A stretch of 64,000 bases of DNA from Chryseobacterium scophthalmum (GTDB taxonomy: Bacteria > Bacteroidota > Bacteroidia > Flavobacteriales > Weeksellaceae), in the NCBI RefSeq assembly GCF_900143185.1, contig NZ_FSRQ01000001.1:124001-188000 (forward strand), given 5' to 3'. Shown in pieces: positions 1 through 64,000 of the stretch. The translations under genes and the position numbers were made by a program. The notes beneath the pieces were generated by a model. The model was not told the origin of the DNA and ran no database searches. It was given only the letters and a program-made list of their open reading frames with translations. How positions within the stretch are numbered: position 1 is the first letter of the stretch; each line of letters starts with the position of its first letter.

Positions 1-2400
1 CCAATCGGCATCGTTTGAAATGAAATTATTCATTCTCGCTTTCTGGTCATTCACTTTTGCCAATCTCGGTTTTGGTTTCAAACCATATTTTTTGCGGGCA
101 TCATTTTCAGAAAGTTCTGTATCTGAATCATATCCTAATCCTGGCAAATTATGAGAATTGAAGAATGAGCCATTTCCTACCACATCGGTTTCTGTCTCGG
201 AGTTGGCAAAACCTTTCGGTTGAAATTTATATTGAAAATTAAAAGCAACAGAATCTCCCGGCTGAAGTGGTTTATTGAGCTTTACAAGCTTTAAACCAAC
301 TTTTTCATCATTAAAAATCTCTTTTCCGGAAGCTGATAATTGTATTTTCTGGTAAGAATAGTGCCCATCGAGATTGTTTGGATATTTGATAATAATACTG
401 TCAATGGGTTTCTGTTGTTTATTTTTTAAGTAATAAATTCCATCTACGCTCCAGCCAGATGTTTTAGGATAAATATCGATCTTCAAATCTGAAGAAACAA
501 TTCTTGGCTGGCTGATTTTTTCTAAATATTTATATTTTTTTTCATAATCAACACGCATTTTTTCTATTTCAACTTCTGTGTAGGTTTTGTTCAGAATATG
601 GGTATTGTAATAAATATATCCACCAAGTCCAACAGTTGAAAGCAGGAATATAAACAGTAAAGCTTTATGTTTTAATTTGAATGATGTTTTTGAAAGAAGA
701 TATTTTTTAGATAATCCTTTTTCCTTACCTCTTGGGAAAGCGATAAGTGCAATGAACAATAAGAACAACATCATCAAAATCCAGTAAGATTTTACAATAA
801 AATAGCTGTAAAGTACTTGTCCAAAACCATTCAAAGCGGAATAGGGAAGTTGCGGACCATTAGAGTTGAAACTGTACAGAATGCCATCAATTTCCAGATA
901 ATTATACAAAATCGGAAGAAATACAACAGGGAAAATGGCTAAGAAAAATCCAAAATATTTGTTGTTGACAATGAATTGAACAAACAAACTGAAACCTATT
1001 AAAACCAAATAATAAGGTAGGTTGTATAAATTAAATTTCAAATAAGTTAATGGTTCTACATCATAAAAGCCTTTGTAAAACTGAATTCCAATACAGATTA
1101 AATTTGAAAAAATCTGCATAATGATAACCATCCAAACCATTCCCAAAAATTTGGAAAACATCAGGTTGAAATTGGAAACTGTACTTACGCCAATCAACTC
1201 ATCTATTTTATTTTCACGTTCTCTCCAAACGATATTTCCTGAGAAGAAAACAATCAACAAAAGCAGGAAAAAAGAAAGACCTTCTTCTGCCAATTCTGCC
1301 AACAGAAATGTAACAGGAATAGCTTCTGCATCGTACATCGATTTCATAAAATTGGAAATCACAATCAACATGACACCGAAGATGAAGCTGATAATTCCAA
1401 AAAATGGCGTGTAAACAATCCTTTTTACTTCGAAAAAAGAAAGGTAGAAAAGCTCTTTCAGTTTGGCAATCCATCCAAAATCTTTTTGAACGGTAAGAAT
1501 TTCCTGTAATGACTTTCCAGAATTGGAATAAACGACCTCTTCTGCGTTTGATTTCTTCTTTTTGAAAAGAGAAAAAGGCTGTAGAAACTGGTTAAAATCA
1601 AATTTAAAATAAGTAAATCCTACACATAAACACGCAATGCCCAACCAAAATAAGCGATTCCAAAGCAAAATACCCGAGAATGGAACTGCATTTTCATTTT
1701 GTTCAAAAGGCGTCCAATATTCGGTGGTCTGTCTCAATGCAAAACTTCCGAACGGATCGATAAGGGAAGCCAAATTTTTATTTTGAATATCCGATAAAAT
1801 ACTATCGCTCAAAATCGAAAGTAAAAGCAAAATAATGCAAAAAAGATATGAAGACAAAGTACTTCTTGTAAGCGTTGTCAATGCGAAAAAAATAGAGCCG
1901 ATAATCAAAGTGTTCACGACTGTGAAAATCAAAAAAGGCAATAGATAATTGAAGACATCGATCGGGCCTAACTGCGGAGTTCCGAGTCCGTACAAAGTTC
2001 CAAAGAAGTAGCCGATGAGCGTTCCTGAAAAAACATAAACCGATATCAGAAAATTAGCTAAAAATCTTCCAAAAAAATAACCTGACTTTGTAATCGGAGT
2101 CGTGTACAACAAGCCGTGAAAATTATAGGCATAATCTTTCTGAATGGCTGTTGCCATTATACTGATCATCATAACGCCATTGATGAGAACCATAATGTTC
2201 CCGCTCATCCCGACAATCAGTTTTGCAATTGCCAGAGAAGAATTTTTGATAAGAATGGAATCTGAAGTAGAAGTATCAAAAGCACCGGTAGTTCCCAATC
2301 CTACAAGAACACCCAATGTGAGAAAAACTAAAAAATAAATCTGTGTACTCCATTTTTTGAAACCGTTTCTGAGTTCAAATGAGAATAATTCTTTAAACAT
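1..2400 (-). CDS. ABC-2 type permease, probably fused to an M1-family aminopeptidase (partial, C-terminus outside window)
   Basis: The frame is open for 800 codons from an ATG at 2398-2400 to the left edge, so the C-terminus is missing. Residues 1 to about 590 hold many hydrophobic membrane segments in two ABC-2-like sets. From about residue 620 the chain becomes soluble. In Bacteroidota, permeases with this build (two ABC-2 halves, then a long periplasmic region) are typically fused to an M1 aminopeptidase; the expected HExxH motif would lie outside the window, so the fusion is inferred. The start codon lies inside the 3' end of the upstream ATPase gene (8-nt overlap), which indicates translational coupling. 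The transported substrate is unknown. Confidence 0.85.
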   Translation of the reverse strand, partial: MFKELFSFELRNGFKKWSTQIYFLVFLTLGVLVGLGTTGAFDTSTSDSILIKNSSLAIAKLIVGMSGNIMVLINGVMMISIMATAIQKDYAYNFHGLLYTTPITKSGYFFGRFLANFLISVYVFSGTLIGYFFGTLYGLGTPQLGPIDVFNYLLPFLIFTVVNTLIIGSIFFALTTLTRSTLSSYLFCIILLLLSILSDSILSDIQNKNLASLIDPFGSFALRQTTEYWTPFEQNENAVPFSGILLWNRLFWLGIACLCVGFTYFKFDFNQFLQPFSLFKKKKSNAEEVVYSNSGKSLQEILTVQKDFGWIAKLKELFYLSFFEVKRIVYTPFFGIISFIFGVMLIVISNFMKSMYDAEAIPVTFLLAELAEEGLSFFLLLLIVFFSGNIVWRERENKIDELIGVSTVSNFNLMFSKFLGMVWMVIIMQIFSNLICIGIQFYKGFYDVEPLTYLKFNLYNLPYYLVLIGFSLFVQFIVNNKYFGFFLAIFPVVFLPILYNYLEIDGILYSFNSNGPQLPYSALNGFGQVLYSYFIVKSYWILMMLFLLFIALIAFPRGKEKGLSKKYLLSKTSFKLKHKALLFIFLLSTVGLGGYIYYNTHILNKTYTEVEIEKMRVDYEKKYKYLEKISQPRIVSSDLKIDIYPKTSGWSVDGIYYLKNKQQKPIDSIIIKYPNNLDGHYSYQKIQLSASGKEIFNDEKVGLKLVKLNKPLQPGDSVAFNFQYKFQPKGFANSETETDVVGNGSFFNSHNLPGLGYDSDTELSENDARKKYGLKPKPRLAKVNDQKARMNNFISNDADW

Positions 2401-3277
2401 TAGCCGTCATTTTTTTTGTGATACTTGAGAAATACACGTCTTCCAAATTAGATTCTACTGGAATGAAACCTGCATCTGGCTGAGTTTCTGCAAAAACACG
2501 AATCTCAACTTTCCCTTCAGAAGTATGGGTTGAAATAACTTGATATTCTTCTTTTGCAGCCTCAACTTCTGATTTCTCTACAAGTTTTTTCCAGATTTTC
2601 CCCTGAAAATCTTCAATTACTCCTCTAGGTGTTCCGTCGAGAATAATCTGTCCCTGATTTTGAACAACAACACGGTTACAAAGATTTTTAACATCATCCA
2701 CAATGTGCGTGGAAAGAATAACGATGGTGTTTTCACCGATTTCGCTTAGGAGATTATGAAAACGGTTTCTCTCCATTGGATCGAGACCTGCAGTCGGTTC
2801 ATCTACAATAATCAATTTCGGATTTCCAAGAAGTGCCTGTGCGATTCCGAATCTTTGGCGCATTCCGCCAGAATATTCGCTTACATTTCTTTTTCTGGCT
2901 TCGAAAAGATTGGTTTGATGAAGAAGACCATCTACAATTTCTTTACGTTCAGATTTATTAGAAATTCCTTTTAGAATAGCAAAATGGTTAAGAAGTTCCA
3001 CCGCATTTACCTTAGGATAAAATCCAAAATCCTGAGGAAGATAGCCGAGAATTTTTCTGAGCTCTTCTTTTTGAGTCAGAGCATTTAGATCTCCCAAAAA
3101 TATTTCTCCCGAATCTGGAGCCTGTAATCCTGCAATAGTTCTCATCAATGATGATTTTCCGGCACCATTGGGACCGAGTAATCCAAACATTCCTTTTCCA
3201 ATTGTGAGGTTTACATTGTCTAAAGCTTTCAAGCCATTTCCGTAGGTTTTACTGATGTTATTTATTTTCAGTTCCAT
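2393..3277 (-). CDS. ABC transporter ATP-binding protein
   Basis: A 294-aa cytoplasmic ATPase that would power the downstream permease. All ABC landmarks are visible: Walker A GPNGAGKS at residues 35-42, Q-loop Gln82, signature YSGGMRQR at 135-142, Walker B LIIVDE at 155-160 with the D-loop following, and the switch His at 191 (STHIV). The C-terminal 80 residues form an accessory domain, as in ABC-2 exporters of the CcmA/NatA type. Its stop codon overlaps the permease start, so the two form one operon. Substrate not predictable from sequence. Confidence 0.93.
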   Translation of the reverse strand: MELKINNISKTYGNGLKALDNVNLTIGKGMFGLLGPNGAGKSSLMRTIAGLQAPDSGEIFLGDLNALTQKEELRKILGYLPQDFGFYPKVNAVELLNHFAILKGISNKSERKEIVDGLLHQTNLFEARKRNVSEYSGGMRQRFGIAQALLGNPKLIIVDEPTAGLDPMERNRFHNLLSEIGENTIVILSTHIVDDVKNLCNRVVVQNQGQIILDGTPRGVIEDFQGKIWKKLVEKSEVEAAKEEYQVISTHTSEGKVEIRVFAETQPDAGFIPVESNLEDVYFSSITKKMTANV

Positions 3278-3960
3278 AGTTATTCTTTTATTATTATAAT
3301 TTATTAGACGATTACTAATATTATTTGTTACAAAAATTTTAGAATAAAGGAAAATATAAAATAAATCAGCACAGTATTGTGTGTTTTTAAGTAATCAAAA
3401 AGGGATTGAAATTAGTTTTTTTTCTATCATGTTTAATTAAAAAAAAATCAAATCATAATTTGGAGCTGCTAATTTCGTAAGAAGCCGAAAAATCAATTGA
3501 GTATGTCATTGGATTCTTCAAAGTTTAAAGATGATATTTCTGTTATCAATGGAAATTCCAAAATCAAGAAAGTAATAACAATTCTGTATCTCGAAAGAGT
3601 AGATGTATTAATTATAAAATCTTATTCTAATGTCAAATAAATTTTTAATCAAAGTGAAGTTTTCAAGTTTTTTGCTGCACTTAAATTAGTTTTAATTACT
3701 CCAGAATTATCTACCAAGAAATATTTACTTAAAGGCATTTTAAAAATACAATATTCAATAATTTTAAGTAAATGTATTTTCCACTTCAAATTAAAAATTA
3801 TTAAAATATCTTTGGCGGATTAGTATTTGTCCGCCTTTTTTATAGCTTATTGTTTATGTCTATTTTGTTTCGTTAGAAGCCGAGGTAAATCCTCAGGAAA
3901 TTTATTGGTCTGTAAATTAATGTGCCCTAAATTTTAGAATAATAAACATTTATTTTCTTT
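3278..3960. other. 683-bp intergenic region with no clear gene
   Basis: Very AT-rich. It holds the minus-strand promoter region of the ABC operon, an 11-bp inverted repeat (3723-3733 with 3763-3773) and a good plus-strand terminator at 3814-3842. The only plus-strand reading frame of note ahead of that terminator is a 45-codon ORF from ATG 3503 to stop 3640, which I do not recognise and which lacks a convincing ribosome binding site. A decayed gene or a small RNA ending at the terminator are both possible. Confidence 0.5.
3814..3842 (+). terminator. Rho-independent terminator without an obvious upstream gene
   Basis: Stem GGCGGA (3814-3819) pairs with TCCGCC (3830-3835) and is followed directly by a run of seven T. 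No annotated plus-strand gene lies upstream between it and the divergent ABC operon. Confidence 0.65.
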
Positions 3961-5673
3961 TTAAATCGTATTCAAAAACTCACTTAAATCTTCCTCTTTT
4001 GTTAATCCTATTTTTGATTTTACCTTAGCTTTGTAAACTCTTATACTTCCCACAGTAAATTTTTCCAGAAGAGCGATTTCTTTTCCTGATAAATTCAGTT
4101 TAAAATAGACACATAGTTTCAATTCCTGTTGAGTAAGAATCGGAAATTGTTCAGAAAGTTTATCCATAAACAATTTGTTTTCCAGAGAACTTTCGTTAAT
4201 AAGCTCATTATCCTTTTTGTCAAGTTGTATTAAATTGTTTATTTTAAACTGCAAATCTTTTAGAATCTCTTCAGGCTCAATATTATTGGTTTTCTTTAAT
4301 TTTTTTAAATTTTCTAAAAATGCTTTTTGTGTTTCAGTTTTCAGATTAAGATTGAGATGAAGATTTTTTACCTTTTCTTTTTGCAGTTGAAGGTCTTTTT
4401 CAAGAATTTCTTTTGAATTTTCAAATATGATTTTTTCTTTTTCTAGAAGCTCTTCTTTCTTCTTTTTTCTCATCCTTAAAATAATTATAACACCAATAAA
4501 AACCACTATTATGAGGGCTAAGAAAAAAATTAAGAATACATATTTTTTCTTTTGATCCTCTTTTTCTTTATTGATTTCTTTAATGATATAACTGTCGATA
4601 GCATCTACCGTTTTGCTTAATTCTTTTTGAGATGACAGGTCCTGCTCATCATTCAATGCAGCCAATCTCATTGAAATACCTTTAAAGTCTTTGAAATTAT
4701 CATTTCTTAAATAATAATCTTTTATCAGTTTAGTTAAAATAATTTTATCTTCTACTTTTTGCAACTTAGGTTCAATAATTTTCAGTGATTCTATTATTTC
4801 AACTTCATTGGTTCTTTTGCCTGTAATATCATAAATGGCCAAAATATCTTTGGCTGCTAAAAGTGCCATTCTATCATTTCCGTTTTTAAAAGAGAATTTC
4901 CATTTTTCCAAAAATAATTTTTCAGAAATATCATATTTTTTTAATTCCAAATAATATTGAGCCAGACTTCCTTTCATATAATAAACAAAAACCTTTTGTT
5001 TATTACTTATTTTATTTCTCTGCGTTAATATCTGTATTCCTATGTTCGTTTCTTTAATGGCCAGATCTATTTTCCCCATTTTATCATAACACATCCCGAA
5101 ATTATTATGCATAGAAGCAATATAAAGCAGGTCTTTCTTTCTATCAAAAGTATTTAATGCTTTCTTAAAAAAAACGAATGCATTTTTATACTCCTCTTTA
5201 TTGTATAATAGTCTTCCTTTAAAATGGTATAAATGAGGTAGGAAGTATTGATTTCCTACTTTTTCATTTAATTCTATAGCCTCATTGATATACTTCATTG
5301 ACCAATCTGGAGAGCTAAGTTCAAAATGAGTTGCTAGATTATAATTGCAGGCAATATCTACATACTTATACTTTCCGTTATTAAGCTTTATTAGTTCATA
5401 CACAAGCGGAATTTGCTCATTTCTTTTTTCAGAATAAATAAGAACATCAACATATTTACTGCTTATCTGGTGAAGCTTGTTATTATCTTCATTATATTTT
5501 TGTAATTCCTCGTTATAAAATCTTTTAATAATTATGCGACGATCTGCTTTTGGATTTGAAAGAGACTTGCTTATTTTCTTATTTAATGCATCAAAATATT
5601 CATCTCCTCCTGAAGAATTACAAGAAATAAATAAAAAACTAAAGAATGAAAAGTAGAGTAAATATTTAATCAT
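3961..5673 (-). CDS. membrane-anchored TPR protein with C-terminal LuxR-like helix-turn-helix
   Basis: A 570-aa protein of a regulator type common in Flavobacteriia. The N-terminus is a lipoprotein-like signal with a lipobox ending at Cys18. Residues about 30-360 are TPR-like helical repeats. One transmembrane helix lies at about 375-398, then a long charged coiled coil (about 400-490), then a C-terminal HTH at about 510-560 that resembles the LuxR/GerE output domain (LSGKEIALLEKFTVGSIRVY). The layout suggests a sensor outside the cytoplasmic membrane coupled to a cytoplasmic DNA-binding domain. The signal is unknown. It stands alone with its own upstream region and no obvious target operon. 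Confidence 0.85.
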   Translation of the reverse strand: MIKYLLYFSFFSFLFISCNSSGGDEYFDALNKKISKSLSNPKADRRIIIKRFYNEELQKYNEDNNKLHQISSKYVDVLIYSEKRNEQIPLVYELIKLNNGKYKYVDIACNYNLATHFELSSPDWSMKYINEAIELNEKVGNQYFLPHLYHFKGRLLYNKEEYKNAFVFFKKALNTFDRKKDLLYIASMHNNFGMCYDKMGKIDLAIKETNIGIQILTQRNKISNKQKVFVYYMKGSLAQYYLELKKYDISEKLFLEKWKFSFKNGNDRMALLAAKDILAIYDITGKRTNEVEIIESLKIIEPKLQKVEDKIILTKLIKDYYLRNDNFKDFKGISMRLAALNDEQDLSSQKELSKTVDAIDSYIIKEINKEKEDQKKKYVFLIFFLALIIVVFIGVIIILRMRKKKKEELLEKEKIIFENSKEILEKDLQLQKEKVKNLHLNLNLKTETQKAFLENLKKLKKTNNIEPEEILKDLQFKINNLIQLDKKDNELINESSLENKLFMDKLSEQFPILTQQELKLCVYFKLNLSGKEIALLEKFTVGSIRVYKAKVKSKIGLTKEEDLSEFLNTI

Positions 5674-6026
5674 TTATGGTAAATGTGTTTATAGTGGCAA
5701 TATCAGTATAATTTTTTTATTAATCATAGGGTGAAAAATAATAAAAAAATACTTTTTGTAAAATTAATGCTTTTAAAAATATAAAATACTTGTTTTCAAT
5801 TATTTATATTTTGGTAATTAACGTTTTTTTAATTTTTTAAATTTTAGTTAATGTTAATTAATCTCTGTTTTCTTATAAATTTCTTCTTCTGCATGTAATT
5901 TCGTTTAATATACGATCTGAAAAAAATAAAGGTCTATTTGAAATAAAGTTTAAAATAAACAATTTAATAAAATTTGAATCATTTCATTGTTATAGATAAT
6001 GGTTTATGAAAATGATAATTTTTAAA
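5674..6026. other. 353-bp divergent intergenic region
   Basis: AT-rich upstream region shared by the minus-strand TPR/HTH gene and the plus-strand small HTH gene. Poly-T and poly-A stretches are present, but I found no open frame, hairpin terminator or clear promoter consensus. Confidence 0.4.
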
Positions 6027-6455
6027 ATGAAGTTAGATTATAAAAAAATAAACATTGGGCATTTAATTCGCGAAGAGATCAAAGCAATAAAAATTGAAAG
6101 TGGTCGCATTTGCAAGTTTATGAATTGTACTGAAAAAGAAATAGAAGAAATGTACGAAGCAACTGATCTTCCTACTAATATCCTGCTAAAATGGTGTAAA
6201 CTTCTTGAATACGATTTTTTTAGAATTTATTCGCAGCACCTGATTTTGTTTTCTACCCCAAAACAAAAGTCGAAAGCAACGGATACTAAAGAAAGTAAAA
6301 GTTCTCTTCCCAATTACAGAAAAAATCTTTATACAAAGGAGATTATCAATTTTGTTCTTGAACTTATTCGTACAGGAAAGAAAACTAAAGCCCAGATTAT
6401 AGAAGAATATAAAATTCCTAAAAACACACTATTAAAATGGATCGAAAAATATTAG
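6027..6455 (+). CDS. small helix-turn-helix protein (transposase-HTH-like)
   Basis: A 142-aa protein read from the ATG at 6027 (MKLDYKKINIGHLI). An in-frame ATG at 6006 would add seven residues, but the sequence around the second ATG looks like the natural N-terminus. The N-terminal half is helical and could be a Cro-like fold. The C-terminal 40 residues form an HTH (TKAQIIEEYKIPKNTLLKWI) similar to those of IS3-type transposase subunits. No catalytic transposase domain is present. The next gene has the same kind of C-terminal HTH. Likely DNA-binding; target unknown. Confidence 0.7.
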   Translation: MKLDYKKINIGHLIREEIKAIKIESGRICKFMNCTEKEIEEMYEATDLPTNILLKWCKLLEYDFFRIYSQHLILFSTPKQKSKATDTKESKSSLPNYRKNLYTKEIINFVLELIRTGKKTKAQIIEEYKIPKNTLLKWIEKY

Positions 6456-6539
6456 GAGATAATATCTATTAACAACACTTTTCTAATTCAAGAAAAGAGA
6501 ATATAATATTTACATAAAAGACAAAAAAAACATAATAAA

Positions 6540-6860
6540 ATGATTAAACCAGATTACCAAAGAATTTATACGGATCTTTTAAAACTGAAATTTCCTGAAA
6601 AAGAAAAAGATTGCCTTCCATTATTAAATAAAAAGAATTTTTCGCAATTGGATGTAATCAAATTTGAAAATATTTTATTTGGAGAAACCAAAAATGAAGA
6701 TTCACATAATAATGGAATTCATAGGTCTTATGATAAATCAACAATTTTTAAAATTTTAGATTATCAGAAAAAACACAATCTGAACAATACTGAATTGGCA
6801 AAACATTATGGACTCAGCAGAAATACGGTTGCCAAATGGAAGAAATATTTTCTGGTTTAA
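6540..6860 (+). CDS. small helix-turn-helix protein
   Basis: A 106-aa protein with a helical N-terminal half and a C-terminal HTH (NNTELAKHYGLSRNTVAKW). It resembles the HTH of the preceding gene and the transposase-derived HTH proteins common in Chryseobacterium-type genomes. There is no DDE or serine recombinase domain, so it is probably a DNA-binding protein rather than a transposase. It lies 84 bp after the previous HTH gene and is followed by a strong terminator at 6981-7010. Confidence 0.7.
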   Translation: MIKPDYQRIYTDLLKLKFPEKEKDCLPLLNKKNFSQLDVIKFENILFGETKNEDSHNNGIHRSYDKSTIFKILDYQKKHNLNNTELAKHYGLSRNTVAKWKKYFLV

Positions 6861-6980
6861 ACTAAATATGAGATTTAAACAAAGCATAAAAACCTGAAGA
6901 TATTATTACAGGTTTATATAAAAATTTAATATAAATGGTTCAGGACCATATGTTTTCAATCACAAATGTTGAAAAAAACA

Positions 6981-7010
6981 CAACGCCAATGAAATTCATT
7001 GGCGTTGTTG
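6981..7010 (+). terminator. strong palindromic terminator
   Basis: Near-perfect palindrome: CAACGCCAATGAA (6981-6993) pairs with TTCATTGGCGTTG (6995-7007). It is flanked by an A-run upstream and a T-rich stretch downstream, so it could act on both strands. Confidence 0.75.
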
Positions 7011-7193
7011 TTTACTAAATGATTGTTTCTTTAAACTCAAATTCTGTTTACTTTTTTTTTAAATGATTTACAGACTATTAATGATTGCCGTTTTTAAAGG
7101 ATAATATAAATATCGATCAATAAAAAAGCCATGTCGATGTCTTTTTTTGAAAGAAAAACAGAAAATGATAATTATTTTATTCACCAATGTGTG

Positions 7194-7220
7194 TTGAGAA
7201 AATAATTTTTATTATCTTGA
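7194..7220 (+). promoter_or_regulatory. candidate Bacteroidota promoter for the oxidase gene
   Basis: TTG at 7194-7196 is followed 19 nt later by TATCTTGA starting at 7213. This approximates the Bacteroidota sigma-A consensus (TTTG, about 19 nt, TAnnTTTG). It would place transcription start about 20 nt before the ATG at 7248. Match is imperfect. Confidence 0.35.
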
Positions 7221-7247
7221 CCCCGTTAAACATTACCAAATTACTCA

Positions 7248-8756
7248 ATGAACTTCGACAAACTAATAGACCATTTTAAACTAGACAAACAAGAATTTTA
7301 TTTTCAGTTTAATTCTCATCCCAACTATCCTTCGGCTTTAGCTTTCAGCGACACTCTCAATTTTTTGGGTTTAAAAAATGACGCTTATGAATTGGATAAA
7401 GAGTATTGGGACGAATTACCTGAAGAATTTATGGCTTTGGTCAACAATTCTTTTTCATTAGTAAAAAAGAAAGACAAGGACTTCATCATTTATTCTGATA
7501 AAGTAAAGAATTTAAGTAAAGAAGAACTTTATAAAAATTCGGATGATTTTGTACTTCTTTTTGAGAAAACAGAGAACGTAAAGTCAACATCATTTTTTAA
7601 TTTTAAACCGTTTATTTATGCAATTTTCGGGATAATTCTTCTCTATTCATTCCTGCAGTTCACTTGGTATGAAAGCATTTTCAACTTATTGTCATTACTC
7701 GGAGTTTACATTTCTTTAGAGCTTTTTAATCAGAAATTCGGGCAAGAATCTGTTGTCGTAAGCAATATTTGTGGTGGCGCAGCAAATAGTAATTCTAAAA
7801 GCTCATGTGCAACCATTTTTTCTGCTGATAAAACGAATATTTTAGGATTAAAGCTTTCCGATTTTAGCTTAATTTATTTCTTGGGAATTACCTTTATTGG
7901 TCTTTTATTTCCGGGCGCTCAGTTTGTTTTAAAAATTATTTCACTGATTTCAGTTGTCGTGATTTTATACTCACTTTATGTTCAGACTTTTGTAGAAAAA
8001 TCACTTTGCAGAGTGTGTCTCTTTATCATTTTTATTTTATTGGCGCAGATTGCAGTCAGCTCTTTCTATTTCAGTTTGGTGGTTTCTTTACCGATTGTTT
8101 TTATCAGCGTTATTGCATTTATTTCTTTGTTTTTTACGATTGCTTTTCTAAATAATCTGATGAATCAGAAAGAAGAGCTTAAAAAATCAAATGCGAAAAA
8201 TCTTAGATTCAAAAGAAATTATGATCTGTTCAAAAGAGAACTTTTAGATAAAGAAAAAATTGAATTTTCAGATAAAAACACTTTCTTCTTAGGAAACAAA
8301 GACGCAAAACTTCATATCTCGGTAGTTTCAAATCCTTATTGTGGGTTTTGTAAAGATGCACATAAAATTCTTGAAGATTTAGTAGCAAAATATCCGGATG
8401 AGATTTCTGCACAGATGAGATTTAATTATTCAGGTGAAAGCGCAGGAGAAAAATATACCCAACTTATTTCAGACTTTTTGAGCATTTATAAAAACAAATC
8501 ACAAAAAGATTTTTTAAGCGCGGTTGATACTTGGTTTAAAAATAAAGATGAAGGCGAAATTAATAGAAAATCTGGAACACAAAATCCGGAAGATCTTACA
8601 AATATCATTCAGATGACTTCGGAAAATAGTTCTGCAGGACTTAATTTCACGCCTGTTTTTATCATTAATGGTTATCAGTTTCCGGATAAATATGACCGCG
8701 ATGATATTCATTACTTTATCGGTGAATTGATTGAAGATGAAGATTTTTCAATTTAA
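7248..8756 (+). CDS. VKOR-family disulfide oxidase with degenerate C39-like N-terminus and thioredoxin-like C-terminus
   Basis: A 502-aa three-part protein. Residues 1-110 resemble a C39 peptidase-like domain (SHPNYPSALAFSDTLNFLG) but lack the catalytic Cys near the N-terminus and the NHF-type catalytic His, so it is probably non-proteolytic. Residues 120-305 are a multi-helix VKOR domain with loop cysteines Cys175 and Cys187 and the redox motif CRVC at 254-257. Residues 340-500 are a DsbA/thioredoxin-like domain with CGFC at 365-368. VKOR-thioredoxin fusions make disulfide bonds outside the cytoplasm. It is the first gene of a locus encoding four Cys-rich GG-leader peptides and their exporter, so these peptides are the likely substrates (inference). 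Confidence 0.88.
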   Translation: MNFDKLIDHFKLDKQEFYFQFNSHPNYPSALAFSDTLNFLGLKNDAYELDKEYWDELPEEFMALVNNSFSLVKKKDKDFIIYSDKVKNLSKEELYKNSDDFVLLFEKTENVKSTSFFNFKPFIYAIFGIILLYSFLQFTWYESIFNLLSLLGVYISLELFNQKFGQESVVVSNICGGAANSNSKSSCATIFSADKTNILGLKLSDFSLIYFLGITFIGLLFPGAQFVLKIISLISVVVILYSLYVQTFVEKSLCRVCLFIIFILLAQIAVSSFYFSLVVSLPIVFISVIAFISLFFTIAFLNNLMNQKEELKKSNAKNLRFKRNYDLFKRELLDKEKIEFSDKNTFFLGNKDAKLHISVVSNPYCGFCKDAHKILEDLVAKYPDEISAQMRFNYSGESAGEKYTQLISDFLSIYKNKSQKDFLSAVDTWFKNKDEGEINRKSGTQNPEDLTNIIQMTSENSSAGLNFTPVFIINGYQFPDKYDRDDIHYFIGELIEDEDFSI

Positions 8757-8767
8757 ATTATTTTTGA

Positions 8768-8789
8768 TTAATCAAAATTGATTAATTTT
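8768..8789 (+). terminator. weak hairpin after the oxidase gene
   Basis: TTAATCAA (8768-8775) pairs with TTGATTAA (8778-8785), followed by TTTT. It is all A/T-rich and has a short loop, so it may terminate only weakly or separate the oxidase from the peptide genes. Confidence 0.35.
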
Positions 8790-8799
8790 AAATGAATTA

Positions 8800-8835
8800 A
8801 AAGCGGGATCCGAAAAGCTTAAAAAGAGTAGGAAA
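8800..8835 (+). promoter_or_regulatory. 36-nt leader element, copy 1 (upstream of peptide 1)
   Basis: Matches 9444-9479 at 34 of 36 positions (core ATCCGAAAAGCTTAAA, then AGAGTAGGAAA). It ends 18 nt before the peptide-1 ATG; the second copy ends 15 nt before the peptide-4 ATG. The constant position relative to the start codon suggests a 5'-UTR or promoter element shared by the two transcription units. Function is inferred from position only. Confidence 0.6.
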
Positions 8836-8853
8836 TTACCAAATTCAATTTTT

Positions 8854-8997
8854 ATGAAAAATCTAAAAAAAATCAACCGACAGGAAATGAAAACGATTCA
8901 GGGAGGTATTGTCTGTACAGGTGGACAGCTTTGTCTGATCAACGGAAAATGGAAATGCATGCCATACGACGGATGCGGCGGCGGAAACCAACCTTAA
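8854..8997 (+). CDS. GG-leader Cys-rich secreted peptide 1 (bacteriocin-like)
   Basis: A 47-aa precursor beginning MKNLKKINRQEMKTIQGG, a double-glycine leader of the kind Chryseobacterium attaches to bacteriocin-like peptides. Cleavage after Gly18 would release a 29-aa core with four cysteines (21, 27, 35, 41) and a Gly-rich end (CGGGNQP). An even Cys count and a nearby VKOR oxidase suggest two disulfides. The 36-nt leader element lies just upstream. Peptide 2 follows after 31 bp. No lanthipeptide or other RiPP enzyme is nearby. Bioactivity unknown. Confidence 0.8.
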   Translation: MKNLKKINRQEMKTIQGGIVCTGGQLCLINGKWKCMPYDGCGGGNQP

Positions 8998-9028
8998 TTA
9001 ATCATCAAATCAACCAAACTATTTTATT

Positions 9029-9175
9029 ATGAAAAATTTTAAAAAAGTCTCAAGAAGTCAGATGAAAGACATCAACGGCGGAGCTTCAACTTGTTCTCAA
9101 GCATGTTGCCCTCCTCCGGGAATTAAAAGATGTCCCAATATTTATTGTTTTGCACCATGTCCCGTAGAATCTTAA
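9029..9175 (+). CDS. GG-leader Cys-rich secreted peptide 2
   Basis: A 48-aa precursor with leader MKNFKKVSRSQMKDINGG. The 30-aa core has six cysteines (22, 26, 27, 35, 40, 44) in the order CX3CCX7CX4CX3C and contains CCPPPG. Peptide 3 has almost the same framework, so the two look like diverged duplicates. The fixed Cys pattern with adjacent CC resembles the layout of small disulfide-knotted peptides, but no homology can be claimed. Likely co-transcribed with peptides 1 and 3 (gaps of 31 and 10 bp). Confidence 0.8.
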   Translation: MKNFKKVSRSQMKDINGGASTCSQACCPPPGIKRCPNIYCFAPCPVES

Positions 9176-9185
9176 AAATAATTAT

Positions 9186-9347
9186 ATGAAAAATTTAAAA
9201 AAAATTTCAAGAAATCAAATGAAAAATATTACCGGAAGCGGTGGAATAATCGTAAAACAATGCGTAAATATCTGTTGTCCGCCTCCTGGACAAATTAAAT
9301 GCCCAAAATTGATTTGCCCGGCAGTAGTTTGTCCGCAATATGCATAG
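9186..9347 (+). CDS. GG-leader Cys-rich secreted peptide 3
   Basis: A 53-aa precursor beginning MKNLKKISRNQMKNITGSGG. Compared with its neighbours it has a two-residue insertion before the double glycine, so the likely cleavage site is after Gly20. The core has six cysteines (26, 30, 31, 39, 44, 49) in the order CX3CCX7CX4CX4C and the CCPPPG motif shared with peptide 2. It ends the first peptide transcription unit; a terminator follows at 9357-9392. Confidence 0.8.
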   Translation: MKNLKKISRNQMKNITGSGGIIVKQCVNICCPPPGQIKCPKLICPAVVCPQYA

Positions 9348-9356
9348 AAATTTTGT

Positions 9357-9392
9357 ATTATTCGATGAGATTTAAAAAATCGAATAATTTTT
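9357..9392 (+). terminator. terminator after peptides 1-3
   Basis: A 10-bp stem, ATTATTCGAT (9357-9366) with ATCGAATAAT (9379-9388), followed by a T-run to 9392. It separates peptides 1-3 from peptide 4. Confidence 0.7.
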
Positions 9393-9443
9393 ATTAGATA
9401 TAATATTTGTATTTTAAAAAAATCCCTAAATTGGGATAAAAAT

Positions 9444-9479
9444 AAAGCGGCATCCGAAAAGCTTAAATAGAGTAGGAAA
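9444..9479 (+). promoter_or_regulatory. 36-nt leader element, copy 2 (upstream of peptide 4)
   Basis: Differs from copy 1 (8800-8835) at two positions: C for G at 9451 and T for A at 9468. It lies after the terminator of peptides 1-3 and 15 nt ahead of the peptide-4 start, so it probably marks a separate promoter or 5' UTR. Confidence 0.6.
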
Positions 9480-9494
9480 CCAAACATTATATTT

Positions 9495-9674
9495 ATGAAA
9501 AACTTAAAAAAACTTTCAAGAGAAAATCTTAAAACTGTACAGGGAGGAATTACTCTTGAATGTGCACAAGGGCAAGCTGCATCTGCAAAGTGCTACAACA
9601 CAAACACAGAATGCGTAAATGATCCTAATTCAGGTGGTTTTTGCATTCGTTATTGCAATAAGTCTTGCTACTAA
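9495..9674 (+). CDS. GG-leader Cys-rich secreted peptide 4
   Basis: A 59-aa precursor with leader MKNLKKLSRENLKTVQGG. The 41-aa core has six cysteines (23, 33, 40, 50, 54, 58), a different spacing from peptides 2 and 3, and is rich in Asn, Gly and Ser. It has its own copy of the 36-nt leader element and its own terminator (9702-9732), so it is probably transcribed separately. Likely exported and cleaved by the C39 ABC transporter that follows. Confidence 0.8.
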   Translation: MKNLKKLSRENLKTVQGGITLECAQGQAASAKCYNTNTECVNDPNSGGFCIRYCNKSCY

Positions 9675-9701
9675 AGTCTAAAAGCTTATAAATTAGAAGA
9701 A

Positions 9702-9732
9702 AAATTGTCGTCTCTGAGGCGACAATTTGTTT
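9702..9732 (+). terminator. terminator after peptide 4
   Basis: AAATTGTCGTC (9702-9712) pairs with GGCGACAATTT (9718-9728) around a TCTGA loop, followed by GTTTT. Because it lies only 21 bp before the exporter start, read-through could also set exporter level. Confidence 0.75.
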
Positions 9733-9752
9733 TAAATAATTTGAATTAAATT

Positions 9753-11948
9753 TTGAAAAAAAAATTCCCCAATTACATACAACCCGATTCCAAAGATTGT
9801 GGCCCCACCTGTCTCAGAATTGTCAGCAAACATTACGGAAAAAGTATTTCCCTGCAACAGATTCGTAACCTTTCAGAAACAACCCGAGAAGGAAGCAGCT
9901 TACTTGGTTTAAGTGATGCTGCCGAAGATTTGGGCTTCCGTTCTTTGGGAGTTCAGGTTGATTTTAATACATTAGCTGAAGAAGTTCCTTTCCCATGCAT
10001 CGTACACTGGAACAAAAATCACTTTGTGGTTGTCTATAAAATTGATAAAAATAATTTGGTGTATATCTCAGATCCAAGTTACGGACTGATTACCTATTCC
10101 AGAGAAGAATTTATCAAGCGATGGATTGGCGAAAATGCGAATGAAAATACAGAGGAAGGAATTGCTTTGATTCTGGAAACTACACCAGCATTTTTCCAAA
10201 CCGAATTTGACGATCAGGAAAGTAAAGCCAGTTTTTCTTTTTTATCTAAATATCTACTAAAATATAAATCGCTTATTGTTCAGTTGGCAGTAGGATTATT
10301 AGCAGGAAGTTTATTGTCGCTTATTTTACCTTTTCTTACTCAAAGTATTGTGGATGTGGGAATTCAGAATCAGGATTTGAACTTTATTTATCTGGTTCTT
10401 CTCGCTCAGGTAATGCTTTTTCTGGGTAGAATGGGAATTGAGGTTATCCGAAGCTGGATTTTGCTTCACCTTTCAACAAGAATCAACATTTCAATTATCT
10501 CCGATTTCTTTATTAAATTGATGAAACTTCCCATCAGTTTCTTTGATACAAGAATGACCGGAGATATTATGCAGAGAATTAACGACCATCACAGAATCGA
10601 ACAACTTCTGACCAATTCTTCTCTAAATACATTATTCTCATTAGTCAATCTGATTATTTTCAGTATCGTATTGCTGTTTTATGATTATCGTCTGTTTATC
10701 GTTTACATTGTTGGAGCGGCTTTATACATTGGATGGATTACGTTTTTCCTAAACAAAAGAAAAGAGCTTGATTATAAAAGATTTTCACAGGTTTCGCAGG
10801 AACAGAGTAAGGTAATTGAACTGATCAACGGAATGCAGGAAATAAAAATGCATAACGCTGAAAAGCAAAAACGCTGGGATTGGGAATTCTTACAGGTAAA
10901 ACTTTTTAAACTAAAAATAAAATCGCTGTCATTAGAGCAATGGCAATCGGTTGGAGGAAATTTCATCAACCAAATGAAAGATATTTTGGTAAGTTTTCTT
11001 TCTGCTAAATTGGTTCTGGAAGGAAATCTTACTTTAGGGATGATGCTTTCTGTGCAATACATTATCGGACAGTTGAATAGTCCACTATTACAATTGATCG
11101 ATTTTGTAAAACAAACTCAGGATGCCAAAATTTCTTTAGAAAGACTACGAGAAATTCATGATAAAGAAGATGAGGAAAGCAAAGACGATCAATATGCCAC
11201 AGAAATTCCGGATAAAGATATAGAAATCAATAATATGTCTTTCAGATACATCGGTTCGGATGTTCCGGTTTTTGAAAATTTAAACTTAAATATTCCTCAC
11301 CAAAAAACAACGGCAATTGTTGGAGCCAGTGGAAGCGGGAAAACGACATTGCTGAAATTACTAATGAAGTTTTATGAACCTAACGAAGGGGAAATTAAAA
11401 TTGGAAATACCCAAATGAAAAACATCTCACCAAGATTCTGGAGAGATCAGTGTGGCGTGGTAATGCAGGAAGGCTACGTTTTTAATGATACGATTGCTAA
11501 TAATATTGCAGTAGGAGAAGATTATGTAGATAAATCAAAACTAAGAAAAGCTGTAGAAATCGCCAATATTAAAGAATTTATAGAAGATTTACCTTTAAGT
11601 TATAACACAAAAATAGGAAATGAAGGAGTCGGTGTGAGTGGCGGACAAAAACAAAGACTTTTCATCGCAAGAGCGGTTTACAAATCTCCTGAATATATTT
11701 TCTTTGATGAAGCAACTTCTGCTTTAGATGCCAATAATGAAAAGGTAATTATGGAAAATCTGGAACAGTTTTTCAAAGGTAAAACCGCCATTGTGATTGC
11801 TCACAGATTATCAACCGTAAAACATGCTGATAAAATTATTGTTCTCGATAAAGGAAAAGTTGTAGAAGAAGGAAACCATGCGGAATTGGTAGCTTTAAAA
11901 GGAGAATATTACAGACTTGTTAAAAATCAACTGGAATTAGGTAATTGA
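9753..11948 (+). CDS. C39 peptidase-containing ABC exporter for double-glycine peptides
   Basis: A 731-aa bacteriocin-type exporter that would cut leaders after GG and secrete the cores. The N-terminal C39 domain keeps the catalytic Cys16 (KDCGPTC), His90 (NHFVVVY) and Asp107. The membrane domain covers about residues 160-450. The ATPase has Walker A GASGSGKTT near 524, signature VSGGQKQR near 627 and Walker B with DEATSALD near 650. The start codon is TTG: a stop lies just upstream in frame and the catalytic Cys lies before any later start, so no other start fits. The HlyD gene follows after 38 bp. Confidence 0.95.
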   Translation: MKKKFPNYIQPDSKDCGPTCLRIVSKHYGKSISLQQIRNLSETTREGSSLLGLSDAAEDLGFRSLGVQVDFNTLAEEVPFPCIVHWNKNHFVVVYKIDKNNLVYISDPSYGLITYSREEFIKRWIGENANENTEEGIALILETTPAFFQTEFDDQESKASFSFLSKYLLKYKSLIVQLAVGLLAGSLLSLILPFLTQSIVDVGIQNQDLNFIYLVLLAQVMLFLGRMGIEVIRSWILLHLSTRINISIISDFFIKLMKLPISFFDTRMTGDIMQRINDHHRIEQLLTNSSLNTLFSLVNLIIFSIVLLFYDYRLFIVYIVGAALYIGWITFFLNKRKELDYKRFSQVSQEQSKVIELINGMQEIKMHNAEKQKRWDWEFLQVKLFKLKIKSLSLEQWQSVGGNFINQMKDILVSFLSAKLVLEGNLTLGMMLSVQYIIGQLNSPLLQLIDFVKQTQDAKISLERLREIHDKEDEESKDDQYATEIPDKDIEINNMSFRYIGSDVPVFENLNLNIPHQKTTAIVGASGSGKTTLLKLLMKFYEPNEGEIKIGNTQMKNISPRFWRDQCGVVMQEGYVFNDTIANNIAVGEDYVDKSKLRKAVEIANIKEFIEDLPLSYNTKIGNEGVGVSGGQKQRLFIARAVYKSPEYIFFDEATSALDANNEKVIMENLEQFFKGKTAIVIAHRLSTVKHADKIIVLDKGKVVEEGNHAELVALKGEYYRLVKNQLELGN

Positions 11949-11986
11949 TTTTACTTTGACAAAGTTTCAAAATAAAAACATAAAAT

Positions 11987-13291
11987 TTGGAAACACATAA
12001 AGACATTTTAGACAATATAGAACTTCGCTCAGAAAGCGTTCAGGATATACTCACAGAACCACCACATTGGATGTTCCGATGGGGAAATACGATTATATTT
12101 ATTATTCTGCTGCTTATTCTTGCAATGAGTTACATCATCAAATATCCGGAATTTGTTCCTGCTCCTATTGTAGTGACATCGCAAAATCCACCGGAGAAAA
12201 TTGAAGCAAGAAGCAGTTCAAAAATCGAAAAAATATTTATTAAAGATCATCAAAAAGTAAAAAAAGGTGATGTAATGATGGTTTTGCAGTCTACAGCAAA
12301 TTATCAGGATGTTTTAAAGCTTAAAAAACTCGTAGATTCTATCGCTTCAGATCAGTTGCTTTCTTTCCCTGTTAAAGAAGCTTCTCATTTCAAATTGGGT
12401 GAACTTCAGGGCGATTACAATAGTTTTGCAAAAGCTTTTCAGGATGAGAGTTTATTTACTCGTTTACAACCCTATGCTCCAGAAAACATTGCGACTAACC
12501 TTAGTATATCTGAATCCAGAAGCAGAATTGCTACTTTAAAACAACAAAAAAATCTTGAACTTGCAAAGGCTGAACTTTCACGTAAAAGCTATCAAAGATC
12601 ACAGGAATTATTTAATCAGGGCGTGATTGCTGCAGTAGAGCTAGAAAATGAAAAAATAAAATATCTTCAGGCGCAACAAAACTTAGAAAACTTAAATATT
12701 TCTCTTTCTCAATTGCAGGAAAGCATTTCCAATTTCAATAAAACAAAAAGCGGAACAGCGATCAATACAGAAAAAGATAAAATCACGTATTCATCTCAAA
12801 CCCTTCAGTTATTTGAGCAACTTAGAAAATCTTTAAAACAGTGGGAACAGAGCTATCTCATTATTTCTTCAACTGATGGAATGGCAAGTTTTCAACAATT
12901 TTATGGTGAAAATCAGTTTGTAAAAGCAGGTGATCCTATACTTTCTATTTTACCGGATCATACGGAGCAAATAGTTGGAAGAATGTCTGTACCTACAGCC
13001 AATTCAGGGAAAATTATTCCGGGTGAAAAGGTATTGATTAAATTAGATAATTACCGTTTTCAGGAATATGGAATCATCGAAGGAAAAGTTCAGAATATTT
13101 CATTAATTCCTGATGAAAAAGGAAATTATTATGTAGATGTTGTTCTTCCTAAAGGTTTAAAAACTTCCTACAATAAAACATTGAAATTTGATAAAGAACT
13201 GAGAGGAAATGCCGAAATCGTAACACAAGATCTACGATTGATCGAAAGGTTTTTCTATCAGATTAGAAAACTATTAGGCTATCAATCCTAA
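11987..13291 (+). CDS. HlyD-family membrane-fusion protein of the peptide exporter
   Basis: A 434-aa periplasmic adaptor. It has one N-terminal transmembrane helix at about 32-50, a lipoyl/biotinyl-like hairpin half (KIEKIFIKDHQKVKKGD), a long coiled coil at about 170-260 and a C-terminal beta-barrel region. It would link the inner-membrane exporter to an outer-membrane TolC protein; none is encoded in this locus, so one must come from elsewhere. Like the exporter it starts with TTG (METHKD), so two successive genes share this rare start codon. A hairpin at 13343-13369 follows. Confidence 0.9.
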   Translation: METHKDILDNIELRSESVQDILTEPPHWMFRWGNTIIFIILLLILAMSYIIKYPEFVPAPIVVTSQNPPEKIEARSSSKIEKIFIKDHQKVKKGDVMMVLQSTANYQDVLKLKKLVDSIASDQLLSFPVKEASHFKLGELQGDYNSFAKAFQDESLFTRLQPYAPENIATNLSISESRSRIATLKQQKNLELAKAELSRKSYQRSQELFNQGVIAAVELENEKIKYLQAQQNLENLNISLSQLQESISNFNKTKSGTAINTEKDKITYSSQTLQLFEQLRKSLKQWEQSYLIISSTDGMASFQQFYGENQFVKAGDPILSILPDHTEQIVGRMSVPTANSGKIIPGEKVLIKLDNYRFQEYGIIEGKVQNISLIPDEKGNYYVDVVLPKGLKTSYNKTLKFDKELRGNAEIVTQDLRLIERFFYQIRKLLGYQS

Positions 13292-13342
13292 AAATTATAA
13301 CATAATTATTTTGAAATGTTCCTTTTAACAGCTTTTTAGACC

Positions 13343-13369
13343 ACTGAACTGCAATAAAAGTTCAGTTTA
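13343..13369 (+). terminator. hairpin terminator after the HlyD gene
   Basis: ACTGAACT (13343-13350) pairs with AGTTCAGT (13359-13366), followed by a short T-rich tail. Moderate terminator; it separates the peptide locus from the metal-efflux genes. Confidence 0.5.
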
Positions 13370-13396
13370 TACAAACTATTTTTCTATTTTTGCTAA

Positions 13397-13723
13397 GTGA
13401 AACTTTTAAGATTTATATTGACAATTTATTTCATTGCACTGCTGATTATGCCGTGCAGTGATGTCAAAGCTGAATCTGGAAAAGATAATCACACCCAAAT
13501 TTCACTCAATACTGAGGATTCTCATTCTCATAATATAGATGATGGCTGTTCTCCTTTCTGCTTTTGCAGCTGTTGCCAGATTACGGTAACTGCATTTAAA
13601 ATGGAACCTTTTTTAGACGTTCCTTTACAGGTAAAAGCCTATTTTTCAAAGAAAATTCTTTTTCATAGAAACAACATTGCTTATCAGGTTTACGACCACA
13701 TTTGGCAACCTCCCAAAATTTAA
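13397..13723 (+). CDS. small secreted Cys/His-rich protein (DUF6660-like), efflux-associated
   Basis: A 108-aa protein with an N-terminal signal peptide and a segment at about 31-63 rich in His, Asp and Cys (DSHSHNIDDGC, FCFCSCC), which could bind metal ions. Small proteins like this (DUF6660) commonly precede CzcA-type pumps in Flavobacteriia, as here. The start is GTG; no ATG fits ahead of the signal peptide. Inference: a periplasmic metal chaperone or sensor for the pump. Confidence 0.75.
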   Translation: MKLLRFILTIYFIALLIMPCSDVKAESGKDNHTQISLNTEDSHSHNIDDGCSPFCFCSCCQITVTAFKMEPFLDVPLQVKAYFSKKILFHRNNIAYQVYDHIWQPPKI

Positions 13724-13882
13724 TTTTTAACGATCAGATGAAAGAAGCCTTTCATCACAACCTTTAGGAAAACTTTGCAATATCATTGCATGGTATTCTT
13801 AGTCATTTTTGCATTTCAGGAATGCATCAATTATTTGATGCAGGAAAGAGATTGCAGGTCAATAAAAATTAAATAAAATTCT

Positions 13883-16800
13883 ATGTTAGATAAAATCATA
13901 AAATTTAGCATCAAAAACAAGATTGTCGTTGGGATAATGACTTTGTTGCTGATAATTTGGGGCGTTTGGAGCGCAACCAGATTACCGATTGATGCTGTAC
14001 CCGATATTACCAATAATCAGGTGCAAATAATCACGGTTTGTCCTACACTTGCAGGTCAGGAAGTAGAGCAGCTGGTTACTTTTCCCATTGAGCAAAGTAT
14101 TGCCAATATTCCGGACATCCAGGAAACAAGAAGTATTTCCAGATTTGGATTATCGGTTATAACCGTTGTTTTCAAAGAAGATGTTGATGTATATTTTGCG
14201 CGTCAACTTATCAGTGAAAAATTAAAAGAAGCTGCAGAAGAAATCCCAAAAGGCATCGGAACTCCTGAATTGGCTCCCGTAAGTACCGGTTTAGGCGAGG
14301 TTTATCAGTATATTTTGCATCCTAAAAAGGGAAGTGAAAACAAATATTCTTCTCAAGAACTGCGAACAATGCAGGACTGGATTGTGAGAAGACAGCTTAA
14401 TGGAACACCGGGAATAGCGGAAGTCAATAGTTTTGGCGGTGAGTTGAAGCAATATGAAGTCGCTATTGATCCTAACCGACTGAAAGCGATGGGCGTAAGT
14501 GTGACTGATATTTTCACCTCATTAGAAAAAAACAATCAGAATACAGGAGGAGCTTATATCGATAAAAAACCGAATGCCTATTTCATCCGTGGAATTGGCG
14601 TTGTCGCTTCTCTTGAAGATATAAAAAACATTGCTGTAAAGAACAACACAGGCAGTGTTCCGATTTTTATAAAAGATGTTGCCGATGTAAGATTGGGAAG
14701 CGCAGTACGTTATGGAGCAATGACGTTTGACGGAAAAGTTGACGCAGTAGGAGGGATTGTAATGATGCTTAAAGGAGCCAACAGTAATGAAGTGGTGAAT
14801 TTGGTAAAAGAAAAAATTCCGACGATTCAAAAATCTTTACCCAAAGATGTCGTTATCGAACCATTTTTAGACAGAACGGATTTGGTAGGAAGAGCCATCA
14901 ATACTGTCGAAAAAAACCTGATAGAAGGTGCATTGATTGTCATTTTTGTTCTTGTGCTATTTCTTGGGAATTTCAGAGCCGGATTAATCGTTGCTTCTGC
15001 AATTCCATTAGCATTGCTTTTTGCACTAGGAATGATGAATGTTTTTGACGTAAGTGCAAACCTGATGAGTCTTGGAGCAATCGACTTTGGGCTGATTGTA
15101 GACGGTGCAGTCATCATTGTAGAAGCTACACTTCACCATTTAGGACTCAGAAAATCGACTCAAAAACTGACTCAAGCAGAAATGGATGAAGAAGTTTTTC
15201 TTTCCGCTTCAAAAATAAGAAACAGCGCAGCTTTTGGCGAGATTATTATTCTCATCGTTTACATTCCTATCTTAACTTTGGTTGGAGTAGAAGGTAAAAT
15301 GTTTACACCGATGGCAAAAACAGTAGGTTTTGCGATTTTAGGAGCTTTGATTTTATCATTGACTTACATCCCGATGATGAGTGCTTTATTTTTATCTAAA
15401 AAACCTTCCACAAAAGAAAATTTTTCAGATAAAATGATGCGCAGATTGCAGAATATTTACCAGCCGTTATTACAGAAAGCGCTGCGTTTAAAATATATTT
15501 TAGTTTCGGCTACAGTCGCTTTATTTGCAGTCAGTATTTTTATATTCAGCAGAATGGGAGGCGAGTTTATCCCACAATTGCAGGAAGGAGATTTTGCATT
15601 TCACTGCATTTTGCCACAGGGAAGTTCGCTTACTCAAAGTGTAGAAACATCGATGCAGGCATCAAGAATTATAAAACAGTTTGATGAAGTGAAAATGGTT
15701 GTAGGAAAAACAGGTTCCGCCGAAGTTCCTACCGACCCGATGCCACCGGAAGCAACGGATATGATTATTGTTTTAAAACCACAAAAAGAATGGAAAACAA
15801 AGAAATCTTATGATGAATTAGCAGATGAAATCTCTGAAAAACTGGAAAATATTCCTGGTGTTTTCTTTGAGAAAAATCAGCCGATACAAATGCGTTTCAA
15901 TGAATTAATGACCGGAATTCGTCAGGATGTTGCGGTGAAAATTTTTGGTGAAAACCTAGATTCTCTTGCGATTTATGCAAATAAAGTCAATAATGTAATT
16001 CAATCGGTGGATGGTGTAACTCAACCTCAGATTGAACGCGTTAGTGGACTTCCGCAAATTAACGTAGAATATGACAGAACAAGAATGGCAAACTACGGAT
16101 TGAATATTGAAGACGTGAATAATACGCTAAGTACAGCTTTTGCAGGAAAAAGTGCGGGATTGGTTTTTGAAAATGAGAGACGTTTTGATTTGGTTGTTCG
16201 TTTAGACAGCCTTCACAGAACCAATATTGACGATGTGAATAATCTGATGATTTCCACCAATTCAGGAAATCAGATTCCGCTTTCGCAGGTTGCTAATATC
16301 AGTTACAAACTCGGTCCTGCGCAGATAAGTCGTGAAGAAGGAAAACGTAGAATCGTAATCGGTTTTAATGTGAAAAACCGAGATGTGGAAAGTGTGGTGA
16401 AAGATATTCAGGCAAAACTGGATGATAAAGTAAAGCTTCCTTCGGGGTATTACTTTACTTATGGCGGACAATTCGAAAATTTGCAGGCTGCAAGTAAACG
16501 ATTAATGATTGCTGTTCCGGTTTCTCTTTTATTAATTTTTATGCTGCTTTATTTTACATTTAAATCTTTAAAGCAAGCCGCATTAATTTTTACAGCGATT
16601 CCAATGAGTGCGATTGGTGGTGTTTTCGCATTGATTATTCGGGATATGCCATTCAGCATTAGTGCGGGGATTGGTTTTATCGCTTTGTTTGGAGTAGCGG
16701 TTTTAAACGGAATTGTTTTGATTGGAACTTTCAATCAACTGGAAAAAGATGGAGAAACTGATATTCTGAAACGTGTTTTTGAAGGAACTAAAACTAGGCT

Positions 16801-18247
16801 TCGTCCGGTTTTGATGACAGCATCAGTTGCGTCTTTAGGATTTCTTCCGATGGCGATTTCCACCGGAGCTGGTGCAGAAGTTCAGAAACCTTTGGCAACT
16901 GTTGTGATTGGCGGATTGATAACGGCAACTTTCCTTACTTTATTTGTTTTACCAATGCTTTACATTATTTTCAGCACAAAACTCAAAATAAAGAATATAA
17001 AAATGAAGCCTTTAACGACGGTGATTATTTTAGGTTTTTTATTGTTTGGACAAACATTGAGGGCTCAAACGACAAAGACTCTGTCGGTAGAAGAGGCGAC
17101 AGAAATAGCGCTGAATAATAACTATTCAATAAAATCTAAAGACTTAGATGTTAAAGTTTCTGAAAGCCTGAAACCAACGGCAAATGAACTTCCTAAATTG
17201 AGTTTCAATGCACAATTGGGGCAATACAACAGTCCGAAATTTGACCAGTCGTTTTCCATTTCGCAAAGTATTCCGTTTCCCACTTTATTTAAAGCGAGAA
17301 AAGAATTGATTGCGCAGGAAATAAAAGGAAAGCAAATCAATAAAGAAATTACGGTTAATGAATTGGCGAAACAAGTAAGAACGTATTTTTATCAAATTGA
17401 ATATCTGCATTATAATCAAAACAAACTGTTGAAACTGGAAGGTCTTTATCAGGATTTTATCAGGATTGCAACCGTAAGATTTAATGCGGGTGACATCAAA
17501 AAAATAGAAATAAGTACCGCAGAAACCCAGAAAGGGGAAATCAATTTATTATTAAATCAGAATAAAATTTATCTTAATAATGCCTACAAAAATTTAAAAA
17601 CCCTTCTGAATACCGATGATGATATTCAGATTACTTTTAATAAAAACTATGAACCTTTGAAAGCAGAATATGTTCTGGACAGCACAGCTATTGCCAATCA
17701 TCCTACTGTAAAGGCTTTTTATCAGGAAATGGAAATTGCCGATAAGAATAAAAATGTTGAAAAATCACAAGGTTTGCCTGAATTTACTTTAGGCTATACC
17801 AATCAGTCGATTATAGGTTTTCATACGTTGAATGGTCAGGAAAAATATTATGATGCAGGAAACCGCTTCAGTGTTGCAAGTATCGGAGTTGCGATTCCGT
17901 TGACTTTTGGAGCGACCAAAGCACGAATTCAGTCTTTAGAATATCAAAAACAAATGGCAGAATCGAATGCAAAACAGCAACAAAAACAATTGACCGCTCA
18001 GTTAGAAAATGCATTAAACCAATATCAGCAATACATTCAGCAATATCAATATTACGTTGACCAGGCTTTACCCAATGCCGAAAAAATCGTTAAAGCAGGG
18101 CAACTTGGTTATAAAACCGGAGAAATCTCTTATGTTGAATATTTATTTGCTTTGCAGACTGCAACCAATATTCAGCTGAAATACCTAGAGTCTATACAAC
18201 AGGTCAATCAGTCTGTAATCATCATTAATTCTTTAATCAACAAATAA
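13883..18247 (+). CDS. czcA: CusA/CzcA-family heavy-metal RND efflux pump fused to a TolC-like outer-membrane domain
   Basis: A 1454-aa fusion. Residues 1 to about 1035 are a full heavy-metal RND pump: N-terminal helix, periplasmic porter domains, and two sets of membrane helices including LMSLGAIDFGLIVDGAVI with the acidic residue expected for proton relay in this family. Residues 1041-1454 are a TolC/CzcC-like outer-membrane factor beginning with what reads as an intact signal peptide (Met1041, hydrophobic core, cleavage near LRAQ). The fusion is known in Bacteroidota. The internal signal could be cleaved, or ATG 17003 could start a separate product. The adaptor gene follows after one base. 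Confidence 0.93.
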   Translation: MLDKIIKFSIKNKIVVGIMTLLLIIWGVWSATRLPIDAVPDITNNQVQIITVCPTLAGQEVEQLVTFPIEQSIANIPDIQETRSISRFGLSVITVVFKEDVDVYFARQLISEKLKEAAEEIPKGIGTPELAPVSTGLGEVYQYILHPKKGSENKYSSQELRTMQDWIVRRQLNGTPGIAEVNSFGGELKQYEVAIDPNRLKAMGVSVTDIFTSLEKNNQNTGGAYIDKKPNAYFIRGIGVVASLEDIKNIAVKNNTGSVPIFIKDVADVRLGSAVRYGAMTFDGKVDAVGGIVMMLKGANSNEVVNLVKEKIPTIQKSLPKDVVIEPFLDRTDLVGRAINTVEKNLIEGALIVIFVLVLFLGNFRAGLIVASAIPLALLFALGMMNVFDVSANLMSLGAIDFGLIVDGAVIIVEATLHHLGLRKSTQKLTQAEMDEEVFLSASKIRNSAAFGEIIILIVYIPILTLVGVEGKMFTPMAKTVGFAILGALILSLTYIPMMSALFLSKKPSTKENFSDKMMRRLQNIYQPLLQKALRLKYILVSATVALFAVSIFIFSRMGGEFIPQLQEGDFAFHCILPQGSSLTQSVETSMQASRIIKQFDEVKMVVGKTGSAEVPTDPMPPEATDMIIVLKPQKEWKTKKSYDELADEISEKLENIPGVFFEKNQPIQMRFNELMTGIRQDVAVKIFGENLDSLAIYANKVNNVIQSVDGVTQPQIERVSGLPQINVEYDRTRMANYGLNIEDVNNTLSTAFAGKSAGLVFENERRFDLVVRLDSLHRTNIDDVNNLMISTNSGNQIPLSQVANISYKLGPAQISREEGKRRIVIGFNVKNRDVESVVKDIQAKLDDKVKLPSGYYFTYGGQFENLQAASKRLMIAVPVSLLLIFMLLYFTFKSLKQAALIFTAIPMSAIGGVFALIIRDMPFSISAGIGFIALFGVAVLNGIVLIGTFNQLEKDGETDILKRVFEGTKTRLRPVLMTASVASLGFLPMAISTGAGAEVQKPLATVVIGGLITATFLTLFVLPMLYIIFSTKLKIKNIKMKPLTTVIILGFLLFGQTLRAQTTKTLSVEEATEIALNNNYSIKSKDLDVKVSESLKPTANELPKLSFNAQLGQYNSPKFDQSFSISQSIPFPTLFKARKELIAQEIKGKQINKEITVNELAKQVRTYFYQIEYLHYNQNKLLKLEGLYQDFIRIATVRFNAGDIKKIEISTAETQKGEINLLLNQNKIYLNNAYKNLKTLLNTDDDIQITFNKNYEPLKAEYVLDSTAIANHPTVKAFYQEMEIADKNKNVEKSQGLPEFTLGYTNQSIIGFHTLNGQEKYYDAGNRFSVASIGVAIPLTFGATKARIQSLEYQKQMAESNAKQQQKQLTAQLENALNQYQQYIQQYQYYVDQALPNAEKIVKAGQLGYKTGEISYVEYLFALQTATNIQLKYLESIQQVNQSVIIINSLINK

Positions 18248-18248
18248 A

Positions 18249-19502
18249 ATGAAACGAAATATCATCTATATCATCCTTACTTTTATTTTCCTCGTAAGCT
18301 GTGGGAAAAAAGAAACAACTTCAGAACCTGAAGGAGAAATTAAGACAGAACAAACCGAAGAACACGGCGAAGAAGCTCCTCAAACGATTGCAAGTCTTAC
18401 CGAAGAGCAAATAAAAAGCGTGGGGGTTACTTTAGGAAAAATTGAATTAAAAGAACTGACTTCCACGATTAAAGCGAATGGTACATTAAGGGTTCCAAAT
18501 AATAATAAAGCGACCATCACTTCGATGTATGGCGGAATTATAAAGACTTTGAATGTTCAGATTGGGGATTTTGTAAAAAAAGGACAGGTCATCGCATCGA
18601 TAAGTAATCCTGAATATATCCAATTACAAGAGCAATTTCTTACAGTGAAAAGCAGAATTGCGTTTGCCGAGCATGAATACAGAAGACAAAAAGAATTGTT
18701 CGATAATGATGCAGGTGCAAAGAAAAATCTGCAGAGTTCTGATGCCGAACTGAAAACTTTAAGAACGCAAAAATCATCTTTACAAAGACAGCTTCAGATT
18801 ATGGGAATCAACCCTGCCAATGTGAATAATGGTAATTTACGTTCAGGTTTGGTCATCACATCGCCAATTAGCGGAACGGTGAGTAATATTTCTGCGCAGA
18901 TAGGAAGTTACGTGGATATTTCATCACCGGTTGCTGATGTGATTGATAACGGTTCTCTGCATCTTGATTTACAGGTTTTTGAAAAAGATTTACCAAAAAT
19001 GAAAGTCGGGCAAATTGTTCATTTTAAACTGACTAACAACCCGGAAACAGAGTACGATGCAAAAATATTCAGCATCGGTTCATCTTTTGAAAACGAAAGC
19101 AAAACCATTTCTGTACACTGTTCTGTCACCGGAAATAAAGCCGGATTAATCGACGGAATGAATATCACCGGAATTGTAAGTCTTGATAAAAGTACGACAC
19201 CGGCTGTTCCGAATGAAGCTATTGTAGAAGCAGACAGCAAATATTATATTTTTATTAAAACCAATAAAAAACCTGAAGAACACGCTGAAGAAAAAGGTGA
19301 ACACGCACACGAAGAAAAAGCAAACCAAAAAGAATCTAAGACAGTCAATTTCGAAAAGATTGAAGTTGTAAAAGGTTCTTCCGATATGGGATATACGGCA
19401 ATTATTACCGTTAACGAAATTCCTGCAGATGCATCTGTGGTTACAAAAGGTGCCTTTTTTGTGAATGCCAAATTATCAAATTCAGGCGACCATGCGCATT
19501 GA
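18249..19502 (+). CDS. czcB: CzcB-type periplasmic adaptor lipoprotein of the metal pump
   Basis: A 417-aa membrane-fusion protein. The signal ends in a lipobox with Cys19 (FLVSC). A lipoyl-like motif, helical hairpin and beta-barrel domains follow (MYGGIIKTLNVQIGDFVKKG). A His/Glu-rich loop near residues 338-357 (EEHAEEKGEHAHEE) and the C-terminal DHAH are likely metal-binding. It starts one base after the pump gene stop, so it is tightly co-translated. Metal specificity (Co/Zn/Cd or Cu/Ag) cannot be set from sequence alone. Confidence 0.93.
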   Translation: MKRNIIYIILTFIFLVSCGKKETTSEPEGEIKTEQTEEHGEEAPQTIASLTEEQIKSVGVTLGKIELKELTSTIKANGTLRVPNNNKATITSMYGGIIKTLNVQIGDFVKKGQVIASISNPEYIQLQEQFLTVKSRIAFAEHEYRRQKELFDNDAGAKKNLQSSDAELKTLRTQKSSLQRQLQIMGINPANVNNGNLRSGLVITSPISGTVSNISAQIGSYVDISSPVADVIDNGSLHLDLQVFEKDLPKMKVGQIVHFKLTNNPETEYDAKIFSIGSSFENESKTISVHCSVTGNKAGLIDGMNITGIVSLDKSTTPAVPNEAIVEADSKYYIFIKTNKKPEEHAEEKGEHAHEEKANQKESKTVNFEKIEVVKGSSDMGYTAIITVNEIPADASVVTKGAFFVNAKLSNSGDHAH

Positions 19503-19526
19503 TTGTAAAACTATAATTCTGTGACT

Positions 19527-19565
19527 AAAAAAAGCAACATCCAAATTTATGGGTGTTGCTTTTTC
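19527..19565 (+). terminator. terminator after the metal-efflux operon
   Basis: GCAACATCC pairs with GGGTGTTGC, with an A-run before and a T-run after, so it can serve both the plus-strand efflux operon and the minus-strand AraC gene. Confidence 0.8.
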
Positions 19566-19616
19566 TATAAATGATGCTCAAAGTTGGTTCAATTTATTTT
19601 AAAATATTTTTGAGCT

Positions 19617-20513
19617 TTAATTTAAATTTCTAAATTCATTAGGCGTTACACCAGTTCTCTGTTTAAAAAGTCTAATAAAATGTTGCGGATATTTGAATCC
19701 CAATTCGTAAGCAATTTGACTTATCGATTGGTCAATATTAAAAACCCTTTCTTTCGCTACATCGATTATTTTATTCTGAATATATTCCTGAGCAGTTTTA
19801 CCGGTTTCTTTTTTTATTAGATCCCCGAAATAATTGGCAGATAAATGCAATTGATCTGCGCAATAAGCAACAGAAGGCAATCCGACAGAATAAGGTTTAT
19901 CAGATGAAAAATAGGTATTCAATAAATGTTCAAATTTTTCTAAAAGTCCTTTGTTTACATTTTCGCGGGTGATAAACTGGCGGTCGTAAAAGCGTTCACA
20001 ATAATTAAAGAACAATTCAATGTTAGATGTGATAAGTTTTTTACTGTGTTTATCTACAGATTGTTTCAATTCATTATCAATAATACCAAAAAGATCAAGA
20101 ATTAACTGACGTTCTTTGGCTGAAAGATGAAGCGCTTCATTGGTATTATAGCTGAAAAAATGATATTCCGAAATTGCTTTTGCCAAAGAAGTTCCTTTAA
20201 TTAGATCCGGATGAAAAGCAATTCCGTGTCCTGTCGGTTGGTATAGATCTGTTTTATTCTCTACATCCAGAATCTGTCCCGGAGAAACGAAAACCAAAGT
20301 ACCTTGCTGATAATCGTAAGTTGCGCGGCCATATTTTAAATCACCACATTTTACATCCTTCAAAAAAATACAGTATAAGTTAAAGTTCATTTTAGAGCCG
20401 GTTCTTGGGTGAGCTTTAGAAAAATCAATAATGCTTACCAAAGGATGCAAAGTCTCATGATTATTAAACTGATTATAATCGTCGACCGTTTCAAAATTAA
20501 CTACTTTACTCAT
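19617..20513 (-). CDS. AraC-family transcriptional regulator
   Basis: A 298-aa regulator read from the ATG at 20511-20513 (MSKVVNFETVDDYNQF); an in-frame ATG at 20558 would add 15 residues that do not look like the family N-terminus. The N-terminal domain is cupin-like. The C-terminal 100 residues hold two HTH motifs typical of AraC (AYCADQLHLSANYFGDLIK and ISQIAYELGFKYPQHFIRLF). It is divergent to an aldo/keto reductase operon, which it probably controls. The inducer is unknown. Confidence 0.92.
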   Translation of the reverse strand: MSKVVNFETVDDYNQFNNHETLHPLVSIIDFSKAHPRTGSKMNFNLYCIFLKDVKCGDLKYGRATYDYQQGTLVFVSPGQILDVENKTDLYQPTGHGIAFHPDLIKGTSLAKAISEYHFFSYNTNEALHLSAKERQLILDLFGIIDNELKQSVDKHSKKLITSNIELFFNYCERFYDRQFITRENVNKGLLEKFEHLLNTYFSSDKPYSVGLPSVAYCADQLHLSANYFGDLIKKETGKTAQEYIQNKIIDVAKERVFNIDQSISQIAYELGFKYPQHFIRLFKQRTGVTPNEFRNLN

Positions 20514-20588
20514 GATTTTATCTTTTGATAAAGCGAAATTACATATTAAAATATTCAAATTAAAGCCATTACAGCATTATCGGTAATA

Positions 20589-20619
20589 TTGGTTATAAAT
20601 GCAGTAATATGTATACCAA
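20589..20619. promoter_or_regulatory. candidate operator between the AraC gene and the reductase operon
   Basis: TTGGTTATA (20589-20597) and TATACCAA (20612-20619) form an imperfect inverted repeat in the divergent intergenic region. Its position suits binding by the adjacent AraC regulator. No experimental support. Confidence 0.35.
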
Positions 20620-20672
20620 CAAGTTTATTATCAATTGGGAACTTTGCATAACAAACGTTCAAATACAATTAA

Positions 20673-21527
<855 letters not shown>

Positions 21528-21555
21528 AACATTATTTCACCAAAAAATATTAAGA

Positions 21556-23707
<2,152 letters not shown>

Positions 23708-23712
23708 TAAAC

Positions 23713-24452
23713 ATGAAAAGTTTAAAATTAATTCTAACAGTATTACTGATAGGAACTTCAATGTTTCTCAATACTCTAAAAGCCCAGCAAATGGCAACAT
23801 CTAATTCACAATTAAATTCAAAAGACAGAAATATAATTACCATTTCATCTTTTACAGCACAGGGGAAGCTGACTGAACTGAAAGATGCCTTAAATTCAGG
23901 TCTTGATGCCGGATTGACTATGAATGAATTAAAGAAATGCTCGTTCATTCCTATGCATATTGTGGTTTTCCCAGAAGTATCCGAGGTTTGCAGACCTTTA
24001 TGGAAGTCGTTGAAGAACGAAAAGCAAAAGGGATCAAAGATAATGAAGGAGCTGAAGCTTCGCCAATTGTAAATAAGAAAAGTAAATATGAGAGAGGCAA
24101 AGACATATTGGGGAAACTTTCCGGAACACCACAAGCCTATAAACTTTCCGGATATTCTGCTTTTGCACCTGCCATCGATACATTTTTAAAAGAACATTTG
24201 TTTGCAGACATATTTGAAAGAGATGTGCTGACTTACGCCCAAAGAGAATTGGTCACCATTTCAGTAATCACTGCCATTGGCGATGCAGATCCGATGCTTC
24301 GATCACATTTAGGAATTTCATTAAATGTGGGTTGGTCACCTGAACAGTTGAATGAATTCATCACAATGATCACTCCCACGATCACTAAAGAAAAATCAAC
24401 AGCAGCTTCGATGGTTTTAAAAGAGATTTTAAAAGATCGAATATCCAAATAA
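23713..24452 (+). pseudogene. carboxymuconolactone decarboxylase-family protein, interrupted by a frameshift
   Basis: Two overlapping frames together make one gene of the family. The first (from ATG 23713) has a signal peptide and runs to GLTMNELKK; the second continues with MLVHSYAYCGFPRSIRGL and the rest of the domain, ending at 24452. The junction lies in the A-rich stretch at about 23929-23936. Adding one A there would give ELKEMLVHSYAY, the form usual in this family. It is therefore a single-base deletion or a sequencing error. The second half holds another CMD domain copy (YAQRELVTISVITA). The downstream genes remain intact. Confidence 0.8.
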
Positions 24453-24469
24453 ATTGTAAAAATTAAAAA

Positions 24470-25570
24470 ATGAAAAAAATAATAATTTCAATAACGATAT
24501 TGACGACAGCTATAATAAACTTCAGTATTAATGCACAAACGAAAAATATTGACCAGACAAAAAAAGTGAAAATAAAAAAAATCGAAATAGTCACTCGCAA
24601 TAATCCATTCGGTTTGGTTTATGACGGGGCAATTACAGAAAACGTATCAGGAAAAGTAAACATCCATCACGTAAATTATAAATTAAAAGGAATTGACATT
24701 GCTGCCAATGTTTATACTCCCGCAAATTATGATGAGTCAAAAAAATATCCGGCAATAGTTATCGCACATCCCAATGGCGGTGTGAAAGAGCAGACTGCAG
24801 GTTTGTATGCACAGCGTTTAGCAGAGATAGGTTACATAACAATTACAGCTGATGCAGCTTATCAAGGAGCAAGTGGTGGAGAACCCAGACATACCGATAA
24901 TCCTGCATACCGAACTGAAGATATTCATGGGATGGTAGATCTTATCAGCCAATATAAAGGTGTTGATGAAAACCGGATCGGTGCGCTTGGAATTTGTGGC
25001 GGTGGTGGTTATACTTTAAAAGCTTCACAATCTGATAAGAGAGTAAAAGCCGTTGTTACTTTAAGTATGTTTAATTCTGGCGAAGTAAGACGTAATGGTT
25101 TTCAGAATTCGGGATCAAATACAATACAGGAACGTTTAAAACAAGCTTCTGATGCAAGAGCGCAAGAAGCTGCAGGCGGTAAGATCATCTATTCAGGAGT
25201 AGCAAAAATTACAGATGAAGAGATTGAAAAAACTTCAACAGATCTTTATCGTGAAGGCTATATTTATTACTATCGGACCAATGCACATCCCAATTCAACT
25301 TTTCTTTATCCTACAAGCAATTTATTAGACTTAATGACTTGGGATGCAACTGCAAATATGGATTTGATCGATCAACCCCTTTTGATGATCGTAGGAAGCA
25401 AAGCCGATACGAAATATATGACCGATGAAGCTTTCCCAAAAGCTATCAATGCAAAAAGCAAAGAACTATTTATTATCGATGGTGCTACTCATATTCAAAC
25501 TTACTGGAAACCGGAATATGTAAATGAGGCAGTTGCAAAATTACTGGAATTTTATTCTAAAAATTTATAA
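24470..25570 (+). CDS. secreted alpha/beta hydrolase, dienelactone-hydrolase-like
   Basis: A 366-aa protein with a signal peptide (residues 1-23). The nucleophile elbow reads GICGGGG with Cys176, where dienelactone hydrolases also use Cys. An Asp (VGSKADTKY) and a His (GATHIQTY) complete a plausible triad. The family also includes acetyl-esterase-like and YcjY-like enzymes, so the substrate is open. It sits between the CMD-like gene and a cupin gene in the same operon, one base before the cupin start. Confidence 0.85.
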   Translation: MKKIIISITILTTAIINFSINAQTKNIDQTKKVKIKKIEIVTRNNPFGLVYDGAITENVSGKVNIHHVNYKLKGIDIAANVYTPANYDESKKYPAIVIAHPNGGVKEQTAGLYAQRLAEIGYITITADAAYQGASGGEPRHTDNPAYRTEDIHGMVDLISQYKGVDENRIGALGICGGGGYTLKASQSDKRVKAVVTLSMFNSGEVRRNGFQNSGSNTIQERLKQASDARAQEAAGGKIIYSGVAKITDEEIEKTSTDLYREGYIYYYRTNAHPNSTFLYPTSNLLDLMTWDATANMDLIDQPLLMIVGSKADTKYMTDEAFPKAINAKSKELFIIDGATHIQTYWKPEYVNEAVAKLLEFYSKNL

Positions 25571-26053
25571 ATGAAATACTTACAGTGTATTACGATCTTA
25601 AGCAGTTGTTTATTGATGCTTTCAACTCATAATTTTAAATCTCAAACTCAAAAAACAAATGAACCTGAATTTAAAACTCTTTTTGAGAAAGGTGAAAAGC
25701 TAAACAGCGAAAATTTCACAGGAACGGCTTATCTTAAAATGTTGATCACAAATGACAAGGAAAACCCTGTAACTGTAGGAAATGTCACTTTCGAAGCAGG
25801 AGCAAGAACCAATTGGCATTTACATCCTGCAGGTCAGATCCTTCTGGTTACTGATGGAACCGGCTATTATCAGGAAAAAGGGCAGCCAAAGAAAATTGTG
25901 CGAAAAGGTGATGTTATAAAATGTCTGCCCAATGTAGAGCATTGGCATGGAGCAAGTGTTGACAGCCATTTTTCTCATTTGGCAATTAGCAATAATGATA
26001 AAGGCTCGGTAGTTTGGTTACTTCCGGTGAGCGATGAGGTTTATCATAAATAA
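25571..26053 (+). CDS. cupin-domain protein (CMD-associated)
   Basis: A 160-aa small cupin with an N-terminal hydrophobic signal-like segment. Metal ligands fit the cupin pattern: His83, His85, Gln89 (NWHLHPAGQ) and a His in NVEHWHGA (124-126). Proteins of this kind are often next to or fused with carboxymuconolactone decarboxylases, as in this operon. Possible roles are a lyase or a metal-binding accessory protein. A strong terminator follows. Confidence 0.85.
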   Translation: MKYLQCITILSSCLLMLSTHNFKSQTQKTNEPEFKTLFEKGEKLNSENFTGTAYLKMLITNDKENPVTVGNVTFEAGARTNWHLHPAGQILLVTDGTGYYQEKGQPKKIVRKGDVIKCLPNVEHWHGASVDSHFSHLAISNNDKGSVVWLLPVSDEVYHK

Positions 26054-26082
26054 TTAATGTATTTTATACTAACTTCAATATT

Positions 26083-26120
26083 AAAAACATCGTCTGCAAA
26101 TTTCACAGACGATGTTTTTT
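26083..26120 (+). terminator. terminator closing the reductase operon
   Basis: A 14-bp stem, AAAAACATCGTCTG (26083-26096) with CAGACGATGTTTTT (26106-26119). A-run and T-run on either side make it effective on both strands, so it may also end the convergent acetyltransferase gene. Confidence 0.85.
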
Positions 26121-26136
26121 GTTATAATTATTGAAA

Positions 26137-26763
26137 TTATATTTCATTCATCAATTCCTGAAATTTTTCAGCAAACGATCCGATATGAAAACCGTCCATC
26201 AATCCGTGATGCGCATGAATAGAGACAGACATCAATTTTTTACCATTATTTTCAGTTACTTTACCAAATGAAATTTTGGGACAACTGTCCGGAAATGTAA
26301 AACTTCTTGCATGAGAAAGTGACGTGAAATCAAACCACGGAACAGCAGAAAAATGAATGACATTTTCTCCCGAACCTGCAGGAATTAAACCTTTAGATTG
26401 CTGTACCCTTGCAATTTCTTCTTTTGCATTTTGGTTAAATAATTCTTCGTTTTTATCATAATCCATATAAGAAAAACCAAAGGTTTCATCGGGTCTGTTG
26501 ATGGTTGCAGAAGCATTGATCTGATCAAACAGATACACTTCTTTATCAATAATTCTATAACGGAAGTTTTCTATTGCATTGGCAGCTTTTAAAGACCTGT
26601 ATAAATAATAAAGGAAAAAAGAGTTTCCTTTTGCTTTCGCTTGTTGATAGGCTAAAGTACAGTCGATCGTAATGGTTACTCCAAAAAAAGGTTCTTCAAA
26701 TTTTGAAAAAAATAGAAAATGTTCCTTTCTTTTCCAGTCCTCTTGCTTTATAAGCTGTTTCAT
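26137..26763 (-). CDS. chloramphenicol acetyltransferase-like enzyme
   Basis: A 208-aa type A CAT-fold protein, close to the usual length of about 215 aa. The active-site motif HAHHGLMDGFH places the catalytic His at 186 and the structural Asp at 190, matching HHAxxDGFH. FGFSYMDYDKN and PWFDFTSLSHA match substrate-binding regions of the family. Whether it acetylates chloramphenicol in this host or another acceptor is not shown by sequence. It is divergent from the Crp-family gene. Confidence 0.88.
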   Translation of the reverse strand: MKQLIKQEDWKRKEHFLFFSKFEEPFFGVTITIDCTLAYQQAKAKGNSFFLYYLYRSLKAANAIENFRYRIIDKEVYLFDQINASATINRPDETFGFSYMDYDKNEELFNQNAKEEIARVQQSKGLIPAGSGENVIHFSAVPWFDFTSLSHARSFTFPDSCPKISFGKVTENNGKKLMSVSIHAHHGLMDGFHIGSFAEKFQELMNEI

Positions 26764-26895
26764 ATTTTATTAAATTTTATATTAAAAATTGATGAGAATC
26801 ACTAATTTTATTTCTCAGCAGTATTGTGTATTTTTCTGCCGCAAATTTCAACCTATATAAAAAATCCCGAAAGGACATTTGTCCCGAATAAAAAT

Positions 26896-27462
26896 ATGTT
26901 ACGCACAAACCAGACATTTTTAGATTTTATCACAAAACTTTACGAGAAACAGGAGCGAAAAGAAGATGTGATCTTGAAACAGTTTACAAAAGGAGAAAGA
27001 CTTTTGATGCAGAACGACAAATCGACCAAAGTCATGCTGATGAAAGAGGGGATCGTAAAATGTTATTTCAGTGAAGAAAACGATAAAGAATTTATTCTTG
27101 AGTTTTTAGGGAAAGGCGAAATTCTTGGTGAGATAGAATGCATTAGAAATATTCCCTGTTTATGCAATATCGAGGCGATGACCGATGTTTCGGTGTATGC
27201 GTTGTCGGTTCCTTATTTTCGCGAACTTTTAAAAAATAATTTAGAACTCAATGCTTTGCTTGTCGATGCTTTTGCAGAGCGAATTGTGAATACTTCAAAG
27301 CGAGCCTCTTTCCAGCAATTATATACGGTTGAGCACAGTTTGCGGAAGCTTTTTGAACTTCAGTCAAAACAGGACATTCAGCTTTCCAAGGAAGATTTGG
27401 CAGCGTATTTGGGGATTTCGGTAAGAAGCCTGAACAGAAGTTTGAAGAACCTGGCAGAATAA
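26896..27462 (+). CDS. Crp/Fnr-family transcriptional regulator
   Basis: A 188-aa regulator read from ATG 26896 (MLRTNQTFLDFI). A longer frame starts at 26824 but its extra 24 residues are not family-like. The N-terminal two-thirds is a cyclic-nucleotide-binding-type beta-roll (GERLLMQNDKSTKVMLMKEG). The C-terminal HTH is LSKEDLAAYLGISVRSLNRS. No Fnr-type Cys cluster is seen. It is divergent from the acetyltransferase gene and might control it. Confidence 0.88.
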   Translation: MLRTNQTFLDFITKLYEKQERKEDVILKQFTKGERLLMQNDKSTKVMLMKEGIVKCYFSEENDKEFILEFLGKGEILGEIECIRNIPCLCNIEAMTDVSVYALSVPYFRELLKNNLELNALLVDAFAERIVNTSKRASFQQLYTVEHSLRKLFELQSKQDIQLSKEDLAAYLGISVRSLNRSLKNLAE

Positions 27463-27479
27463 TTTTAAGAATTATTAAT

Positions 27480-27956
27480 TTACAAACCTTTGTATTTCAT
27501 TAAAAGATCACTTGAGTTTTCAACTTGCTGAATTTGCTCAAAACCGGCTTTTAAATAAAAATTTTTAGCTTGTAAATTGTCTACAGATACTTCAAGAAAG
27601 ATTTCCAGACTACCATATCGTTTCTGGGCTTTTTTTATAGTTGAACGAACTAAATTCAACCCGATGTTTTTTCCTTGAGATCCTTTTTGAACATACATTT
27701 GATAAATGTTTCCGGTGTTTTCATTGCTCTTTACAAAAGTGCATATTCCAATCAGTTCATGATGTGCAAAAGCACCATGTACAAACTTATTGGCTGCTTG
27801 ATTTTCAATATCGTATTCTAATGTAAGTTTTTCTACATTCAAAGTTTCCTGATAGGTTGCAGAAAAAGCTTCCGGAAATTCTTTTAAACTTTCCAAACGG
27901 ATTTTTCGGTACGCTTTACTTTCGTCTGGCAAAAGGTTTCGGTATTCAATAAGCAT
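27480..27956 (-). CDS. GNAT-family N-acetyltransferase
   Basis: A 158-aa acetyltransferase. The acetyl-CoA binding motif is visible as QGKNIGLNLVRS, and the C-terminal strand as NLQAKNFYLKAGFEQI. It lies 9 bp after another GNAT gene on the same strand, so they probably form a two-gene operon. Acceptor unknown. Confidence 0.9.
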   Translation of the reverse strand: MLIEYRNLLPDESKAYRKIRLESLKEFPEAFSATYQETLNVEKLTLEYDIENQAANKFVHGAFAHHELIGICTFVKSNENTGNIYQMYVQKGSQGKNIGLNLVRSTIKKAQKRYGSLEIFLEVSVDNLQAKNFYLKAGFEQIQQVENSSDLLMKYKGL

Positions 27957-27965
27957 AAAAAATAA

Positions 27966-28415
27966 TTAAACTTCAATCTGATAAATTCTAGATTCTTCTT
28001 CCCACGGATGATACCCTTGTCCGATATATTTGAAACCATATTTTTCGTAAAATCCAATATGATCAGTACATAAATTCAGATATTTAAATCCAAAATCTTT
28101 GGTATCTTCTTTAGCTTTATTCATCAAAAGTTCACTGTAATGATTTCCTCTGTGATCTTCGTTAATAAATAGAGCACAAACCCACGGATACAGATCCATT
28201 CTGCTGATAAAATCATTGGTAATTAATCCGCCGCAACCAATAATTTCTTCATCTTTTTCTAATAAATACCACTGAGGTAGAGATTGCTCTGCATCAATAC
28301 TATTCGATATACAGTTTTGATAAATAATTGGCGAAATTTCAGACCAGCTTTTCTGGAAATATTCAATTGCTTTTTCTTTATATTCGGGATTTTGTCTTAC
28401 TGAAATTATTTTCAT
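27966..28415 (-). CDS. GNAT-family N-acetyltransferase
   Basis: A 149-aa acetyltransferase with the CoA-binding signature EDHRGNHYSELLMNKA and the usual C-terminal FYEKYGFKYIG. First gene of the minus-strand pair. It is only distantly similar to its neighbour outside the motifs. Acceptor unknown. Confidence 0.9.
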   Translation of the reverse strand: MKIISVRQNPEYKEKAIEYFQKSWSEISPIIYQNCISNSIDAEQSLPQWYLLEKDEEIIGCGGLITNDFISRMDLYPWVCALFINEDHRGNHYSELLMNKAKEDTKDFGFKYLNLCTDHIGFYEKYGFKYIGQGYHPWEEESRIYQIEV

Positions 28416-28529
28416 GATTATTTATTTTCAACTTCATTTAATAAAAGAAGTAAACTTACTGAAAACTCATCTAATTTGAAAGCTTGTTAAAGTCAAAAGC
28501 ATCTTAAAAACTTCCAACATGAAAGAGCA

Positions 28530-28541
28530 GGATGCTGTAAA
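28530..28541 (+). promoter_or_regulatory. 12-mer GGATGCTGTAAA, copy 1
   Basis: The identical 12-mer occurs upstream of the aldolase/dehydrogenase gene (49238-49249). Both copies precede transcription units of the same pectin/rhamnose locus, in the same orientation. A binding site for the locus regulator is possible but not shown. Confidence 0.3.
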
Positions 28542-28677
28542 GTCTCGAAATGTATATTTTTATGAAAATGAAATGAAAGAATAATTTTCTTTAATGAATG
28601 AAAATTATTTTACTGATTTTTGTGTTTTTTTAACAGCTATTCACAAGGATCAGATCATACAGCAATATAAATACATT

Positions 28678-30054
28678 ATGAAATTTCCAAATACATCCAA
28701 ATTCATTGGGTCTCTCTTGATTCTCGCTTTATGCTCAACCGGACTAAAAAGTCAGGACAAATTCCCCGACGGAACTGTAATTCCGAAATGGTTTAAAGAA
28801 AACAAACCTACAGACATCAGTAAATTAGGTAAGAAATATATTATCACAGATTTTGGCGTAAAGAATGACAGTACCATTCTTCAGACAAAACAACTTCAGA
28901 ATATCATCGATGAAGCTTCAAAAAATGGTGGTGTAATTGTCGTACCCAAAGGGACTTTTCTTATCAGTTCAATCTTTTTTAAACAAGGAACCCATTTACA
29001 TTTGGAAAATGGAGCAAAATTAAAAGGAAGCGATGATATCAACGATTTTCCGGTGGTGACAACAAGAATGGAAGGACAAACCGTAAAATACTTTCCAGCT
29101 TTAATCAACGCAGACGGATTGGATGGTTTCACAATTTCAGGAAAAGGAACATTGGATGGTAACGGACTTCGTTTTTGGAAATCATTCTGGAAAAGACGCG
29201 AATGGAATCCTAAATGCACCAATATGGATGAAATGAGACCAAGAATTATCTACGTTTCCAATTCGAAAAATGTTCAGGTTGAAGGAATTACGATTAAAAA
29301 CTCACCGTTTTGGAGCACTCATTATTATAAATCACATTTCGTTAAATTACTAAATCTAACGATTCTTGCTCCGAAAGAACCTGTAAAAGCACCAAGCACA
29401 GATGCGGTTGATATTGATGCGTGCACGAATTTCCTGATTAAAAATTGCTATATGTCGGTTAACGATGATGCGATTGCGTTAAAAGGAGGAAAAGGTCCGA
29501 AAGCTGATAAAGACCCTAATAATGGAGAAAACAGAAATATTTTAATCGAAGATAACTCTTTTGGATTTTGCCACAGTGTTTTGACTTGCGGAAGTGAATC
29601 GATTCACAATTACAACGTTGTTTTACGCAATTCTACAGTGAAAGATGCTTCAAGGTTATTACACTTAAAAATGCGCCCAGACACGCCACAACATTACGAA
29701 TATCTTACGGTGGAAAATATTACAGGAAACGTAAAAACTTTCCTTTATGTAAAAGGCTGGAATCAGTTTTTTGATTTAAAAGGCGAAGAAAGACCGAGAA
29801 AAGGTTTGGCTAATAATATTACCATCAAAAACATCGATTTAAGTTGTGAAACAGCGTTTTCTATTGAAAAATCAGATTTGTTTGATTTGAAAGATTTCAC
29901 TTTAGAAAATTTCAAAATCAAAGCCTTAAAACCTGAAATGCAAAACCTTAATTATATTCAAAACTTAAAACAAAAAAATATTAAGGTGGAGCAAGTTGCT
30001 TCTCTTACGCAATCTTACGATAAAAAAGACGATTCCGATATTGCTGCAAAATGA
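28678..30054 (+). CDS. secreted glycoside hydrolase family 28 (polygalacturonase-like)
   Basis: A 458-aa protein read from ATG 28678, where a signal peptide begins (MKFPNTSKFIGSLLI); an upstream in-frame ATG at 28594 gives an unlikely extension. The right-handed beta-helix fold is shown by repeated short strands. GH28 catalytic Asp residues appear in NDDAIALKG (near 262), and LHLKMRPD corresponds to the substrate-binding RIK region. Expected to cut galacturonate linkages in pectin backbones. Its 3' end overlaps the GH2 start by ATGA, giving coupled translation. First gene of the pectin locus. Confidence 0.9.
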   Translation: MKFPNTSKFIGSLLILALCSTGLKSQDKFPDGTVIPKWFKENKPTDISKLGKKYIITDFGVKNDSTILQTKQLQNIIDEASKNGGVIVVPKGTFLISSIFFKQGTHLHLENGAKLKGSDDINDFPVVTTRMEGQTVKYFPALINADGLDGFTISGKGTLDGNGLRFWKSFWKRREWNPKCTNMDEMRPRIIYVSNSKNVQVEGITIKNSPFWSTHYYKSHFVKLLNLTILAPKEPVKAPSTDAVDIDACTNFLIKNCYMSVNDDAIALKGGKGPKADKDPNNGENRNILIEDNSFGFCHSVLTCGSESIHNYNVVLRNSTVKDASRLLHLKMRPDTPQHYEYLTVENITGNVKTFLYVKGWNQFFDLKGEERPRKGLANNITIKNIDLSCETAFSIEKSDLFDLKDFTLENFKIKALKPEMQNLNYIQNLKQKNIKVEQVASLTQSYDKKDDSDIAAK

Positions 30055-32906
30055 GTTGTTTTTCCAAAATATTCGTTCTTTTATGTTTATGCTTTCAATT
30101 ATTGCATTCTCAATCTAAGGAAATTCAATTCCTGAGCGGGAAAGATTCTGAGCATACCAAAGAATGGGATTTTTGGATAAACGGTGGACGAAAATCAGGA
30201 ATCTGGGATAAAATTAAGGTTCCCTCTCAATGGGAACAGCAGGGTTTTGGCTCATACAATTATGGACGCGATTATGTCACCTACGGCAAAAATTTTAAAT
30301 TCAATGATGAAGTAGGTTTGTACAAACACCAATTTTCAGTTCCAAATTCCTGGAAAGGAAAAACCATCAACATCGTTTTTGAAGGCTCAATGACCGATAC
30401 CGAAGTGAAGATCAACGGAAGATCAGTCGGAGCTATTCATCAAGGTGCGTTTTATGAATTTAAATATGATATTTCAGACAAATTAATTTTTGGAAAAGAA
30501 AATATTCTTGAAGTCAAAGTTTCCAAAATGTCTGCTGATAAATCGGTTAATAATGCAGAACGCCTTGCTGATTATTGGGTTTTAGGAGGAATTTTCCGAC
30601 CTGTTTATTTAGAAGCAACTTCAAAAGAACATATTTCCTGGACAGCGATTGATGCAAAAGCAGACGGAACTTTTCGTTCAAATATTCATTTAAAAGGAAT
30701 CCAATCTGCCAATAATGTAAAGGTCGAAATTTTTGATGCTAAAAATAATTTGGTTGGCGAATCTCAGATTTCAATCCAAAAAAGTGATACTTTAAAACAG
30801 ATTCAGTTTTCCGTTAAAAATCCAAAACTTTGGACGGCGGAAACACCGAATTTGTACAAAGCAAAATTCACTTTAAATAAAAGCAGAAAAACAATCTTTC
30901 AGTCCGACGAAAAATTCGGTTTTCGAACGATAGAAATCAAGAAGGGTGACGGCATTTATATCAACGGAACAAAGGTGAAAATGAAAGGCATCAATCGTCA
31001 CGTTTGGTGGCCGGAAACGGGTAGAGCAGTCAATGAAAACATCGATTTAATGGATGTTCAACTCATCAAAGAAATGAATATGAATGCCGTTCGTTGTTCT
31101 CATTATCCACCCAATAAATCGTTTTTGAAAATTTGCGATTCTCTCGGTTTATATGTTTTGGATGAATTGGCAGGTTGGCAAAAAAAATACAGCACAGAAG
31201 TTGGCAAAAAGTTGGTGAAAGAAATGGTTACAAGAGATGCAAATCATCCTTCGATTATTTTTTGGAGCAATGGAAACGAAGGCGGACATAATTTTGATTT
31301 GGATGCAGAATTTGCAAAATATGATTTATCAAACCGTCCAGTAATTCACGCACATCACAAGCCAGGAAATGCTTTCAACGGAATCGACTGCAATCATTAC
31401 GAAGATTATTACAGTACAAAAAAAATTCTTGAAGGTGAAAATATTTATATGCCGACCGAGTTTTTGCACGCTCAAGACGACGGCGGTGGCGGAACTTCTT
31501 TAGCCGATTATTGGGAACTTCACTGGAATTCTAAAAAAGGAGCTGGTGGTTTTCTCTGGGCGTTTGCGGATGAAGGTTTGGTGAGAACAGATTTTAACAA
31601 TCAGATTGATGTGAACGCTATCAACGCTCCCGACGGAGTTTTGGGTCCACATCGTGAAAAGGAAGGAAGTTTTTATGCGATTCGGGAGATTTACAGTCCG
31701 GTAAAAATTGATTTGAAAACTTTATCAAATGATTTTAATGGAATCATTCCTATTGAAAACCGTTATCATTTTGCGAACTTAAATGAATGCCAGTTTGAAT
31801 GGAAATTAGTTAAGTTTAAAACACCATTTTCATCAGAATCAGGATTTGATTTAGTTAAAATTAGAAAAGTAGAATCTCCAAATATTAAACCAACAGAGAA
31901 AGGAAATATAAATTTGAATCTTCCTCAAAACTGGAGAGAAAGTGAAGCTTTATTATTAACTGCAATAGATAAATTTGGAAAAGAAATTTATACTTGGACT
32001 TGGAAATTGAAGTCAAATGATGAAATTTCAAAACAATTTTCAAAATCTTTAATCCAAGAATTTCCAGTTTTGGTTGTAGAAAATGATTCATTATTTATTT
32101 TAAAATCTGACGAAAAAGAATTTACTTTTGGAAAAAAAGACGGGTTATTAAAAGCTGTTATTTTAGATAAAAAAGGCAAAAAAATGACCTTTAAAAATGG
32201 CCCTGTTTTCGTCAATGGAAAAATGGAATTATCATCCATAAAATCTTTTGCAGAAGGACAAAATCAACTGATTGAAGTCAATTATAAAAACAGAAACAAA
32301 ATAATTTGGAAACTAAATCCAAACGGAATTTTAGAATTAAATTATGAATATTCTTTGTCTGGAGATTATCAATTTGCAGGGGTAAGTTTCGATTATCCTG
32401 AAAACTATGTCATCAATGCAAAGTGGCTCGGAAAAGGACCTTATTATGTTTGGAAAAACAGAACTCAAGGACAAACTTTTAATGTTTGGCAAAACTTAAA
32501 AAACTCAGCAAGAACCGGACAATCTCCGTGGATTTATCCTGAATTCAAAGGATATTTTGATGAGGTTTCTTGGTTACAATTAGATACAGCAGAAGGGAAA
32601 ATAACAGTTGGAACAAAAGAGGAAAAAATGTTCGTCAGACTTTTTGATTTTTACGGAATCTACGGAACAGAAGGTTATCCGAAATTGCCGACAGGAAATA
32701 TCTCATTTTTAGATGCAATCCCTCCTTTAGGAACTGTTTTGGCGTTTAATATTAATGATAAAACGGAAACTTTAGGACCTGAAAGCGAATTGAATCACTT
32801 AAATGGAAAGTTTAAAAGAACTTTATATTTCTATTTTGGATTGCCGGATTTGGGCGATGAAAATAAACAGTTTACAATGCCAAAAGAAAATATTTTAACG
32901 GATTAA
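30051..32906 (+). CDS. secreted glycoside hydrolase family 2 (beta-galactosidase-like)
   Basis: A 951-aa enzyme with a signal peptide, jelly-roll N-terminal domain, immunoglobulin-like domain and TIM barrel. The acid/base Glu is in WSNGNEGG (about 410) and the nucleophile Glu in PTEFLH (about 470). GINRHVWWPETGRA matches the barrel entry of the family. The C-terminal part is like the last domains of large beta-galactosidases. In this locus it would remove galactose from rhamnogalacturonan-I side chains. Start overlaps the GH28 stop; the esterase gene follows after 2 bp. Confidence 0.92.
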   Translation: MSCFSKIFVLLCLCFQLLHSQSKEIQFLSGKDSEHTKEWDFWINGGRKSGIWDKIKVPSQWEQQGFGSYNYGRDYVTYGKNFKFNDEVGLYKHQFSVPNSWKGKTINIVFEGSMTDTEVKINGRSVGAIHQGAFYEFKYDISDKLIFGKENILEVKVSKMSADKSVNNAERLADYWVLGGIFRPVYLEATSKEHISWTAIDAKADGTFRSNIHLKGIQSANNVKVEIFDAKNNLVGESQISIQKSDTLKQIQFSVKNPKLWTAETPNLYKAKFTLNKSRKTIFQSDEKFGFRTIEIKKGDGIYINGTKVKMKGINRHVWWPETGRAVNENIDLMDVQLIKEMNMNAVRCSHYPPNKSFLKICDSLGLYVLDELAGWQKKYSTEVGKKLVKEMVTRDANHPSIIFWSNGNEGGHNFDLDAEFAKYDLSNRPVIHAHHKPGNAFNGIDCNHYEDYYSTKKILEGENIYMPTEFLHAQDDGGGGTSLADYWELHWNSKKGAGGFLWAFADEGLVRTDFNNQIDVNAINAPDGVLGPHREKEGSFYAIREIYSPVKIDLKTLSNDFNGIIPIENRYHFANLNECQFEWKLVKFKTPFSSESGFDLVKIRKVESPNIKPTEKGNINLNLPQNWRESEALLLTAIDKFGKEIYTWTWKLKSNDEISKQFSKSLIQEFPVLVVENDSLFILKSDEKEFTFGKKDGLLKAVILDKKGKKMTFKNGPVFVNGKMELSSIKSFAEGQNQLIEVNYKNRNKIIWKLNPNGILELNYEYSLSGDYQFAGVSFDYPENYVINAKWLGKGPYYVWKNRTQGQTFNVWQNLKNSARTGQSPWIYPEFKGYFDEVSWLQLDTAEGKITVGTKEEKMFVRLFDFYGIYGTEGYPKLPTGNISFLDAIPPLGTVLAFNINDKTETLGPESELNHLNGKFKRTLYFYFGLPDLGDENKQFTMPKENILTD

Positions 32907-32908
32907 TA

Positions 32909-34186
32909 ATGAAAAACGGGTTCTCTTTTTTAATAGTTTTAGTCTGTTCATTATATTTTGGGCAGCAAACCACTTTCAAGTTTGATTTTGGCGGAAACAG
33001 AGTCGAAAAAGGTTTCATTCCGATTACATCAACTTCAAAATTTGACAAAAAAATAGGTTACGGATTTATGGATATTTCTGGCTTAAAATCTGTTGATAAC
33101 GGTGGAAATGCGTTGACGGGAGATTTTATTACAAGTGACAAGCCGTTCTATTTTTCTGTGGTTCTTCCTGAAGGAAATTATGATATTAAACTTAATTTAG
33201 GTGATATAAATGGTACTTCTGAAACAACAGTTCGTGTAGAAAACCGCCGATTGATGTTGAATGATATCAAAACTAAACAAGGCGAAATTGTCGAAAAACA
33301 AATCACTGTTCACGTTAAAGACAGCATTATTAAAAATCAAAACGGCGAAAAAATCGGAATTGTAAAATTAAAACCAAGAGAAAGAAAATATTTACATTGG
33401 GATAATTTGTTAACAATTGAATTCAATGATAAAGCTCCAAAGGTTTGCTCAGTCATCATTCAACCCAACAAAACGGCGAAAACTATTTATTTAACGGGAG
33501 ATTCAACGGTTGTGGATGCGCAATATGAACCGTGGGCTTCGTGGGGACAAATATTACCGTATTTTTTCGTTCCGAATGAAGTGGTAATTGCCAATTATGC
33601 CGAAAGTGGAGAAACCTTAAAAGCCTTTGAAGACCGCCATCGAATCGATAAAATCTGGAATAAAATAAAACCGGGAGATTATTTGTTCATTCAATTTGGA
33701 CACAATGACCAAAAAGCAGGAAACAGCACAAAATCCGGTTACAGAAAAAGATTAAAAGAGTGGATTTTAAAAGCCAAAGAATTAGGTGCAATTCCTGTTT
33801 TGGTAACTTCGATGAATCGCAGAGTTTTTGATGACAATAATAGAATAGTCAATACTTTAGACGATTTTCCTGATGCAATGCGGGAAACTGCAAAGGAAGA
33901 AAAAGTTGATTTAATCGATTTAAACAAATTAAGCAAAACATTGTTCGAAGCATTGGGACCTGAAAAAGCGAAGAAAGCATTTGTTCATTATCCCGCAAAC
34001 GCTTATCCCAATCAACCGAATGCTTTGGCAGACGATACACATTTTAATCCTTACGGAGCTTATGAATTGGCGAAATGTGTAGTAAAATCTATCATTGACC
34101 AAAACTTGCCTTTAAAGAAATATATTTCAAAAATTGAGAAAAATTTTAACCCCAATAAACCCGATGATGTTGAGAAATTCCATTGA
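32909..34186 (+). CDS. rhamnogalacturonan acetylesterase, SGNH/CE12 type, with N-terminal beta-sandwich
   Basis: A 425-aa secreted esterase. An N-terminal domain (about 20-160, FKFDFGGNRVEKGF) looks like the galactose-binding-like sandwich found in many CE12 proteins. The SGNH domain has the catalytic Ser in GDSTV (about 199), the oxyanion Asn in FGHND (about 265) and the Asp/His pair in DDTHFNP near 375. It would remove acetyl groups from galacturonate so that lyase and hydrolases can act. A second, shorter esterase lies at 40304. Confidence 0.9.
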   Translation: MKNGFSFLIVLVCSLYFGQQTTFKFDFGGNRVEKGFIPITSTSKFDKKIGYGFMDISGLKSVDNGGNALTGDFITSDKPFYFSVVLPEGNYDIKLNLGDINGTSETTVRVENRRLMLNDIKTKQGEIVEKQITVHVKDSIIKNQNGEKIGIVKLKPRERKYLHWDNLLTIEFNDKAPKVCSVIIQPNKTAKTIYLTGDSTVVDAQYEPWASWGQILPYFFVPNEVVIANYAESGETLKAFEDRHRIDKIWNKIKPGDYLFIQFGHNDQKAGNSTKSGYRKRLKEWILKAKELGAIPVLVTSMNRRVFDDNNRIVNTLDDFPDAMRETAKEEKVDLIDLNKLSKTLFEALGPEKAKKAFVHYPANAYPNQPNALADDTHFNPYGAYELAKCVVKSIIDQNLPLKKYISKIEKNFNPNKPDDVEKFH

Positions 34187-34466
34187 CCCGAATCTATTTT
34201 TATGGAATCTTTAAAACCCGATGGAAATTAATGTTTAACTATAACTCGCTCCGTAGGAGCGAAATCTGTGTAGAACAAATAGTATGATAGAAAGAAGAGA
34301 ACTCCGTAGGAGTTCAATCTTAAAAACTAATAAATTGGCTTGGAATAAGAATCATTAAGATAAGGCTAAAATCTTTATTTCTTAATGTTGAAATAAAACA
34401 AAAAACTTTAATTTTTTAAAACTTAAGTGCTTAAAACCTTTGTGGTTAAATTTAAAAGTTGAAAAA
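34187..34466. other. 280-bp gap with REP-like element
   Basis: Holds the two-hairpin repeat at 34248-34314 and, just before the next gene, a TTTGTGGTTAAA stretch that resembles sequences ahead of other genes of this locus (near 51740). No gene seen. Confidence 0.5.
34248..34314. repeat. REP-like two-hairpin element, copy 1
   Basis: GCTCCGTAGGAGC (34248-34260), a conserved ATCTGTGTAGAA, a variable spacer, then AACTCCGTAGGAGTT (34300-34314). Same layout as 58925-58988. Short dispersed palindromic repeats of this kind are common between genes of Flavobacteriia. Confidence 0.75.
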
Positions 34467-37238
34467 ATGAAATTTAAAAATATCATAAAACTCAGCGTCA
34501 TCTGTTTCGCCTTTGGAAATCTTTCCGCACAAAATCCCTGGCCAAAAACTACCGAGACCGCAAAACCGTGGACGCGTTGGTGGTGGATGGGAAGTGCCGT
34601 TGACGAAAAAGGTTTAGACAAACAATTGACAACACTTTCTAAAGCAGGTTTTGGTGGAGTGGAAATTGTCCCGATTTACGGTGCAAAAGGTTTTGAAAAT
34701 AAATACATCAATTATCTTTCGCCAGAATGGATGAAAATGTTACAGTTCACGACGAACAAAGCAAAAAGCTTACAAATGGGTGTTGATATGGCGGTCGGAA
34801 CGGGTTGGCCAATTGGTGGACTGCAAGTCACCGAAAATGACGCGGCGACCAAGATGATTGTTCAAAAGTACGAGATTCAATCAAATGAAAAATTTTCAGA
34901 AAAGATTGTTTTAAAGGACGGAAAACAGAAGAATTTAAAAACAATAAAGCTGGACATTATAACCGCTTACAATGAAAAAAACGAAGCAGTTGTTTTAACT
35001 GATAAAGTAAATGACGATGGCGTTTTAGATTGGAAATCAGGTTCTGGAAAATGGACAATCTACGCAGTTTTTATTGGTAAAACTTTACAAAAAGTAAAAC
35101 GTGCAGCTCCGGGTGGAGAAGGCTATACTTTAGACCATTTTTCACCAAATGCCACAAAAGATTATCTGAAAACTTTCGATAAAGCTTTTGGAAATTCTAA
35201 CTACGGAATCCGTTCTTTTTTCAATGATAGTTACGAAGTCTACAATGCAGACTGGACGGCTGATTTTAAAGATGAATTTAAGAAAAGAAGAGGATACGAT
35301 TTTAGTCCATACATCAAATATTTGGTGAGTGATGAGGAAAGTGAGATTTCCGGCAGAATAAAATCAGATTACAGGGAAACGCTGAGCGAATTGATTTTAA
35401 ACAATTTTACAAAAGATTTTACCAATTGGGCACATTCTAAAAACTCAAAAAACACCAATCAGGCGCACGGTTCGCCAGGAAATTTATTGGATTTATATGC
35501 TGCTGTAGATATTCCAGAATCTGAAACTTTTGGAAGTACAAAATTCGATATTCAGGGCTTGAGAAGAAATCTGGAAGATATTAACACGAAAGAAGTTCCT
35601 GATATCAATATGCTGAAATTTGCGTCTTCGGCAGCCAATATTACCGGAAAACCTTTGATTTCCAATGAATCGTTTACTTGGCTAACAGAGCATTTTAAAA
35701 CGTCTTGGTCACAGGTAAAACCGGAAGCAGAGCAAATTTTTTTGTCAGGAATTAATCATCTATTTTATCACGGAACGACTTATACACCTGCAGATGTTAA
35801 ATTTCCGGGGTGGTTGTTTTATGCCTCAACCAATTTTGTTCCTGAAAATAGTTTGTGGCCGAATATTAAAGGATTGAATTCTTACATCGAAAGAACTCAA
35901 TCTGTTTTACAAAGTGGAAAATCAGATAATGAAATCCTGATGTACTGGCCGGTTTACGACCAATGGGCGAGTCCGAAAGGGAAAGATGTAGCATTCAAAA
36001 TTCACAATATTGAAAAATGGTTGCATCCGACTGTATTTTATGAAAATCTTGAGAAATTAGGAAAATCAGGGTATTCTCTGGATATGATTTCTGATAAAAT
36101 GATTTCTGAAGCGAAGTTTGAAAATCAGAATATTCAGGTTTCGAAAAATGGTGGTTCTTACAAGGTTTTAATTATTCCTCAACTGAACTATTTCTCTGAA
36201 TCTACTTTAAAAAACATCCTGAATTTAGCTCAAAATGGAGCTTCTGTAATTTTTCAAAATGAGCCGAAAGATGTTCCCGGATTTTTTGAAGTCGAGAAAA
36301 GAAGAGGTGAATTACATTTTTTATTGGCTAAAATTCCTTTTCAACAAAATGGAAATCTAAAATCAGCAACATTCGGAAAGGGGAAAATTCTCCTGAGTTC
36401 TGATGTTGAAAACGCGTTGGAATTTTTAAAAATCGAAAGAGAAAAATTGACCGATACCGGATTGAAATTCGTTAGAAGAAAGTTTGATGGCGGGAAATAT
36501 TATTATATTGTTAATCACACTTCAAAAGAAATCAATCAGTTTGTTCCTTTGAATTATTTAGGAAAACAATTTGCATTGATGAATCCTGAAAATGGCGATT
36601 TCGGAGTTGCCGAAATTCAGAATAATTCGGTGAAAGTTCAGCTAAAATCAGGAGGATCTTTAATTATAAAAGCTTCAGAAATTCCGGATAATTCAATTTC
36701 AAAATGGAAATATATTGAGAAAACTGATGCACCAATTGTTTTAGATCAAGCTTGGCAACTGAGTTTCAAAGAAGGTGGACCTGAACTTCCGAAGTCAAGA
36801 TCAATTGAAAAGCTTCAACCTTGGACAAATTTCACAGAAGATGCTTCAACACAGAGTTTTTCAGGAACAGGAGTTTATACAACTTCATTTAAATTAAATA
36901 AAAAAGCAGACGATTTTGTGATGAAATTCGACAAATTGTTTGAAAGTGCAAAAGTCATCATCAATGGACAAGATGCGGGAATTGTGTGGAGCAATCCTTT
37001 TGAAATCAACATTGGAAAATATCTGAAAAAAGGGAAAAACACGATTCAAATTGAAGTATCTAATCTGATGGCGAACCGAATTCGCTTTATGGATCAAAAT
37101 AAAATTCAATGGAGAAATTATCACGAAATTAATTTTGTGAATATTGATTATAAAGCTTTTGATGCATCGAATTGGAAAGTTCAACCTTCCGGTCTTGATG
37201 GAAATATTCAATTAATCCCAATCCATTATTCAAAATAA
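34467..37238 (+). CDS. secreted alpha-L-rhamnosidase, GH106-like
   Basis: A 923-aa protein. The ATG at 34467 begins a clear signal peptide (MKFKNIIKLSVICFAFGN), preferred over an in-frame TTG at 34440. The N-terminus PWTRWWWMGSAVDEKGLDKQL and AGFGGVEIVPIYG are typical of GH106 rhamnosidases. A C-terminal beta-sandwich (about 770-915) ends the protein. It would release L-rhamnose from rhamnogalacturonan fragments and feed the rhamnose pathway downstream. The next gene follows after 9 bp. Confidence 0.9.
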   Translation: MKFKNIIKLSVICFAFGNLSAQNPWPKTTETAKPWTRWWWMGSAVDEKGLDKQLTTLSKAGFGGVEIVPIYGAKGFENKYINYLSPEWMKMLQFTTNKAKSLQMGVDMAVGTGWPIGGLQVTENDAATKMIVQKYEIQSNEKFSEKIVLKDGKQKNLKTIKLDIITAYNEKNEAVVLTDKVNDDGVLDWKSGSGKWTIYAVFIGKTLQKVKRAAPGGEGYTLDHFSPNATKDYLKTFDKAFGNSNYGIRSFFNDSYEVYNADWTADFKDEFKKRRGYDFSPYIKYLVSDEESEISGRIKSDYRETLSELILNNFTKDFTNWAHSKNSKNTNQAHGSPGNLLDLYAAVDIPESETFGSTKFDIQGLRRNLEDINTKEVPDINMLKFASSAANITGKPLISNESFTWLTEHFKTSWSQVKPEAEQIFLSGINHLFYHGTTYTPADVKFPGWLFYASTNFVPENSLWPNIKGLNSYIERTQSVLQSGKSDNEILMYWPVYDQWASPKGKDVAFKIHNIEKWLHPTVFYENLEKLGKSGYSLDMISDKMISEAKFENQNIQVSKNGGSYKVLIIPQLNYFSESTLKNILNLAQNGASVIFQNEPKDVPGFFEVEKRRGELHFLLAKIPFQQNGNLKSATFGKGKILLSSDVENALEFLKIEREKLTDTGLKFVRRKFDGGKYYYIVNHTSKEINQFVPLNYLGKQFALMNPENGDFGVAEIQNNSVKVQLKSGGSLIIKASEIPDNSISKWKYIEKTDAPIVLDQAWQLSFKEGGPELPKSRSIEKLQPWTNFTEDASTQSFSGTGVYTTSFKLNKKADDFVMKFDKLFESAKVIINGQDAGIVWSNPFEINIGKYLKKGKNTIQIEVSNLMANRIRFMDQNKIQWRNYHEINFVNIDYKAFDASNWKVQPSGLDGNIQLIPIHYSK

Positions 37239-37247
37239 AAATTAATT

Positions 37248-38051
37248 ATGGCTAAAAATATTATAAGATCATTCGTTGTAGGGACTTTGCTGACCGTCGG
37301 TTTTGCCAATGCTCAACAGAAACCGAAAGTTATTTTAGATAACTTTTTCAACAATGAGAAAAGAGAAAACAAAGAAACAAAAACCTTAGAATCTTGGCAT
37401 TACACGTGGAATGATACCACCAACGGAGGGTTTTCTCTGTTAGGAGAAATCTTCCAAAAGCAAGGCGCAGAGATCAGCACTTTAACGACCGCTCCATCAA
37501 AAAATGACTTAAAAAATGCCAATGTCTACATCATCGTTGATGCGGATATCGACAAAGAAGCATACGGCGGAAAAGCGAATTTAGTCGATGCCAAATCCAT
37601 TAAAAACCTCGTGAAATGGGTTGAAAAAGGAGGTGTTCTGGTTTTATTGAGCAATGACAAAGGAAATTCCGAGTTTGAAAATTTCAATAAGCTGGCAAAT
37701 AAATTAGGAATTCATTTCAATGAAGACAGTTACAACCGAGTTCAGAAAAGAGAATTTGAGCAAGGAAAAGTAATGGTTCCCAAAGGAAACGAAATTTTCT
37801 CCGAACAGAAATTATATATGAAGGAAGTAGCGACAGTTTCCGTGAAAAGTCCAGCGAAAGAATTGCTCTCTGCGGAAGGCAAAAATATCGCAGCCATCGC
37901 AAAGATTGGCAAAGGAACCGTTTTCGCATTGGGCGACCCGTGGTGCTACAACGAATATATCGACGGGAAAAAACTACCTGCAGATTTCACGAATTATCAG
38001 GGGACTGAAGAATGGGTAAAGTGGTTGCTGAAGCAGACTTCTACGAAATAA
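37248..38051 (+). CDS. secreted DUF4350-type protein
   Basis: A 267-aa protein with a signal peptide (residues 1-22). It contains a Rossmann-like domain reminiscent of class I glutamine amidotransferases (VYIIVDADID, WVEKGGVLVLLSNDKGN) but no catalytic Cys nucleophile is apparent. DUF4350 domains occur next to or fused with unsaturated rhamnogalacturonyl hydrolases, consistent with this locus. A carbohydrate-binding or accessory role is inferred; no enzyme activity can be claimed. Confidence 0.7.
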   Translation: MAKNIIRSFVVGTLLTVGFANAQQKPKVILDNFFNNEKRENKETKTLESWHYTWNDTTNGGFSLLGEIFQKQGAEISTLTTAPSKNDLKNANVYIIVDADIDKEAYGGKANLVDAKSIKNLVKWVEKGGVLVLLSNDKGNSEFENFNKLANKLGIHFNEDSYNRVQKREFEQGKVMVPKGNEIFSEQKLYMKEVATVSVKSPAKELLSAEGKNIAAIAKIGKGTVFALGDPWCYNEYIDGKKLPADFTNYQGTEEWVKWLLKQTSTK

Positions 38052-38091
38052 TTGAATTTGCGCAATCGGTTGAACTAAGGTCATTAAATTG

Positions 38092-38210
38092 ATTTGGGCA
38101 GCTTTTTCCGCCCTCCGTTCCCGCTTTTTTGCTCGTCGTACCTCCTCGCAAAAAGAGCTCCACTCAGGTCGGGCTGCAAGAAATCGAGGAACGAGATTCA
38201 TCGATTCAAA
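38092..38210. repeat. dispersed repeat family A, copy 1
   Basis: Closely matches 51424-51561, including CCGCCCTCCGTTCCCGCTTT and GAGCTCCACTCAGGTCGGGC. Internal inverted segments (GCTTTTTTGC with GCAAAAAGAGC) suggest it folds when transcribed. Not coding. Confidence 0.8.
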
Positions 38211-38248
38211 GTGAAAATAAAGCATTAGAGATAGATTCAATGCAAAAA

Positions 38249-38280
38249 TCCTTGTCAAGGTTCAAAACCTTGACAAGGAT
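38249..38280. repeat. palindromic repeat family B, copy 1
   Basis: ATCCTTGTCAAGGTT pairs with AACCTTGACAAGGAT around a tiny loop. The same palindrome is at 51686-51714. Confidence 0.8.
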
Positions 38281-38323
38281 TGGGATCAAAAATGATTAAA
38301 ATCAATAGGAACGGGCATATCAT

Positions 38324-38341
38324 TCTGAGCTTGTCGAAGGA
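38324..38341. repeat. short repeat TCTGAGCTTGTCGAAGGA
   Basis: Identical motif is inserted inside repeat family A copy 2 (51472-51489). It is a widespread intergenic motif in Bacteroidota. Confidence 0.7.
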
Positions 38342-38416
38342 AGCCGTTTAAAAAAATGAAGTTTCAAATTCGGCTTTAGCCAAAACATAAAAATAATTAG
38401 ATATTGATATAGAATT

Positions 38417-40297
38417 ATGAAAATCAAATATATCTTCATTACATCCGCCCTTTTTCTTTCGCAAACAATTTTTGCTCAAAGACAAATGGAATATCTGAAA
38501 AGAGGAATTGTTGCAATACCTTCAGAATCTGACGTTTTTGTAAGTTGGCGTTTGTTGGGAACAGAAGCTCAGAATACACAATTTGATTTGTACCGAACGG
38601 AAAATAATTCAACCATAAAATTGAATTCAAAACCGTTGCTTAACGAAACCAATTTTTTAGATAAAACTGCAGACAAAGGAAAGAATTATACTTATTTTGT
38701 TAAATCTAATACCAAAAACCAGGAAGTTGACCAGGATTTTGCAAAATACAAAGCAAATCAAAAACCTTATTTTTCAATTCCATTAAAAACTCCGGAAGGG
38801 TACACTCCGAATGATGCATCGGTTGCTGATTTGGATGGCGACGGAGAATATGAGATTATTCTTCATCAAACCGGAAGATCAAAAGATAACAGCCAGAAAG
38901 GGATGACTGATGAGCCAATTATTCAGGCTTATAAAATGAATGGAACTTTTTTGTGGGAAATTAATTTAGGCAAAAATATCAGAGAAGGAGCGCATTACAC
39001 GCAGTTTTTAGTTTATGATTTAGACCAGGACGGAAAAGCGGAAGTAGTAATGAAAACCGCTGATGGAAGCAAAGACGGAAAAGGAAAATTTATTGGTGAC
39101 CCAACCAAAAATTACGTCAATGAAAACGGAATGATTCTTTCCGGACCGGAATATTTGACGATTTTTAATGGAGAAACTGGTGAGGAAATTCATACTGTCA
39201 ATTATGAAGTTCCAAGATTTGCAGGAAGTTTAAATCCAACCAATGAAGAAATGACTGAAACTTGGGGCGATGCAAAAGGGAACCGTATCGATCGATTTTT
39301 GGGAGCTGTTGCTTATTTGGACGGAAAAACGCCGAGTGTAATTATGTCGAGAGGATATTACACACGAACTGCAATTGCAGCCTGGAATTTTAAAGATAAA
39401 AAATTGAGCCTTCGCTGGCTTTTTGATACCGAAAGTTCGGAAGAAAATAAAAAATATCGTGGACAGGGAAATCACAATTTGAGCATTGCAGATGTAGATA
39501 ATGACGGAAAAGACGAAATTATTTTTGGTGCAATGACGGTGGATGACAATGGAAAAGTTTTAAACAGCACAGGTTATGGTCACGGTGACGCTTTACACGT
39601 TGGAGATCTCGATCCATCAAATCCCGGACTGGAAATTTTTGATATTCAGGAAAGATTTGATGATGCGGGAGCACATTTCAGAGACGGAAAAACAGGAAAA
39701 GTTTTATGGAAATTACCTTCTACAGTTTATAGTAAAGCAGGTAAATTTCAGGGACCGGGAAGAGGTTTGTCTTTAAATATTGATCCTCGTCATGAAGGTT
39801 CAGAATCTTGGGCAGCCGGAGCAGGTTTGAAAGGTGTTTACAATACAAAAGGAAAAAAAATCAGCGAAAAAAATCCTCCTGCCAATATGGGGATTTATTG
39901 GGACGGAGATTTTTTAAGCGAAATTTTAGACGGAACAGTTGTTTCAAAATGGGACTGGAAAAAAGAAAAATCGAATCTAATTTTTGATGCTAAAAATTTT
40001 CAGTGCGAATCTAATAACGGAACAAAGAAAAATCCATCTCTGGTTGCAGATCTATTTGGCGATTGGCGTGAAGAAGTAATGTACAGAACAGCTGATAACA
40101 AGGAATTGAGAATTTTTTCTACAACAATTCCTACCAAGCACAGATTGTATACTTTGATGCACAATTCACAATATCGTTTGAGTATTGTTTGGCAAAATGT
40201 AGGCTACAATCAGCCACCGCATACCGATTATTATCTGGATGAATCGGTGAAAGAAATTCCGAAACCCAATATTTATACGGTAATTCCTAAAAAATAA
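38417..40297 (+). CDS. rhamnogalacturonan lyase, PL11-like
   Basis: A 626-aa secreted lyase with a signal peptide ending near residue 20. The sequence follows the PL11 pattern: an N-terminal beta-domain (MEYLKRGIVAIPSESDVFVSW), then a beta-propeller whose blades carry calcium-binding loops such as VADLDGDGEYEI, YDLDQDGKAEV and IADVDNDGKDEI. It would cut rhamnogalacturonan-I between rhamnose and galacturonate by beta-elimination, leaving unsaturated ends for the GH105 enzyme downstream. The esterase gene follows after 6 bp. Confidence 0.93.
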   Translation: MKIKYIFITSALFLSQTIFAQRQMEYLKRGIVAIPSESDVFVSWRLLGTEAQNTQFDLYRTENNSTIKLNSKPLLNETNFLDKTADKGKNYTYFVKSNTKNQEVDQDFAKYKANQKPYFSIPLKTPEGYTPNDASVADLDGDGEYEIILHQTGRSKDNSQKGMTDEPIIQAYKMNGTFLWEINLGKNIREGAHYTQFLVYDLDQDGKAEVVMKTADGSKDGKGKFIGDPTKNYVNENGMILSGPEYLTIFNGETGEEIHTVNYEVPRFAGSLNPTNEEMTETWGDAKGNRIDRFLGAVAYLDGKTPSVIMSRGYYTRTAIAAWNFKDKKLSLRWLFDTESSEENKKYRGQGNHNLSIADVDNDGKDEIIFGAMTVDDNGKVLNSTGYGHGDALHVGDLDPSNPGLEIFDIQERFDDAGAHFRDGKTGKVLWKLPSTVYSKAGKFQGPGRGLSLNIDPRHEGSESWAAGAGLKGVYNTKGKKISEKNPPANMGIYWDGDFLSEILDGTVVSKWDWKKEKSNLIFDAKNFQCESNNGTKKNPSLVADLFGDWREEVMYRTADNKELRIFSTTIPTKHRLYTLMHNSQYRLSIVWQNVGYNQPPHTDYYLDESVKEIPKPNIYTVIPKK

Positions 40298-40303
40298 TCA
40301 ATT

Positions 40304-41080
40304 ATGAAAATTAAAATCATTATTCCGCTTATCTTATTGGTTTTATTTGTTGGAGTTTCATTTCAGAAACTTCAGAACAAACCTGTTCTTTATATTATTG
40401 GAGATTCAACGGTACAAAATGGTTCTGGAAAAGGCTCTGATTCGCTTTGGGGATGGGGAAGTTTTATGAATCTTTTTTTAGATACCAATAAAATTGAAAT
40501 TCAAAATCACGCAAAAGATGGAAGAAGCAGCAGAACTTTTTTGACAGACGGTCGTTGGGATTCTATTATGAAAACGATAAAAAAAGGAGATTATGTTTTA
40601 ATGCAATTTGGTCATAACGATGGCGGTGAATTAGCCGATACATTACGAGCAAGAGGAACTATCAAAGGGATTGGGGAAGAGTCTAAAGATATTTACAATC
40701 CGATTCGTAAAGTAAATGAAACAGTTTACACTTACGGTTATTATATGAGGAAATATGCGAATGAAACGAAAGCTAAAGGAGCGATTCCTATTATCGTTTC
40801 TCCTGTTCCGAGAAATAAATTTGATAAAAACGGAAAGATAGAAAAAGATCAATACGGAATTTGGGCTCAAGAAGTTGCAAAACAAACAGGTGCTTATTTT
40901 TTAGATTTAAATACAATGGTCATTGCAAAATATGAAGAAATAGGCTCTGAAAAAGTGAAAACGTTCTTTCCAAAAGATCATACTCATACCAATGAAGCAG
41001 GAGCAACTCTCAATGCAGAATTGGTGACAAAAGGAATTACAGATTTAAAAGGTTGCCAACTTAAAAAATATATAAAATAA
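40304..41080 (+). CDS. rhamnogalacturonan acetylesterase, short CE12 type
   Basis: A 258-aa SGNH esterase with a signal or membrane anchor at residues 1-20. Catalytic Ser35 is in GDSTV, the oxyanion Asn105 in FGHND, and the Asp225/His228 pair in KDHTHTN. Unlike the esterase at 32909 it lacks the extra N-terminal sandwich, so the two may act on different acetylated sites or fragment sizes. Located between the lyase and GH105 genes in one operon (7-bp gap after). Confidence 0.92.
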   Translation: MKIKIIIPLILLVLFVGVSFQKLQNKPVLYIIGDSTVQNGSGKGSDSLWGWGSFMNLFLDTNKIEIQNHAKDGRSSRTFLTDGRWDSIMKTIKKGDYVLMQFGHNDGGELADTLRARGTIKGIGEESKDIYNPIRKVNETVYTYGYYMRKYANETKAKGAIPIIVSPVPRNKFDKNGKIEKDQYGIWAQEVAKQTGAYFLDLNTMVIAKYEEIGSEKVKTFFPKDHTHTNEAGATLNAELVTKGITDLKGCQLKKYIK

Positions 41081-41087
41081 AAATATT

Positions 41088-42248
41088 ATGAAAAAACTAT
41101 TAACAGCAAGCTTTTTTGCACTGATTTTGGGAGGCGTGACTTCCTGTTCGGTTCAGAAACAGACTACCGCAAGCAAAGTGGAGCTTCCGAATAAAAAAGA
41201 AGTTTTGGAAGTTTCAAGAAGAGCCAATCAATATTTTATGAGCAAATGGCCCGATACAGGAAAAGATATCGTTGGTAAAAAAGTGTGGCCAAGTAATCTT
41301 TGGACAAGAGCTGTTTATTATGAAGGACTCATTGCTTTGTATAAAGTTGATCCTAAAAAAGAATATTATGATTACGCGATGTCGTGGGCAAATAATCACA
41401 AATGGGATTTGATGCGTGGAACTTACACCAGAAATGCCGATCATCAGGCTTGCGGACAAACCTACATAGATTTGTATGAAATCGACGGTAAAAAGCATCC
41501 TGAAAGAATTAAAAATGTAAAAGCTTCGATGGACAGTATGATTGCTACACCAAAAGTTGATGATTGGTGGTGGATTGATGCGCTCCAAATGAGCATGCCG
41601 ATTTTCACGAAACTGGGGAGAATCACAGGAGAGCAAAAATATTTTGATAAAAACTACGAAATGTATGCTTACACAAAATATAAACACGGTGGAAATGGTT
41701 TGTACAATCAGGCTGATAAAATTTGGTGGAGAGACAAGAGTTTTGTTCCGCCTTACAAAGAACCGAATGGGGAAGATTGTTATTGGAGCAGAGGAAACGG
41801 TTGGGTAGTGGCTGCTTTGGCTAAAACCCTTGAAGACACTCCAAAATCTGATCCTCATTATCAGGAATATTTGCAGGATTATAAAGATTTGCTGGCTGCT
41901 TTGCTTCCGATTCAGCGTGAAGATGGTTTTTGGAATGTGAGTTTGCACGATCCGACGAATTTTGGAGGAAAAGAAATGACCGGAACCGCTTTATTCGTTT
42001 ACGGAATGGCGTATGGAATTAATAATGGATTAATCGACAGAGATACTTATCTACCTGTTTTAGTAAAAGCTTGGAATGCAATTGTGAAAGATTCAGTTCA
42101 GCCTAATGGGTTTTTAGGTTGGGTACAGGGAACTGGAAAAGAACCAAAAGACGGACAACCGCTTTCTGTAAGTAAAGAACCGGATTTTGAAGACTACGGT
42201 TTAGGGTGTTTATTGCTTGCCGGAAGCGAGGTTTATAAGTTGAAATAA
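41088..42248 (+). CDS. unsaturated rhamnogalacturonyl hydrolase, GH105 (lipoprotein)
   Basis: A 386-aa (alpha/alpha)6-barrel enzyme. The signal ends in a lipobox at Cys20 (GVTSC), so it is probably lipid-anchored. NADHQACGQ (Asp118) and WWWIDALQMSMP (Asp164) correspond by position to the two active-site Asp residues known in YteR-type GH105. It removes the unsaturated galacturonate left by the PL11 lyase. A terminator at 42273-42306 closes this operon. Confidence 0.93.
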   Translation: MKKLLTASFFALILGGVTSCSVQKQTTASKVELPNKKEVLEVSRRANQYFMSKWPDTGKDIVGKKVWPSNLWTRAVYYEGLIALYKVDPKKEYYDYAMSWANNHKWDLMRGTYTRNADHQACGQTYIDLYEIDGKKHPERIKNVKASMDSMIATPKVDDWWWIDALQMSMPIFTKLGRITGEQKYFDKNYEMYAYTKYKHGGNGLYNQADKIWWRDKSFVPPYKEPNGEDCYWSRGNGWVVAALAKTLEDTPKSDPHYQEYLQDYKDLLAALLPIQREDGFWNVSLHDPTNFGGKEMTGTALFVYGMAYGINNGLIDRDTYLPVLVKAWNAIVKDSVQPNGFLGWVQGTGKEPKDGQPLSVSKEPDFEDYGLGCLLLAGSEVYKLK

Positions 42249-42272
42249 ATTTAACTTTTAAGTAAAATTGAA

Positions 42273-42306
42273 AGGCTTAATGATAAAAATCGTTAAGCCT
42301 TTTTTG
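42273..42306 (+). terminator. terminator after GH105
   Basis: AGGCTTAA (42273-42280) pairs with TTAAGCCT (42293-42300), extended by GAT/ATC inside the loop, followed by six T. Confidence 0.85.
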
Positions 42307-42501
42307 TTGATTTAAAAATAAAAGCTGTATTTAAATTATTAAAAAGCAAGAATAATAAAGAATTGATGCATATTTTTGTTTAACAGTTTTTAAATACAAT
42401 TTGATTAAAGTGATTGTAATTATCAGTAAAACAGTGAGTTGAAGAATTTATGTTTCAAATGATAAAAAATCTTATTTTTTCAAAAGTTTAAGCATGACAC
42501 T

Positions 42502-42529
42502 ACAAGATGCGCAATCGATTACATCTTGT
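42502..42529. promoter_or_regulatory. candidate operator upstream of rhaT
   Basis: ACAAGATG (42502-42509) and CATCTTGT (42522-42529) form a perfect 8-bp inverted repeat with a 12-bp spacer, ending 31 bp before the rhaT start. It may bind the GntR-type regulator of this locus. Confidence 0.4.
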
Positions 42530-42560
42530 TAATTTTCAAACTCAACCAATACGATAAATT

Positions 42561-43649
42561 ATGAATGCATTATTAGGAGTTATTTTCCATTTTTTAGGAG
42601 GTTTTTCTTCAGGTAGTTTTTATCTGCCTTACAAGAAAGTGAAGGGATGGCAATGGGAAACTTTTTGGTTGATTGGTGGTGTATTTTCCTGGATTATTGT
42701 TCCACCTTTGGCTGCATTTCTTACGATTCCTAATTTCTGGGAAATTATTCAGAATGAAAGTTCATCAATTTTAGGACTGACGTTTTTATTCGGTGCTTTG
42801 TGGGGAATTGGCGGTTTTATGTATGGTTTGGGAGTTCGTTATTTAGGTGTTGCTTTGGGTAGCAGTATCATGTTGGGACTTACCATGGTTATTGGATCTC
42901 TTTTACCTTCTATTTATTATGAATTTAATCCACAAGACGGAAAAGACAATATTGGTTTAATGCTTTCAAGCGATTGGGGAAGAATGGTTCTTTTAGGACT
43001 TTTGATTTGTGTAGTTGGAATTGTCATCAGTGGAAAAGCTGGTGTGATGAAAGATAAAGAACTTCAATCTGATTCTATCGATCCGCATGGGATGGAAGTA
43101 AAAACAGAATATAAATTTGGGTTAGGATTAATCGTTGCCATTATTTCCGGTGTTTTAAGCGCATGCTTCAATTTTGGTTTGGAAGCGGGAAAACCAATGG
43201 CAAACGTAGCTAATGAAGCCTGGAAAATAGCAAATCCTTCGCAGGGAGAATTTCTTTTTCAGAATAATGTAACCTATGTTGTGGTTCTTTGGGGCGGAAT
43301 GGCTTCTAATCTTATTGGTTGCCTTTATTTGTCATTTAAAAATAAATCATATTCAGATTACACAAAAAAGAATGTTCCTGTTGTAAAAAATATCATTTTC
43401 TGCGCATTGGCAGGAACGATGTGGTTTTTACAGTTTTTTTTCTACGGAATGGGAGAAAGTAAAATGGGAAATGGCCCAAGTTCATGGATCTTGCACATGG
43501 CATTTATTATTTTAATAGCCAATTTGTGGGGTGTCATCATCAAAGAATGGAAAGGAGTTTCCAAAAAAACGATTTCTACGATTGTTTTTGGAATGATCGT
43601 CATGTTTATTTCCATTTTAATTGTAGGATACGGAAATTCTTTGCGATAA
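42561..43649 (+). CDS. rhaT: L-rhamnose/proton symporter RhaT
   Basis: A 362-aa inner-membrane protein with about ten transmembrane helices. The N-terminus GVIFHFLGGFSSGSFYLPYKK and the WGIGGFMYGLGVRYLG segment are typical of RhaT. It imports rhamnose released in the periplasm by GH106. It has its own upstream region with a candidate operator and its own terminator, so it is a single-gene transcription unit. Confidence 0.93.
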   Translation: MNALLGVIFHFLGGFSSGSFYLPYKKVKGWQWETFWLIGGVFSWIIVPPLAAFLTIPNFWEIIQNESSSILGLTFLFGALWGIGGFMYGLGVRYLGVALGSSIMLGLTMVIGSLLPSIYYEFNPQDGKDNIGLMLSSDWGRMVLLGLLICVVGIVISGKAGVMKDKELQSDSIDPHGMEVKTEYKFGLGLIVAIISGVLSACFNFGLEAGKPMANVANEAWKIANPSQGEFLFQNNVTYVVVLWGGMASNLIGCLYLSFKNKSYSDYTKKNVPVVKNIIFCALAGTMWFLQFFFYGMGESKMGNGPSSWILHMAFIILIANLWGVIIKEWKGVSKKTISTIVFGMIVMFISILIVGYGNSLR

Positions 43650-43978
43650 AAATGTACGGCATCTACAAATTTTATTTTTATCATATTCATATAGTTAAGA
43701 GTTAGAAGCTCACTAAGGCACTGATCTTTCAGTGTCTTTTTTATACTAATCAATGAATATTTTTTTGATGACAATCATGATACTATTGTTTTATAATTCT
43801 AAAATTCATCAAAGTTTATATAATCGAATTACTAATTATTTCAAATTTTAAATTTGATTTTTGTAAATATTTAAGAAAAATTATGAGTTTTATAATGCAG
43901 GATATTGCAGGATGCCAGAACTTCAGCAACTGTGTACTTTGGTAACATGATAATTAATGTAAATAAAAGTTAATATAT
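43650..43978. other. 329-bp gap before the susC-like gene
   Basis: Contains the rhaT terminator (43715-43742) and the leader of the susC-like gene, with a GCAGGATATTGCAGGATGCC direct-repeat stretch at 43898-43917. No gene seen. Confidence 0.5.
43715..43742 (+). terminator. terminator after rhaT
   Basis: AAGGCACTGA (43715-43724) pairs with TCAGTGTCTT (43729-43738) with one G-T wobble, followed by T-run. Confidence 0.8.
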
Positions 43979-46900
43979 ATGTCTTTAATAATTAAACAGA
44001 AGAATTTTAAGCCACTTATCGCACCGCTATTTTTGCTTGCGTCTGGCTTTATGTTCGGACAAAAGGCAGTAAGTGATTCTGCCAAAACAGATACTAAAGA
44101 TATCGAAGAAGTGGTAGTGATCGGATACGGAAAAGTAAAAAAGTCTGACCTTACCGGATCTGTATCTTCAGTATCTGCGAAAGATTTAGCAGCTACACCG
44201 GCAATGAATGCTTTGCAGGCATTACAGGGAAGAGCTGCAGGATTAAATATTGTAACGGCAGGTGGTGCTCCTGGAGCTACTGCTAATGTAACTGTTCGTG
44301 GTGGTGCTTCTATTACTCAGGGGACAGAGCCGTTGTATATTGTAGATGGTTTTCAGTTGGATAATGCATTAAATATTATCAATCCGAATGATATTGAAAG
44401 TATTGATGTCTTAAAAGGTGCTTCTGCAATCGCAATCTATGGAGCTCGTGGATCCAACGGTATTATTGTTATTAAAACGAAGAGTGGAAAAAAAGGAAGA
44501 ACTACCATTCAGTATAACTCTTTTATGGCATTTGATATGCTTTCGAAGAAATTGGATATGGTTTCAAATCCTGAACAATATGTGAAGTATCAGTACGAAA
44601 TGGCACAACTGCAGGGAAAAACAACCCAATGGAGTAATGTTTTTGATAATAGCTTAGGGATAGATTCGCCAGGATTTTATACAGGTGCTTTTAACAGAAT
44701 CAGCAATCGATACGGATCTGAAAATGGTTTAGACTGGCAAGAAAAAATGCTTGGCGGAACTGGGTTGACTCAGAATCATAACGTAAGTGTTTCTGCAGGT
44801 ACAGATAAAACTCAGGCATTTATCAGTTACAATTACAATAAACAGGATGGTTTATTACAAAATTTTAGCGAAACACGAAACTCATTGCGTGCGAATATCA
44901 ATTCAGAATTGTACAAAGGGATACGTTTAGATTTCAGTTCAATGTTTACTTCCAATTCTACAAACGGTGGTGGAGCATATTCAGGAATGAAAAAAATACT
45001 TCTGCAGCCTATTACGGGAGGAACATTATTCACACAGGATCAGTTATTTAATACACAGACCTTTGCGGATTATTCAAGTTTAGATTCTTCTTTTGATACA
45101 GAAAACCCGTATATAGAAACGGCGGCATCTACTCAAAACAGAAGAGCCAGAACATTTTTGGCGAATGTAGGTCTTGAGTTTGATTTGTTGAAAGACTTTA
45201 CATTCAGAACTGCAGGGTCTTATAACTGGACAAATAGTAAATCTACTGCATTCTCAGATAAAAACTCTCGTGCATTTCTTACAGATCCTGTTAACACAGG
45301 AATCAACGGAAGTATTGCAAATTCTGAAGCATATAGATATCAAATCACCAATACATTAACTTACAATAAAACTTTAGGAGAAAAACATAAACTGACTGGT
45401 TTAATTGGTAATGAAATTATTTATCAGGAAAACGAAAGCAATAGCATAAGACTGATAAAATTTCCAACTATTCTGAATTTTGGCTTAGATGACATAAAAT
45501 TAGGTACAATTGCTAGCCAAGATTCAGATAGAGATCCCAATGCTCTGATTTCTTATTTTGGACGTGTAAATTATAACTATGATAATCGCTACTTATTAAC
45601 TGCAACGATCCGTAGAGACGGCTCATCAAAATTTGGTCCTGATAAAAAATGGGGGACATTCCCTTCTGTAGCTGCAGCTTGGAGAGTTTCAGAAGAAAGT
45701 TTGTGGAAAAATTCTAAAATTGAAAATTATATTAATGATCTGAAATTCAGATTCGAATATGGAATTGTAGGAAATAATAGCATACCAAACAACGTTTTCA
45801 GAACCAATGTAGTGGGGACTGATTATCCATTAAATAATACTATTGGTAACTTAGCCTTAATGACAAGCAGTGTTTTGGGTAACCGTATTGTACAATGGGA
45901 AGAAATGCGATCTACTAACGTAGGTGTTGATCTTGCATTATTTAACAACAGAATTAAATTAACTTCTGAATGGTACAATAACAACGTAAGCGGAATGTTA
46001 TTGGAAACTGTACTTCCAGCATCTACAGGATATAAAAGTCAATTTGTGAATGTCGGTTCTATGAAAAATACCGGTATGGAATTTACATTAAATTCAATCA
46101 ATATAAAATCTGAAAATTTCAGATGGTCTACCGACGCTAATGTAGGTTTCAATAAATCAAAAGTATTATCTCTTGATGAAGGAAGAAATTTCAGAAATTT
46201 CAGTGTAGGAAGCAACAGAGCAGGTATGGTAACCTATTATGCTACGGTTGGAGAAGAATTAGGAGATATGTACGGATATGTTTATCAGGGTATTTATACA
46301 ACTGATGACTTTACTCAGGCTGGAAACGGAACATTAACTCTAAAACCGGGAGTTGTAAAACCGGCTTCAGGAACTCCAAAACCGGGGGATATTAAGTTTG
46401 CTGCAGATAATGAAGCGGGAGATCAGTTTACAAGAAAATTGGTAAAAATTGGAAATGGTACTCCTGATTTTATTGGAGGTATTAGCAATAACTTTTCTTA
46501 CAAAGGTTTTGATCTTGCGGTATTTTTGAAATTCAGTGTAGGTGGTGATGTTTATAATGCAACCAAGCACAGCATGAGTCCGTATGCAATGTTCCAGAAT
46601 GTACCTTCAGAATTCGGAGATAACTATTATCATGTGATCGATCCTAATACAGGACAGGCTGCAACAAGTTTAGTGAGATTAAAAGAGCTTAATCCTAATG
46701 AAGATTCTAGCCTTTGGAGCTTAGGAACTACGAATTCAAGCTACATCACTTATCCTTCATCATATTACGTAGAAGATGGTTCTTATTTGAGAGTTTCTAT
46801 GGTAACATTGGGGTATTCTTTTTCTAAAGAATTTTTAAGTCATATTAAGTTAACCAATGCACGTATCTATGCAACAGTGAATAACTTAGCAACCATTACG

Positions 46901-47023
46901 GGATATTCAGGATTTGACCCGGAAGTCTCTGCGGCAAGCGGTGTTACCGTTACACCTGGTTATGACAACTCTTCATTCCCAAGATCTAGAAGTTATGTTT
47001 TAGGGATCAATCTTACTTTTTAA
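43979..47023 (+). CDS. susC: SusC/RagA-family TonB-dependent outer-membrane transporter
   Basis: A 1014-aa outer-membrane protein. After the signal peptide comes a TonB-box-like DIEEVVVIGYG, then the plug domain (LQGRAAGLNIV, VDGFQLDNALNIINPNDIES, IYGARGSNGIIVIKTKSGK) and a beta-barrel to the C-terminal aromatic residue. The usual N-terminal carboxypeptidase-regulatory-like extension of SusC proteins is absent. Together with the SusD partner it would take up pectin oligosaccharides. SusD follows after 18 bp. Confidence 0.95.
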   Translation: MSLIIKQKNFKPLIAPLFLLASGFMFGQKAVSDSAKTDTKDIEEVVVIGYGKVKKSDLTGSVSSVSAKDLAATPAMNALQALQGRAAGLNIVTAGGAPGATANVTVRGGASITQGTEPLYIVDGFQLDNALNIINPNDIESIDVLKGASAIAIYGARGSNGIIVIKTKSGKKGRTTIQYNSFMAFDMLSKKLDMVSNPEQYVKYQYEMAQLQGKTTQWSNVFDNSLGIDSPGFYTGAFNRISNRYGSENGLDWQEKMLGGTGLTQNHNVSVSAGTDKTQAFISYNYNKQDGLLQNFSETRNSLRANINSELYKGIRLDFSSMFTSNSTNGGGAYSGMKKILLQPITGGTLFTQDQLFNTQTFADYSSLDSSFDTENPYIETAASTQNRRARTFLANVGLEFDLLKDFTFRTAGSYNWTNSKSTAFSDKNSRAFLTDPVNTGINGSIANSEAYRYQITNTLTYNKTLGEKHKLTGLIGNEIIYQENESNSIRLIKFPTILNFGLDDIKLGTIASQDSDRDPNALISYFGRVNYNYDNRYLLTATIRRDGSSKFGPDKKWGTFPSVAAAWRVSEESLWKNSKIENYINDLKFRFEYGIVGNNSIPNNVFRTNVVGTDYPLNNTIGNLALMTSSVLGNRIVQWEEMRSTNVGVDLALFNNRIKLTSEWYNNNVSGMLLETVLPASTGYKSQFVNVGSMKNTGMEFTLNSINIKSENFRWSTDANVGFNKSKVLSLDEGRNFRNFSVGSNRAGMVTYYATVGEELGDMYGYVYQGIYTTDDFTQAGNGTLTLKPGVVKPASGTPKPGDIKFAADNEAGDQFTRKLVKIGNGTPDFIGGISNNFSYKGFDLAVFLKFSVGGDVYNATKHSMSPYAMFQNVPSEFGDNYYHVIDPNTGQAATSLVRLKELNPNEDSSLWSLGTTNSSYITYPSSYYVEDGSYLRVSMVTLGYSFSKEFLSHIKLTNARIYATVNNLATITGYSGFDPEVSAASGVTVTPGYDNSSFPRSRSYVLGINLTF

Positions 47024-47041
47024 TATTTAAATGTTTCAGTC

Positions 47042-49105
47042 ATGAAAAATATATTTACTAATCGCAGTCTTTTAAAAAATCTAATAATAGTTCCAACTAT
47101 TTTGATTGCTGGTTTAAGCATCAATTCGTGCAGCGATGATTTTTTAAATCAACCTGCGTATAATTCATCAGATACAGAATCTGTATTTACCAATATAGAA
47201 ACTGCGGACGCTTTTGTTCAAGGCTTATATAGAGGTATTGTTCCTACAGAAATGTTTTATCAATTAGGAGCAGGTGATACTGTTACCCATTCTGCGGAAG
47301 ACGGATCAACCAATAATTCTAAATACAATATCTGTAATTTTCAGTACGATTCAAAAACACCGAATACCGTTACAGGAATTTACTCTGCAATGTATGCGGT
47401 GATCGAAAGAACCAATATCGCCATCGACAGATTACCAGATATGCCTGCAAGCCAAAAGCGTGATGCTTTATTGGCAGAAGCAAAGGCTATTCGTGCATTT
47501 TGCTACTACAACTTAATTAGAGTTTATGGTGATGTTCCTGCAATTTGGATTCCTTTGGAGGAAGCAGATCCTAATGATCCGAGTACGCTTTATCCTAAAC
47601 GTGCTTCTCGTGATGTGATTTATGATAAAGTTATTGCAGATATACAAGAATCTATAAATAATATGCCTGCTTCTAATGGAACACCGGAAAGATTAAATAA
47701 ACAATCAACCAATGCGCTTTTAGCAAAAATTGCTTTATATGCAGCAGGATATTCTCTTCGTTGGGAGCTGAATACAAGTTCTCCGGGGATCATGTCTCGT
47801 CGTCCTGATAATGCGAGAGTTCAGCAATTGTATCAGATTGCAGATGCAGCAGCACTTTCTGTAATCAATGCAGGTACAAATAGTCTGGTACAGGCTCAAG
47901 GTGGAAAAAGCGGTTTCGAAGCTTTGTGGTTTAATTTTGACAGAAGAAATTTTTCAGCAGTAAATCAGGAAATGCTTTGGCACATTGCTTCCTACGGACC
48001 AAATACCAATTCAGCATTTGGGGTGTATGCACATCCTGGTTCTAGAGGAGGTACTTATGGTTCTCGTAAAGCGTTACAGTTCATACTACCAAGTTATTAT
48101 CTTTCTTTTAATGCGGCAGATAAACGTAGAGATGTTGCGACTACATCTTACAGTATTTATTTCTTAAATTCAGGTAACGCAAGTGATACTTGGGTAGATG
48201 TAGGAACAACCTATTCTTGTATTATGCCGGGAAAATTCAGAATTTCTTGGTGTGTCGAGCCACAAGCTGCAGATGCTCGTAATTTGAATATTCCTATTAT
48301 CAGATATGCAGATGTTTTATTGATGTATGCAGAAACACAAAATTATTTAAATTCAGGACCTACAGCTGCAGGAATCGCGGCGCTACAACAGGTAAGAAAC
48401 CGTGCAGGAATTGGTTCGTTACCAATTCCAAGTGGTCAGCAAGCATTTGAATCAGCATTAGTTCAGGAGCGTAAATGGGAATTTTCAGACGAATTTATGC
48501 TTCGTACAGATTTGATCAGAATGAATCGTATTGCAAGCGAAATTGATGCGACAAGAACAGCAATGAAAAACTTGTCAAATCGTACAGGTCAGTTTGCCTC
48601 TACGCCAGTTTACCGCCTTTACAAATTTCATAAAAATGCTCAGGTTTACGGAGATCCTTTCTTGGCAGTGACTTATATTGATTTAACTGATCCTGCACAG
48701 ATTGCGCAAGTTCAGGCAGTTCCTACCAATTCATCAGGTTATGCGGCGTATCAAACGACTTTGAAAGCTATAGCATTAGCAAACGGACAAACTTCAACAA
48801 TTGATGACAAATGGTATCCTGCAAATATGTTCCAGGCTTATACAAGTACATTTAATGGTAACGCTAGAAAAGCTGTAGGATTTACAGCCGGATTTAATGC
48901 ACTTCAGATAGGAAATATTATCTACACAAAACCAACCGGTTCAGCAGAAAATGGAGGAACCTATCCAAACTGGATCGAAGGTGGTGGAGACGGTCTTTTC
49001 TACGGATTTGTACCTAATAAAACAGAATTGCTTCCGTTTGCAGCAGCTTCTGCAGGTCATCCGTTGATTGATAATCCAAACCTTACTCAGCTTCCTGGGT
49101 ATTAA
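47042..49105 (+). CDS. susD: SusD/RagB-family outer-membrane glycan-binding lipoprotein
   Basis: A 687-aa lipoprotein (lipobox Cys near residue 30, INSCSDDFLNQPA). The SusD fold is shown by TPR-like helices (AEAKAIRAFCYYNLIRVYGDVP) and C-terminal RYADVLLMYAE and QERKWEFSDE. It lies at the cell surface and caps the SusC barrel. It is longer than the usual 500-600 aa, with extra sequence toward the C-terminus. No SusE/F-type surface glycan-binding protein follows. Confidence 0.95.
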   Translation: MKNIFTNRSLLKNLIIVPTILIAGLSINSCSDDFLNQPAYNSSDTESVFTNIETADAFVQGLYRGIVPTEMFYQLGAGDTVTHSAEDGSTNNSKYNICNFQYDSKTPNTVTGIYSAMYAVIERTNIAIDRLPDMPASQKRDALLAEAKAIRAFCYYNLIRVYGDVPAIWIPLEEADPNDPSTLYPKRASRDVIYDKVIADIQESINNMPASNGTPERLNKQSTNALLAKIALYAAGYSLRWELNTSSPGIMSRRPDNARVQQLYQIADAAALSVINAGTNSLVQAQGGKSGFEALWFNFDRRNFSAVNQEMLWHIASYGPNTNSAFGVYAHPGSRGGTYGSRKALQFILPSYYLSFNAADKRRDVATTSYSIYFLNSGNASDTWVDVGTTYSCIMPGKFRISWCVEPQAADARNLNIPIIRYADVLLMYAETQNYLNSGPTAAGIAALQQVRNRAGIGSLPIPSGQQAFESALVQERKWEFSDEFMLRTDLIRMNRIASEIDATRTAMKNLSNRTGQFASTPVYRLYKFHKNAQVYGDPFLAVTYIDLTDPAQIAQVQAVPTNSSGYAAYQTTLKAIALANGQTSTIDDKWYPANMFQAYTSTFNGNARKAVGFTAGFNALQIGNIIYTKPTGSAENGGTYPNWIEGGGDGLFYGFVPNKTELLPFAAASAGHPLIDNPNLTQLPGY

Positions 49106-49159
49106 TTAAAAAACTATTCACCAATCAAAATATTAATTTATTCTTAACCTTAATGAAAT

Positions 49160-49262
49160 GACTGTACAGCTGAATCGAAACGTGATAAATATCATTGTTA
49201 ATTTATCTTTAAATAATCGATTCAGCAGTATAGTACGGGATGCTGTAAAAAATACTACAGTC
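49160..49262. promoter_or_regulatory. nested inverted repeats upstream of the aldolase/dehydrogenase gene
   Basis: GACTGTA (49160-49166) pairs with TACAGTC (49256-49262), and inside it CTGAATCGA (49170-49178) pairs with TCGATTCAG (49217-49225). The 12-mer GGATGCTGTAAA is at 49238-49249. The arrangement lies between susD and the start at 49302 and could be an operator pair or an RNA fold. Confidence 0.35.
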
Positions 49263-49301
49263 TAAATTTGGGTTAAAATTCAGAAAACAAAAAGAAAACA
49301 A

Positions 49302-51404
49302 ATGGAAAACGTAAAAACATTCAAATACGTAGATTATTTATGGGATGAAAGCAAAGCAGCTTCTTTGGGAGATGATCAGGTTGCTTTATTTTTATACCGT
49401 TCAAACATATTAGGAGCAGACCTTAGAATTACCAATTATGGTGGTGGTAACACAAGTTGCAAAACCATCGAAAAAGATCCGCTAACCAATGAAGAAGTTG
49501 AGGTAATGTGGGTAAAAGGTTCAGGTGGAGACATCGGAACGTTGACCAGAAAAGGAATTGCCGGATTATATACGGAAAGACTAAGAAATCTTAAAAATGT
49601 TTACGGAGGTTTAGCAGACGAAGACAGAATGGTTGGTTTATTCGATCACTGTATTTTTGATCTGGATAGCAAAGCGCCTTCTATTGATACACCACTACAC
49701 GGTTTACTTCCATTTAAACATATCGATCACCTTCACCCGGATGCATTAATTGCAGTTGCAGCAGCAAAAGACAGCGAAAAAATTACCAAAGAAATTTGGG
49801 GTGACACAATGGGGTGGGTTCCTTGGCAAAGACCTGGTTTCGATCTAGGTTTACAGCTTGAAAAATGTTTAGCTGATAATCCTGGAATCAGAGGAATCGT
49901 TTTAGGAAGCCACGGATTGTTCACTTGGGGCGATACTTCTTACGAATGTTATATGAATAGTTTGGAAGTAATTGAAACCGCCTCTGAATATATTGCTAAA
50001 AAAATTGAAGAAAACGGACAGGTTTTCGGCGGACAAAAAGTAGAGTCGCTTCCAGCTGACGAACGTAAAAACAAAGCTGCTAAGTTGATTCCTTTGTTGA
50101 GAGGTTTGGCTTCTTCTGAAAACAGAATGGTTGGTCATTTCACCGACAGCGATGTTGTTTTAGAATACATCAACAGCAATGATTTAGAAAGATTGGCTCC
50201 GCTTGGAACTTCTTGCCCGGATCACTTTTTAAGAACAAAGATTCAACCTTTGGTGTTGACTTTAGATAAAAATGAAGATTTAAGCGATTCTAAAGCTATT
50301 TTAGATAAATTAAATCCACTTTTCGAACAGTACAGACAAGAATACAAAGAATATTACGAAACGTGTAAGCATCCAAACAGTCCTGCAATGCGTGACCCGA
50401 ACCCGGTGATCATCATTTATCCGGGAGTGGGAATGTTCAGTTTCTCAAAAGATAAGCAGACAACACGTGTTGCGAATGAGTTTTATGTGAATGCAATCAA
50501 CGTAATGCGTGGTGCAGAAGCAATTTCAGAATATACTTCTTTACCAAGACAGGAAGCTTTCGACATAGAATATTGGTTACTTGAAGAAGCTAAATTGCAG
50601 AGAATGCCAAAAGAAAAACCTCTTTCAAGAAAAGTGGCAATCGTAACCGGAGCAGGCGGTGGAATCGGACAGGCAATCGCTGACAAAATGGTTGCTGAAG
50701 GCGCGGTTGTTGTTTTCACAGACCTTAATCAGGAAGCGGTGGATTCTGTAACATCAAAATACAGCAAAGACCAAGCGGTTGCCGTCCCTTGTGATGTGAC
50801 AAGCGAAGAAGCAATTGCAAATGCTTTCAAAGAAGCCGTTTTAGCATTCGGCGGAGTAGATATTATTGTACATTCTGCAGGTTTGGCGATTTCTAAATCT
50901 TTGGAAGACACGACTACAAAAGACTGGGATTTATTGGAAAATGTTTTGGTAAAAGGTCAGTTTATGATGGCTAAAAGCGGTGCTGAAATTTTGAAAAAGC
51001 AAAATTTAGGTGGCGACATCGTCAATATTGCAAGCAAAAACGGTTTAGTTGCCGGACCAAATAACGTAGCGTATGGAACTGCAAAAGCAGCACAACAGCA
51101 CATGACGAGATTATTGGCAGCAGAATTAGCAACTGATAAAATCAGAGTAAATGTTGTAAATCCGGACGGAGTTATCGTTGGAAGCAAAATTTGGGAAGGT
51201 TCTTGGGCAGAAGGTCGTGCAAAAGCAAACGGAATTTCTGTAGAAGAATTGCCTGCGTTTTACGCAAAGAGAAATCTGTTAAACGAAATTATTCTTCCTG
51301 AAGACATTGCCAACGGAGTTTTCGCTTGTGTAGCGATTTTAGATAAAACCACAGGAAATATCATCAATGTAGATGGCGGAATGGCAAATGCTTTCCCAAG
51401 ATAA
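49302..51404 (+). CDS. bifunctional rhamnulose-1-phosphate aldolase / short-chain dehydrogenase
   Basis: A 700-aa fusion. Residues 1-410 are a class II aldolase domain with His-rich metal-binding segments (KHIDHLHPDA, GSHGLFTWGD). Residues 440-700 are a short-chain dehydrogenase with TGAGGGIG (449-456) and the catalytic Tyr591/Lys595 in YGTAK. The aldolase splits L-rhamnulose-1-phosphate to DHAP and L-lactaldehyde; the dehydrogenase oxidises lactaldehyde to L-lactate. Such fusions are known in Bacteroidota and Bacillus. The gene follows the susCD pair and precedes the isomerase. Confidence 0.93.
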   Translation: MENVKTFKYVDYLWDESKAASLGDDQVALFLYRSNILGADLRITNYGGGNTSCKTIEKDPLTNEEVEVMWVKGSGGDIGTLTRKGIAGLYTERLRNLKNVYGGLADEDRMVGLFDHCIFDLDSKAPSIDTPLHGLLPFKHIDHLHPDALIAVAAAKDSEKITKEIWGDTMGWVPWQRPGFDLGLQLEKCLADNPGIRGIVLGSHGLFTWGDTSYECYMNSLEVIETASEYIAKKIEENGQVFGGQKVESLPADERKNKAAKLIPLLRGLASSENRMVGHFTDSDVVLEYINSNDLERLAPLGTSCPDHFLRTKIQPLVLTLDKNEDLSDSKAILDKLNPLFEQYRQEYKEYYETCKHPNSPAMRDPNPVIIIYPGVGMFSFSKDKQTTRVANEFYVNAINVMRGAEAISEYTSLPRQEAFDIEYWLLEEAKLQRMPKEKPLSRKVAIVTGAGGGIGQAIADKMVAEGAVVVFTDLNQEAVDSVTSKYSKDQAVAVPCDVTSEEAIANAFKEAVLAFGGVDIIVHSAGLAISKSLEDTTTKDWDLLENVLVKGQFMMAKSGAEILKKQNLGGDIVNIASKNGLVAGPNNVAYGTAKAAQQHMTRLLAAELATDKIRVNVVNPDGVIVGSKIWEGSWAEGRAKANGISVEELPAFYAKRNLLNEIILPEDIANGVFACVAILDKTTGNIINVDGGMANAFPR

Positions 51405-51423
51405 TTATTGGTTAATATATTTT

Positions 51424-51561
51424 ATTTGGGCAGCTTAATCCGCCCTCCGTTCCCGCTTTTTTGCTAGCCTATCTGAGCTTGTCGAAGGATCTCTCCTCGC
51501 AAAAAGAGCTCCACTCAGGTCGGGCTGCGAGAAATCTAGGAACGGGATTCATCTGTTCAAA
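51424..51561. repeat. dispersed repeat family A, copy 2
   Basis: Same element as 38092-38210, but with an extra segment in the middle that contains TCTGAGCTTGTCGAAGGA (51472-51489), a motif found separately at 38324-38341. Confidence 0.8.
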
Positions 51562-51599
51562 ATAAAAAAAATAATTAGGAAGAGATAGATTCAAAAAGA

Positions 51600-51643
51600 G
51601 CCACAAAGTGGCGACATAAAATAGCATAGGGTGAAGCCCTATG
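51600..51643. repeat. paired small palindromes
   Basis: GCCACAAAGTGGC (51600-51612) and CATAGGGTGAAGCCCTATG (51625-51643), each a hairpin. Two-hairpin layout like the REP-like element at 34248 but different sequence. Confidence 0.65.
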
Positions 51644-51685
51644 AAGGAATAAATATTTAATACTAATTTTAATCAATCAATTCAA

Positions 51686-51714
51686 CCTTGTCAAGGTTCG
51701 AAACCTTGACAAGG
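51686..51714. repeat. palindromic repeat family B, copy 2
   Basis: CCTTGTCAAGGTT pairs with AACCTTGACAAGG around a small loop. Matches 38249-38280. Confidence 0.8.
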
Positions 51715-51778
51715 CTAATAAAAATCAAACAAAAATTCTTTTGTGACTTTTGTGGTTTAAACAAATAAAAATCAAACT

Positions 51779-53059
51779 ATGATTATAGGAAAAGATATCA
51801 TTGAACAATACAATAAAAACGAAGTCGAAAACTTTAATTCAGACTTTGATTTTCTTCAAAATAAATTAACAAAATCAGGTTCAAACGTTGCTGAAATCGT
51901 CAACAAAATTGCCGATTTCCAAGTGGCAATTCCAAGTTGGGCTTTAGGCGCTGGAGGAACCCGTTTCGGAAGATTTTCTTACGGTGGCGAACCATCTTCT
52001 TTAGAACAAAAGTTAGATGATGTAGGGTTAATTCACGCTTTAACGCATTCTGCAGGCGCTATTTCTCTTCATATTCCTTGGGATATTCCGACTGATGTGA
52101 AAGCGATCAAAGAAAAAGCAACATCTCACGGATTGATCTTTGATGCAATGAATTCAAACACATTTCAGGATCAACCGAATGCAAAACAATCGTATAAATT
52201 TGGTTCTTTAAATGCCACGAATGAAGACGCAAGAGCTTACGCAGTTGAACACAACAAAGAAGTCATCAGAATTGGAAAAGAATTAGATTCAAAAAGTTTA
52301 ACTGTTTGGTTGGCAGATGGATCAAGTTTTCCAGGACAGTTGAATTTCCAGACTGCTTTGGCTAAAACTGAACAAAGTTTAAAAGAAATCTATTCAGATT
52401 TACCGGAAGACTGGAAATTGTTCATCGAATACAAACCATACGAACCGAATTTCTATTCAACAACCATCCAGGATTGGGGAACTTCCTTCATGTTGGCAAA
52501 TGCTTGCGGAGACAGAGCGTATACTTTGGTAGATTTAGGCCATCATTTACCAAACTCAAACATTGAGCAAATCGTTGCAACCTTGATGTACAAAGGAAAA
52601 TTAGGAGGTTTCCATTTCAACGACAGCAAATATGGAGACGACGATTTAACGGTAGGTTCTATTAAGCCTTATGCTTTGTTCTTGATCTTCAATGAATTGG
52701 TGTATGGAATGGAAAATAATCCAAACAATCCTTATCCGGCTTGGATGATCGATGCAAGTCATAACATCAAAGATCCTTTGGAAGATCTATTACAATCTTT
52801 GGAAGCGATATTAATAGCGTATGCAACCGCACTTTTGGTAGATCAGAAAGCGTTAAAAGAAGCACAGCAAAATAATGATGTTGTTTTGGCTCAGGATATT
52901 TTGCAGAACGCATACAGAACTGATGTTCGTCCGTTATTAAGAGCGGCGAGATTACAGACAGGGGCGGCTTTAGACCCGATCGCAACATACAGAAACCTTA
53001 AAGTAAGAGAGCAATTGATTTCCGAAAGAGGTTTAAATGTAAAAGCAACAGGATTATAA
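51779..53059 (+). CDS. rhaI: L-rhamnose isomerase, RhaI type
   Basis: A 426-aa TIM-barrel isomerase that converts L-rhamnose to L-rhamnulose. Its metal-binding residues line up with the Pseudomonas stutzeri enzyme at a constant offset of two: Glu217, Asp252, His279, Asp287, Asp289 and Asp325 (FIEYKPYEP, VDLGHH, HFNDSKYGDDD, MIDASHN). It is the RhaI type, unrelated in detail to E. coli RhaA. Preceded by a repeat-filled gap and followed by an inverted repeat. Confidence 0.94.
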   Translation: MIIGKDIIEQYNKNEVENFNSDFDFLQNKLTKSGSNVAEIVNKIADFQVAIPSWALGAGGTRFGRFSYGGEPSSLEQKLDDVGLIHALTHSAGAISLHIPWDIPTDVKAIKEKATSHGLIFDAMNSNTFQDQPNAKQSYKFGSLNATNEDARAYAVEHNKEVIRIGKELDSKSLTVWLADGSSFPGQLNFQTALAKTEQSLKEIYSDLPEDWKLFIEYKPYEPNFYSTTIQDWGTSFMLANACGDRAYTLVDLGHHLPNSNIEQIVATLMYKGKLGGFHFNDSKYGDDDLTVGSIKPYALFLIFNELVYGMENNPNNPYPAWMIDASHNIKDPLEDLLQSLEAILIAYATALLVDQKALKEAQQNNDVVLAQDILQNAYRTDVRPLLRAARLQTGAALDPIATYRNLKVREQLISERGLNVKATGL

Positions 53060-53146
53060 AATCTGTTTTAAATTTGATAATTTCAACTTTCAAGTGCAAT
53101 TGAGAGTTTAATTATATGTATCCTTATATAGTTTCGTTAAGGGAAA

Positions 53147-53186
53147 AGTGTTTAGATTATTAAGTTTTTCTTATTGTCTAAACACT
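53147..53186. promoter_or_regulatory. inverted repeat between rhaI and the kinase gene
   Basis: AGTGTTTAGA (53147-53156) pairs with TCTAAACACT (53177-53186). It may be a weak terminator or attenuator; T-rich sequence follows only after a gap. Confidence 0.4.
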
Positions 53187-53284
53187 CCTTAATGATTTGT
53201 TTTTTATAATTAAAATAAACAACTTAGTGCTATTAATGAAAATATTTGCGCTATTTGTGTTTAAATAAATAATTCATCATAAGA

Positions 53285-54670
53285 ATGTCCAAGAAGAAGG
53301 TAACCATAGTATTTGATATTGGAAAGACCAATAAAAAATTCTTTTTATTTGATAAAAATTATAAAGAAGTCGTTCGGGAATATACAGAATTACCGCTTAC
53401 GACAGACGAAGACGGTTACCCAACTGAAGATCTTCCTGCATTGCAAAATTGGATCAAAGAAAACTTTAATGCTATTTTGGATGATGAAAATTTTGAAGTA
53501 AAAGCCATTAATTTTTCTACCTACGGAGCGAGTTTTGTGCATCTTGATCAGAAAGGAAATGTTCTTACGCCTTTGTACAACTATACAAAACCGATGGATC
53601 AGGATATTCTTGATTTATTCTACGAAAAACACGGCGGGAAATTAAAAATTGCCCGTGAAACAGCATCTCCACAAGCAGGAATGTTGAATTCGGGTTTGCA
53701 GTTGTTTTGGTTAAAATATAAACATCCGGAAGTTTTCAAAAAAATTCGTTACAGTTTACATTTACCACAATATTTATCGTATTTATTTACTGGGATTTGT
53801 GTTTCAGAATTTACGTCAATCGGTTGTCACACGAATCTTTGGGATTACGACAAAGCAGATTATCACGATTGGGTTTACGAAGAAGAAATTGATGCTTTAT
53901 TACCTCCGATCGTTCCAACTTCTGCGAGTATCAATACGTCTTACAGAAATAAAAAAATTAAGATCGGTGTCGGTATTCACGACAGTTCATCAGCGCTATT
54001 GCCTTATATTTTAAGCAAGAAAGAACCTTTTTTATTACTTTCAACAGGAACATGGAGTATTTCTCTGAATCCTTTTAATGATGAAAGTTTAACAGACGAA
54101 GACATCGAAAATAACTGCCTGAACTATATGCGAATCGATGGGAAACGTGTGAAAGCATCACGTTTTTTCATGGGTAATGAATATAAAATTCAGGTCGAAA
54201 AACTCTGCGATTATTACGGAAAAGAATATGGTTTCCATAGAGAAGTACAATTTGACCAGGATCTGTATCTTCGTTTAATGAAACATAAAGCGGTTTATTT
54301 CCGTTTTGAAGGCATTATTTTAAAAAGAAAAATGATTACTGCAACAGATCTTAATTCATTCGAAACTTTTGAAGAAGCTTATCATCAGTTAATGATTGAA
54401 TTGATGGATTTACAGATTCATACGATTAAAAATGCGATTGGAAATTCAGATATAAAAAATATTTACATTGATGGCGGATTTACAGACAATGATGTGTTTA
54501 TGAAACTGATGTCGCATCATTTTCAGCATTACAATGTGATGTCTACTCATTCTCCGCTGGGTTCTGCATTGGGAGCTTCAATGGTAATTTCCAATAAAAA
54601 AATCGACGAAACTTTTTTACAGCAGCATTATCAGATGAAAGTGCTTCAGCCATTAATTTTAAATTATTAA
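53285..54670 (+). CDS. rhaB: rhamnulokinase-like FGGY carbohydrate kinase
   Basis: A 461-aa sugar kinase of the ASKHA fold. The N-terminal phosphate loop is VFDIGKTNKKFFLFD, and the second nucleotide-binding element is LLLSTGTWSISLNPF. YIDGGFTDND near residue 395 matches the adenosine region of FGGY kinases. By position between RhaI and the aldolase function it would phosphorylate L-rhamnulose. The kinase family is sure; the substrate is inferred from context. Confidence 0.9.
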   Translation: MSKKKVTIVFDIGKTNKKFFLFDKNYKEVVREYTELPLTTDEDGYPTEDLPALQNWIKENFNAILDDENFEVKAINFSTYGASFVHLDQKGNVLTPLYNYTKPMDQDILDLFYEKHGGKLKIARETASPQAGMLNSGLQLFWLKYKHPEVFKKIRYSLHLPQYLSYLFTGICVSEFTSIGCHTNLWDYDKADYHDWVYEEEIDALLPPIVPTSASINTSYRNKKIKIGVGIHDSSSALLPYILSKKEPFLLLSTGTWSISLNPFNDESLTDEDIENNCLNYMRIDGKRVKASRFFMGNEYKIQVEKLCDYYGKEYGFHREVQFDQDLYLRLMKHKAVYFRFEGIILKRKMITATDLNSFETFEEAYHQLMIELMDLQIHTIKNAIGNSDIKNIYIDGGFTDNDVFMKLMSHHFQHYNVMSTHSPLGSALGASMVISNKKIDETFLQQHYQMKVLQPLILNY

Positions 54671-54672
54671 AT

Positions 54673-54743
54673 TTTGTTGTTGGTTGATAGTTGTCAGTTG
54701 ATGGCAAAAACCTCAAAACCAACAACTATCAACCAACAACAAA
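54673..54743. repeat. 22-bp perfect inverted repeat
   Basis: Arm 54673-54694 (with GTTGTTGGTTGATAGTTGT) pairs with 54722-54743 across a 27-nt loop. It fills almost the whole gap between the kinase and lactate dehydrogenase genes. Its GTTGATA unit is the complement of the TATCAAC heptamer tandem repeat at 57450-57477. Confidence 0.75.
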
Positions 54744-54752
54744 CAACCAATT

Positions 54753-55904
54753 ATGTCGTTTCCATTTGATACCAATTACGCTTCTCTCGAATTACTTATT
54801 GAAAAAGCAAAAAAAAGAATGCCCCGTTTCGCTTTCGAATATTTGGATGGTGGATGTAATGAAAACATCAATCGAGACAGAAATACAAGCGAGCTAAGAG
54901 AAGTTTTGCTTCGTCCGCAATACCTGAACAATAATTATTCAGAAGCCAATATGGAAACTGAATTGTTCGGAAAGACTTATTCTGCACCTTTCGGAATTTC
55001 TCCTGTTGGTTTACAAGGATTAATGTGGCCCAATGCTCCCGAAATTTTAGCGAAAGCAGCTTTTAAACATAATATTCCTTTTATTTTAAGTACCGTAACA
55101 ACAAGCAGTATCGAAAGAATTGCAGAATTAACCGAAGGAAAAGCTTGGTATCAATTGTATCATCCCAGAGAAGAATGGTTGCGTGATGATATTCTAGACC
55201 GTTGTGAAGCTTCTGGTTATGATGTACTCTGTGTTTTATCAGATGTTCCTACTTTTGGATACAGAGCAAAGGAAATCAGAAACGGTTTGGCAATGCCGCC
55301 GCAATTGAATTTCAGAAATGTTTCCCAGGCTTTAGCAAGGCCAGAATGGTGTCTGGAAATTTTGAAACATGGGGTTCCCAGTTTTAAAACGATGGAAAAA
55401 TATATGGACAAAAATATGGGCGTAAAACAGCTGGGACAGTTCATGAATTCTACATTTTCCGGAAGATTAAATTCAGACAGAATCAAAGCAATTCGTGATA
55501 AATGGAAAGGGAAACTTGTCATTAAAGGCGTTGCTTCTGATGAAGATGCTGCAGAAGCAGTTCGGTTAGGTTTCGACGGAATGATTATTTCAAACCACGG
55601 CGGAAGACAATTGGATGCAGGAGAATCTACGATTTCTGTAGTTAAAGAAATCAGCGAAAAATATAAAGGTCAGATCAAGATCATGATGGATAGTGGCGTG
55701 AGAACCGGTCCTGATGTTGCTCGAGCTTTAAGCTGTGGCGCAGAGTTTACCTTTATGGGACGTACTTTTATGTATGCAGTCGGTGCTTTAGGCGAAAAAG
55801 GCGGCGATCATATTATTGAAATGCTTAAAATGCAATTCAGGCAGGTAATGGAGCAGGTCTGCTGTGATAAACCGGAAGATTTGCAGAAATTTAGAGTAAA
55901 GTAG
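54753..55904 (+). CDS. lldD: FMN-dependent alpha-hydroxy-acid dehydrogenase (L-lactate dehydrogenase-like)
   Basis: A 383-aa flavoenzyme of the LldD family. The active-site His282 is in SNHGGRQLD, with the FMN-phosphate region in SGVRTGPDVA and GRTFMYA. The N-terminus FAFEYLDGGCNENINRD is typical. Its place after the rhamnose genes suggests it oxidises the L-lactate made by the aldolase/dehydrogenase fusion to pyruvate, completing the pathway. Family certain; substrate inferred. Confidence 0.9.
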   Translation: MSFPFDTNYASLELLIEKAKKRMPRFAFEYLDGGCNENINRDRNTSELREVLLRPQYLNNNYSEANMETELFGKTYSAPFGISPVGLQGLMWPNAPEILAKAAFKHNIPFILSTVTTSSIERIAELTEGKAWYQLYHPREEWLRDDILDRCEASGYDVLCVLSDVPTFGYRAKEIRNGLAMPPQLNFRNVSQALARPEWCLEILKHGVPSFKTMEKYMDKNMGVKQLGQFMNSTFSGRLNSDRIKAIRDKWKGKLVIKGVASDEDAAEAVRLGFDGMIISNHGGRQLDAGESTISVVKEISEKYKGQIKIMMDSGVRTGPDVARALSCGAEFTFMGRTFMYAVGALGEKGGDHIIEMLKMQFRQVMEQVCCDKPEDLQKFRVK

Positions 55905-56009
55905 ATTTTGCTGGTAAACTGTGAGGCGAAGGATTTTGGTTTTGTGACGGTAGATGCGGGAAAAAAATATTTGGATTAAATACTAGATAATTTAGAAATG
56001 CTTGAGTAA
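55905..56009 (+). pseudogene. possible remnant of a GNAT acetyltransferase 3' end
   Basis: Directly after the lactate dehydrogenase stop and in the same frame, 24 codons read AKDFGFVTVDAGKKYLD before a stop, then ILDNLEMLE to a second stop. This is like the C-terminal strand of GNAT proteins (GFVTVDA..., ...NGFEML). No start or N-terminal part is visible. Low confidence. Confidence 0.25.
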
Positions 56010-56045
56010 TAAAAGTTTCAAAATTTATCGATAGAGTGGTTTTAT

Positions 56046-56774
56046 TTATTTTTGTAAATTATTTTGCAGTACAGGCGGAGGCGGAGAAATAGGAGAATAA
56101 TTTTTTATTTGCTGATTGGTTCCTTTAACTTTGACATTCTTATCCATATATAGAATTTTCAAATCTAAATCTGGATTATTAGTAATATCAATTTCCTTAA
56201 TTTGATTTCCGTCTATTGAAAATTGTATTAATTGTGGGTTTTTATAGAATTCTATTTTAGTAAGTTTATTATCATCAGCAGATAAATATTTTAATTTTGA
56301 AAATTGATTCAGTTCAATTTTATTTATTTTGTTATCCATAAAATTTAACATCTCAATATTTGGACAGTCTTTAATTGTTACTTCTTCTAAAAGGTTGAGA
56401 CCAAATGCTAATTCTTTTAGTTTAGGCATATTTGAAATTTCTAGTTTTGTTAGTTTATTTCTTGCACAATATAATTTTTCAAGATGTAGAAAGTCTTTTA
56501 ATTTGAGTGTTTTGATTTCATTTATTGTTAATGAAACACTTTTTAGATTTTTAAAAAATATTAGATCTTCAACATTAACTAAGTTTTCTTCCATTAAATC
56601 AAGACTATCAACTTTTGTAGCCTCATTAATCTCAATTTTTCCATTCTTATTAATGTCAATTTCTGGATACTTTTTTAGTATAACTTGTTCAAAATGAGGG
56701 TTTTTAAATTTTAAATCCTGAGAGTGTAAATTATTTGTGAGAAAAAGAATAAATATTAAAAGTAAATTTTTCAT
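56046..56774 (-). CDS. secreted leucine-rich-repeat protein
   Basis: A 242-aa protein with a signal peptide (cleavage near NLHSQD). Residues about 60-215 hold short leucine-rich repeats of the pattern LKxLxLxxNxLxxI (KLEKLYCARNKLTKLEI-like units). An EF-hand-like DINKNGKIEINEA loop at about 40-52 could bind calcium. The C-terminus is Pro-rich (SPPPPV). Probably surface or periplasmic and protein-binding. No link to pectin use is evident. Confidence 0.8.
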   Translation of the reverse strand: MKNLLLIFILFLTNNLHSQDLKFKNPHFEQVILKKYPEIDINKNGKIEINEATKVDSLDLMEENLVNVEDLIFFKNLKSVSLTINEIKTLKLKDFLHLEKLYCARNKLTKLEISNMPKLKELAFGLNLLEEVTIKDCPNIEMLNFMDNKINKIELNQFSKLKYLSADDNKLTKIEFYKNPQLIQFSIDGNQIKEIDITNNPDLDLKILYMDKNVKVKGTNQQIKNYSPISPPPPVLQNNLQK

Positions 56775-56924
56775 AATAAATTTCTAAGCATAGTGTTACG
56801 AATAATTATCAACAAATTTTAAAAGTTTGCAATAAATTTTAAAAATCTAAGATAAGCTAATTCGGAGTTCTTCAGCATGAGTAACAAATTATTAATCCGT
56901 ATTTTCATACCAAAGTAGATTTAT

Positions 56925-57368
56925 TTACTTTTTTTTCTCCGATTTCACAGCCTGTCTCGCCAGCAATTTCCAGTCTTTTTTAGCTTTCGTCCAAACCAGT
57001 AAAATATCCAAAGTCACATCTCCCGGAGCTTTTCCAAGATCAGCAGTCGTAGCATAAAAATGATGACGAACAATTGCCGTATTTCCAACGATACTGACGT
57101 TTTGATTAGTAATATCAATGGTTAAAAAATCAGATTTTTTGTTGACTAATTTTTCTACAAATTCTTTCGCATCATCAATATGCCCTCCTGAGTGTCCGTA
57201 AGTCAATTCCGGTACAATTAATGATTCCAACGCTGATTTTTCACCACTAATCATGGCTAATCTGAGTTTTTCTGCCGCATCTGTTATGGCTTGAGTATCA
57301 TCTTTTTTCTGCCCGAAAACAGCAATTGCCATCAGAAAACTCATGGCAAAAATTAATTTATTGATCAT
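56925..57368 (-). CDS. secreted SnoaL/NTF2-like (DUF4440) protein
   Basis: A 147-aa protein with a signal peptide ending near residue 19 (VFGQ). The rest fits the DUF4440/NTF2-like cone fold (LRLAMISGEKSALESLIVPELTYGH; AIVRHHFYATT; ILLVWTKAKKDWKLLARQ). These small domains can bind small ligands or have isomerase-type activity. The function here is unknown; it lies between the LRR gene and the GntR regulator on the same strand. Confidence 0.85.
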   Translation of the reverse strand: MINKLIFAMSFLMAIAVFGQKKDDTQAITDAAEKLRLAMISGEKSALESLIVPELTYGHSGGHIDDAKEFVEKLVNKKSDFLTIDITNQNVSIVGNTAIVRHHFYATTADLGKAPGDVTLDILLVWTKAKKDWKLLARQAVKSEKKK

Positions 57369-57449
57369 TATTATAAAATATTGTTTGAAAAATTTAAAAT
57401 TATTTTATTTAGTAACTATTTGTATTTTAGTTAATTAAAGTGTAATTCC

Positions 57450-57477
57450 TATCAACTATCAACTATCAACTATCAAC
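57450..57477. repeat. four tandem TATCAAC heptamers
   Basis: Four perfect head-to-tail copies right beside the 3' end of the GntR gene. The complement unit occurs in the inverted repeat at 54673-54743. Copy number could vary between strains. Confidence 0.8.
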
Positions 57478-57480
57478 CAT

Positions 57481-58527
57481 TTACAAAGAATCCCTTTCAA
57501 TATATTTAAATACATTATTCACCTGTTCTTTTTTGTTTTTTAGAACCATATAGGCTGCAGATTCTGCCATTGCTTTAAAGTCTGTCGTGATTACGGTAAT
57601 TCCCAATAGTTCTTTCAAAGGAGTTTCGTTGTAGGAAATAATTCCGATGTCTTTTCCCAACTCAAGATTTTTTTGTCTGATTTGCTTCACCAAATTCACC
57701 AGATCACGCTCTCTGATGGTGATAAATATATCTTTATCCTGAAGTTCCATGTCGGGATAAATTTCATCCAAAATTTCATAATCCAGTTTAAAATCCTCAC
57801 AAAACTTCTCAAAGCCACGTACAATACGGAAAGGATAGGGATGAATCGATTTATTCGGATAAACGAGAATGATTTTCTCGTATTTTTTTATTTTCTCTAA
57901 ACCTTCCTTTAAAGCGTTGTAAATATCATGCTCGAAATCCTGAAAAATAGAACCGTATTCTCCTGAAATATTAGGTTTCGTATTATCAAGCATCAACAAT
58001 TTATTCTTCGGGATTTTTTCAATCATTTCGATTGCGCCTTGCGTAGAACTGGTGTGTTTAGACTGCTCATCACGAAAATGGGGCATAATAACATAATAAT
58101 CAAATCCACCGAGATTTTTTTGTAAAGCATTGATGAAAAGTGTTTCGTCACAATGATAAATATACATCTCAACATTCCCTTTGGTACCGATTGCATTGAC
58201 GAAATAATTATAGATCATCATTTTATAAGTACTCGGTTTGTTGATCAGAAAGAAAATATTAATAATATCATTTTTATTGATACGCGAAATATAATATCCT
58301 TTACCTTTTACCGACTCAATAATTTGCCTTTTACGAAGCTCCTTGTAGGCTTTTTCTACAGTATCTCTCGACAGAAAACAAGATTCGCTAAGCTCATTGA
58401 TAGAAGGTATTTTTTCTCCAATCTTGATTTGTCCGCCATCAATTCCGTTCAGAATAGAGTCTACAATCTGCTTGTATTTCGGAACTCTTGAGTTTTCATT
58501 AATGTTAATTTCTAGTGTTTCAGACAT
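57481..58527 (-). CDS. GntR-family regulator with sugar-binding-like sensor domain
   Basis: A 348-aa regulator. Residues 1-75 form a GntR winged HTH (VPKYKQIVDSILNGI, INELSESCFLSRDTVEKAYKEL, GKGYYI). Residues about 90-340 resemble the periplasmic-binding-protein domain of LacI repressors (GFDYYVIMPHF, IILVYPNKS, DIGIISYNETPLKELLGI). This layout fits a carbohydrate-responsive repressor or activator. It is the only sugar-type regulator in the locus, so it is the likely controller of the rhamnose and pectin genes. Direction of control is unknown. Confidence 0.9.
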   Translation of the reverse strand: MSETLEININENSRVPKYKQIVDSILNGIDGGQIKIGEKIPSINELSESCFLSRDTVEKAYKELRKRQIIESVKGKGYYISRINKNDIINIFFLINKPSTYKMMIYNYFVNAIGTKGNVEMYIYHCDETLFINALQKNLGGFDYYVIMPHFRDEQSKHTSSTQGAIEMIEKIPKNKLLMLDNTKPNISGEYGSIFQDFEHDIYNALKEGLEKIKKYEKIILVYPNKSIHPYPFRIVRGFEKFCEDFKLDYEILDEIYPDMELQDKDIFITIRERDLVNLVKQIRQKNLELGKDIGIISYNETPLKELLGITVITTDFKAMAESAAYMVLKNKKEQVNNVFKYIERDSL

Positions 58528-58924
58528 GATTTTCAGGTAGGAGATGGTACTTCAGTTAAAAAATATTCAGTCAAAGTGTTGATCAAATATGGAAGACAAT
58601 TTACAAAAATTTACATTAACCGTTTTATTAATGAATTTAATATAGATTACAGCTTTAATTCATTGAATTATAAATATTTGTTTCTTTAATTTATGCAGTT
58701 TTCAATTGACGTGAAATTACCATTTTAGTTGGTCAGCTATAAAATTTTATTAAATATTTAAATTAAAAATAACTTTTCATAAATGTTCAGTTTGAATATT
58801 TTAAATTCATTTTTTGGATTTAAAGAGATTAAAATAAATACTCTAAAAATAACACGTCTGAATAAGATAAATAAGACGTCTAAGTTTTAAAAAAATGATG
58901 AGACATATTTCTGTAAAAAAGTAT

Positions 58925-58988
58925 GCTCCGGAGGAGCAGTATCTGTGTAGAAAAGATTTTCAGAATAAATAGGGGAGTCCGTAGGACT
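58925..58988. repeat. REP-like two-hairpin element, copy 2
   Basis: GCTCCGGAGGAGC (58925-58937), ATCTGTGTAGAA, a variable spacer, then AGTCCGTAGGACT (58976-58988). Same layout as 34248-34314; paired changes in the second stem keep it folded. Confidence 0.75.
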
Positions 58989-59059
58989 GCTATCAAAAAA
59001 AACCTCAAAAAAATCGAATCAAATCGCTCAAACTCTAAAATGCTCAAACCCTCAGACAC

Positions 59060-59089
59060 AAAAAAAGCCTGCCCTTTTCAGAACAGACT
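59060..59089 (-). terminator. terminator of the glycosidase-like gene
   Basis: On the minus strand AGTCTG (59089-59084) pairs with CAGGCT (59071-59066) with one wobble, followed by a run of seven T. Confidence 0.65.
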
Positions 59090-59113
59090 CCAATTAATAT
59101 GAATGTGAAATTT

Positions 59114-61249
59114 TTAAGGCATCTTTTTAAATCCTTCCGCTTTTATTTTCCATGTTCCGTCTTTCGGGAAACCAGGAAATTCACCGGTAGAATTATCCCA
59201 ACCTTCCAACATCATTGCAACAGTTGTTAAAACGCCACCATTTCCGGGAAGATAGATTCTCAACCTTCCATCCTGAAAATTATGACCATTTTTCAAATAC
59301 GTATTGGTTTGAATATCCATAAATAAAGCATCCAATGCTTTGTTTGGAAGACCCAATCTCGCTGCGTTCATTGCGGTCATCGGGAAATCCCAACCCCAAG
59401 TGTGACTCCAGTTCCATCTTTCCCAAACGATATCCAATGTGCTTTTCATAATTTTTTTATCCAACTTTGGAGATTCGGGAACCATTCCTAAAGCACCCAA
59501 AACTGCAGGGTGATCGGTCATCCATTTTGGATAAGTGAAAGAATCTTTTGCAGATTCAGTAGATAAATAAACGCCATCCTGAACAGGAAGTGGTGCCAGT
59601 TTCGAGATTACATCATCCCATTTTTTATCTCTCGATTCGCCCAGTCTTTCTTTCCATTGCTGAGCAACTTTTAAAGCCCAATCCCAATACGCAACTTCAT
59701 AAGTTGGATTGTAAGTATCTTTAGCAGGAAAAACTTCCTGTGCCGGAATTACACCTTTACCCAAATTGTAACGGTTTTTTTCTTTGTCAAAAGTCGCATA
59801 ATCGGCCATAAATTCTGCTGTTTCGAATACTAGTTTTTTATACTTTTCCAACACTTTTTTGTCGTGATTGTTACGATATAAAAGTTCGGTCATATAAATC
59901 AAATGCGGTTGTTCCCAAATCAAAAATGCAGCAACAGAAGACGGACTTTCGTTACCCTCATTATCCGACATTTTAATCCAACGAACGCCTTTGTAGCCTT
60001 GTCTTTCAGCTAGTTTTTTTGCTTTTTCAAACGATCTGAAATAATAATCCAATTGTTTTTCTAAAATCTCCGGTCTTCCCCACAAAGCATAATGAACACC
60101 GTGCCACCAATGCATTTCTGTATGTGGTTTTCCGTACCAACTATTAAAGGTTAAACCCGTTTCCTGTGGTGGATTGCTTCCTCCACATTGTACTTTGGTT
60201 AAATATTCAGATAACACAACTCTGCGTTCCAGTTCGTTTGCTCTGGTGTCTGTACTTCCTTCAAAATCAACGGCAGCACCGCTTTCCCAAAAGTTTTTCC
60301 AACCCGAAATGCTTTCTTTTTCAGCATCACTAAATAAACTTTTTGAAGTCTTTTGATTTTTAGCTGAAAACTCAACAGTCAATTCAATCGTTTTGTTTTT
60401 TGAAGAAGGTTCGTAAACAAAATAATGTTTGCCAGCTTCGCTTAATTTCCCATCCGTAAAATATAGTTGCGTGAAATAATCGGCAGTCTGCAATTTATGT
60501 TCGATCAATCCCTGAGTTGAGTTGGATGAAATGATTTTTGTTGAATGTTTATCTGCGTTTCCATAAAAAGCTGCTTCATCCAAAAACTGTCCGCTCGGAT
60601 AAGGATATTTTGCGAAAACCTTTAATCTCTTTTGGCTTATTAAATCAGACTCAATTTTAACCCCGATTTTATCTGAATTCTGGAAAGAAGCTGTCCAAAC
60701 CTTTACAGGAGTTCCTTCTAATGAAAATTCACTCGTGATAATTCCTGTCCACAAATCAATTTTCTGATTGATATTTTGAATATCTGAAACTTGTGCTTTC
60801 TGACCATTCTTTTTAATCAGTTCAATCCCAATATTTCCCAGTTGCAAACGATGTTGATTTACACGAAAATAATCAACCGCTTTTTTGTTACGTTCTGGTT
60901 CTTTGATTTGAACGCTGTACAACGCTTTCCGGCCATCATTATTGAAATCGTATGGCTTTAAAGTCTCCTCAAATTTGAAATTTTCAGTATTTGGAAAACT
61001 GTTCCAGCCCCATTCTGATTGAGTTCCCAAAGAAACACCATTCTTATAATATTCTGGGAAAGACTGCATTCCGGTAATGTCAACCGTGTACGCAAATTTT
61101 CCGTTTCCAACCGTTAAAGTTGATAAAGTATCTGCTTTTACATTGACAATATTATGTCGCTGAACAACTTTTTTACGGTCGATTTTCTGTGCATTTAAGG
61201 ATGAAAACCCAATGCAGAAAAGACTCAGATATATTGCAATTTTCTTCAT
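59114..61249 (-). CDS. secreted six-hairpin glycosidase-like protein
   Basis: A 711-aa protein with a signal peptide (cleavage near LNAQ). The C-terminal two-thirds has the look of an (alpha/alpha)6 barrel of the six-hairpin glycosidase superfamily: FNSWYGKPHTEMHWWHGVHYALWGR, WNWSHTWGWDFPMTAMNAARLG and LPGNGGVLTTVAMMLEGWD. The N-terminal part is a beta-sandwich as in GH65/GH95-like enzymes. A pectin side-chain sugar is the likely substrate from context, but I cannot assign a numbered family with confidence. Transcribed in the same direction as the large upstream gene. Confidence 0.75.
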   Translation of the reverse strand: MKKIAIYLSLFCIGFSSLNAQKIDRKKVVQRHNIVNVKADTLSTLTVGNGKFAYTVDITGMQSFPEYYKNGVSLGTQSEWGWNSFPNTENFKFEETLKPYDFNNDGRKALYSVQIKEPERNKKAVDYFRVNQHRLQLGNIGIELIKKNGQKAQVSDIQNINQKIDLWTGIITSEFSLEGTPVKVWTASFQNSDKIGVKIESDLISQKRLKVFAKYPYPSGQFLDEAAFYGNADKHSTKIISSNSTQGLIEHKLQTADYFTQLYFTDGKLSEAGKHYFVYEPSSKNKTIELTVEFSAKNQKTSKSLFSDAEKESISGWKNFWESGAAVDFEGSTDTRANELERRVVLSEYLTKVQCGGSNPPQETGLTFNSWYGKPHTEMHWWHGVHYALWGRPEILEKQLDYYFRSFEKAKKLAERQGYKGVRWIKMSDNEGNESPSSVAAFLIWEQPHLIYMTELLYRNNHDKKVLEKYKKLVFETAEFMADYATFDKEKNRYNLGKGVIPAQEVFPAKDTYNPTYEVAYWDWALKVAQQWKERLGESRDKKWDDVISKLAPLPVQDGVYLSTESAKDSFTYPKWMTDHPAVLGALGMVPESPKLDKKIMKSTLDIVWERWNWSHTWGWDFPMTAMNAARLGLPNKALDALFMDIQTNTYLKNGHNFQDGRLRIYLPGNGGVLTTVAMMLEGWDNSTGEFPGFPKDGTWKIKAEGFKKMP

Positions 61250-61278
61250 TTTTAAATTTTTGTTTTATTCTTTCACGC

Positions 61279-61354
61279 TTGTCATTCTGAACGAAACAAA
61301 GTGCAGTGAAGAATCTTAATTTTCTAATAGATTCCTCGTTCCTCGGAATGACAA
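61279..61354. repeat. dispersed nested inverted repeat
   Basis: TTGTCATTC (61279-61287) pairs with GAATGACAA (61346-61354), and inside, GAATCT (61311-61316) pairs with AGATTC (61329-61334). Sequences of this kind recur in Bacteroidota intergenic DNA. It lies between the two minus-strand glycosidase-like genes. Confidence 0.65.
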
Positions 61355-61385
61355 ACCGCCAATTATATTTTATACTTAATTATCA

Positions 61386-64000
61386 TTATCTCAAAACAGT
61401 CGCACTCATCATTCCAATCACTACATCATTGCTCACGGCCGTTAATTTTATTGATTTTAATTCTTTATTCGCATCAATCGGCAAATCCAAAATTGTTGCA
61501 GCACCGCCATCAACCTGACGATCTGTAAATCCTTTGATGCTTGAATATTTGCTCAACGTTCCGCCTTTGTACAATTCTCCCGTCTTTAGTTTTACCCGAT
61601 AAGGAATTTTATCATCCGGAATCTCAAAAGCAAAATTATCATCAAACAAATCTTGCTCAATTGGCCACCAATTTGTCGGGTTTTTTAGCTCTAATTCCGA
61701 AGTTGAACCATCAATATATTGAACTATAATTGTTCCATTCACAATCTGCGACTGCATCGGATTCGTAGAACCTGCCATCAGAAAGTATATTTTCTTTCCT
61801 TTTCCATTTAAAGGAATTTCAATCGATTCTGGATAATTGTCCCACTGACTCGCAAAAGCTATATTTTTATCTGTTTTATCAATCAAAAAAGGAATTCCGA
61901 GGAAGTCAACTTTGCCATTTTTTCTCTTGTTCATCAATCCACTGTCATCAATTTGAGCGGTAATTAACGGATAACACCAGTTTCCGATTCCCTGCCAAGG
62001 AAGCTGTAGAGTAGGGACTTCTAATCTTGGCGAAAGATATTTCTGGTTGAAAATTTCAGTTACTTTTTCATTGTATTTTGAGGATAATGAAATATTGTTG
62101 AACTGCCCTTGATTTTCAATTTCCCAATCTATGATTTCAATATTTTGTTTAATTCCATTATATTCAAGGTCAATAGAATTGGTTCCTTTACTTAAATAGT
62201 TTAATGGAATTTCAATCAATGAGTTTTGATTTTTTTGAATACTAAAAGGTTTGTTTAAACCATTAACCGTCAGTTTTCCATTAATTGGATTAGATGATTT
62301 TGATTGAATCTGCAATTTTTTATTCACCCATTTTGTTTCCAATGGAAAACGGATGTCGACATTTACAGGTTGCCACCAAGTTGTCCCGTTTTGCTCAACT
62401 TGTACGAAAAAAGTTCCTTTGCTTTCTTCTTGGACTAAATTAAATTGATTCTTAACCACCCCGTCTTCTCCCTTTGGTCGAATCCACCCCTCCAGAGGAG
62501 GGGAATTTTTAATCAGTCCTTGTGGGTCGTAAACTTGTTTTATTTTCTTTTTTGAATCGAAATTTAATTGAAGGTTTTCAGAAATATAATTGATATAATC
62601 TGTCTGTTCGTTCTTCAATTCCTCTCCGGAATAATTGATTTCAATTTTAAAATCTTTTCCAGTTGGAGTTGTAAACTGAATTATTGGCTGTAAAATAGAA
62701 TTGGGTTTAATTTTCCAATCCACATTTTTACCATTTACTTTTACCGATTTGATATTGGAATAATTCACAGGAATCTGCATTTCCAAAGCCACCTGATTTT
62801 GATATTTTGAGTTGAAAAAATATTCCGTTTTCTTTGAATTTCTTTTAAACTGATAATCCCAATCCAGAAGTTTCAATTCGGCAGAATTCCAATCTTTTGG
62901 GAATCCCGGCTTGATGCTGATTTTATTCTCCAACAAATTCGGATAAACTCCAAAAAGCCCCTCTGTTAAAGTTCTCGAAGCGACACCAATCGGGTCTGCA
63001 AAATCTCTGTACAATTCTCCACGAAAAGCATCATAATGAGAAAGCTGTTCAAAATTCCCCGGACTGATGCCATAATACATCGATTCAACCAAATTTCCTT
63101 TCCAAAGTTGGTACGCATCTTCGTTTCTTCCGGCTTGCCAATACGCCAAAGCGGTCTGTAAATTTTCTGCCAAAGCTACATTGTTAATCGACCAATCGTA
63201 AGGTTGCCAATTTGTAGTTGCTAACGTAAAATAGTCTTTATTGTCTGCACCTTTTATCGTAATCGGAATTTTAGGTGTATGATTATTAATGTATTGTAAG
63301 TTCTGATAATCCTCAAATTCATTTAAAATAAAAGCATCCGAAACGTGGTAAATCGACCAGATTCCCGGCTTATCGTGAACGATTTGATTACCTAAAGCAT
63401 CTTTGTATTCAGAAAAATACCCTTTGTTTTTAATCCAAAGTTCATTTTTCATTGCCTTTAAAATCGCATCGGCTTCCTGTTCGTAAGGTTGGGGATTTTC
63501 ACCAATTATCTTCGCCAGTTTAGACATTTCACGATTAGCTCTGTAATTATATGCCGAAGTATGCGTCACTTTTCCACCCGAATATTGCAGCGCATCACTC
63601 GCCCAAATCGCAGCATACGCATCGTATAAATCGCCACGTTTGAAATTCCGCTTTTCCCAATCCATGTGACGAACCATCGTTGGCCACATTTTTTTCAGAA
63701 ATTCTTTGTCTCCTGTGTAATTGAAATGCGAAAACATCTGGTCAAAAAATACCAGATTCATATCGTAATGATGCGGTTTTGAATTGTCGTTCGGGTTTCT
63801 GGAAATATACCCGCTTGAAAAAACAGAAGTTCCCATTTTTTCCGCACTTCTTGCCAAATGTAGTAAAGTATCCATTTCTACAGGTGCAGAATTGGGTTTT
63901 AAAACCTGTGAATTGGTGTAACTTTCAAAATGCTCTTTCGCTCGGTCGTGCCAACTCAAAGCATTGGCTGTGTAAGCTCCTCTCCAAGCATTCAGTCGCA
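61386..64000 (-). CDS. large secreted six-hairpin-type protein, DUF4450-like (partial, N-terminus outside window)
   Basis: The frame is open past the right edge: residues upstream of the TTG at 63959 still read as family sequence (RLNAWRGAYTANALSWHDRA), so that TTG is not the start and the N-terminus is missing. At least 871 residues are visible. The first 380 form an (alpha/alpha)6-barrel-like region (DLYDAYAAIWASDALQYSG, SHYDAFRGELYRDFADPIGV, TEGLFGVYPNLLENKISIKPGF), followed by several beta domains. RLNAWRGAY and the overall plan recall DUF4450 proteins of pectin loci. Probably a glycosidase for a rhamnogalacturonan fragment; specificity unknown. Confidence 0.7.
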   Translation of the reverse strand, partial: RLNAWRGAYTANALSWHDRAKEHFESYTNSQVLKPNSAPVEMDTLLHLARSAEKMGTSVFSSGYISRNPNDNSKPHHYDMNLVFFDQMFSHFNYTGDKEFLKKMWPTMVRHMDWEKRNFKRGDLYDAYAAIWASDALQYSGGKVTHTSAYNYRANREMSKLAKIIGENPQPYEQEADAILKAMKNELWIKNKGYFSEYKDALGNQIVHDKPGIWSIYHVSDAFILNEFEDYQNLQYINNHTPKIPITIKGADNKDYFTLATTNWQPYDWSINNVALAENLQTALAYWQAGRNEDAYQLWKGNLVESMYYGISPGNFEQLSHYDAFRGELYRDFADPIGVASRTLTEGLFGVYPNLLENKISIKPGFPKDWNSAELKLLDWDYQFKRNSKKTEYFFNSKYQNQVALEMQIPVNYSNIKSVKVNGKNVDWKIKPNSILQPIIQFTTPTGKDFKIEINYSGEELKNEQTDYINYISENLQLNFDSKKKIKQVYDPQGLIKNSPPLEGWIRPKGEDGVVKNQFNLVQEESKGTFFVQVEQNGTTWWQPVNVDIRFPLETKWVNKKLQIQSKSSNPINGKLTVNGLNKPFSIQKNQNSLIEIPLNYLSKGTNSIDLEYNGIKQNIEIIDWEIENQGQFNNISLSSKYNEKVTEIFNQKYLSPRLEVPTLQLPWQGIGNWCYPLITAQIDDSGLMNKRKNGKVDFLGIPFLIDKTDKNIAFASQWDNYPESIEIPLNGKGKKIYFLMAGSTNPMQSQIVNGTIIVQYIDGSTSELELKNPTNWWPIEQDLFDDNFAFEIPDDKIPYRVKLKTGELYKGGTLSKYSSIKGFTDRQVDGGAATILDLPIDANKELKSIKLTAVSNDVVIGMMSATVLR

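Follow-up and report, generated by a model that had tools for sequence, protein, structure and literature searches.

A window of 64,000 nucleotides of Chryseobacterium scophthalmum DNA contains one locus of a real, conserved and dedicated disulfide-type peptide pathway, in which precursors with a common leader are linked to a membrane disulfide oxidase and an exporter. The preliminary description of this DNA had proposed such a system, and the proposal is supported here by gene linkage, by co-occurrence across genomes and by the parity of Cys residues in the peptides. The best explanation as a whole, which we hold to be somewhat favoured, is that the locus acts as a hub of this pathway and that the peptides would be oxidized in the cytosol under the guidance of their leaders. 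In its most specific form, to which we give about an even chance, the oxidase would be a leader-guided, cytosol-facing disulfide maturase, composed of an inverted VKOR and a dead C39 docking module, with precursors encoded genome-wide, many of them behind a DUF805b RNA element. The analysis suggests a mechanism that is unusual yet testable.

All genes of the locus lie on the forward strand. The first one (7248..8756), identified as an open reading frame (ORF) and by Pfam matches and predicted fold, encodes a membrane disulfide oxidase of 502 aa that comprises a C39-like domain, a predicted extra transmembrane (TM) helix, a VKOR core and a thioredoxin (Trx) domain. It is followed by genes for four leader peptides, which were scored against the family model NF047798: peptide 1 (8854..8997; 47 aa, 4 Cys in the core, 39.5 bits), peptide 2 (9029..9175; 48 aa, 6 Cys, 37.2 bits), peptide 3 (9186..9347; 53 aa, 6 Cys, 36.7 bits, with a GS-type cleavage site) and peptide 4 (9495..9674; 59 aa, 6 Cys, 42.1 bits). 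Further downstream are a C39 peptidase-containing ABC exporter of the PCAT type (9753..11948; 731 aa, Pfam Peptidase_C39 E=2.7e-35, together with ABC matches) and an HlyD-family periplasmic adaptor (11987..13291; 434 aa, assigned by family scans). These parts are the ones that had been described, and the ORF list and family scans agree with the description also in that no lanthipeptide, radical-SAM, YcaO or MNIO genes were found between the oxidase and HlyD. The closest name-bearing homologues of the oxidase, 89-90% identical, are from Chryseobacterium sp. 2TAF14 (P0003) and C. indoltheticum (P0007).

The label "VKOR-thioredoxin oxidase" that had been given to the enzyme is right in that both domains are present (Pfam matches to VKOR at E=4.6e-9 and to Thioredoxin_4 at E=1.6e-9), but it is too simple, as the protein has a C39-like/VKOR/Trx architecture. 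Residues 1-116 (7248..7595) form a degenerate, Cys-free C39 peptidase-like domain, which the preliminary description overlooked. Next come a predicted extra TM helix (residues 120-137; 7605..7658), the VKOR core (about residues 139-300; 7662..8147), which is supported by Pfam, alignments and fold and contains C175, C187 and C254-x-x-C257, and a Thioredoxin/DsbA-type domain (residues 335-498; 8250..8741) with C365-G-F-C368. The four Cys residues of the VKOR core are invariant in alignments A1 and A3, and the loop Cys pair, the CXXC and the CXXC of the Trx domain do not vary at all in alignments of 19 and of 60 proteins. In the oxidase of the window the C39 domain falls below the Pfam cut-off (E 0.073), and among the relatives listed, precomputed Pfam annotation assigns C39 to 0 of 120 close and 11 of 120 distant ones; the domain was recognized by profile-profile comparison and predicted fold, Pfam alone being insufficient. 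We regard its C39-like fold as practically certain. The fold of the peptidase is present and its catalytic Cys is absent: 69 of 83 homologues have no Cys at all in this domain, and in the remaining 14 the Cys residues, as judged by eye, are placed elsewhere. A degenerate peptidase of this kind at the N-terminus of an oxidase is likely to serve as a docking domain for the leader; for a C39-like domain that belongs to an oxidase and binds leaders, no direct precedent was found in the literature searched. The pTM of the AF2 model is 0.53, hence the packing of the domains is not fixed by it. The combination of C39, VKOR and Trx domains is already visible in precomputed Pfam annotation.

The membrane topology of the oxidase is predicted to differ from that of canonical VKORs, with six TM helices according to AF2 and hydropathy versus five. 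The helix 120-137 is identified as the extra one because the Synechococcus VKOR entries align with the oxidase only from residue 138/139 on, their residue 17 corresponding to residue 139. Two helices ahead of the Cys loop would place the N-terminal domain, both VKOR Cys pairs and the Trx domain on one side of the membrane. The distribution of Lys and Arg was counted in 83 homologues drawn from three alignments, and in the alignment-based count this catalytic side carries more of them in 83/83, the smallest difference being 12. On average, the four catalytic-side segments contain 3.1, 4.9, 2.3 and 8.6 Lys and Arg residues, and the three opposite-side segments 0.07, 0.43 and 0.30. The positive-inside tendency is a rule and loses force in long loops; when the catalytic side is represented solely by the short loop that precedes the CXXC, 57 of the 83 homologues still favour this side, with 21 ties and 5 opposed. 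With a blind TM caller, the excess on the catalytic side appears in 58/58 clean parses and in 76/83 overall, the seven homologues with equal or opposite sign being retained in the count. In 25/83 parses this crude caller departs from a pattern of six helices, two of them ahead of the Cys loop; we judge these parses and the seven deviating signs to be mis-parses because the alignment-based count gives 83/83. Ten canonical VKORs (nine from actinobacterial plasmids and one from Bacteroidia) served as controls; with the same blind caller, 9/10 show five TM helices and the reversed bias, the sole deviating one (L239) having been anchored on an early Cys. The concentration of Lys and Arg indicates that the catalytic side is probably the cytosol, and the extra helix together with a charge bias opposite to that of the canonical controls leads to the prediction that the oxidase is inverted. 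On the strength of the predicted topology, we think that catalysis in the cytosol is the probable arrangement. On this view the disulfides would arise ahead of leader cleavage and export, perhaps the opposite of what an oxidase for secreted peptides suggests.

The main alternative is that the oxidase keeps the canonical orientation and the peptides are oxidized in the periplasm after export, with the C39-like domain lying in the periplasm or serving as a dock for the exporter or the adaptor. In canonical VKOR-Trx enzymes, catalysis takes place outside the cytosol; the cytosol is generally reducing, which speaks against oxidation there; in its fold the Trx domain is most similar to periplasmic proteins of the ScsC/DsbA type, which counts against the inverted orientation; and the oxidase is tightly linked with an exporter and HlyD. 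However, periplasmic catalysis would require loops rich in Lys and Arg to be outside and loops poor in them to be inside, contravening the positive-inside rule in all 83 aligned homologues, and it runs contrary to the charge pattern of nine of the ten canonical controls. It would also require that an N-terminal tail of 118 residues is translocated with no signal peptide, or else that the first helix fails to cross the membrane, and a leader-binding domain in the periplasm would meet no leader if the C39 domain of the exporter cuts in the cytosol. Hibender and colleagues are said to have found in 2017 that the archaeal VKOR of Aeropyrum pernix, which is not known to have a C39-like domain, promotes disulfide formation in two compartments; both orientations may thus be workable. 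Altogether, we consider oxidation in the periplasm possible, with a chance of about one in four.

In the explanation that we prefer, the locus is a hub that would serve many precursor genes scattered across the genome. The C39-like domain would grip a precursor by its leader, in the manner of C39 peptidases, and present the core to the CXXC of the Trx domain, which would be re-oxidized by the VKOR Cys pairs and membrane quinone. The disulfides would be formed in the cytosol with the leader still attached; then the exporter's own C39 domain would remove the leader, and the oxidized peptide would be exported.

The arrangement is not a chance one, as the oxidase, exporter and HlyD genes are found together on the same strand in 75 of 80 named loci, which are the best 80 of 130 relatives (79 from Chryseobacterium and one from a Weeksellaceae bacterium). 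Four of the five misses are near contig ends with < 5 kb left, and the fifth, in a metagenome-assembled genome (L068), has room. The exporter is present in 20/20 chosen regions from the family (in pieces in L062 and cut by the region end in L061), as well as in 16/20 chosen distant Bacteroidia regions, in one of which (L197) it is cut. Among plasmid records with a relative of the oxidase, whose gene tables are incomplete, both exporter and HlyD adjoin it in 4/6.

The peptides carry an 18-residue leader of the C39 type. The leaders are of the GG type, and all four score 36.7-42.1 bits, above the curated cut-off of 23.5 for NF047798 (leader_Chryseo); that of peptide 3 terminates in GS instead of GG. 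In the LahT study (PMC6363468), leader positions -4, -7 and -12 occupy the groove of the C39 domain. By eye, the four leaders of the window have aliphatic residues or Met at these positions, and so do 159/159 distinct leaders from the family, where the search pattern itself required it. All four cores have an even number of Cys residues (4, 6, 6 and 6), as had been noted, and the regularity extends much further. The 100 family loci covered (20 chosen and 80 named, a genome in some cases contributing more than one) yielded 202 peptides, spread over 83 of the loci, and these were reduced to 76 non-redundant cores, of which 28 have four Cys, one has five, 44 have six and three have seven, i.e. 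the number is even in 72/76; fourteen other residues, used as a control, are even in 31-57% of cores. A second set of cores from this and other genomes, with the four of the window included, gave even Cys in 35/36, and the distant regions in 9/10 non-redundant cores, peptides being few there since it is mostly Weeksellaceae leaders that match the pattern. In plasmid loci, eight more peptides of the leader type were counted by eye, all with even Cys numbers (other ORFs were excluded as not of the leader type). The C. scophthalmum genome encodes 8 more leader matches above the cut-off outside the locus, and the six of these that were read all have even Cys. Even parity is what disulfide pairing predicts, and we infer from the sequences that the cores carry disulfides. 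As a first guess, based on the leader class and on the bacteroidetocins discussed below, their function may be antibacterial. Phage carriage was rejected: in viral contigs, a search that finds close relatives only gave 31 stretches fitting its pattern, none of them a relative.

Small Cys-rich peptides can also bind metals, and it is conceivable that the Cys residues are metal ligands or are otherwise modified, with the oxidase just protecting or recycling thiols. One locus (L070) contains, by eye, ATP-grasp-like and SPASM-like genes between the oxidase and HlyD, and in a Spirosoma locus two genes for glycosyltransferases occupy this place, both of which findings would suit another modification. 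On the other hand, all 72 cores with even Cys have four or six of them, and extra ORFs of at least 90 aa between the oxidase and HlyD are limited to 12 in 7 of the 75 loci, the pair in L070 being the only maturase-like one by eye. We therefore find this explanation quite improbable.

The distribution of the oxidase follows that of the leaders. In 296 family genomes, searched at E <= 1e-3 for the oxidase (fragments counted) and at E <= 1e-4 for the leader family, an oxidase match was found in 160 (139/149 within the genus) and the leader family in 150. The oxidase match accompanies the leader in all 150/150 leader-positive genomes, i.e. leaders are present in 150/160 genomes with an oxidase match and in 0/136 without it. 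The preliminary description had named loci with unlinked oxidase and peptide genes as a refutation; this condition needs rewording, since many peptide genes are distant from the oxidase of the same genome, and the tie between the two holds at the level of genomes. Re-examination of 14 doubtful genomes gave nine near full-length oxidases, two overlapping pieces in G155 and only fragments in G126, G022, G002 and G027. The last three belong to the 10 genomes with an oxidase match and no leader; G126 and G155 have 2 and 5 leaders, respectively, despite the broken oxidase, and G194 has a truncated match and one leader. The number of leader genes per genome reaches at least 29 in many genomes, and since 29 is the number of candidates scored, the true counts may be higher. 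Comparison of ten oxidase-positive with ten oxidase-negative genomes of the genus gave leaders in 10/10 versus 0/10 (Fisher p 1.1e-5) and an exporter of at least 91% identity in 10/10 versus 1/10 (Fisher p 1.2e-4), both uncorrected for kinship. Six further oxidase-negative genomes have exporters at about 45-51% only. G207 keeps a 95% identical exporter without oxidase and leaders, which counts against our explanation. In Bacteroidia at large, a VKOR match was found in 29/395 genomes and a match to the oxidase alignment in 25/395, including a stand-alone VKOR of 145 aa in G432. We are confident that the oxidase is dedicated to the peptide system. That it would be a general housekeeping enzyme merely adjoining peptide genes is made very unlikely by the co-occurrence and the linkage: it is the only VKOR found in this genome, where DsbB was not detected (both at E <= 1e-3), but 136 of 296 family genomes, all of them without the leader family, have no match to it, exporter and HlyD genes adjoin it in most named loci and in the majority of plasmid records, and it bears a C39-like domain.

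The coupling of an oxidase with such peptides is not unprecedented. In bacteroidetocins (class IIf bacteriocins; Coyne et al. 2019, PMC6671954), the genes for a GG-leader peptide with four Cys and for a C39 exporter are neighbours of a thiol oxidoreductase gene; the toxin is attenuated when the oxidoreductase is deleted, and reduction alters the migration of the peptides. The coupling is therefore known in kind. A later survey classes bacteroidetocins as unmodified (PMC10352776). The two systems share Bacteroidota hosts, the GG leader, the four-Cys core, the C39 ABC exporter, the lack of an obvious immunity gene, and a thiol oxidoreductase gene in the region, which is matched here by type only (VKOR and Trx). 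In bacteroidetocins a single peptide gene is flanked by those for a distinct five-TM protein and for the oxidoreductase (PMC6671954), whereas the locus type studied here encodes one C39-like/VKOR/Trx protein, HlyD and several peptides, and leader genes number up to at least 29 in a genome; no ORF for a separate five-TM protein was found between 7248 and 13291. Compared with the Synechococcus VKOR-Trx enzyme (3KP9, 4NV5), the oxidase has an additional N-terminal C39-like domain and a predicted additional TM helix, and it differs from the canonical VKOR controls in its opposite charge bias and predicted inversion. The C39-like domain (CLD) of HlyB-type exporters and the peptidase domains of LahT, PCAT1 and ComA are located on exporters, while here a C39-like domain is located on the oxidase. 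Sublancin-type glycocins and their Bdb oxidoreductases also combine a Cys-containing GG-leader peptide, a C39 exporter and dedicated thiol oxidases; unlike the present system, they are from Gram-positive bacteria, are oxidized outside the cell and involve a glycosyltransferase. The peptides themselves belong to the NCBIfam family NF047798, leader_Chryseo, a leader already named by NCBI annotators and annotated as "bacteriocin-like protein", whose description mentions neither an oxidase nor disulfides.

A search of open-licence papers found none on a C39/VKOR fusion or on a VKOR with GG-leader peptides. Within this literature, the C39-like domain on an oxidase, its predicted inverted orientation, the genome-wide precursors and the associated RNA element are new. 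Bacterial disulfides are normally formed outside the cytosol by enzymes of broad range. If the proposed mechanism is true, an enzyme that selects its substrates by their leaders and acts ahead of export, with many precursors sharing a single hub, would represent a new logic of peptide tailoring, and disulfide formation would be a genuine leader-directed, pre-export modification in Bacteroidota. This would explain the puzzling order of the C39, VKOR and Trx domains, bring to light a large number of probable disulfide peptides, so far unstudied, in a genus common in the environment, open a simple way to obtain peptides rich in disulfides, and provide a functional context for the DUF805b RNA motif.

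Two DUF805b RNA elements (Rfam RF02914, gathering threshold 35.6 bits), also overlooked in the preliminary description, are located on the forward strand upstream of peptide 1 (8800..8834, 50.0 bits) and peptide 4 (9444..9478, 49.7 bits). A simplified form of the element was located at 122 sites, spread over 73 of the 100 family loci, with the ATG of a leader peptide 18-27 nt downstream in 110 cases, another small ORF in 9 and none in 3, and a control with reversed halves gave 0 occurrences. In the same 100 loci, the core 9-mer lies at most 100 nt upstream of 89 of the 202 peptide genes. Five of the seven sites above the cut-off in this genome precede leader peptides. Another one precedes a secreted-looking protein of 493 aa, by which an exclusive association of the element with peptides is ruled out. 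No papers on DUF805 RNA were found in the search of open-licence literature. Finally, a terminator-like hairpin of 12 pairs followed by a T-rich tail (9702..9728, forward strand) is located in the gap between the peptides and the exporter; six terminator-like sites were observed versus 3.2 +/- 1.8 in shuffled sequences, and the hairpin gives a faint hint of possible attenuation.

Many genes for the GG-leader peptides are preceded by the DUF805b RNA element (Rfam RF02914), which in the window matches the Rfam model at 8800-8834 and at 9444-9478. In the 100 family loci, 110 of the 122 matches to a simplified pattern of this element are located at a near-constant spacing upstream of such genes, and the same position is occupied by five of the seven sites that exceed the cut-off in the window's genome. 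The element is not peptide-specific, because it is also found upstream of a 493-aa secreted-looking protein, judged by eye to be of the PKD type, and, as a below-cut-off match, upstream of a 90-aa non-leader ORF (regions L251 and L254 for both). A terminator-like hairpin, identified by consensus match only, is located between the last peptide gene and the exporter (window 9702-9728), and it could result in a higher level of peptide mRNA than of exporter mRNA.

The oxidase itself exhibits several variants. In a Parabacteroides distasonis plasmid record (L227, 6391-7936) the C39-like and VKOR-Trx parts are encoded by two overlapping genes in different frames, due to either a split or a frameshift, with a GG-type peptide containing 6 Cys residues nearby. 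The oxidase copies in genomes G126 (locus L336) and G155 (G155:C1:292224-293697) are broken, though leader genes remain in both, possibly reflecting decay of the peptide system. The C39-like domain of an oxidase relative (L205, genome G648) still reads GHFVVL...TDPG, and therefore its His and Asp may remain despite the loss of Cys; it is possibly an intermediate of decay. In genome G207, a search revealed no oxidase match and no leader peptides, despite a 95% identical exporter (G207:C1:1586378-1588588).

Other related loci include additional enzymes. In two Emticicia plasmids (L228 and L235) the oxidase, peptide and exporter genes are intermixed with genes of TlpA-family reductases, candidates for an isomerase or a counterpart. 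In a Spirosoma plasmid (L233) the oxidase and exporter genes are separated by two glycosyltransferase genes, and this glycosyltransferase pair recalls glycocins. Finally, the operon of one Chryseobacterium (L070, 14493-16687) contains ATP-grasp-like and SPASM-like genes, as read by eye, and its single exporter may serve two peptide chemistries.
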